A stretch of 36,719 nucleotides of DNA from Comamonadaceae bacterium. GTDB lineage: Bacteria > Pseudomonadota > Gammaproteobacteria > Burkholderiales > Burkholderiaceae_C. The stretch covers positions 1 through 36,719 of the forward strand of contig CANGEG010000003.1 in assembly GCA_947452725.1 (NCBI GenBank), read 5' to 3'. Numbering within the stretch: position 1 is the first letter of the stretch; every line of letters starts with the position of its first letter. This document shows positions 1-36,719 of the stretch, piece by piece. The notes under the pieces were generated by a model. That model saw only the letters and a program-made list of their open reading frames with translations. It ran no database searches and was not told the DNA's origin. The position numbers were made by a program, and so were the translations under genes.

Positions 1-1
1 C

Positions 2-532
2 GTCGGCAACGTCATCATGCACGGCAAAGACCCCATGGTCGTGCTGCGCACCGAATACCAACGTGGCGGCCGTGGCTCGTCCACCGTGCGCATGAAGCTC
101 AAAAGCCTGATTGCCAACTTCGGCACTGAAGTGGTATTCCGCGCCGATGACAAAATGGACCAAGTCATTCTGGACAAGAAAGACTGCACCTACACCTACT
201 TTGCTGATCCGATGTATGTCTGTATGGACGCCGACTTCAACCAATACGAAGTCGAAGCGACCAACATGGGTGACGCCCTGAACTACCTCGAAGACGGTAT
301 GGAACTCGAAGTGGTGTTCTACAACGAGAAAGCCATCTCAGTGGAATTGCCCACCAGCGTGGTGCGCGAGATCACTTGGACTGAGCCCGCCGTCAAAGGC
401 GATACATCAGGCAAAGTCATGAAGCCGGCCAAAATCGCCACCGGCCTAGAAGTGCCTGTACCTTTGTTTGTTGCCCAAGGCGACAAGATCGAAATCGACA
501 CCCGCACAGGCGAATACCGCAAACGCGTGTGA
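2..532 (+). CDS. efp: Elongation factor P, 5'-truncated by window edge
   Basis: Reads [27 protein letters not shown]...[13 protein letters not shown] in one frame from nt 2; typical EF-P N-terminal KOW-like region and C-terminal DTRTGEY signature; start lies outside window. Confidence 0.97.
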
Positions 533-554
533 TCGCTTAACGATCACGGCAATA

Positions 555-577
555 GGCTCCTGAAGGGAGCCTTTTTT
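555..577 (+). terminator. Rho-independent terminator downstream of efp
   Basis: GGCTCC-TGAAG-GGAGCC followed by TTTTTT. Confidence 0.85.
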
Positions 578-640
578 CTTGCTGCCGATCGCTTTAAACG
601 GCTTGACTGGATCACTGCCGATTTGATCCACAATGCGCCT

Positions 641-1510
641 ATGCAATCCACACAAGACATTAAAGACTCCCCCTTGGCCGACGCGTGGGCTGAGCTACAA
701 GCGCACGCGGCCGCCGGCGAGCCATTGGAGCCCAATGCCTATCGCCTGGCTTTTGCAGATCCTGAGTTTTTACTTCGCCGCGAAGCGCGAGGAATTCGGT
801 TTCAGCTGGAAATGCTCAAGCCCGATCTTGACCAAACCGCGGCCGGCGTCGAGCACACCGTGGTGGTGTTTGGTAGCGCCCGCTTTGCATCCATGGAGAC
901 GGCGCAAGGGCAAATGGCCAGGGCTAAAAGCAGCGTTGACCCACAGGCTTTGAAAAAGGCCCAACAAGTCCTGCGCGGCGCGGCGTACTATGAACATGCC
1001 AGAGCCTTTGCGCGACATGTCTCTGAAGGTTGCAAGGCCATGCCGCCGGCTGAGCGCTTGTATATTTGCACAGGCGGCGGCCCCGGCATCATGGAGGCAG
1101 CCAATCGCGGTGCACATGACGTTGGCGCACCGTCTGTTGCGCTGAACATTGCGCTGCCCCATGAGCAAGTGGCGAACCCCTATGTAACACCCAATCTGAG
1201 TTTCAAGTTTCATTACTTTGCACTACGCAAAATGCATTTCATGATGCGCGCAAAAGCTTTGCTGGCTTTTCCTGGTGGCTTTGGCACGCTAGACGAATTG
1301 TTTGAAATCCTGACCTTGGTGCAAACACACAAAGCCAAGCCTGTGCCAATTTTGCTGTTTGGCACAGATTACTGGACGCGTCTGATCAACTTCCAAGCAT
1401 TGGTGGACGAAGGCACGATCATGCAAGAGGATTTGGATCTGTTCCACTACGTGAACGATGCACAGCAAGCCTGGGCGGTGATTCGCGATTTCTATCAGCT
1501 CGGGGGCTGA
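641..1510 (+). CDS. LOG family / TIGR00730 Rossmann-fold protein
   Basis: Contains VVVFGSAR, CTGGGPGIMEAANRGA and FPGGFGTLDELFEILTLVQTHK, the PGGxGTxxE signature of the family. ATG at 641 preferred over the TTG at 623. Confidence 0.9.
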   Translation: MQSTQDIKDSPLADAWAELQAHAAAGEPLEPNAYRLAFADPEFLLRREARGIRFQLEMLKPDLDQTAAGVEHTVVVFGSARFASMETAQGQMARAKSSVDPQALKKAQQVLRGAAYYEHARAFARHVSEGCKAMPPAERLYICTGGGPGIMEAANRGAHDVGAPSVALNIALPHEQVANPYVTPNLSFKFHYFALRKMHFMMRAKALLAFPGGFGTLDELFEILTLVQTHKAKPVPILLFGTDYWTRLINFQALVDEGTIMQEDLDLFHYVNDAQQAWAVIRDFYQLGG

Positions 1511-1528
1511 ACGCATCAACCCGAGTTG

Positions 1529-2704
1529 TTAGTGCGAACCAGGCCTGGGGCGCAGATACCAGGCCGAACGCGAGCCCACACCGACCACCAAGCCCACCAC
1601 CCAAAACACGGGGCCAATGCCGGCCAGAGCCCCCGCAGCGCCAAAAAGCATAGGCATCAACACGCTGGACGCGTTAACTGACATCAACCTCAGGCCCACC
1701 GCCTCGCCCTGCCGGTGCACGGGTGTGATTTGGTGCAAGGTGCTCATGATCATTGGCTGCACAACGCCCAAGGTAAAGCCCAACAAAATGGAGCACACCC
1801 CCATGGTCCAAGGCGATTTGGTAAATGGGTAGATCATGAAAATCAAGGCCGTGACCGCCATAGCCAAGGTCAAAATGCGGAATTCTTCTAAATGCCGGAC
1901 CACCGAAGGTAAAGCGATCCGAACCAGGGCTGCGGCCACCGCAAAGGCACCCAAGATGAAACCAATCACCGAAGCGCTAAGACCTCGCTCATGACCCAGT
2001 ATGGGCACAACAAAGGTGTGCACATCCCAGCAAGACGAGAGCATCCAATTGACCAAAAGCAAGCGCTGCATCAACGGCTCGCGCAGGAGGTCAAACGCAC
2101 CGTGCCGCCCGGCATCAGGGTGCGGTGTTTCAATAGGCAACTCTTGCACCTTACGAATGCACAACCAAGTGCCCAATGGCAGCAAGCTCATCAGCGCAAA
2201 GGCTGCGCGAAACCCGGTGGAGTCAGCCGCCACACTGCCCGCATGGTCAATCAGCAAGCCTGCCGCCATGGGGCCCATGAAGTTGGACACAGCCGGCCCA
2301 ATCGACAACCAGCTGAAAGATTCTTTCAAGTGAGCAGGATCTCGCGCTGAGCGACCCACATGGCGCTGCAAAGCGATCACTGCCAAACCAGTGGCGCCAC
2401 CAGTCATTAAGGCACTGACACACAATGTGGCAAAACTGGGCCACAGCGCAGACTGGCCCGCGCCAACAACGGCGATCCCAATGCTCCAACGCATCGGTTT
2501 TTTAAGGCCATGGCGATCCGTGTAGCGCCCAGCCGGGATCGCCATAAACACCTGAGTCAACGCAAACAAGGCCAACAAAACGCCCACAGACCAGGCGCTG
2601 TAACCATCACGTAGCGCCATCAGCGGCGTGGCCATGCGCATGCCTGTCATGCATGCGTGCAAAAAAATTTGGCCCGTGACAAGGCGCAGCAGTGCAGTCT
2701 TCAT
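1529..2704 (-). CDS. MFS transporter
   Basis: 391 aa, ~12 hydrophobic segments, MFS-like loop motif 'AIPAGRYTDRHGLKKPM'; start overlaps rmuC stop as ATGA. Confidence 0.9.
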   Translation of the reverse strand: MKTALLRLVTGQIFLHACMTGMRMATPLMALRDGYSAWSVGVLLALFALTQVFMAIPAGRYTDRHGLKKPMRWSIGIAVVGAGQSALWPSFATLCVSALMTGGATGLAVIALQRHVGRSARDPAHLKESFSWLSIGPAVSNFMGPMAAGLLIDHAGSVAADSTGFRAAFALMSLLPLGTWLCIRKVQELPIETPHPDAGRHGAFDLLREPLMQRLLLVNWMLSSCWDVHTFVVPILGHERGLSASVIGFILGAFAVAAALVRIALPSVVRHLEEFRILTLAMAVTALIFMIYPFTKSPWTMGVCSILLGFTLGVVQPMIMSTLHQITPVHRQGEAVGLRLMSVNASSVLMPMLFGAAGALAGIGPVFWVVGLVVGVGSRSAWYLRPRPGSH

Positions 2705-4101
2705 CTCTCGAGTTCGGCCGCGTCAAGCGGCGTATCCGCTGCAGAAGTGGGCAACAAGACACCGGCTTGGGCATCTGGCAAAGCATCCACTGTACGAAGC
2801 GCGCGGTGCATCACATTGCTGCGGCTTTGCGCTTTGTCCAGCGTATTCAGTACGGTTTGGGTTTGCTCTTTCACCTTGGCCAGTACATCGCCAAACTTGC
2901 CGAACTCGGTTTTAACAGCGCCCAACACCTGCCACACTTCGCTGGAACGCTTTTCAAGCGCCAGTGTGCGAAAACCCATTTGCAAGGAATTGAGCATGGC
3001 CATCAAAGTGGTCGGGCCAGAGAGGGTAATGCGGTGGTCGCGCTGCAGCGACTCCATCAAACCCGGACGGCGCAAGACCTCGGCATACAAGCCTTCGGTT
3101 GGCAAAAACATGACAGCAAAATCGGTGGTGTACGGTGGAGCAAGATATTTCTCGGCGATGGATTTGGCCTCCAATCGCACTCGCACTTCCAGCGCTTTAC
3201 TGGCCAGATCGGCCTGCACCGCATCGGCGCGGCTTTGCGCGTCAAGCAACCGCTCGTAGTCTTCGTTGGGAAACTTCGCGTCGATTGGCAACCACACGGG
3301 CTGGCCATCGTCGGAACGACCCGGCAAGCGGATGGCAAAGTCAACCCTGTTCTTACTGCCAGGAATGGTCTCGTGTTGGGTCGCATACTGATCGGGCGCG
3401 AGCACTTGCTCCAGCAAGGAGGCCAATTGCGCCTCGCCAAACATGCCGCGGGTTTTGACGTTGGTCAGCAGGTGCTTTAAATCGCCCACGCCCTGCGCCA
3501 AAGTATTCATTTCGCCCAGGCCTTTGTGCACTTGCTCTAAGCGGTCAGCCACTTGTTTGAAACTCTCGCCCAAGCGTGCGTGCAAAGTAGCTTGCAGTTT
3601 CTCATCCACCGTCTGGCGCATCTCATCGAGCTTGCTGGTATTGCTTTGCTGCAACTGGGCAAGCTGTGTCTCCAGCGTGCCGCGCATTTCAGTCAAGCGT
3701 CGCGCATTGGACTCGGACAGCGTTTGCACTTGCTGAGTCAGCGTGTCAGACAGCGTTTTTTGAAGTAAACCCAGTTGTTGTGCAAACGCATCCATCTGAC
3801 TGTTTTGCGTGCGGGTGGCTTCAGCGCTTTGCTGCATAAGAGTTTGCTGAAATGTCGCCAAAGTTTGCATCATCTCTTGTCTATCACCACGTGCTGACTC
3901 CTGGATCTCGGTGCGCAGTTCACGCTCCAGTCGCTCACTGCTACTGGCTATGGTTTGTTGCAATTGCTGCGTTTGCTGCTGGGCTTGCTGCGCCTGCTCT
4001 GCACTGTGGTGAGCGTTATGTCGTGTGAGCCACAAAACCACCCAAGCGAGAAGATTCAGGCTGCCCAAAGCCAGCAGCAGCCAGATCATCCATTCAGCCA
4101 T
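2701..4101 (-). CDS. rmuC: DNA recombination protein RmuC
   Basis: N-terminal TM helix, coiled coil, then RmuC core GMFGEAQLASLLEQVLAPDQYATQ...PIDAKFPNEDYERLLDA...FLPTEGLYAEVLRRPGLMESLQRDHRITLSGPTTLMAMLNSLQMGF. Confidence 0.95.
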   Translation of the reverse strand: MAEWMIWLLLALGSLNLLAWVVLWLTRHNAHHSAEQAQQAQQQTQQLQQTIASSSERLERELRTEIQESARGDRQEMMQTLATFQQTLMQQSAEATRTQNSQMDAFAQQLGLLQKTLSDTLTQQVQTLSESNARRLTEMRGTLETQLAQLQQSNTSKLDEMRQTVDEKLQATLHARLGESFKQVADRLEQVHKGLGEMNTLAQGVGDLKHLLTNVKTRGMFGEAQLASLLEQVLAPDQYATQHETIPGSKNRVDFAIRLPGRSDDGQPVWLPIDAKFPNEDYERLLDAQSRADAVQADLASKALEVRVRLEAKSIAEKYLAPPYTTDFAVMFLPTEGLYAEVLRRPGLMESLQRDHRITLSGPTTLMAMLNSLQMGFRTLALEKRSSEVWQVLGAVKTEFGKFGDVLAKVKEQTQTVLNTLDKAQSRSNVMHRALRTVDALPDAQAGVLLPTSAADTPLDAAELER

Positions 4102-5084
4102 CAGCGACTGACAGCCAAGGTGTTGAGCGGGGTCAGCGCTTTGCCATGCGTGAGATAAGCAATTAGGTTGTCGGCCGCCAACTGGGCCATGGCCTTGCGA
4201 GTTTTGAAAGTGGCACTAGCAATGTGGGGCGTCAGCACCACATTGGGCACGGTGAGCAAGGCAGGATTCAACGCGGGCTCGCCTTCAAAAACGTCCAGCC
4301 CAGCGCCGGCAATGCGCCGCTCTTTCAGTGCTTGGGCGAGGGCCGCATCGTCCACAATACCGCCGCGCGCAATGTTTACCAAGGTGGCGGTAGGCTTCAT
4401 CAAGGCCAGCTCGGCTGCGCCGATGGTGTGATGCGACTCGGCGCTATAGGGCACGACCAACATCACATGGTCTGCGGTTTGCAGCAGCTCTTGTTTGGAC
4501 ACATAACGCGCACCGCATTGCGCCTCCAGCTCCGGGCTCAAATGTGAGCGGTTGTTATAGAGCACCTGCATGCCAAAGCCGTGAGCGGCGCGCCGCGCAA
4601 TGCCTTGACCAATGCGGCCCATGCCAATGATGCCCAACGTGGAGCCATGGACTTCGGCGCCTGCAAACATGTCATAGCGCCAGTTCTTCCACAAGCCGGC
4701 GCGCACATAGTGCTCGCTCTCGGTGATGCGCCGGGCCGTGGCCATGAGCAGGGCAAAGCCAAAGTCGGCGGTGGTTTCAGTCAACACGTCCGGCGTGTTG
4801 GTAGCCTGCACCCCAGCGGCGGTCATGGCCGCAATGTCAAAATTGTTGTAGCCCACGGCCATATTGGCCACCACTTTCAAGTCGGGGCAAGCCGCCAGCA
4901 AGGCCGAGTCAATGCGCTCGGTGCCTGTGGTTATAGCGCCCGCTTGACCCTGCAACTTGGCAGCTAATTCGGCCGGCGAAAATAAGGCATCGGCTTGGTT
5001 GTCGATCACCACAAAATGTGAACGCAGGTTGTCCAAGACTTCATCAAAAACAGGGCGGCCAACAAAGACGGAGGGTTTCATCAC
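4101..5084 (-). CDS. 2-hydroxyacid (glyoxylate/hydroxypyruvate-type) dehydrogenase
   Basis: GxGxxG 'GIIGMGRIGQGIARRA', 'VNIARGGIVDDAALAQAL', 'LTPHIASAT' D-isomer-specific dehydrogenase motifs; TGATG junction with rmuC. Confidence 0.93.
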   Translation of the reverse strand: MMKPSVFVGRPVFDEVLDNLRSHFVVIDNQADALFSPAELAAKLQGQAGAITTGTERIDSALLAACPDLKVVANMAVGYNNFDIAAMTAAGVQATNTPDVLTETTADFGFALLMATARRITESEHYVRAGLWKNWRYDMFAGAEVHGSTLGIIGMGRIGQGIARRAAHGFGMQVLYNNRSHLSPELEAQCGARYVSKQELLQTADHVMLVVPYSAESHHTIGAAELALMKPTATLVNIARGGIVDDAALAQALKERRIAGAGLDVFEGEPALNPALLTVPNVVLTPHIASATFKTRKAMAQLAADNLIAYLTHGKALTPLNTLAVSR

Positions 5085-5102
5085 AATTCTCTTTTCAAGG
5101 TA

Positions 5103-6434
5103 TCAGTCGGCCATCTGCAGTTTGCGCGCCCACCAAGGGGTCACAGCAGGCAGCAGAGTCAAAGTCCAAATCACCACCCAAGCCGTCAACGACATGAGTT
5201 GCGTCATTTCGGGGAACTGCGCCACAGTGATCACGGCCAAAACCACCGGAATCACACCAGTTTCGCGCACAGCGCATAAAAACAATTTTTCTTTGAAGCT
5301 AACGCCCGTGAGCGCCAACGACAGCATCACTGCCAGCGGCCTTGCCACCACAATGAACAAGGCTGCAATCGCCAAGCCCAGCCACAAGGTATGCGACAGA
5401 TTTGCCAACGACACGAAAGGCCCGACCATCATGAAAATCGTAGGCTTGGCCACGCTTTCTATCTTGGACTCCATGTTATGCAATAGAGTTTTAAATTCGG
5501 GTGAGCCATGGTTGAAGTTTCCCAGCAGCCCCACAATGAAGGCAGCCAAAAATCCGTTGCCATGCATGGCCTGCGCCAGCACAAAGGTCATGAGTGGCAC
5601 CACCAAGACCACGGCAAAGTCGTAACTATGCTCGGCTTGTTCATTGGCAAAGCGCCGCGCCTTGTAGCGTTCAAACACCGCCACGCCCATCCAGCCGATC
5701 ATCCCCGCCAACGCGCCGAAGAAAAATTGTTGACCCAGCATCAGCAGGTTGTCGGCGCTGAGTAAGCCCTCGGCCAGCCCGGCTAAGCTGCCAAGCTGGG
5801 CGCCGGTCAGCGCCATGGCCACTACGGCTGCAGTAAAAATAGCTCCCACCGCGTCGTTCAGGGCGCTTTCGGCCACCGCCAAATTAGACACTCGGGTGTA
5901 TTCAGGTTTGAAAATCAATGGCTTGAGAGTCGGAATCAAAGCCGCTGGATCGGTGGAGCCCAATATGGCCGCGAGCAAAGCCGCTGTTTTACCGTCAAGT
6001 CCCAATAACATCAACAGCGGAAACATGACAATAAAGGTGATGAAATACCCCAGCACGGCAATCATTACGGTGGGGTAGGCAATTTTCAAAAAGTCCTTGC
6101 GCTCGATCTCGTCCCCACCCGACTTCAAGATGATGGCCGCCAAGGCCGTGCACACGACCACCGATAAGGTCAACTCCACCGACAAAGGCGCCAAAGCGTC
6201 GTGCAACACAATGCCCGCCAGCAATTGCAGGGTAAAACTGGGAAACACCGTCGCCTCCGCCGCTTTGCTGCACGCCCAGCCAAATACCAAAAACAAACTC
6301 AGGCACCACAGTGAAGTCGCAATCGCAGACTCGGCCCCACCTGCATGGCCCAAGTGTTGGAGCAACGTGGGGGAGACAGAATTGACCAGCGCAGCCAGCG
6401 CCAGCAGTAATCCGATTTTCAAATAATTGATCAT
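5103..6434 (-). CDS. Cation:proton antiporter (CPA/NhaP-type)
   Basis: 443 aa membrane protein with 'AAILGSTDPAALIPTL' and 'VAESALNDAVGAIFT' antiporter core motifs. Confidence 0.9.
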   Translation of the reverse strand: MINYLKIGLLLALAALVNSVSPTLLQHLGHAGGAESAIATSLWCLSLFLVFGWACSKAAEATVFPSFTLQLLAGIVLHDALAPLSVELTLSVVVCTALAAIILKSGGDEIERKDFLKIAYPTVMIAVLGYFITFIVMFPLLMLLGLDGKTAALLAAILGSTDPAALIPTLKPLIFKPEYTRVSNLAVAESALNDAVGAIFTAAVVAMALTGAQLGSLAGLAEGLLSADNLLMLGQQFFFGALAGMIGWMGVAVFERYKARRFANEQAEHSYDFAVVLVVPLMTFVLAQAMHGNGFLAAFIVGLLGNFNHGSPEFKTLLHNMESKIESVAKPTIFMMVGPFVSLANLSHTLWLGLAIAALFIVVARPLAVMLSLALTGVSFKEKLFLCAVRETGVIPVVLAVITVAQFPEMTQLMSLTAWVVIWTLTLLPAVTPWWARKLQMAD

Positions 6435-6436
6435 GT

Positions 6437-7621
6437 TCAGGCAGGTTGCTCGATCTCAAACACCTGGCGCAAATAGGCCAGGTATTTCTCGTCATCGCAC
6501 ATCCCCTTGCCCGGCGAGTCGGACAACTTGGCCACGGGTTGGCCGTTGCAGCGGGTCATTTTGATCACGATTTGCAGCGGCTCATAGCCCACATCGTTGG
6601 TCAGGTTGGTGCCGATGCCAAAAGCCAATTGGCAACGGCCGCTGAATTGGCGAAACAATTCAATCGTGCGAGGCACCGTCAAACCATCGCTAAAAATCAG
6701 CGTTTTGGTGCGGGGATCGACCCGGTTGTTGCTGTAATGCGCGATCATGCGTTCGCCCCAGGCAAACGGATCTCCGCTGTCGTGACGTGCGCCATCAAAC
6801 AGCTTGCAAAAATACAAATCAAAGTCTCGCAAAAAGGCGTTAAAACCATACACATCGCTCAGTGCGATTCCCAAGTCACCGCGGTATTCACGCGCCCAAG
6901 ACTCAAATGCAAACACTTGGCTGTCGCGCAAGCGAGGCCCCAAAGCTTGAGCCGCTTGCAAATACTCGTGTGCCATGGTGCCCAGCGGTGTCAGGCCCAG
7001 CAGATAGGCGAAATACACATTACTCGTGCCGGCCAATTGACCGGTGGGGCCGGTGCCCAAGCGGCCCGCCAAGACGCGCAAAATTTCTTCGTGCCAGGCA
7101 CGTGAAAAGCGGCGACGTGTTCCGTAATCGGCAATTTTGAGCGCCTCCAGTCCTTGAACCTGCAGTTGCGCAATTTTGGTATCTAGGCGCTGGCGCCCGC
7201 CCTGCAAATTTGGCACTTTTTGCGTGTTTCGAAAGTACACCTCGTTGACGATGGCCAGCACCGGAATTTCAAACAAGATGGTGTGCAGCCAAGGCCCTTG
7301 GATCGTGATCTCCAACTCACCCGAGGGTAAAGGCGTGATCTTGACGCATTTTTCGTTCAGCTTGAAGATGCCCAAAAAGTCGACAAAGTCACTCTTGATA
7401 AAACGCAGCGAGCGCAGGTAGTGGAGCTCAGATTCTTTAAACCTCAAGCTGCACAGCGATTTGATTTCATCGCGAATTTCGTCGGCATACGGAGCCAAGT
7501 TCACGCCAGGGTTACGGCACTTGAAACGGTACTCGACTTGTGCACCCGGAAACTGATGCAAGACCACCTGCATCATGGTGAACTTGTAAAGGTCGGTGTC
7601 CAGCAAACTGGTGATGATCAT
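6437..7621 (-). CDS. pncB: Nicotinate phosphoribosyltransferase
   Basis: '[32 protein letters not shown]', '[17 protein letters not shown]', 'GTSNVYFA', '[15 protein letters not shown]'. Confidence 0.97.
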
Positions 7622-7708
7622 GGGCGGTAGAGGGGGCAGTTTGATCGAGTGTAAGGCAAGACCCCGCCCCCGCTCACAAGGGTTTTCAGCCTCAGAGGCT
7701 GACGTCGG

Positions 7709-8446
7709 TTACTCCACCCAGTGCGTGAATGATTCAGCGTCCACCCGCGTAGTTTTAAAGGTATTGACCAGCGCCGACTCGTCGGCATAACCCAGGGCCA
7801 TGCCGCAAACCAGCATCTCGCTTTCCCCCGCACCGATGTGGGGCAAAATGATTTTGGCAAAATTGTTCCAGGCCGCTTGAGGGCAAGTGTGTAGGCCCCG
7901 CGCCCGCGCCGCCACCATGATGCTTTGCAAAAACATGCCAAAGTCGAGCAAGCTGCCCCGGCCCATAACTCGATCTATGGTGAACATCAAGCCTACCGGC
8001 GCATCAAAAAACTTGAAATTGCGTTGGTGCTGGGCATGCATTTTGTCTCGATCACCCTTGCCAATACCGAGCACGCCATACAAACCAAACCCACATTCGC
8101 GGCGGCGATCGATATAGGGGCTGACCCATTGGGTCGGGTAATAGTCGTACGCCTCGGCGTACTCTTGAGCAAGAGCAGGTTTGGCGACCAACAAATCATG
8201 CGCGGCACACACCTGAGTCACCAGGGCATCGCGAGGCTGGCCTTGCAGCACATACACATTCCAGGGCTGAGTGTTGGTGCCGCTGGGCGCGCGAGCGGCC
8301 ACACGCAAGATGTCTTCCAACACCACGCGCTCAACGGGACGGGGCAGGTAAGCGCGGGCAGAAAAACGGCTTTCGATGGCTGCGTCTACGCTGGCTGGAT
8401 CCTGAATGAGGGTGCTGACTTGGGGTGTTTTTAACTCTGTGTTCAT
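7709..8446 (-). CDS. Nitroreductase family protein
   Basis: 'IESRFSARAYLPRPV...ILRVAARAPSGTNTQPWNVYVL' FMN-binding nitroreductase signature; start overlaps upstream gene stop (ATGA). Confidence 0.92.
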   Translation of the reverse strand: MNTELKTPQVSTLIQDPASVDAAIESRFSARAYLPRPVERVVLEDILRVAARAPSGTNTQPWNVYVLQGQPRDALVTQVCAAHDLLVAKPALAQEYAEAYDYYPTQWVSPYIDRRRECGFGLYGVLGIGKGDRDKMHAQHQRNFKFFDAPVGLMFTIDRVMGRGSLLDFGMFLQSIMVAARARGLHTCPQAAWNNFAKIILPHIGAGESEMLVCGMALGYADESALVNTFKTTRVDAESFTHWVE

Positions 8447-8904
8447 TTGAGTGTTTCCAAAACGGTTTGAAATTCGGCCGACAAGGGCGAGGGGCGGCGG
8501 CTGTGACGGTCCACATAGACATGGACAAAGTGACCGCGCGCGGCGGTCATTGGCTCGCCATAGGCAAACAGGCCGACTTCGTAACGCACGCTGGAGGTGC
8601 CTTGGTGCGCAACCCGAATGCCAGCCTCAATAGTTTGCGGAAAAGCCAGCGGCGCAAAGTAGTTGCACTGAGTCTCAACCACTAGGCCAATGCAGGCGCC
8701 GTTGAGGACGTCCAGCACACCTTGCTCGATCAGATAAGCATTCACCGCGGTGTCAAACCAGCTGTAGTAAACGACGTTATTCACGTGACCGTAAGCATCG
8801 TTGTCCATCCAGCGGGTGGTGATGGTGCGAAACACCGGATACGCCGAACGCGGCAAGGGTTGGGGTTTGGACGGGGCTGATGAGGGGGGCATGTTCGCGG
8901 TCAT
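8443..8904 (-). CDS. Acyl-CoA thioesterase (4HBT / YbgC-type hotdog fold)
   Basis: 'TTRWMDNDAYGHVNNVVYYSWFDTAVN...' hotdog thioesterase motif. Start at 8904 (MTANMPP) overlaps the HDAC stop as ATGA; the longer track ORF to 9045 lies inside the HDAC gene. Confidence 0.9.
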   Translation of the reverse strand: MTANMPPSSAPSKPQPLPRSAYPVFRTITTRWMDNDAYGHVNNVVYYSWFDTAVNAYLIEQGVLDVLNGACIGLVVETQCNYFAPLAFPQTIEAGIRVAHQGTSSVRYEVGLFAYGEPMTAARGHFVHVYVDRHSRRPSPLSAEFQTVLETLK

Positions 8905-9848
8905 GGGGTTAGATTTTGCCAGCGTTGCCAATAGGTCTGCGCCACAGCCCACGTATTGACCTGAACTTGCACCGTGGTCTCGATGTCGCGGCCGTAACCG
9001 CCAGCCATGCACATGACCAGGGGAATGCGCCGTTGCCAGGCCCAATCCATCACCGCCCGGTCGCGGGCGATCAACCCGTCGTAGCTCAACTTCAAACGGC
9101 CCAAGCGGTCGCCCTCATGCGGATCGGCACCGGCCAAATAGATGATCAACTCCGTGTCAAAGCGATGCTCCAGTGTTTCTAGCGCCTGGTGCAAGGCCTG
9201 CAAATAAGCCTCATCACCCGTGCCGTCGGGCAAGTCGACATCCCAATCGCCCTGAACCTTGCGAAATGGAAAGTTCTTTTCACCATGCAGTGACAAGGTA
9301 AACACGCTGGGGTCGTGCGCAAAAATCTGGGCCGTACCATTGCCTTGGTGCACATCCAAATCGATCACCGCGACTTGCAGCACCCGCTTGGTTTGCCGAA
9401 AGCGCTCGGCCTGCATCAAGCGGGCGGCCACTGCGGCGTCGTTGAAAACGCAAAAACCAGCGCCCTGCTCACGGGAGGCATGGTGGGTGCCGCCGGCCAA
9501 GTTGCCGGCCAGGCCTTCGGTCAACGCCAAGCGCGCCGCCGCGATAGTGGCACCCGCTGATCGCCGTGAGCGCTCGACCATACCTTCGCTCCAAGGAAAG
9601 CCAATTTCACGCTGCATCTGCGCCGTCAAGCTACCAGTGCGCACGGCCTGGATGTAGGCTGGCAAATGGGCCAAGGCCAACTCGCCATCACTGGCCGCGG
9701 GGGCTTGCTGCATATGCACACCGGGCAACTCTTGGCCTAAGCGCTCGCGCAAGCGACTGTATTTACGCATGGGAAATCGGTGCCCTTCTGGCAGAGGCAA
9801 GACAAAATGATCGGCGTAAAAAGCTTGCATAAGTGACTTTTTTGACAT
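8901..9848 (-). CDS. Histone deacetylase-like (arginase/deacetylase fold) family protein
   Basis: 'LAGGTHHASREQGAGFCVFNDAAVAARLM', 'VAVIDLDVHQGNGTAQIF', 'GADPHEGDRLGRLKLS' zinc-dependent deacetylase motifs. Confidence 0.95.
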   Translation of the reverse strand: MSKKSLMQAFYADHFVLPLPEGHRFPMRKYSRLRERLGQELPGVHMQQAPAASDGELALAHLPAYIQAVRTGSLTAQMQREIGFPWSEGMVERSRRSAGATIAAARLALTEGLAGNLAGGTHHASREQGAGFCVFNDAAVAARLMQAERFRQTKRVLQVAVIDLDVHQGNGTAQIFAHDPSVFTLSLHGEKNFPFRKVQGDWDVDLPDGTGDEAYLQALHQALETLEHRFDTELIIYLAGADPHEGDRLGRLKLSYDGLIARDRAVMDWAWQRRIPLVMCMAGGYGRDIETTVQVQVNTWAVAQTYWQRWQNLTP

Positions 9849-9868
9849 TTTAGAAAACAGGCTCTAAA

Positions 9869-9885
9869 TTGCTGCGGCGCAGCAA
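9869..9885. promoter_or_regulatory. PhaR-like operator (CTGC-N3-GCAG), upstream site
   Basis: TTGCTGC-GGC-GCAGCAA, perfect 7-bp inverted arms, upstream of the phasin gene; matches the TGC-rich CTGC(N3)GCAR motif described for PhaR regulators of phaP. Confidence 0.6.
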
Positions 9886-9892
9886 AAAAGCC

Positions 9893-9920
9893 TTGTTTTT
9901 TGATTTTGAGTACGTAAAAT
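9893..9920 (+). promoter_or_regulatory. Candidate sigma70 promoter of phasin gene
   Basis: TTGTTT -16 bp- TAAAAT; 90 nt upstream of the phasin ATG at 10011. Confidence 0.45.
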
Positions 9921-9930
9921 TGGAATGATG

Positions 9931-9941
9931 CTGCACTGCAA
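9931..9941. promoter_or_regulatory. PhaR-like operator (CTGC-N3-GCAA), proximal site
   Basis: CTGC-ACT-GCAA just downstream of the predicted -10, near the expected +1. Confidence 0.6.
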
Positions 9942-10010
9942 CAAGAAGTATCGGCCAAGGCCTGTTCCAGCGCGTATGTTGAAAACCTTTTTTATCTATT
10001 GGAGATTCTC

Positions 10011-10553
10011 ATGATGACTGCTGAACAACTGATGGCCTCGCACAAAGCCAACCTTGAAACTCTGTTCGGTTTGACCAGCAAAGCCTTTGAAGGCGTTGAA
10101 AAACTGGTGGAACTGAACCTGACTGCGGCCAAAGCGGCTTTGAGCGAGTCCGCAGAAAATACCCAGGCTACGTTAAGCGTGAAAGACGTCCAAGAACTGA
10201 TGTCGCTGCAAGCCGGTTTGTTCCAGCCTTTGGCTGAAAAAACAGCCGCTTACAGCCGCCACCTGTATGCCATTTCCACCGGCACCAGCAGCGAGTTGGC
10301 CAAAGCGTTTGAAGCTCAAGCCACTGGCGCACAAAAACAGTTCGCTAACTTGATCGACAGCACCATGGCCAACGCCCCTGCCGGTTCTGAGTCGGCTGTG
10401 GCCGTGATGAAAAACGCAGTATCGGCTGCAAGTACTGCTTTCGAGTCCGTGCAAAAAGCGGTCAAGCAAGCCACAGACATGGCCGAAGCCAACTTCCATG
10501 CTGTGACCAACCAAACCACTGCCGCTGTGAAAGCACCTGCTAAAAAGCGTTGA
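10011..10553 (+). CDS. Phasin family protein (PHA granule-associated)
   Basis: '[46 protein letters not shown]...' phasin_2-like, helical, C-terminal '[10 protein letters not shown]' tail. Confidence 0.95.
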
Positions 10554-10616
10554 GCTCCATTGCAATTGTCTCCTCGAGTCCTTTAGACATCACACGCTGA
10601 TTCAGGGATTCTTTAG

Positions 10617-10643
10617 GGCTGATCGAAAGATCAGCCTTTTTTT
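10617..10643 (+). terminator. Rho-independent terminator of phasin gene
   Basis: GGCTGATC-GAAA-GATCAGCC followed by T7. Confidence 0.9.
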
Positions 10644-10675
10644 ATGCCCACTCAGACAGGACACAAAGTTCTGGC

Positions 10676-11647
10676 TCATCGGCCGTTTTCAAAGAGGGAC
10701 AGCAACTCACGTAAGCGCGGAATCAGCTTTTGCATGGCGGCATGGCCCGCTTCAATGGAGCGGCGGCGGGCCGTAAAATCCGCGCTCTTAACGCCTGTAA
10801 GCGCGGGCCTGACCACCAAGTTGGCGTCCTTGAGACCGTAGTTGTTGAGACTTTTGCCCATGATGGTAAAGGTCTGCATCAAGATTTGAAACGTATCGCC
10901 AGCCAAGTTACCTTCAGGATCGCTAGAAATGTCCACGGCGATGACAAAATTGGCGCCCATTTCACGCGCCTGATGCACTGGCACGGGGGCGACCAAGCCG
11001 CCGTCCACATATTCGCGGCTGCCTAATCGGACGGGCTGAAACACGCCAGGCACCGCACTGGAGGCGCGCACGGCCGTGCCAGTGCTACCACGGCGAAATA
11101 GCATGGGCTCGCCGCTTTGCAAGTCGGTGGCCACAATGCCCAGGGGCAGCTTCATTTGCTCGATGGACAAGCCACCCACCTGCGTGTTCACATAGCGCGC
11201 CAGCGCCTCACCGCGCAGTGCGCCGCGGTTCAATATTGGAATCATCCAGTCTGTGATTTCAGCCTCTTCCATGCTGTCAGCCACTTTTTTCAGCTGTGTG
11301 CTATTTTTTCCGCTGGCATACAAGGCCGCCACCAAGCTGCCAGCCGAGGTGCCTGCGACCAGTTCTGGGCGAATCCCGGCCTCTTCCAGCGCCTGGATTA
11401 CCCCCACATGCGCAAAGCCCCGCGCGGCGCCGCCGCCCAAGGCCAGTCCAATGTGGGCAATTCGCCTTTCCGGCAAAGGTGCTGAGGGGATGGGCCCCAA
11501 ACCTGGCGAAGACACACCGGTAAGGGCTGGGTTGGACACAGAAACTTGAACCGGAGGGGGGACCGGTGCGCTAGCGCAGCCCACAAGCAAAGCGCCCAAG
11601 GCAAAGACCCACCCTAGGCGAAGGCCCCGTTGCGAAACAATTGTCAT
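10676..11647 (-). CDS. Patatin-like phospholipase family lipoprotein
   Basis: Signal peptide with lipobox LLVGC; 'GLALGGGAARGFAHVGVIQALEEAGI', 'GTSAGSLVAALYASG' (GxSxG), 'DGGLVAPVPV'. Start at MTIVSQRGLR (11647) preferred over 11716. Confidence 0.92.
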   Translation of the reverse strand: MTIVSQRGLRLGWVFALGALLVGCASAPVPPPVQVSVSNPALTGVSSPGLGPIPSAPLPERRIAHIGLALGGGAARGFAHVGVIQALEEAGIRPELVAGTSAGSLVAALYASGKNSTQLKKVADSMEEAEITDWMIPILNRGALRGEALARYVNTQVGGLSIEQMKLPLGIVATDLQSGEPMLFRRGSTGTAVRASSAVPGVFQPVRLGSREYVDGGLVAPVPVHQAREMGANFVIAVDISSDPEGNLAGDTFQILMQTFTIMGKSLNNYGLKDANLVVRPALTGVKSADFTARRRSIEAGHAAMQKLIPRLRELLSLFENGR

Positions 11648-11700
11648 GAAGAAATTAACGAGAAAGAAAAATAAGAAACACAGAAAAAAAGGGGGGCCCT

Positions 11701-11847
11701 TCAGGCCGAGCCGCAATCGGAGTTGCTGCAGCGGCCGCAGGCGCCGTTCGCGACACCTTCACCTCTACGTCCGCGCCAGCGTTTGTATAAAAAAGCGAAT
11801 GCCCAGCCCACAATCGAGGCGACAGCAAAAATATCAAGCCAAGGCAT
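11701..11847 (-). CDS. Small (48 aa) single-TM Cys-rich protein downstream of feoB (FeoB-associated-like)
   Basis: Absent from the supplied ORF track. ATG directly follows the feoB TGA (TGAATG); translation MPWLDIFAVASIVGWAFAFLYKRWRGRRGEGVANGACGRCSNSDCGSA*: N-terminal hydrophobic helix, basic patch, CxxCx4C. Confidence 0.75.
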   Translation of the reverse strand: MPWLDIFAVASIVGWAFAFLYKRWRGRRGEGVANGACGRCSNSDCGSA

Positions 11848-13722
11848 TCAAGCGCTCCACTCTAGGGCAATGCGATAAGTGGCCCACGACGCGGCATAGG
11901 CCATACCAAACAAATACACCGCCATCAAAATAGGTGCGCGCCAACCGTCTAACTCCCTGCGCACGGTGGCCAGCGTGGCCATGCATTGCGGAGCAAACAC
12001 GTACCAGACCAACAGCGACAGCCCCGTGGCCATGGACCACTCGGAAGCGATAATAGGCGTCAGCGCCACGCCTACGGCATCGCTCGCGTGAGACAAGGCG
12101 TAGACGGTACCCAAGGCGCTCACAGCCACTTCGCGAGCGGCCAAACCGGGGATCAAGGCCACGGCAATTTGCCAGTTAAAACCAATGGGCTCAAACACCA
12201 CGGCCAAAAGTTTGCCCATGCGTCCGGCCAAACTGTATTCAATCGGTGCGCCATTAAAACCCACCGGCGCCACTGGAAAACTGGACAACAACCACAGCAC
12301 CACGGTCAGCGCCAAGATGATGCCGCCCACGCTGCGCAAAAAGATCTGGGCCCTTTGCCACAAACCCAGAGCCACGTCGCTGGGGCGCGGCCAGTGATAG
12401 TCTGGCAGCTCCATCATCAACTGCGCCGCAGGGCCGCTGCCGCGCCAGAGTTTGATGACCGTGGCCACCGCGATGGCCGACAAGATGCCCAGCAAGTACA
12501 ACCCCAGCAGCACCAAGCCTTGCAATTGCAAACCCGGGCCGACCGAAATGGCCGGAATGAAAGCGCCGATCAGCAAGGCGTACACAGGCAGTCGGGCCGA
12601 GCAGGTCATCAAAGGGGCAATCATGATGGTCACCCAACGATCGCGCCGGTTGGCAATGGTGCGGGTGGCCATGATGCCGGGAATGGCACAGGCAAAACTG
12701 GACAACAAAGGAATGAAGGAGCGCCCCGACAAACCGATGCTGCCCATCATCCGGTCAAGCAGCAACGCCGCACGCGGCAAATAGCCCGACTCTTCCAATA
12801 CCAGGATAAAAAAGAACAGGATCAAAATCTGCGGCAAAAACACCAGCACACTGCCCACCCCGGCCAAAATGCCGTCGATCAACAGGCTGCGCAGCAGACC
12901 TTCGGGTAGCTGAGTGGCCAAAAATTCAGACAGCCATAGCATGCTGGCTTTGATCGCGTCCATCGGCGCTTGGGCACCGGCAAAAACGGCTTGAAAAATC
13001 AAGAACAACAAGGCCAGAAGCGTCAGACTCCCCCACAGCGGGTGCAACAACACCCGGTCCAATTGCATGGACCACGCGTCAATCGGTTCGTCAGATTCCA
13101 AGCCGGCCTGGGCCATCCAGTTTTGAGCCTGCTCATCGTCGTTGCGCGCAGGCCTGCTCAGTGCCGGGTCGGGTGCTTGCCACACTGCGGCTTGGTCCAG
13201 CAAGGCCTTGAATTCGTCCAGCCCCTGCGCCTGCACCGCCACAGTAGCCACCAGCGGCAAACCAATCACCTGCGCCAAGCGGGGCACATCGACCTGCAGA
13301 CCGTGCGCTCTGGCGCTGTCAATGCGGTTGAGCACCACCACTAAAGGCAAACCCAGCCCTTGCAAGGAGGACAACAAACGCAAACTGCGGCGCAAGCGGG
13401 TGGCATCGAGCACGGCCACCACCAAATCAGGCGCAGGCTCTTGCAGGCTTTGGCCACGCACCACTTGGCAGGCCACCGCCTCGTCCTCTGCGCCGGGGTT
13501 CAGGCTATAGGTGCCGGGCAGGTCCAGCAAGGTGATGCTTTTACCTTTTGCGGATCTCATCAGACCGCGTTTGAGCTCCACGGTCACGCCAGCGTAGTTG
13601 GCCACTTTTTGCTGACTGCCCGTCAGTCGGTTGAATAAAGAGGACTTGCCGCAATTGGGGTTGCCCACCAAGGCCACCCTGCGCTGCGACATGCCGCTCA
13701 CGTCAATGATTTGCGTGCTCAT
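11848..13722 (-). CDS. feoB: Ferrous iron transporter B
   Basis: G1 motif 'ALVGNPNCGKSSLFNRLTG', 'DLPGTYSL', 'NRID', then permease core with 'RSFIPLLSSFACAIPGIMATRTI'. Start at MSTQII (13722) overlaps the feoA stop as ATGA. Confidence 0.97.
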   Translation of the reverse strand: MSTQIIDVSGMSQRRVALVGNPNCGKSSLFNRLTGSQQKVANYAGVTVELKRGLMRSAKGKSITLLDLPGTYSLNPGAEDEAVACQVVRGQSLQEPAPDLVVAVLDATRLRRSLRLLSSLQGLGLPLVVVLNRIDSARAHGLQVDVPRLAQVIGLPLVATVAVQAQGLDEFKALLDQAAVWQAPDPALSRPARNDDEQAQNWMAQAGLESDEPIDAWSMQLDRVLLHPLWGSLTLLALLFLIFQAVFAGAQAPMDAIKASMLWLSEFLATQLPEGLLRSLLIDGILAGVGSVLVFLPQILILFFFILVLEESGYLPRAALLLDRMMGSIGLSGRSFIPLLSSFACAIPGIMATRTIANRRDRWVTIMIAPLMTCSARLPVYALLIGAFIPAISVGPGLQLQGLVLLGLYLLGILSAIAVATVIKLWRGSGPAAQLMMELPDYHWPRPSDVALGLWQRAQIFLRSVGGIILALTVVLWLLSSFPVAPVGFNGAPIEYSLAGRMGKLLAVVFEPIGFNWQIAVALIPGLAAREVAVSALGTVYALSHASDAVGVALTPIIASEWSMATGLSLLVWYVFAPQCMATLATVRRELDGWRAPILMAVYLFGMAYAASWATYRIALEWSA

Positions 13723-13964
13723 GTCACCAACTCGATGCAAGCAGCTTCACTGTGGCGTAGCGCAAAGGTGGCGTTGCCCACCTGCACCACTAACGCGCCA
13801 TTTTTCCACCAGGAGCGGCGCAGCACGCAGACCCGCTCTTGGGGCACAAAGCCCAAGTCCGACAAGCGTCGGGCCACCTCGCCCGCCCCTGCCCCTTCAG
13901 TCTTCAAACTGAAAATACGCCGCCAAGTCTGCAGCTGCAGGTCGTTCAAGGTGAGGGTGGACAT
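13719..13964 (-). CDS. feoA: Ferrous iron transport protein A (FeoA, SH3-like)
   Basis: 81 aa, 'RRLSDLGFVPQERVCVLRRSWWKNGALVVQVGNATFALRHSEAACIEL', immediately upstream of feoB. Confidence 0.93.
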   Translation of the reverse strand: MSTLTLNDLQLQTWRRIFSLKTEGAGAGEVARRLSDLGFVPQERVCVLRRSWWKNGALVVQVGNATFALRHSEAACIELVT

Positions 13965-13972
13965 GGCTTCTA

Positions 13973-13991
13973 AATGAGAATGGTTCTCATT
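13973..13991. promoter_or_regulatory. Fur-box-like operator upstream of feoA
   Basis: AATGAGAA-TGG-TTCTCATT, perfect 8-bp inverted arms in a 19-bp site, 9 bp upstream of the feoA start. Confidence 0.85.
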
Positions 13992-14030
13992 GTAGACCCA
14001 AGATAGACAGTCAGCAGGACGTCACCCATA

Positions 14031-14054
14031 ATTGACGTTTACGTTAACGTCAAT
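14031..14054. promoter_or_regulatory. 24-bp dyad operator upstream of SDR gene (LiuR/MerR-like)
   Basis: ATTGACGTT-TACGTT-AACGTCAAT: 9-bp perfect inverted arms, 14 bp before ATG 14069; resembles ACGT-rich LiuR sites. Confidence 0.65.
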
Positions 14055-14068
14055 CAACGGGGTATTTC

Positions 14069-14827
14069 ATGGACATTCAAGGCAAGGTTTTCATCGTCAC
14101 GGGCGCCGCTTCGGGCTTGGGCGAAGGCACAGCGCGCATGCTGGCGGCAAATGGCGCCAAGGTGGTGATTGCCGATATGCAAGCTGAAAAAGGCGAAGCC
14201 GTGGCCAAAGAGCTGGGCGGCGCTTTCGTCAAATGCGACGTAAGCAACGAAGCCGACGGCCAGGCCGTGGTGGCGCAGGCTGTTTCCATGGGCAAGCTGA
14301 TGGGTTTGATCAACTGCGCGGGCATTGCCCCGGCTGAGAAAACTGTCGGTAAAAACGGCGCGCACAACCTGGGCGTTTACACCAAGACCATCATGGTCAA
14401 CTTGGTGGGTAGCTTCAACATGATCCGCTTGGCAGCAGACGCCATGTGCAAAAACGAACCCGAAGCCACCGGCGAGCGCGGCGTTCTGATTTCCACCGCG
14501 AGTGTGGCCGCCTATGACGGCCAAATCGGCCAAGCCGCTTACGCAGCTTCCAAAGGCGGCGTGGTCGGCATGACCTTGCCAATTGCCCGCGATCTGGCGC
14601 GCAACGGGATCCGCAATATGACGATTGCTCCAGGAATTTTCGGCACGCCTATGCTGTTTGGCATGCCCCAAGAAGTGCAAGACGCCTTGGCCGCCGGCGT
14701 GCCCTTCCCTAGCCGTCTGGGCACCCCGCTGGACTACGCCAAACTGGCCAAGCACATCATCGAAAACGAGATGCTCAACGGTGAAGTGATTCGCTTGGAC
14801 GGCGCGATCCGATTGGCACCGAAATAA
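14069..14827 (+). CDS. SDR-family 3-hydroxyacyl-CoA dehydrogenase (type II / HSD17B10-like)
   Basis: '[30 protein letters not shown]', '[39 protein letters not shown]' (YxxxK). Confidence 0.95.
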
Positions 14828-14848
14828 GCTGCACCTGAGCGCTATTCA

Positions 14849-14880
14849 AGACAGACCCTCACGGGTCTGTCTTCGTTTTA
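14849..14880 (+). terminator. Terminator downstream of SDR gene
   Basis: AGACAGACCC-TCAC-GGGTCTGTCT perfect 10-bp stem, then TCGTTTT. Confidence 0.85.
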
Positions 14881-15298
14881 CGGAGATCTGACTGGGGAGT
14901 CAAAAGTTGGAATATATTTAGTTCGATATCCTTTTGCGACAGGAATCCCAAAAATGAACCTTGCCAGCCGCATGATCGTCAAGGACTCTGCCTGCAACCT
15001 GCAGTCGCTCAAGCGCTATCTGAAAACTCACTTTGCGAAAAGCTTTTGGCACGAAGTCAAACTAAATATCAAACGGCGCATGCGTGAAAGTGGTCAGAAC
15101 CTTGAAAGCGGCACCCACCCGTCCGATCCCCAAACACTAGGCTTGGGCCATTTAAAACCACGCATGATCCTTCAACCCCGCGAGATTTTTGGTTTTGCCG
15201 TTCAGCAAGTACTGACGCGCATGCTCCGCCAGAACAGGCGAAATTTTCTCAATTACTGCAAGCAAAGGGTTCTGGGAGCGCAAGGCTGCAGAAATCAC

Positions 15299-17185
15299 AT
15301 GAGATACCCCTGGAGCCTGTCCTCACATTTTTTACTCAGCGCGGGCCTGAGCATCGGCCTGAGCATTGGCCTGAGCGCCTGCGTCAGCAAGCCGTCTGAA
15401 TCTGCATCTGCATCTGCTCAGCGCATTACTCAGGCCCTCTCACACAACTCTACCCAAGTCGAACAACCTGAAGCCGCCACTGGTCTGAGCGAGAAACCCG
15501 GCTGGGCTTATTCGCACCAAGCCGTGGCTGCTGCGAATCCCTTGGCCGCGGCAGCGGGATTGCAGATACTGCAGGCCGGCGGGTCGGCGCTGGATGCGGC
15601 AATTGCAGTGCAACTGGTGCTGGGGCTGGTTGAGCCTCAGTCCAGCGGCATTGGTGGCGGGGCTTTATTGCTATATTTTGATGGGCACAGAGTGTCGGCT
15701 TACGACGGGCGCGAAACCGCCCCGGCCGGCGCAGGACCAGATTTGTTTCTAGCTGTCAAAGGCAGCCCCTTGCCCTTGGAAGACGCCGTGCTCAGTGGCC
15801 GATCCGTGGGAGTGCCGGGGGCTGTGCGCATGCTCGAAGCCGCGCACCGGCTGAATGGGACTTTGCCCTGGGCGCGATTGTTTGAGCCTGCCGTGCAAAT
15901 GGCTGAGCAAGGTTTTGCCGTCAGCCCGCGCCTACACGCGTTGTTGCAGGCCGACCAGCACCTGAGAAGAGATCCCGTGGCTTTGCGCTTTTTTTACGGC
16001 GCACAAGGCCAAGCTTGGCCCGTGGGCCACCTTTTGCGCAATCTGGAATACGCCCATGTGCTGCGCCTCATCGCCGCGCAAGGCAGCCGCGCCCTGTACG
16101 AAGGAGCGGTGGCGCAGGCCATTGTGCAGCGCACGCAAGCGCCGCCATTGGCGGGCAGCTTGAACCTGCATGACTTAAGCGGATACCAGGCCCGCGAGCG
16201 AAACGCCCTGTGCTTTGAGCACAGCGCCCGCATTAACAATCAGACACGCTCTTACCGCATCTGCGGATTTCCGCCGCCTTCATCGGGCACGATTGCGATT
16301 GGGCACATTTTGAAGTTGATGGCCAACACCACTGCGCAAGGCCCAGAGTTCATTGGCGGTTTACCCTCACCCGACTTTGTGCATCGCTACAGCGAGGCTT
16401 CGCGCCTGGCCTTTGCAGACCGGGCGCAGTATGTGGCCGACCCAGACTTTGTTTCACCGCCTGCTGGCAGGTGGGGTAGCTTGCTGGACAGCGGTTACCT
16501 GCAAGAACGCAGTCAACTCATCAGCGCGCAGGCTATGACGGAGGCTCCGGCCGGCCAGCCCCTGGGCGCCGTCACCCGCTGGAGCCCCATGCCCAATCAA
16601 GCCGAATTTGGCACCAGCCATATCAGCGTGGTCGATGCGCAGGGGCGCGCCGTGGCCATGACAACCACCATTGAGGCGGGGTTTGGCTCGCGACGTATGG
16701 TCTCAACCGATCACGCGCGGGCGGGTGGTTTCTTGCTGAATAACCAGCTCACCGACTTCAGCTTCATCCCAGCCGATGCACAAGGAAGACCCGTGGCCAA
16801 TCGGGTCGAGCCCGGCAAGCGTCCGCGCTCGTCCATGTCGCCCACGCTGGTGTTTGATAGCTTGACAGGCGAACTGTTGCTGAGCGGCGGCAGCCCGGGG
16901 GGGGCGGTCATCATTCCTTACACCACCAAACTGCTGTACGGCACCTTGAATTGGGGCTTGAATGTGCAACAGGCCATTAACCTGCCCAACTTCGGCGCGC
17001 TCTATGGGCCCGTGTTGTTGGAGCGCCAACGCTTTCCTCAAAGCACCGTGCAGGCTCTAAAGGTGCGCGGCCACGAGGTCATTGAAACTGACATGACCAG
17101 CGGCTTGCAAGCGATTGAGAAAACACGATCGGGTTGGTTTGGGGGGGCCGACCCTCGCCGTGAAGGGCAGGTGCTGGGGGATTAA
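15299..17185 (+). CDS. ggt: Gamma-glutamyltransferase (lipoprotein signal)
   Basis: 'GGSALDAAIAVQLVLGLVEPQSSGIGGG', catalytic-Thr region 'GTSHISVVDAQGRAVAMTTTIEAGFGSR', 'LLSGGSPGGAVII'. Start MRYPWSLSSHFLLS...LSAC (lipobox) preferred over the track start at 14954. Confidence 0.93.
   Translation: MRYPWSLSSHFLLSAGLSIGLSIGLSACVSKPSESASASAQRITQALSHNSTQVEQPEAATGLSEKPGWAYSHQAVAAANPLAAAAGLQILQAGGSALDAAIAVQLVLGLVEPQSSGIGGGALLLYFDGHRVSAYDGRETAPAGAGPDLFLAVKGSPLPLEDAVLSGRSVGVPGAVRMLEAAHRLNGTLPWARLFEPAVQMAEQGFAVSPRLHALLQADQHLRRDPVALRFFYGAQGQAWPVGHLLRNLEYAHVLRLIAAQGSRALYEGAVAQAIVQRTQAPPLAGSLNLHDLSGYQARERNALCFEHSARINNQTRSYRICGFPPPSSGTIAIGHILKLMANTTAQGPEFIGGLPSPDFVHRYSEASRLAFADRAQYVADPDFVSPPAGRWGSLLDSGYLQERSQLISAQAMTEAPAGQPLGAVTRWSPMPNQAEFGTSHISVVDAQGRAVAMTTTIEAGFGSRRMVSTDHARAGGFLLNNQLTDFSFIPADAQGRPVANRVEPGKRPRSSMSPTLVFDSLTGELLLSGGSPGGAVIIPYTTKLLYGTLNWGLNVQQAINLPNFGALYGPVLLERQRFPQSTVQALKVRGHEVIETDMTSGLQAIEKTRSGWFGGADPRREGQVLGD
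15344..15379 (+). repeat. 3 x 12-bp tandem repeat in ggt signal peptide
   Basis: GGCCTGAGCATC / GGCCTGAGCATT / GGCCTGAGCGCC encoding (GLSI)2GLSA. Confidence 0.9.
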
Positions 17186-18681
17186 GCCTGTCGGTCGCGG
17201 TGGGAAATTTCCACGACCACCGCCCGGTTGGCCAACTCACTGATCCAGCGCTCTGCTTGCGCGCGGTTGCTGGCATCCAAATTCGCATCCCATTCGTCGA
17301 GCAAATACACGGCACAATGGGTGCGCTGCACGATTTCTTGAAGTGACTGCAATTGACGCTCACCCGAGGAAAAACCTGGCGCCGAGCTGGGCTCTGGGCA
17401 TTCGCCTTGCAGGCCTGCTTCAGCCTGGACTTCATCGGCTTGCGCCTCAATACCCCGCCTAGAAAATTCAAACACTAACCGATCACTGGTTGGCCAGTAA
17501 AAGGCCCTTGAGCCCAAGACCTGCTTGAGCGCTACCAACAGGGTCGATTTGCCGGCGCCGTTGGGTCCGCGCACTGTCACTCGTGCTCTGTGCCAAACGG
17601 TCAATTGGGCAGCCAAATCGGGGGCTGACTGAAAAGTCAAAGCCTGTTCATCTTTGCGTACATCCAAGAGCGCAGGCACGATGCGGGACTGAAAATCCAC
17701 ATCCGAAATTGGCCGCATGGCGCTACAGGCCCCGCCCATGCGGGTCCAGATGGCGAGCAAATCGTTCCAACCTGCAGCCAAGCTGTGCACGTCGGAGGAC
17801 AACTCGATTTGCCTGGGAAGCGTCGCGGCCAAGGCGATCCATAAAGCCGTGGCTTGGGTTCCCTGCGCCACCATGAAAGCCAAATAGCCAAACACCATAC
17901 TTAAGGCAATCACACCGCCCAAAGCGGCCAAGCCTTCTCGCGCCACAATACCGCGAATCGTGGCTTGCAGGGCCCCGCGCAGGCGCTGCTTAAAACCGTC
18001 GTGCCACAGGCGAAAGTTGTAGCGGTTGCCGCTGAAGACGTTGTCCCAGGCAAAGTAAGTGTGCGCGTGCATACGGTTGGTGCTGCTTTGCTGATTCAAG
18101 TAGGCCTGCGCCACCGGTTTGCGCAACTGCCATTGCAGCAGCATCAACACGGCAAACACAGCGGCGTAAACCCAGGGCAGACCGGCGTCCACCGCCACAC
18201 CCAGCACGGCGGCATTAAACACCAAGCCAAAGAACAGCTTAAGGTCAGCCTCCAGCTCATAGATGAACTCAAAAATCAGGTGAAAACTCTCATTGGTCAA
18301 AAAAGGCTCAACCGCTTCACGTTGAGCCTTGTCGTTCAACAAGGCAGTTTGCGCCCGGTTGTCTCGGGTGAACTGCAGCATGTAACGCCCGAAAGCGCCA
18401 AACCCGGCTTGCTCAGCAAACACCCAACTTACCGCCCCCACGCCGTAAGCGGCCGATTGCGCCAGCGCAATCCAAATAAAGTCGGATACCACAAACGCCG
18501 CGCGCGCCAAATCGTGACCAGCTTGAATGATCAAGGCAGTCGTAGTGGCCGACAAAGCCGCCTCAAAAACCAGCAACGCCAACATGCCACCAAAAGGTAA
18601 ACACAGCAACAAACGAACAAAAGCCATGGGCGTGAGCGGCGCCTCTCGATCTTTTAAAAAGTACTCATTTACCATTTTCAA
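17182..18681 (-). CDS. Fused permease/ATP-binding ABC transporter with unusually short NBD
   Basis: N-terminal multi-TM region, then Walker A 'GPNGAGKST', signature-like 'FSSGERQLQSL', Walker B 'AVYLLDEWDANLD', H-loop 'ISHRD'; protein ends 4 residues after ISHRD/RQA region. Confidence 0.85.
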   Translation of the reverse strand: MKMVNEYFLKDREAPLTPMAFVRLLLCLPFGGMLALLVFEAALSATTTALIIQAGHDLARAAFVVSDFIWIALAQSAAYGVGAVSWVFAEQAGFGAFGRYMLQFTRDNRAQTALLNDKAQREAVEPFLTNESFHLIFEFIYELEADLKLFFGLVFNAAVLGVAVDAGLPWVYAAVFAVLMLLQWQLRKPVAQAYLNQQSSTNRMHAHTYFAWDNVFSGNRYNFRLWHDGFKQRLRGALQATIRGIVAREGLAALGGVIALSMVFGYLAFMVAQGTQATALWIALAATLPRQIELSSDVHSLAAGWNDLLAIWTRMGGACSAMRPISDVDFQSRIVPALLDVRKDEQALTFQSAPDLAAQLTVWHRARVTVRGPNGAGKSTLLVALKQVLGSRAFYWPTSDRLVFEFSRRGIEAQADEVQAEAGLQGECPEPSSAPGFSSGERQLQSLQEIVQRTHCAVYLLDEWDANLDASNRAQAERWISELANRAVVVEISHRDRQA

Positions 18682-18703
18682 GCTTCCAATTATTACAAAT
18701 TAT

Positions 18704-18726
18704 TTAATTTATAGTAAACTTGTCAA
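18704..18726 (-). promoter_or_regulatory. Candidate sigma70 promoter for the ABC gene
   Basis: Minus-strand TTGACA (18721-18726) followed after ~16-17 nt by an AT-rich -10-like element (AATAAT/ATAATT). Confidence 0.5.
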
Positions 18727-18756
18727 CGCCATTAGCTTGCAACACGTTGAGTTGAT

Positions 18757-18798
18757 ACCTGTGCGTTCATTGAAACATGTTTCAATGAACGCACAGGT
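18757..18798. repeat. Perfect 42-bp palindrome
   Basis: ACCTGTGCGTTCATTGAAACATGTTTCAATGAACGCACAGGT is identical to its reverse complement; lies between the ABC gene and the micro-ORF. Confidence 0.97.
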
Positions 18799-18860
18799 CT
18801 AAATCGGCTTGGCAGCAGGTCGGTTTAGCACCTTAACCAGAACACTTCAGGAGATTCTTC

Positions 18861-18896
18861 ATGAAAAAGAAAAGCAAAAAACCAACAAAGAAGTAA
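18861..18896 (+). CDS. Candidate micro-ORF, 11 aa MKKKSKKPTKK
   Basis: SD AGGAGA (18849-18854) 6 nt before ATG; ATG AAA AAG AAA AGC AAA AAA CCA ACA AAG AAG TAA; terminator starts 13 nt after the stop. Could instead be a noncoding RNA. Confidence 0.45.
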   Translation: MKKKSKKPTKK

Positions 18897-18909
18897 TTTC
18901 TTTGTAGCG

Positions 18910-18951
18910 AAAACAACCCCGCCAAGCTGCGCTTGAGCGGGGTTGTTTTTT
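18910..18951 (+). terminator. Strong Rho-independent terminator after micro-ORF
   Basis: AAAACAACCCCGC ... GCGGGGTTGTTTTTT, with an inner CAAG/CTTG stem. Confidence 0.93.
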
Positions 18952-19015
18952 GGAGCAGCGCTCTTGCTCAATTCAGCCGCTTGGGCATTGCCCCTCAAAC
19001 ATAAAAACACGCCCA

Positions 19016-21112
19016 TCATCCGGCCTGGCTCAAAGCCCCCAGACCACTGGCGCGTCGGACCTGTTGTGCCATGGCTTCGCCTAGCAAGCCAACTCGGGGC
19101 TCGACCAGCGACAGGTATTCCTTGGCGCGGGTGATACCGGTGTAGACCAACTCGCGGGTCAAAATATCACCGCCTACATCGGGCAAGACCACCACGGTGT
19201 GGGCAAACTCTGAGCCCTGGCTTTTGTGGATGGTCATGGCAAACGCCGTTTCCACATGGGCAAGTCGACTGACGCTGACAGAGCGCAACTGTTCACCATC
19301 GAGAAAATAGGCCCGCAGCGCTCTTCCCCCTTCGTGACCAGGCAGCACCACCCCCACATCGCCATTGAAAACGCCCTGTGCCTTGTCGTTACGAGTCACC
19401 ATGACGGGTCGCCCGACAAACCACTCACCTTCAGGTTGCAAAAGGCCTTGGCTGGCGAGCGCACGCTGCACCTGGTGATTGATGACCCGATCGCCCCAGT
19501 CCCCTTCATGCACAGCGCACAAGATACGAAAACGATCAAACGCTTTGAGCACACGCTTGACCCAGTCAGTGTGGGCCGTTTCGGGCTCAAGCGGCTGCGC
19601 CCTGTGAAGCCTCAAAGGCCAAGGTCCGAGCTGGATCTCACGCAGGTAGTCGGCGTAACTGGCCGGGGCCAGAGGGCGTCCGTGCAAGGCCAGTTGCACC
19701 AGCGCATCGGGGTGCAATGGAGTCGGCACCAAATACACCTTGCCTGGGTGGGCTACAGCACTAGGCAAAACGGTGTGTGCCTGCCGCGTGCCGCGGGCCA
19801 ATAGATCGTAGGCGCCCAAAGGCACCTCTAGCGTGAACAAATCCGAAGGGGCTTCGGCCCGAACCAGGCCCGCGTTCACGGCTTTAGCCAGCGCGCCGAT
19901 GTCCGAGCCAAAGCGGTGACTGTGGCGCAGCATCACGGTTTGCTGTTCGAGCGCGCTGGTGAAAGTTGTCGATGCGAGCAAATGTTGCCCGCAAGTAGCC
20001 ATCACATAAGCGCAGGTGGCAGGGCTGTAACGGGCCTGTTGGGCGTGGGCGCAAAGGTCTCCCAGCACCGAGCCTGCTTCCACCGATGCGAGTTGATCTT
20101 TGTCGCCCAGCAAGATCAGTTTGGCGTGAGGGGGCAAGGCTTGCAGCAAAGCGGCCATCATTTCCAGGTGCACCATCGAGGTCTCATCAACGATCAACAC
20201 GTCCAGGTCCAACTGATGCTGTGCATTGTGGTTGAACTGTCGACTGCCCACGCGCATACCTAGCAGCGCATGCACAGTGCTGGCCTGGCCGATGCGCTCG
20301 GTCAGCGCCTGCAAGTCCACCGCTGCCCCCAGGCTGCTTTGCAGGCTGACCAGCGACTGGTCAATGGACTGGCGCAAACGCGCCGCTGCCTTGCCGGTGG
20401 GCGCAGCCAGTGCCACGCGCAGCTGCGCCGGGTTCTGGCTGGTGGCCAGCAAGAGTGCCAGCAAACGGGCGGCGGTGTAGGTTTTACCAGTACCGGGGCC
20501 ACCGGTGATGACAGTCAGCCCACTGCGCAGAGCCAGCGCGCAGGCGATCTTTTGCCACTGGGGCTCATCGCCCGATGAAGTGCCCGCCTCGCTGCCAGAT
20601 GGTGCCGCAAACATCCGGTCCAGCCAGTCTTTGGCGGCCTCCGTGTCCACCCTTTGGTGCGCTGCGACGCGCTGCCCCACCGCGTGCGCCACTTGTTGCT
20701 CATAGACCCAATAGCGGCGCAGGTAAAGCAACGGGGCCTTGGCCGTGCCGTCCAGCACCAGCGGCTGGCCTGTATCGGGGTGACCTGGCGAGACGCAGCG
20801 CACCACCGGGCTGCGCTTGAGTGCATTCACCCAATTGTGCGGCGCAGTAGGCAAGCTGGCCCACAGGCTGTTCAGCTCACTCTGCGCTTTTTCCGGCCAG
20901 CCCAACACCGCTTGGGGGTTTTGCACCAGCTCAATCAACGGCAAGCACACATGACCTCGCCCCTCCATATGCGCCAGCAAAGCGCTGGCCACCAGAGTGG
21001 CGGGCTCGGCTTGGGGGTCATGGTCCAAAACAAAGCCGGCCAGGGCACTGTCTAGGCGGCGTAACCAGCCTTGCTCAGACCACTGACGAAGGGTTTCAAG
21101 GGTGGAATTCAT
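19016..21112 (-). CDS. recD: Exodeoxyribonuclease V subunit alpha (RecD)
   Basis: 'VITGGPGTGKTYTAARLLALLL', 'LDVLIVDETSMVHLEMMAALLQAL', 'FAMTIHKSQGSEFAHTVVVLP', 'LVYTGITRAKEYLSLV' helicase motifs. Confidence 0.97.
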   Translation of the reverse strand: MNSTLETLRQWSEQGWLRRLDSALAGFVLDHDPQAEPATLVASALLAHMEGRGHVCLPLIELVQNPQAVLGWPEKAQSELNSLWASLPTAPHNWVNALKRSPVVRCVSPGHPDTGQPLVLDGTAKAPLLYLRRYWVYEQQVAHAVGQRVAAHQRVDTEAAKDWLDRMFAAPSGSEAGTSSGDEPQWQKIACALALRSGLTVITGGPGTGKTYTAARLLALLLATSQNPAQLRVALAAPTGKAAARLRQSIDQSLVSLQSSLGAAVDLQALTERIGQASTVHALLGMRVGSRQFNHNAQHQLDLDVLIVDETSMVHLEMMAALLQALPPHAKLILLGDKDQLASVEAGSVLGDLCAHAQQARYSPATCAYVMATCGQHLLASTTFTSALEQQTVMLRHSHRFGSDIGALAKAVNAGLVRAEAPSDLFTLEVPLGAYDLLARGTRQAHTVLPSAVAHPGKVYLVPTPLHPDALVQLALHGRPLAPASYADYLREIQLGPWPLRLHRAQPLEPETAHTDWVKRVLKAFDRFRILCAVHEGDWGDRVINHQVQRALASQGLLQPEGEWFVGRPVMVTRNDKAQGVFNGDVGVVLPGHEGGRALRAYFLDGEQLRSVSVSRLAHVETAFAMTIHKSQGSEFAHTVVVLPDVGGDILTRELVYTGITRAKEYLSLVEPRVGLLGEAMAQQVRRASGLGALSQAG

Positions 21113-21142
21113 GGGCTAGCTCGAAAGGTTCAGGTCGCATGT

Positions 21143-24100
21143 TCAGGCCAGGATTTCAGGAGACGGATCAAGCATGGCGTCCAGTGCGGCCAGACAAGAG
21201 GCCGAGGGCTGCAAAGTGCAGGTGCCCCCCGACGGGCCGTGCATTCCGCGCAAGAACAAACACACTGCGCCGCCCAACTGGCGTTCGGGGTCGTAGGCCA
21301 TGCCCAAGCGGCTTTTCAGCAGTCGGTGTAGCGCAAGCACATAGATGGCCGCCTGCACGTCGTATCGGTGTTCAGCCATGGCACGGGCCAGGCTGTCAGC
21401 GCTATACGCGCTGTCATCTGGACCCAGGGAGTTCGATTTGTAGTCGAGCACCCAATAGCGCCCTTCGTGCTCGAACACCAGATCCATGAAGCCCATCAAC
21501 ATGCCATGCAGCGTGCTGGTTTGAAGGCGCGGACGTGCCACACCGGGCAACAGGAACTCGCAGCACACGGCATCGACGGCGGCTGTCTCAATCTGGCGCG
21601 CAGGCAACCAAAACTCCATCTCCGAACGCACCGTGGGCAGCTGAGCCAACGTCACCTTCAGTCCCGGCAGTTTGGCATGAACCACATCGCTCAGCCAGCC
21701 CACCAGCGCTGGGGCTGCTTCGTTGTGGCCGTCGCGTTCACAGCGGGCCTGTAAGCGCGCGGCCAAAGCGACGTTGTCTTTCAAAGCAAAGCCTTCGCCC
21801 GCCAACCAATCGAGTTGCTTGTGCAGCCAATTGCCGGTGATGGGGCCGCGCTTGAAGCTGTGCCAGATCGGTCCCGGCGCGCCGGCTGTTGTTGGGGTCA
21901 AGGCTTCTACCTGGAAAGCCGCATCGACATCTTGCACACTGGGAGTTTCGTCATCGGCTGGACGCATCACCCGAAGGGGCGAGAGCGCGCTAGGGGGCAA
22001 AGTCACTTGCGCATCATTGAATTGCGCCTCTTTGACTTGCGCCTCTTTTTTCAGATCGCGCGTCAAGCGCGAATAGCTGGCAATCGACCAGTTGCGGTCA
22101 AAGTCAGCGACGTAAGTGGGCGCCGCCTGCAAGTCGGGCAACTGGGAGCGGGCCTGCAGCCGTGTCAGGCCGGTCTGCGCTGGCGCAGGCACCAGCGCGA
22201 TACCCTTGCAACCATCAGCCAGCGCCTGCAGCCTCTCCAACCAGTCGGCTGCAATGCGCTCATTAGCCCCGCCGACCAGGTAGCCAATGGCACTTTGCTG
22301 GGTTTTGCAAGCCTTGCCATTGCCCACTTTAACGGCAGCGAAACCCAGCCAAAGTGCATGGCATGCTCGTGTCAACGCCACATACAGCAGACGCAAGTCT
22401 TCGCGCATGCGCTCTTGCTCCAGCTTGGCCAGAGCCTCATCGTCCATGTCCAGCACCAGCTCGCGTACACCGTCGGCCATGGGCAACTGCACTGCGCTAC
22501 TCAATCCTTTTTTTGCAGGCCTGAAACTGGTGGAAAAAGGCAAGCAGACCACCGGATACTGCAGCCCCTTGCTGGCATGGATGGTGACGATTTTGACCAG
22601 GTCGGCATCGCTCTCAAGGCGCACCACCTGTTCAGTGGTCTGATCGGCGTTTTCGGCAATTTGGTTCATCAGCCAGCGAATCAACGCTTGTTCGCCTTCC
22701 AAGTCGGCGCTGGCGTTTTGCAGCAATTCGGCCAAGTGCAGGTAATTGGTCAAGCTGCGTTCACCGCCTTCGTTTGCCAGCCAGCGCGCCGCCAACTTAA
22801 AGCGGTGCATCGACTGGCGAAGCATCGCCAGTACACCCTGAACTAACCAGGTCTGGCGCAATTCGCGCAGGATCTGAATTTGTTCGTCAAAGACTTCATC
22901 GTCGGTAGCCAAAAGGGCCAGCTCGGCCAACGACAAGCCCACGCTGCCCAGCGCCAACGCGGCTCGCACCAGGCCTGCGTCTTGAGGCGTGGCCACGGCG
23001 CGAAGCCAGTGCAACAGGTCGCGGGCCTCGTCACTTTGGTAGACCGAATCTTTGTCTGACAAATACACCGAGGCCACATTTCGCTTTTGCAAGGCGCGGC
23101 GCACGGCCGCAGCCTCTTTGCCCGTACGCACCAGAACGGCGATATCTTGCGGACGTAGGCGTTGAAACTCTTTGCCATCGCGGGTAAAGCCGTTGGCCGG
23201 GTCAATCAGCCAACCGGCAATTTGCTCGGCGCAGCGATCTGAAAACCATTTTTGCGCCTGGCCCAGGCTTTGCAATTTCAGATCATGCACCAAGGTGATG
23301 GCGGGCAGTTCGCCATGGGCGTTGAGCCACTTTTCTTTTCGGCCCTGCGCCTTCACTTCGACAAAGGGTAATGGGTTGCCTGGCTGGCCAGCACTTTCTG
23401 CTTTAAACAAAAAGGCCCCACCCGGCAGCTGCATCTCGGCTTGCAAAAAGCTATGATTCACCGCCTTGACCAAGGCCTGTGTAGATCGGTAGTTAACCGA
23501 CAGCGCATAGTGCCGCCCCTGAGTGGCGAGGCGCGCCTGCAAGTAGCTGTAAATGTCCGCCCCGCGAAAGCCATAGATAGATTGCTTGGGGTCCCCAATC
23601 AACAACAAGGCCCTCTCTGGGGCGTTGTCTGCGACTCGGTAAATCTGATCAAAGATGCTGTATTGAATGGGCGAAGTGTCTTGAAACTCGTCGATCAAAG
23701 CCACGGGATATTGCGCCGCGATGCGTTCTCGTAAGCGGTCTCCGTTGGGACCTTTGAGTGCAGCATCTAACCGCTCCAGCATGTCGGAAAAACCAAACTG
23801 ACCCTTTTGGCGCTTGAGCTGGCGCAGGTGCTGCGCCACACTGGCCGCAGCGTGAAGGCGCACTGCCGCACTGGGTGTGGGCAGCTTATGCAAGCTGGCC
23901 TGAAGGCCGGCAAACGCCTCAAAAGCCTCGGTCTCGGCGGGGCTCATGTGCACAGGTCCGGCATCGACTTTGCGAGCCTCATCCAGCCCAGCGGGCCGCA
24001 AGCGCAACCAACCGGCGGCCAGATCGGGCACCACAGCCGCATCACTTGCCTCGGCCCAGCGCTGCAATGTATCGAGCCAGCCCGTGATGTTTTGGATAGA

Positions 24101-24913
24101 AAATCTGCGGCCATCCCAGCCATGTGCGTTGGGCGGATCTTGCGACAGCACAAAGCTGCGCATTTGCGCCACCCGCTCGCGCCAGGGGTGGCGCAACTCC
24201 TTGAGTTGCTCGCGCAATTCACTCTGAGCGCGCTGCAGCACTTGTGCCAGTGTCGCAGCGACGTCTACCGCACCTGTTGGCAACTTTCCCAGCAGCGCTT
24301 TCACATCCGTTAACAAAGGATCCACCCCTGACCAAATGTCCAACACCTCGTTCAGCACAGGTGCGGCCAGGCCATAGCACTGCTTGCGCCAATAGTCTTG
24401 TACTGCCTGCGTGAGAAGCGCTTGTTCGTCGGCCACCAGCTCTTCTTCAAACAGGCTGCCGCTGTCAAAGGCATGTTCACGCAGCATCCGCTGGCACCAG
24501 GCGTCTATAGTGTGAACACTGGCTTCGTCCATGCATTCGGCGGCCATGGCCAGACGCCAGGCGGCCAGCTGGCGTTCGCCCTGAGCCGGGTAATCCACCA
24601 AAAGGCCACGCAGATAGTCGTCTTCGGCCATGGGTTCGGCCTCGCCCCTGAAGCAGCGGGCGGCTTCAAGTAAGCGGGCACGGATGCGGTCCGACAACTC
24701 ACGCGTTGCGGCCCGGGTGAATGTCATCACCAAAATTTCCGACGGCATCAACGGACGCGTAAAACGCGACTCGTTGCGGCCATGCCCCAGCACCAACCGC
24801 AAATACAGTGCGGCAATGGTCCAGGTCTTGCCGGTGCCGGCACTGGCTTCAATCAGGCTAGACCCCCACAAAGGAAAGCACTCTGCGTGCAGAGGTTGCG
24901 ACACTTCATGCAT
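21143..24913 (-). CDS. recB: Exodeoxyribonuclease V subunit beta (RecB)
   Basis: 'LIEASAGTGKTWTIAALYLRLVLG', 'ALIDEFQDTSPIQYSIFDQIYR', 'ALLLIGDPKQSIYGFRGADIYSY', 'IVTIHASKGLQYPVVCLP', nuclease motif 'WVLDYKSNSLG'. Confidence 0.98.
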   Translation of the reverse strand: MHEVSQPLHAECFPLWGSSLIEASAGTGKTWTIAALYLRLVLGHGRNESRFTRPLMPSEILVMTFTRAATRELSDRIRARLLEAARCFRGEAEPMAEDDYLRGLLVDYPAQGERQLAAWRLAMAAECMDEASVHTIDAWCQRMLREHAFDSGSLFEEELVADEQALLTQAVQDYWRKQCYGLAAPVLNEVLDIWSGVDPLLTDVKALLGKLPTGAVDVAATLAQVLQRAQSELREQLKELRHPWRERVAQMRSFVLSQDPPNAHGWDGRRFSIQNITGWLDTLQRWAEASDAAVVPDLAAGWLRLRPAGLDEARKVDAGPVHMSPAETEAFEAFAGLQASLHKLPTPSAAVRLHAAASVAQHLRQLKRQKGQFGFSDMLERLDAALKGPNGDRLRERIAAQYPVALIDEFQDTSPIQYSIFDQIYRVADNAPERALLLIGDPKQSIYGFRGADIYSYLQARLATQGRHYALSVNYRSTQALVKAVNHSFLQAEMQLPGGAFLFKAESAGQPGNPLPFVEVKAQGRKEKWLNAHGELPAITLVHDLKLQSLGQAQKWFSDRCAEQIAGWLIDPANGFTRDGKEFQRLRPQDIAVLVRTGKEAAAVRRALQKRNVASVYLSDKDSVYQSDEARDLLHWLRAVATPQDAGLVRAALALGSVGLSLAELALLATDDEVFDEQIQILRELRQTWLVQGVLAMLRQSMHRFKLAARWLANEGGERSLTNYLHLAELLQNASADLEGEQALIRWLMNQIAENADQTTEQVVRLESDADLVKIVTIHASKGLQYPVVCLPFSTSFRPAKKGLSSAVQLPMADGVRELVLDMDDEALAKLEQERMREDLRLLYVALTRACHALWLGFAAVKVGNGKACKTQQSAIGYLVGGANERIAADWLERLQALADGCKGIALVPAPAQTGLTRLQARSQLPDLQAAPTYVADFDRNWSIASYSRLTRDLKKEAQVKEAQFNDAQVTLPPSALSPLRVMRPADDETPSVQDVDAAFQVEALTPTTAGAPGPIWHSFKRGPITGNWLHKQLDWLAGEGFALKDNVALAARLQARCERDGHNEAAPALVGWLSDVVHAKLPGLKVTLAQLPTVRSEMEFWLPARQIETAAVDAVCCEFLLPGVARPRLQTSTLHGMLMGFMDLVFEHEGRYWVLDYKSNSLGPDDSAYSADSLARAMAEHRYDVQAAIYVLALHRLLKSRLGMAYDPERQLGGAVCLFLRGMHGPSGGTCTLQPSASCLAALDAMLDPSPEILA

Positions 24914-27900
24914 ATGAAACCGCTTTCACGCATTGGGCAGACCAGGCCAGCAAGGGACCATAAACCAGGCGGGCCAGAGCGGTCACATCCATGCCGTTTG
25001 GAGCCTTGGCGCTGCAAAGGGCTTCAAAGTCGGGAAAGACCCGGGCCAGGCACATCTCGCGCACTTCGGCCAGTTGTTCGCTAATCGCACCACCACCACC
25101 ACCACCACCACCACCACCTTCGTAGGCGAGTTCGGCCTTGGCATCGGCTTGGCTGTCCTCTTCGCTTTGAGCACCAGCGGCCAGCGCCAATGCAGTCTTG
25201 AGCGGTAAAGGTAAAGGGGCATTTTGGCCTTGCAGCCAAACTTCGCACAAAATGTTCAGGCCTTGCAAGGCTTGCTCGGGCGGCATGGGTTGAATATGCA
25301 GTTCGCCATCCTGCCCGACTACACGTCCCTGCAACACCTGCCCAACCGATGCGGCCAGCATGGATTGCAACCAAGCGCGCAAGAGTTTGTCAGGGCGGGC
25401 AACATAGACTTTACCGTTTTTGGCGGTGATTTTACTGGCGTCCAATATCACCCACGCGCGGTCACCGTCGCTATTTTGGCAAATACCGTCGAGCCAGTCG
25501 CGCAGCACCAACGTGTGATCTTGGCACCGGTGCTCATAGCTGACCGCAACGCGCTCGCTGGTCAGCGGAAACGCATGGCCCAGCCCAGCCCAGGCCTGCG
25601 CCATGGCGCTCAGCGTGCCTTGTAACTCGGCTTTTTTAAGTTGGCCCAGACCCTGCATTGGCAAACTGCCCGCACGATCCAAGGCCTCCAGCCGGGCCGT
25701 AATGCCTGCCTCCAGGCCTTGACATTGGGTTGGCGCGGGCCAGTGTTGGATCTGTGACTGTATGAGTTGGTAGTTGGCCAGCCCGTCAAAGCCAAAAGCT
25801 TCTGTGTCACCAGGCTCCTCTTCAGGGCTCCAAAAGCTCACACCAAAACGTTCCTTGAAAAAGGCTTTGACCGGGTTGCGGAAAAAACGCACCAGCCTAT
25901 CTTGGTCCAAGCGTTCCTGGCCCAAACGCTCGGGCTTAACCAGGCAAAGGGTGGTGGGCACCAAGGTGCTGGAATTGTCAGTACGGCAACCCTGCTCGGC
26001 CATGTTTGTACTCTCGTACAGGCTGCGCCACTCGCGGGCATAAGTTTGCAGCGATGAGCCCGATTCAAAATAGCGACGACTGAAAGGCTGCAAAGGATGC
26101 GAGGTTGTGCGGTCTATGACGGCTTGTTCGCCCCAGGCTGAGGCGATGTAATCGCGCAGCTGCGAGACCAGCACCGAGGGTGGCTGCGCGCTGTTATCGC
26201 GCACGCTGTGGCCAGTCCAGCTGACATACAGCACGCGGCGGGCAGACAGCAGCGCTTCTAGCATGAGTTGTCGGTCATCGTGCTGGCGCGATCGGTCGCC
26301 AGGGCGAAACATTCCGCGCTGGCCCATCAGGTCAAAGTCGCTGCGCTGAGTGCGACGCGGATAGTCGCCGTCATTCATACCCAGCAGGCAGACTACCTCA
26401 AACGGAATGGCCCGCATCGGCATCAGCGTGCAAAAAGTCACGCCACCGGCCCGAAAACGCTGCGCCAAGCTAGGCACCTGTAAGGCGTCAAGCCAGCCTT
26501 GGCGCAGAGCCGCCAAACCCACCGCCTGCGCAAAACCGGCTTGCTCACAGGCCCGCAGCCAATAGTCCAAACCATCGCTCAGTGCGCTCAAGGCCAGAGT
26601 GTCTATCTCGTCCACGGCTTTAAACAAAACTCCCAGCAACCACTGCGCGTGTTCGCGCCAAGCCCCAGGCGTGGCCTCGCTTTGGGTGCGCTGCCACCAG
26701 TCGGCCAGAGTTTGTAGCAGGTGCGCCAGGCTGCCAGCCAGTTCGGCATCCAAGCCGCCGACTTCGGCATAGGGCTCAGTACCCTGCCAGCCTGTGGCGC
26801 CGGACAGCTCGGCCATTGAGCCCGAGGCGTAACCTAGCAGCATGCGCTGCAAACCAAACCAGGCACTGTTTTGGTCGCCGCAAGCGGCCAGGTCCAACTG
26901 GGCCCGCTGCTGTTCGTGCAAGCCCCAGCGAATGCCAGAGCCGGTCATCCATTGCATGAGCAGGGGCAATTTTTCAGCGTCAATGCCAAAGCGCTGGGCC
27001 AAGGCGGGCACTTCTAATAAATCCACCAACTCGCTCAAGCCGCAGCGGTGCAACGGCAAACCGAGTAACCACTCCACGGCCAAAATAATCGGGCTGCTGG
27101 ACTTAGCGCTCAGGTCAGCAATGTCAAACGGAATGAACCGCTTGTCGTGACGCGAGTATTGACCAAACACAGCGCGGATAGCTGGGGCCATGCTCTGCAC
27201 ATCGGGCACCATGACAACGACGTCTCGGGGATTGAGTGGCAGTTTTTGATCCGTGGTTATGGACGATGGCGCCAATAGGGCCAGCAACTGGTCGTGCAGC
27301 ACTTCAAGCTCACGCACGGGGCTGTGCGCCAGGTGGAACACCACTGAGCGGTCTTCGGCGGCCAAAGGTGCATCGTCATGCCGCACGCTCAGCGGCTCCA
27401 AGTCGCGGATGCGATGCTGCATACGGGTGAGCATGGGTGTGTGAGCAGTTTCAGGTGCCTCGCCAAAAAGGTCAATCTTGAGCAAGGGAAAAGCCTGCGC
27501 CGTGGCCACGGCATCGTCAAAAGCATCGAGCTGGCGTACAAAGTCCCTCCCCTGCCGACCCCAGGCAGCAAGCAGCGGGTGGGCAAGCATGTGCATGTCT
27601 TCCAACGCTGGCGGTGTGTTCAGGGCCTCTCGCATTGGATGGCGGCGGCGCGCAATCTTGAATAGTTCACGCCCTTCCATGATGTCGCCCCAGTAAAAAC
27701 GGCAAGGGTTCGGCACCGCCACAATCACCTGGCTGTGAGGGGCCAGCGCGGCCATCATCTCTAGCATGGCCCCGGGAATGTGGCTCATACCAAATACCAC
27801 GACGCGCCGCGGCAGCGGTCCTGCAAAATTTTCGCCACTGTGTAAGCGCGCGACCACCTGGCGATGCAGGTCGGGTCGAGTGACGCCGCGCTGTGCGGGC

Positions 27901-28565
27901 GTGAGCGAGTGCAGCATCGCCCGCCACAGTGCTGGTTGCCAGCGCTGGTCTTCGGCCAAAGCTTGCGCAGGGCCGCTAGGTTGGCTCAACTCGTCGCGCC
28001 CGGCAGCCCAGTCTTGCAGCCAATCGGCGCGGTAATTTTGGTACTGGTCAAACAAGTCGGCCAACTGGCTGGCCAGCTGCAACATGCGGGTGTCGTCGAA
28101 CGCCGTGTCAGCGTCATGACCAGGAGACAGGTAGCGGGCCATAGGCGCAAATTCGGGTTGCGCCAGCAAACCTGGCAAAACTTGCATCAGCCGCCAGGTC
28201 ATGGGTAATTTGTCCAGCGGAGACTCGCGTGGAACTCCTTGTGCGCCCAGCACCAGACGGTAAGCGCGCCACATAAAGCGCCCCGGCAACTCCACCCGCA
28301 CCGCCGAACATACGCCAGACTGCTGCGCCAACGCCATCTTGAACCACTCGGCCATGCCACTGCTTTGTACCAAGATCACTTCTTCTTCGAGGGGCCGCAG
28401 GGGGTGGCTGCCCAGCCAGGCGATCACCGTGTGCGCCAGATCCTCGGATCGGTTGCCGTGCAAAACAATGAATCCGGTACGGATGACATTCTCAGCTGGA
28501 TTGACTTTGGAGTTTTCTATAGAGTCGGCTGGCATCAAAGCATCCTGGGCGGTTGGCACATGCAA
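24906..28565 (-). CDS. recC: Exodeoxyribonuclease V subunit gamma (RecC)
   Basis: 'GFIVLHGNRSEDLAHTVIAWL...EEVILVQSSGMAEWFKMALAQ', 'GVTFCTLMPMRAIPFEVVCLLGMNDGDYPR'; overlaps recB start by 8 nt. N-terminal start not certain. Confidence 0.95.
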   Translation of the reverse strand: MHVPTAQDALMPADSIENSKVNPAENVIRTGFIVLHGNRSEDLAHTVIAWLGSHPLRPLEEEVILVQSSGMAEWFKMALAQQSGVCSAVRVELPGRFMWRAYRLVLGAQGVPRESPLDKLPMTWRLMQVLPGLLAQPEFAPMARYLSPGHDADTAFDDTRMLQLASQLADLFDQYQNYRADWLQDWAAGRDELSQPSGPAQALAEDQRWQPALWRAMLHSLTPAQRGVTRPDLHRQVVARLHSGENFAGPLPRRVVVFGMSHIPGAMLEMMAALAPHSQVIVAVPNPCRFYWGDIMEGRELFKIARRRHPMREALNTPPALEDMHMLAHPLLAAWGRQGRDFVRQLDAFDDAVATAQAFPLLKIDLFGEAPETAHTPMLTRMQHRIRDLEPLSVRHDDAPLAAEDRSVVFHLAHSPVRELEVLHDQLLALLAPSSITTDQKLPLNPRDVVVMVPDVQSMAPAIRAVFGQYSRHDKRFIPFDIADLSAKSSSPIILAVEWLLGLPLHRCGLSELVDLLEVPALAQRFGIDAEKLPLLMQWMTGSGIRWGLHEQQRAQLDLAACGDQNSAWFGLQRMLLGYASGSMAELSGATGWQGTEPYAEVGGLDAELAGSLAHLLQTLADWWQRTQSEATPGAWREHAQWLLGVLFKAVDEIDTLALSALSDGLDYWLRACEQAGFAQAVGLAALRQGWLDALQVPSLAQRFRAGGVTFCTLMPMRAIPFEVVCLLGMNDGDYPRRTQRSDFDLMGQRGMFRPGDRSRQHDDRQLMLEALLSARRVLYVSWTGHSVRDNSAQPPSVLVSQLRDYIASAWGEQAVIDRTTSHPLQPFSRRYFESGSSLQTYAREWRSLYESTNMAEQGCRTDNSSTLVPTTLCLVKPERLGQERLDQDRLVRFFRNPVKAFFKERFGVSFWSPEEEPGDTEAFGFDGLANYQLIQSQIQHWPAPTQCQGLEAGITARLEALDRAGSLPMQGLGQLKKAELQGTLSAMAQAWAGLGHAFPLTSERVAVSYEHRCQDHTLVLRDWLDGICQNSDGDRAWVILDASKITAKNGKVYVARPDKLLRAWLQSMLAASVGQVLQGRVVGQDGELHIQPMPPEQALQGLNILCEVWLQGQNAPLPLPLKTALALAAGAQSEEDSQADAKAELAYEGGGGGGGGGGAISEQLAEVREMCLARVFPDFEALCSAKAPNGMDVTALARLVYGPLLAWSAQCVKAVSYA
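25089..25118. repeat. (ACC)10 trinucleotide microsatellite in recC, encoding Gly10
   Basis: Uninterrupted ACC x10 on + strand (GGT x10 on the coding strand) gives AYE-GGGGGGGGGG-AISEQ. Confidence 0.97.
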
Positions 28566-28650
28566 ATAGGCGATTACTAAAGCGATGACGATTGTTCACT
28601 GGAAGGTCGACTTTAGCGGGCCAGCCACGCAAAAAATTGCGGGGCAACAA

Positions 28651-28674
28651 AAAAGCGCCGCTAGCGGCGCTTTT
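28651..28674 (-). terminator. Terminator downstream of acs
   Basis: 24-bp palindrome AAAAGCGCCGCTAGCGGCGCTTTT; on the minus strand followed by further Ts. Confidence 0.8.
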
Positions 28675-28695
28675 AGGCGGGGTTTTACAGCCTGA

Positions 28696-30654
28696 TCAGT
28701 ATGCCTGACCCAACTGGCTCAAGATGTGCGGATTTTCCAGCGTACTGGTGTCCTGCGTGATCTCTTCGCCTTTGGCCAGCGAGCGAAGCAAGCGGCGCAT
28801 GATCTTGCCTGAGCGCGTCTTAGGCAGATTTTCCCCAAAACGAATATCTTTGGGTTTAGCGATCGGGCCAATTTCTTTGGCAATGTGATCTCGCAACTGT
28901 TTGGCAATTGCCTTGCCTTCTTCGTTGTTGGGCAATGAGCGCTTGAGCACAACAAAAGCACAGATGGCTTCGCCCGTGGTGTCGTCGGGACGACCCACGA
29001 CGGCGGCTTCGGCCACCAGCTCGGTGCAACTGACCAAGGCCGATTCGATTTCCATGGTGCCCATGCGGTGGCCCGACACGTTCAATACATCGTCAATACG
29101 GCCTGTGATGGTGAAGTAACCGGTCTTCTCATCACGAATCGCACCATCGCCCGCCAAATAGTACTTGCCGTGAAACTCCTCGGGGTAGTAGCTCTTGATG
29201 AAGCGGTCTGGATCGCCCCAGATGTTGCGAATCATGGAAGGCCATGGGCGTTTAACGACCAAAATGCCGCCTTGGCCGTTAGGCATATCGTGCCCTGCTT
29301 CGTCCACTACTGCAGCTTGAATGCCAGGGAACGGCAAGGTGCAAGAGCCAGGCACCATAGGAGTCACACCAGGTAAAGGGGTGATCATGTGGCCACCCGT
29401 TTCGGTTTGCCAGAAAGTGTCCACGATCGGGCACCGACTGCCGCCCACATGCTCGTAGTACCACTCCCAGGCGGCAGGGTTGATCGGCTCGCCGACCGAG
29501 CCCAAAAGGCGCAGGCTGGACAGGTCGTAGCTCTTGGGATGCACGGCGTCGTTGGCTTCTGCCATTTTGATCAACGAGCGGATAGCGGTCGGCGCTGTAT
29601 AGAAGATCGACACTTTATGGTCTTGAATCATCTTCCAAAAGCGTCCTGCATCTGGGTAAGTGGGGACGCCTTCGAACACGATTTCGGTGCCGCCAAGGGC
29701 CAAGGGGCCATAGGTGATGTACGTGTGGCCCGTGACCCAGCCAATATCGGCCGTGCACCAAAACACGTCGTCAGCCTTCAAGTCAAATGTCCACTTGGTG
29801 GTCAGCGCGGCATGCAGCAGGTAGCCGCCAGTGCTGTGTTGCACACCTTTGGGCTTGCCCGTTGAGCCCGATGTGTAGAGCAAGAACAAGGGGTGCTCAG
29901 CGCCCACCCATTCAGGCTCGCAGGTGGTAGATTGCTTGTCGGCCAAGTCCTGCATCCACAAGTCTCGACCGGCGGTCATTGCAATCTCCGAGCCACTGCG
30001 CTTGATGACCAATACGTTTTTGATCGAGTCGCAACCGCCCAACGCCAAGGCTTCGTCAACGATGGATTTGAGTGGCAGTTGCTTGCCTCCGCGCACTTGG
30101 TGGTCGGCGGTAATCACAGCCACAGCACCAGTGTCTTCAATGCGATCGCGAAGCGAGTGACCCGAGAAGCCCCCAAACACCACCGAGTGGGTAGCACCAA
30201 TGCGGGCGCAGGCCTGCATGGCGGCCACGCCTTCGATGGACATGGAGATGTAGATGACGACTCGGTCGCCTTTTTCTACACCCAGAGATTTCAGAGCATT
30301 GGCGTATTGGCAGGTCTTGGCCAAGAGTTGGCTGTAAGTGATCTTGGTGACTTCGCCGCCGTCGGCTTCAAAAATAATGGCGGTTTTGTCGCCCAAGCCT
30401 TTTTCAACGTTACGGTCCAAACAGTTGTAAGAGGCATTCAAGGTGCCATCTTCGAACCACTTGAAAAAAGGCGCATGGGATTCATCCAGCACTTTGGTAA
30501 ATGGCGTCTTCCAAGTAATGAACTCCTTGGCCAAGCGGCCCCAGTAGCCTTGGTAGTCGGCATCAGCCTCTTGACACAAGGCCTCGTAGGCGGCCATGCC
30601 TGAAATATGGGCATTTTGAGCAAATGCCGGGCTTGGATTGTAAATGGTGCTCAT
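28696..30654 (-). CDS. acs: Acetyl-CoA synthetase
   Basis: '[23 protein letters not shown]', '[19 protein letters not shown]', '[24 protein letters not shown]', '[13 protein letters not shown]'. Confidence 0.98.
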
Positions 30655-30817
30655 ATTTGTCTCCTGAAAAGCTGATGCCTACAATTTAGATCAAATGTCG
30701 GTGTTAGCTCTTACAAAGTACTGACGGACACAAACCTTGCATTGCAAGCGCTCGACAACCCCCTAAAATGCCCACTTACCCCTATTCATTGCTTGCCTGC
30801 TTTCGGACACCCTTGAC

Positions 30818-31429
30818 ATGCCCATGCCACCACCGCCGACGCCCAAGCCGAAAGCCATCCGCCCCTTGCCCCGTCTGATCTTTGCTAGCCGTTGGTTGCA
30901 ATTACCGCTGTATTTGGGGCTGATTGCTGCACAAGCCGTCTACGTTTACCACTTTTGGGTGGAGTTGGTGCATCTGCTCGAAGCCGCGTTTGGCAATGCG
31001 GAGGCGCTTCAAGCCCTGGTCATCAGCATCGGCTACAAGACTGGCACAACGGTCATTCAGCTCAATGAAACCATCATCATGCTGGTGGTGCTGGCATTGA
31101 TCGACGTGGTCATGATCTCCAACCTCTTGATTATGGTGATTGTGGGCGGGTACGAAACCTTTGTCTCGCGTATGAATCTGGAAGGCCATCCCGACCAGCC
31201 CGAATGGCTGGACCATGTCAACGCATCGGTTCTCAAGGTCAAGCTGGGCACAGCCATCATTGGCATCAGCTCCATTCACTTGCTCAAGACCTTCATCAAT
31301 GCGGCCAACTACGAAGAAAAAGTGCTGCTGTGGCAAACGCTGATTCACATCACTTTCTTGCTCAGCGCGATGGCCATTGCCTTCACCGACCGCTTGATGA
31401 CGCGCCAAAACAGTGCAGGCATGCATTGA
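30818..31429 (+). CDS. YqhA / UPF0114 (TIGR00645) family membrane protein
   Basis: 'RLIFASRWLQLPLYLGLIAAQAVYVYHFWVEL', 'LALIDVVMISNLLIMVIVGGYETFVSR', 'LKVKLGTAIIGISSIHLLKTFI'. Confidence 0.93.
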   Translation: MPMPPPPTPKPKAIRPLPRLIFASRWLQLPLYLGLIAAQAVYVYHFWVELVHLLEAAFGNAEALQALVISIGYKTGTTVIQLNETIIMLVVLALIDVVMISNLLIMVIVGGYETFVSRMNLEGHPDQPEWLDHVNASVLKVKLGTAIIGISSIHLLKTFINAANYEEKVLLWQTLIHITFLLSAMAIAFTDRLMTRQNSAGMH

Positions 31430-31471
31430 GCTTCACACTTTATTTTTTGTTTTTAACTTGGACGATCTCCC

Positions 31472-33025
31472 ATGACCACACTCATCAAACAAGAAGACTT
31501 AATTGAATCGGTTGCCGCCTCCCTGCAGTACATCAGCTATTACCACCCGGCTGACTTTATTTCGCACCTGGCCTCGGCTTACACCCGAGAGCAAAGCCCT
31601 GCAGCCAAAGATGCGATTGCGCAAATTTTGACCAACAGCAAAATGAGCGCGATGGGCCACCGACCGATTTGCCAAGACACCGGCATCGTCAACGTGTTCT
31701 TGAAAGTTGGCATGGATGTGAAATTCGATGGGTTCACCGGTAGTCTGGAAGACGCCATCAACGAAGGCGTTCGACGCGGCTACAACTACGCAGACAACAT
31801 GCTGCGCGCCTCGGTGGTCGATGACCCTCAGTTTGCCCGTAAAAACACCAAAGACAACACGCCCGCCGTGATCTTCACACAGATCGTGCCTGGCAATAAA
31901 GTCGATGTGACCGTGGCAGCCAAGGGCGGTGGCAGCGAAAACAAATCCAAAATGTACATGCTCAACCCCAGCGACAGTGTTGTCGACTGGGTCTTGAAAA
32001 CTGTGCCCACCATGGGGGCGGGCTGGTGCCCTCCGGGCATGCTGGGCATTGGCATTGGCGGCACCGCAGAAAAAGCTGTGCTAATGGCCAAAGAAAGCCT
32101 CATGGACGACTTGGACATGTATCAGTTGCTGGAAAAGTCCAGCAAAGGCGCCCCACTCACGCAAGTTGAAGAACTGCGCCTAGAGCTGTACCACAAGGTC
32201 AACGCATTGGGCATTGGTGCACAAGGCCTGGGCGGCCTGACCACGGTGCTGGATGTGAAGATCAAGATGTATCCCACGCATGCGGCCAGCAAGCCGATTG
32301 CCATGATTCCCAACTGCGCCGCCACTCGCCACGCGCACTTTGTGCTGGACGGCTCGGGCCCCGTGTACTTGGAGGCCCCATCGCTGGACCTGTGGCCCAA
32401 CGTCAATTGGACGCCCGACACGCAAAAGAGTAAGCGCGTCGACCTGAACACATTGACCAAAGAAGAGGTGGCCAGTTGGACACCTGGCCAAACCCTGTTG
32501 CTCAACGGCAAGATGCTCACAGGCCGTGACGCCGCGCACAAGCGCATTCAAGACATGCTGGCCAAGGGCGAGAAGCTGCCCGTAGATTTCACCAACCGCG
32601 TGATTTATTACGTCGGCCCTGTCGACCCCGTGCGCGACGAGGTAGTTGGCCCTGCTGGCCCCACCACCGCCACGCGAATGGACAAGTTCACCGAGATGAT
32701 GCTGGCGCAAACCGGCCTGATCTCGATGGTAGGCAAAGCAGAGCGCGGCCCTACTGCGATCGAAGCCATTAAAAAGCACAAGTCAGCCTACCTGATGGCC
32801 GTGGGAGGCGCAGCTTACTTGGTGTCTAAAGCCATCAAGCACGCCACCGTGGTGGGCTTTGCTGACCTGGGAATGGAGGCCATTTACGAGTTCGATGTGG
32901 TCGATATGCCTGTGACCGTAGCGGTGGACTCGGGCGGCACCAGCGCCCACATCACTGGTCCGGCCGAGTGGTCCAAGCGCATCGCCACAGGCGAGTTCAA
33001 AGGCATCGCGCTCGCTTCAGCCTAA
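31472..33025 (+). CDS. Class I (Fe-S) fumarate hydratase
   Basis: 'GHRPICQDTGIVNVFLKVG', 'KGGGSENKSKMYMLNPSD', 'GWCPPGMLGIGIGGTAEKAVLMAKESL', 'TTATRMDKFTEMML'. Confidence 0.96.
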   Translation: MTTLIKQEDLIESVAASLQYISYYHPADFISHLASAYTREQSPAAKDAIAQILTNSKMSAMGHRPICQDTGIVNVFLKVGMDVKFDGFTGSLEDAINEGVRRGYNYADNMLRASVVDDPQFARKNTKDNTPAVIFTQIVPGNKVDVTVAAKGGGSENKSKMYMLNPSDSVVDWVLKTVPTMGAGWCPPGMLGIGIGGTAEKAVLMAKESLMDDLDMYQLLEKSSKGAPLTQVEELRLELYHKVNALGIGAQGLGGLTTVLDVKIKMYPTHAASKPIAMIPNCAATRHAHFVLDGSGPVYLEAPSLDLWPNVNWTPDTQKSKRVDLNTLTKEEVASWTPGQTLLLNGKMLTGRDAAHKRIQDMLAKGEKLPVDFTNRVIYYVGPVDPVRDEVVGPAGPTTATRMDKFTEMMLAQTGLISMVGKAERGPTAIEAIKKHKSAYLMAVGGAAYLVSKAIKHATVVGFADLGMEAIYEFDVVDMPVTVAVDSGGTSAHITGPAEWSKRIATGEFKGIALASA

Positions 33026-33036
33026 AGCCTTTGCCC

Positions 33037-33903
33037 ATGCACGCAGCGGCGCAAGCTCCCATTGGCGTTTTTGACAGCGGCATTGGGGGCCTGAGCGTGC
33101 TGAAAGCCTTGCAAGCCGAGCTGCCGCATGAGCGCTTCGTGTATTTGGCCGACAGCGCCCATGCCCCCTATGGCGAGCGTGGAGACGCCTTTGTCGCCGA
33201 GCGTACTCATGCCATTGCAGACTATTTGGTTTCACACCACCACATCAAGGCCTTGGTCGTGGCGTGCAACACCGCCACGGCGGCAGCCATTCACGAAGCA
33301 CGCAGCCGCTACGCTCAGCTGCCTTTGGTCGGCGTGGAGCCAGCCCTCAAGCCTGCAGTGGCGCACAGCAAGACTCAGCGAATCGGGGTGATCGGCACGC
33401 ATGGCACTTTGGGCAGTACCAAGTTCGCCAGCTTGCTGGCCACGGTGCAAGGCCAAGCCGAGTTTGTGATTCAACCCTGCAAGGGTTTGGCGCATGCCAT
33501 TGAGCTGTCCACGATCCAAGCACCGGCAGGAGACCACGAGCAAAGGGAGGTGCACCGCCTGTGCGTGCAATACACCCAAGCCATGGGCCAGTTTGGCAAG
33601 GGGCAAGGGCAGATTGACACGTTGGTGCTGGGCTGCACCCACTACGTGTTTGCGGCTGAAGATTTGCAGCAAATTCTTGGACCCGATGTCACCCTGATTT
33701 CTACAGGCGAACCGGTGGCCCGGCAAACGCGGCGTTTGCTTGAAGCGGCGGGTCTGCTGGCGAGTTCGTCCAAAGCCGTCCTTACTGAAAGCAACCGCAC
33801 CCAGTTGCTGACCAGTGGCTCACTGATCGCTTTGCGGGCGGCGGCCCTGCGCTGGCTGCAGCTGCCTGCACATGCTTGCGCCGAAGCACTGACGTTGCGC
33901 TGA
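33037..33903 (+). CDS. murI: Glutamate racemase
   Basis: 'IGVFDSGIGGLSVLKALQAELPHERFVYLADSAHAPYG', 'VVACNTATAAAIHEAR', 'LVLGCTHYVF'. ATG at 33037 preferred over the track start in fumarase. Confidence 0.96.
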   Translation: MHAAAQAPIGVFDSGIGGLSVLKALQAELPHERFVYLADSAHAPYGERGDAFVAERTHAIADYLVSHHHIKALVVACNTATAAAIHEARSRYAQLPLVGVEPALKPAVAHSKTQRIGVIGTHGTLGSTKFASLLATVQGQAEFVIQPCKGLAHAIELSTIQAPAGDHEQREVHRLCVQYTQAMGQFGKGQGQIDTLVLGCTHYVFAAEDLQQILGPDVTLISTGEPVARQTRRLLEAAGLLASSSKAVLTESNRTQLLTSGSLIALRAAALRWLQLPAHACAEALTLR

Positions 33904-33909
33904 GTTTTT

Positions 33910-34527
33910 TCAGGCTGAAGTGCCAGAGGTGGCTCGGCCTAGGGTACCTGAGCCACTTGGCACGCTTGCGCTTGCCACGGGTTGAACGGTTGCCCACAAA
34001 CGCTGCCCCGTCAGCTCCAAATGCGTGAGATAAACCCGCACATCAAACTCCAGCTGGTGATAAGAGGGCTCCATGTGCTCGCACAGCTGATAGAAAGCGC
34101 GGTCATGGTCGCGCAGGCGCAAGTGCGCCAACTCATGCACGGTGATCATGCGCAAAAACTCGGGGGGCGTGTCTTTGAACATTGCAGCCAATTTGATCTC
34201 GCGCTTTGACTTGAGCTTGCTACCCTGCACACGAGAAATGGTGGAATGCATGCCCAGCGCGTTGTTCACCACATGGATCTTGCTGTCAAAGGCAACTTTA
34301 CTTACCGCATCCGCATTGCGCATGAACTCGTTTTTCAAACCCATCACGTACTGATACAAAGCCCCGTCAGTCCTTATGCCATGGGCTTGCGGGTAACGCG
34401 CGAGCAACCACGGCGCCAAACTGTCTTGCGCGATTAGCGTCTGCACCTGTTGCTGTAGCGACTCGGAATAAGCCCGCAAAAAGGGTAAGCTGGGTAAAGC
34501 CAAGGTGAAAGGACTGTTGCCGCTCAA
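33910..34527 (-). CDS. YgjP-like (DUF45/M48-type) metallopeptidase family protein, TTG start
   Basis: 'ITVHELAHLRLRDHDRAFYQLCEHMEPSYHQLEFDVRVYL' with HELAH zinc motif; start codon is TTG (34525-34527) overlapping the upstream MFS TGA. Confidence 0.85.
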   Translation of the reverse strand: MSGNSPFTLALPSLPFLRAYSESLQQQVQTLIAQDSLAPWLLARYPQAHGIRTDGALYQYVMGLKNEFMRNADAVSKVAFDSKIHVVNNALGMHSTISRVQGSKLKSKREIKLAAMFKDTPPEFLRMITVHELAHLRLRDHDRAFYQLCEHMEPSYHQLEFDVRVYLTHLELTGQRLWATVQPVASASVPSGSGTLGRATSGTSA

Positions 34528-35843
34528 CGAGGCTGCGCGGCAGCAGACTCATTTAAAGCCGCTTGACGGCCGCGTTGTATATCTACAGGAATCAACAACA
34601 GCCATCCCAGCAAAAACAGCAAGGCGGTGGAGCCAATGGCCAAGCGTTGGTTGCCATCGGTGAGCCATGTGATCACACCATAGGTAAGCGGGCCAATGAT
34701 GCTGGCCAAGCGAATGGCAAAAGTCCACAAGCCAAAAAATTCACCCAAACGCTCCGCAGGTGCCAATAAGCCAGCCATGGCTCTGCCCCCCGATTGACTC
34801 GACCCCATGCACAGGCCGGCAATGGCCGCCGCCCACCAAAACTGTCCCTTGGTGGCTGACAAAGCGGCAATCACACAGGTCAGCATCCAGCCCCACAAGG
34901 TGAGCGCCAACGCCCTTTTGTGGCCGATGCGGTCTTGGATGTAGCCAAACACAAAAGCCCCAGCAAAAGCGGCGATGTTCAGCACAAAAATCAAGACCAT
35001 TGTTTCTTGCTTTTCAAAGCCAATCACTTGCTCTGCATAAATGGCGGCCAGCGTAATTGCCACCGCGACGCCGCCTTGATAGGCCACGGCGCAGGCCAGC
35101 AGTTGTGTAAAGTCCTCGAACTGGCGCACCGCTTGCAAGGTACGCCACAACTGGCGCAGTTGTCCCGCCGCGCCCACAGGCCGATGCAAATACGGTTGCG
35201 GCTTGGCGTGTTCTTTAAGCAAGGCAAAGGTGACCATCGCCGCCAACCCATAAATCACCGCAGTGATCCACATCGTCACAGGCACAAATTGCGCAGCCGG
35301 AATGTGCTGGCTTTGAGCCCACAGCACATAGCCCAGACTGATGCCCAAAGCTACCATGCCGCCAATGTAGCCCAGGGACCATCCCCAGCCACTGACCCGT
35401 CCCATCGCTTCGGGCTTGGCCAATTCTGGCAAAAACGCAGCGGTAAGGGACTCGCCATAAGAGAAAAAGGTGTTGGAAATCACGATCAACAGCATGGCTA
35501 CCACCACCTGTCCGGGCGAGGCCCAAGCCAGCGCCGCGGTGCTGATGACGCAGCCAATGGTGGCCCAAGCCAGCAGCTTCTTTTTGGCCGCCCAACGGTC
35601 CGCCCAAGCGCCCAAACCGGGCATGGTCAGCATGACAATGGCGTAAGACAGGCTGAGGGCCGAGGTCCAAGCCAAGGTGGCCCAAGCGGCGCCGTCGGCG
35701 ATGCCGCCCACAAAGTAGGCGGCGAACACAGCCGTAATGACTACAGTGGTGTAGCCTGAGTTGGCAAAGTCGTACATGGCCCAACCAAAGACTTCGCGTT
35801 GGCGAACCCCGGGGTTCAGTGCGTCAGCAGGAAAAAGCGCCAT
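34524..35843 (-). CDS. MFS transporter (UMF1/Atg22-like)
   Basis: 'VFGWAMYDFANSGYTTVVITAVFAAYFV' N-terminus and 12-TM pattern typical of UMF1-type MFS proteins. Confidence 0.9.
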   Translation of the reverse strand: MALFPADALNPGVRQREVFGWAMYDFANSGYTTVVITAVFAAYFVGGIADGAAWATLAWTSALSLSYAIVMLTMPGLGAWADRWAAKKKLLAWATIGCVISTAALAWASPGQVVVAMLLIVISNTFFSYGESLTAAFLPELAKPEAMGRVSGWGWSLGYIGGMVALGISLGYVLWAQSQHIPAAQFVPVTMWITAVIYGLAAMVTFALLKEHAKPQPYLHRPVGAAGQLRQLWRTLQAVRQFEDFTQLLACAVAYQGGVAVAITLAAIYAEQVIGFEKQETMVLIFVLNIAAFAGAFVFGYIQDRIGHKRALALTLWGWMLTCVIAALSATKGQFWWAAAIAGLCMGSSQSGGRAMAGLLAPAERLGEFFGLWTFAIRLASIIGPLTYGVITWLTDGNQRLAIGSTALLFLLGWLLLIPVDIQRGRQAALNESAAAQPR

Positions 35844-35866
35844 GGACGAAGTCTAGGCCCATCGCA

Positions 35867-36502
35867 TCAATGCAAGTGGCGGGGCCGACGCCCGCCACCT
35901 CCGTGGCCGCCTTGCGGCCCCGGGCCCATACCGCCACGTGGCGGTTTTCCCAGCTCCAAGGAATTCACCAAGTCTTCAAAGCGCTGTCCAAAGAGCTTGT
36001 CAATTTCACTCACTACGCCGCCCAGCTCAGCGCCATCAAAATGACGCTCCATGAGGCTGACTACGTCTTGCACCAACAGGTCGCGCTGCGCTTGCATGAT
36101 GGATGCGGGGTCTGGCCCCACAAACAAAATCAAAAAATCGTCTCGCGACTCACTGCCGCGCTCTTCATCTTCTTCGTCGTATTCGGTGTCGTAAAAGGTA
36201 ACTTCGATTTGGGCACCCGCAGCAGACACTTCATTGATGTTCATGCACATATCATCCAGAACTTGGCGAAAAGCCTCGTTGCCGCGCACGGTCCAACACA
36301 GCTGCAGGCGGTGCTCTTTGTCGTCAAATCGAATGCCTGGCTCTTCTTCGTAGAGGCTGTGTGCGCCCTCGGTCAACGAGCGGGCGCCGGCGTATTTCCA
36401 AAGGGGTTTGAGCGCCTCTTGCACTGCTTTGAGGTCCACATCGGTGCGGAGCAAGACGTCACCATGAACGTGAATTTCAAAAGGCGTGTTGTATGAACTC
36501 AT
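35867..36502 (-). CDS. Conserved hypothetical protein (possibly DUF6806-type) with Gly/Arg/His-rich tail
   Basis: 211 aa from ATG 36502 (MSSYNTPFEIHVHGDVLLRTDV...), acidic segment DTEYDEEDEERGSE, C-terminus GKPPRGGMGPGPQGGHGGGGRRPRHLH; coding-like, no antisense competitor with recognisable domains. Confidence 0.75.
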   Translation of the reverse strand: MSSYNTPFEIHVHGDVLLRTDVDLKAVQEALKPLWKYAGARSLTEGAHSLYEEEPGIRFDDKEHRLQLCWTVRGNEAFRQVLDDMCMNINEVSAAGAQIEVTFYDTEYDEEDEERGSESRDDFLILFVGPDPASIMQAQRDLLVQDVVSLMERHFDGAELGGVVSEIDKLFGQRFEDLVNSLELGKPPRGGMGPGPQGGHGGGGRRPRHLH

Positions 36503-36517
36503 GTTGTCTTCATTCGA

Positions 36518-36609
36518 TGGTGCCCCGAGCCGGAATCGAACCGGCACGCCCTCTCTCGAGAAGCGGCGGATTTTAAGTCCGCAGTGTCTACCACTTTCAC
36601 CATCGGGGC
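36518..36609 (-). tRNA. tRNA-Leu(UAA), CCA encoded
   Basis: Minus strand GCCCCGATGGTGAAAGTGGTAGACACTGCGGACTTAAAATCCGCCGCTTCTCGAGAGAGGGCGTGCCGGTTCGATTCCGGCTCGGGGCACCA; 7-bp acceptor stem, anticodon loop CTTAAAA (TAA), long variable arm. Confidence 0.96.
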
Positions 36610-36719
36610 CGTGCGACTGCTCGCAACTTGGTACCGCCCTAGTTTAACAGCCCGGCACAGAGCGTTTGGCTTTTGGGTTGGCTTTGCCTGATGTCGATAT
36701 ATCGCCCGCCCCTTTTCTA

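Follow-up and report, generated by a model that had tools for sequence, protein, structure and literature searches.

Is an open reading frame of eleven codons, set between a ribosome-binding site and a terminator, a gene, and if so, what might its product do? The question is raised by a locus within 36,719 nucleotides of DNA from a Comamonadaceae bacterium; this whole stretch is here called the window. An initial annotation had offered three options for the ORF, a cationic micropeptide, a leader or attenuator peptide, and a small regulatory RNA (sRNA). They can be judged best from the surroundings of the ORF, from its relatives and from the way in which its codons vary.

The micro-ORF unit and its surroundings

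The relevant features of the window are:

18861-18896, plus strand: micro-ORF MKKKSKKPTKK (from the sequence, homologous Lys-rich micro-ORFs beside ABC homologues and codon constraint in divergent relatives)
18894-18896, plus strand: stop codon TAA of the micro-ORF (from the sequence)
18849-18854, plus strand: Shine-Dalgarno (SD) sequence AGGAGA, with a 6-nt spacer to the ATG at 18861 (from the sequence; SD-like motifs precede related ORFs)
18909-18950, plus strand: intrinsic terminator of the micro-ORF unit (from folding and the hairpins after related micro-ORFs)
18885-18905, plus strand: small hairpin ACAAAGAA-GTAAT-TTCTTTGT spanning the stop codon (from folding)
18795-18833, plus strand: predicted 5' leader hairpin (from folding of the window sequence alone)
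17182-18675, minus strand: ABC exporter gene, 497 aa from its ATG, the divergent partner of the micro-ORF (from the sequence, an AlphaFold model and a fold match to McjD)
18721-18727: TGTCAAC motif, on the minus strand TTGACA, the likely -35 element of the ABC gene (at the aligned position in most divergent relatives)
17186-19015: insert of two genes that separates ggt from recD, made up of the ABC gene and the micro-ORF unit (absent from both relatives checked)
19016-21112: recD, convergent with the micro-ORF unit (recB- and recC-like genes precede it on its strand)

Direct reading bore out the AGGAGA placed 6 nt ahead of the ATG and the 11-residue ORF of the initial annotation; its lysine count, however, has to be lowered from 8 to 7 of the 11 residues. 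Folding confirmed the strong GC stem and T-run that had been announced within 13 nt of the ORF: the GC-rich hairpin starts 12 nt past the stop codon. The second hairpin, with a GTAAT loop overlapping the stop codon, was likewise found. It has no counterpart of the same sequence in relatives, several of which have a hairpin just past the stop. Being roughly symmetrical, the terminator could serve the convergent recD transcript as well. A consensus search of the window disclosed no plus-strand promoter for the micro-ORF.

What had escaped the initial annotation is the key context: an ABC exporter gene divergent from the micro-ORF, and the insertion of both genes between ggt and recD. The micro-ORF unit diverges from the ABC gene and converges with recD. 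In the two relatives with the closest RecD (G031 and G022), recD and ggt, which encodes gamma-glutamyltranspeptidase, are convergent and tens of bases apart, with no insert. Because recD thus lies directly against ggt there, and because just one of the 91 genomes from the genus was found to have the ABC gene, ABC gene and micro-ORF are regarded as a single insert of about 1.8 kb in the window genome. The same rarity accounts for the outcome of a DNA search with the micro-ORF unit in 101 related genomes, which yielded generic SD and terminator matches only.

Two further peculiarities of the window may be mentioned. A perfect 42-nt palindrome (ACCTGTGCGTTCATTGAAACATGTTTCAATGAACGCACAGGT, 18757-18798) in the ABC gene/micro-ORF intergenic region could serve as an operator or form a hairpin. 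It occurs at a single place in the genome and has no counterpart in relatives; as a shared regulatory element it was dismissed. A perfect (CAC)10 repeat at 25088-25118 within the recC-like gene encodes a run of about 10 Gly, and changes in its length would stay in frame.

A family of micro-ORFs beside one ABC gene

At 80 loci, a protein scan of the species collection detected ABC homologues, and the sequence ahead of them was inspected. In Comamonadaceae, homologues have a Lys-rich micro-ORF on the opposite strand, 170-263 nt from the ABC start, as in the window, and these ORFs, too, have an SD-like sequence and a terminator. Examples of such divergent peptides are MNNATAKPKKSKKPAKKTPAK, MNNATAKPKKSKKPMKKAPK, MAKKRKSKKPAKKASQ, MNNATSKPKKSKKPMKKAK and MTKKKHSKKPAKKSVAK, among others; at L019, L026 and L059 the micro-ORF has shifted by about 2-3 kb. 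Carriers among Dechloromonas, Propionivibrio, Accumulibacter and Comamonas granuli have the micro-ORF on the same strand as the ABC gene and upstream of it, mostly within 250 nt. Carriers available in culture include Variovorax sp. PCZ-1, Rhodoferax sp. OV413, Dechloromonas hankyongensis XY25 and Comamonas granuli NBRC 101663. The same-strand peptides of this Rhodocyclaceae/Azonexaceae/Comamonas clade comprise MAKKKKKK, MAKKKSKGKKPAPK, MATKKKTKGKKPAPK and MAKKKGKKKK. Folding of the relatives' DNA again predicts terminator hairpins after the micro-ORFs. Altogether, 31 distinct peptides of 8-21 aa were collected, with net charges of +6 to +9 and devoid of D, E, F, W, Y and C. The window ORF is assigned to this family because it is homologous in position, in core sequence (KSKKPxKK) and in arrangement. 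Apart from the ABC gene, no neighbour is common across the clades, and the neighbourhoods are otherwise unrelated.

The association is not universal. A search for polybasic micro-ORFs at alphaproteobacterial ABC homologues gave no consistent candidate, and several beta-proteobacterial homologues have no recognisable micro-ORF nearby, which implies that the transporter can exist without the micropeptide. One ABC homologue lacking a micro-ORF, at L053 (4968-6467), has a Lys-rich N-terminus of its own (MQPTNKKKQNRQEKQKAISRLK). Plasmid records contained no ABC homologue at E <= 1e-40.

The tree of the ABC proteins unites the same-strand loci in a single clade (99/100) and places the divergent ones elsewhere; the alphaproteobacterial and some beta-proteobacterial homologues lacking a micro-ORF group with the same-strand clade. 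A single origin followed by losses and two separate associations both fit this tree. The branch leading to the window ABC protein is long (0.8 changes per column), and most peptides of the clade exceed the window peptide in length. Fast evolution after transfer could be responsible, or the onset of decay; the copy in the window could be degenerate.

How far can the linkage be due to chance? For counting, a micro-ORF was defined by an ATG, an SD-like motif, a length of 8-25 aa and at least 33% Lys. The 400 nt ahead of the ABC starts, 52.6 kb-strands in total, contained 34 such ORFs, and the remaining 1298 kb-strands of these loci contained 7; the densities of 0.65 and 0.0054 per kb-strand differ about 120-fold, though the rule was fixed after the first examples had been seen, and loci found later therefore weigh more. 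Moreover, 4 of the 7 matches elsewhere resemble displaced family members. Among the later-found loci, L150 (MAKKKKKK), L153 (MAKKKKSKGKKPAPKM) and L157 (MAARKRRKSRK) have a micro-ORF, the last one being Arg-rich and found by reading; L148, from another family, has none.

A second check is consistent with these counts. The ABC gene is present in 13 of 301 genomes of the family. The same 301 genomes were scanned with a strict DNA pattern for the core of the peptide. It detected genuine micro-ORFs in four, all of them ABC carriers with the micro-ORF adjoining the ABC gene, and a fifth, unrelated match; the pattern misses the window ORF itself, so that four is a lower bound. By this comparative evidence the micro-ORF is real: it is a member of a family of lysine-rich, highly positive peptides kept beside one ABC exporter gene in many beta-proteobacteria.

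Of course, a polycation could have business of its own, e.g., binding nucleic acids or polyphosphate, and merely travel with the ABC gene. The composition (+6 to +9, no acidic residues) fits binding to polyanions, and many of the same-strand carriers are Accumulibacter, Propionivibrio or Dechloromonas-like organisms. Yet the linkage persists although orientation, distance and neighbours vary, and among the 301 family genomes genuine micro-ORFs with the strict pattern turned up in ABC carriers only. We consider such independence quite improbable.

Peptide, RNA or leader

The codon test was confined to the divergent clade, where ten relatives can be aligned over 17 codons; in the same-strand clade, the nearest relatives seemed too similar to one another to be informative. 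Among the ten divergent relatives, variable sites number 3, 4 and 13 at codon positions 1, 2 and 3, respectively. Of the minimal codon changes, 67% are synonymous, compared with 24% on average after permutation of the columns, and none of 5000 permutations reached as high a value. The other two frames gave synonymous to non-synonymous ratios of 3:23 and 0:22. Identity amounts to 83% in the ORF and drops to 39% in the 20 bases upstream and 44% in the 60 bases downstream. This is strong evidence, of a comparative kind, that in the divergent clade the micro-ORF is translated and constrained at the level of amino acids. The initial annotation had asked whether the peptide or the RNA fold is conserved: it is the peptide, and no common fold was discernible by eye outside the terminator. 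Nor has the ORF drifted at random, as had been considered there, in the carriers, which lie beyond the genus.

An sRNA, in which the ORF would be incidental or secondary, might at first sight appeal. The presumed RNA (strand 18790-18955) folds with -64 kcal/mol, as compared with -38.3 +/- 3.6 for shuffled sequences (z -7.2), its terminator is tight and the predicted transcript is short. The variation, however, is mainly synonymous and the ORF is conserved above its flanks, a codon pattern that a purely non-coding sRNA leaves unexplained. Judged by eye, relatives share no fold but the terminator, and an Rfam search of the window matched a tRNA only, without any RNA family for the micro-ORF unit. 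This explanation is very improbable, while a dual function of the RNA, as message and as RNA, may apply. The option of a cationic micropeptide, in turn, is favoured by the conserved peptide, the mostly synonymous variation and the retained genomic association.

The remaining option, a leader peptide acting in cis, has a precedent: in Bacillus subtilis the leader peptide BmrB controls the ABC exporter bmrCD (PMC4191407). By analogy, ribosomes on the Lys codons would control read-through of the terminator into the ABC gene. At the window locus, cis attenuation is excluded because that strand encodes nothing downstream, recD being convergent; the same holds for the divergent clade, whose ORFs are read away from the ABC gene. 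For the same-strand clade it is possible. There the order is micro-ORF, terminator, ABC gene; the terminator can lie immediately ahead of the ABC start, and several loci leave little room for a separate ABC promoter. Pairing that could form an antiterminator has a mean z of -0.79 at same-strand loci and +0.16 at divergent ones. At three Propionivibrio-type loci an antiterminator may exist (z about -2 to -2.6), but as a general antiterminator the pairing is weak and patchy. BmrB-bmrCD thus resembles the present loci in having a small ORF and a terminator beside an ABC exporter gene; it differs from them by the ORF that points away in the window, the weak antiterminator pairing in the same-strand clade and the amino-acid-level constraint on the divergent peptides. 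As an explanation of the family, control in cis is improbable.

In the same-strand clade (L062, L052, L058 and relatives), the terminator hairpin AAGCAGRCGNRAGTCTGCTT, which separates the micro-ORF from the ABC gene, is conserved in sequence. Judged from these loci, its conservation is greater than a plain terminator needs. A shared repeat terminator was considered and discarded: four carriers each have a single copy of AAGCAGRCGNRAGTCTGCTT, at this locus only, and 0 of 150 other genomes (G428 family) have one.

The exporter and the possible roles of the peptide

The ABC protein is modelled by AlphaFold with a pLDDT of 86.6, and Foldseek assigns it the fold of type IV ABC exporters. Its motifs are GPNGAGKST (Walker A), SSGE (signature) and LLDEWD (Walker B). 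Sequence libraries recognise the ATPase part alone, and PADLOC matches are likewise limited to it; neither a Pfam transmembrane-domain family nor a specific NCBIfam family was reached. Ahead of the signature motif, at about residues 405-433 of the window protein, there is an acidic loop of low model confidence. Its net charge ranges from -2 to -11 in those proteobacterial homologues that could be read. Loci with and without a micro-ORF do not differ in this charge, and the loop was therefore dropped as a trait that co-occurs with the peptide. Nevertheless, it is conceivable that the polycation binds to the nucleotide-binding domain at this loop.

Probably, the micro-ORF encodes a selected stand-alone micropeptide that works in trans with the linked ABC exporter. 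The gene for a short polycation (8-21 aa, +6 to +9), with an SD sequence and a terminator of its own, is kept beside the ABC gene in beta-proteobacteria despite changes of orientation, distance and neighbours. From its short transcript the peptide would be made in excess over the transporter, and in the window organism, too, it would be transcribed, translated and active in trans. The likeliest single role, favoured with some reserve, is that of a soluble electrostatic regulator or subunit of the exporter, with the acidic loop as the putative docking site.

Next in rank, and rather doubtful, is the peptide as cargo: a very short ribosomal product of an abundant short mRNA would be exported, with an economy like that of microcin C. 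There, the 7-aa ORF mccA is followed by a terminator and then by mccB and the remaining operon, and the system has an export pump (PMC6495379). The micro-ORFs share with mccA the ultra-short, SD-led frame and the terminator directly after it, in the same-strand clade even ahead of the ABC gene as operon gene. But the loci have neither a shared adenylating (MccB-like) nor another shared modifying enzyme nearby, the linked transporter is an ABC exporter, the peptide is Lys-rich and, in the window, the arrangement is divergent. The peptides also lack a leader, a double glycine and Cys, and vary widely in length and sequence. The top PDB fold match of the ABC protein is McjD, an exporter of an antibacterial peptide (E 1.1e-10, TM-score 0.59), which speaks for cargo; McjD, however, is one among many generic type IV exporter matches. 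With McjD and the others the ABC protein has the predicted fold in common, but it is only about 16% identical to McjD and has a short nucleotide-binding domain with the acidic loop. Behind regulator and cargo, the remainder is divided between the independent polycation, a cis leader confined to the same-strand clade, and an RNA function.

Gene callers have a length limit far above 8-21 codons, and whole families of genes as short as this can go unseen. The present one is conserved across several genera and families, is under selection at the peptide level in at least one clade and is tied to an ABC exporter. The micropeptide would offer a handle on the role of that exporter and a test case for the minimum size of a functional bacterial gene product. 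In the open-licence literature, no earlier description of the family was found.

Small protein partners of membrane complexes are, as such, familiar. AcrZ, KdpF and CydX are small hydrophobic membrane proteins of about 30-50 aa. Like them, the micropeptides are very small products encoded with a membrane complex; unlike them, they have just 8-21 residues, are hydrophilic and polycationic, and have no membrane-spanning segment. Small partners of transporters are thus known, while a hydrophilic polycation of this size, conserved in composition and not in sequence, is new and possibly represents a new class. Tentatively, this class may be described as ultra-short hydrophilic, composition-conserved polycations, down to MAKKKKKK, which would be dedicated trans partners of one ABC family, the pair moving from genome to genome as a two-gene unit.
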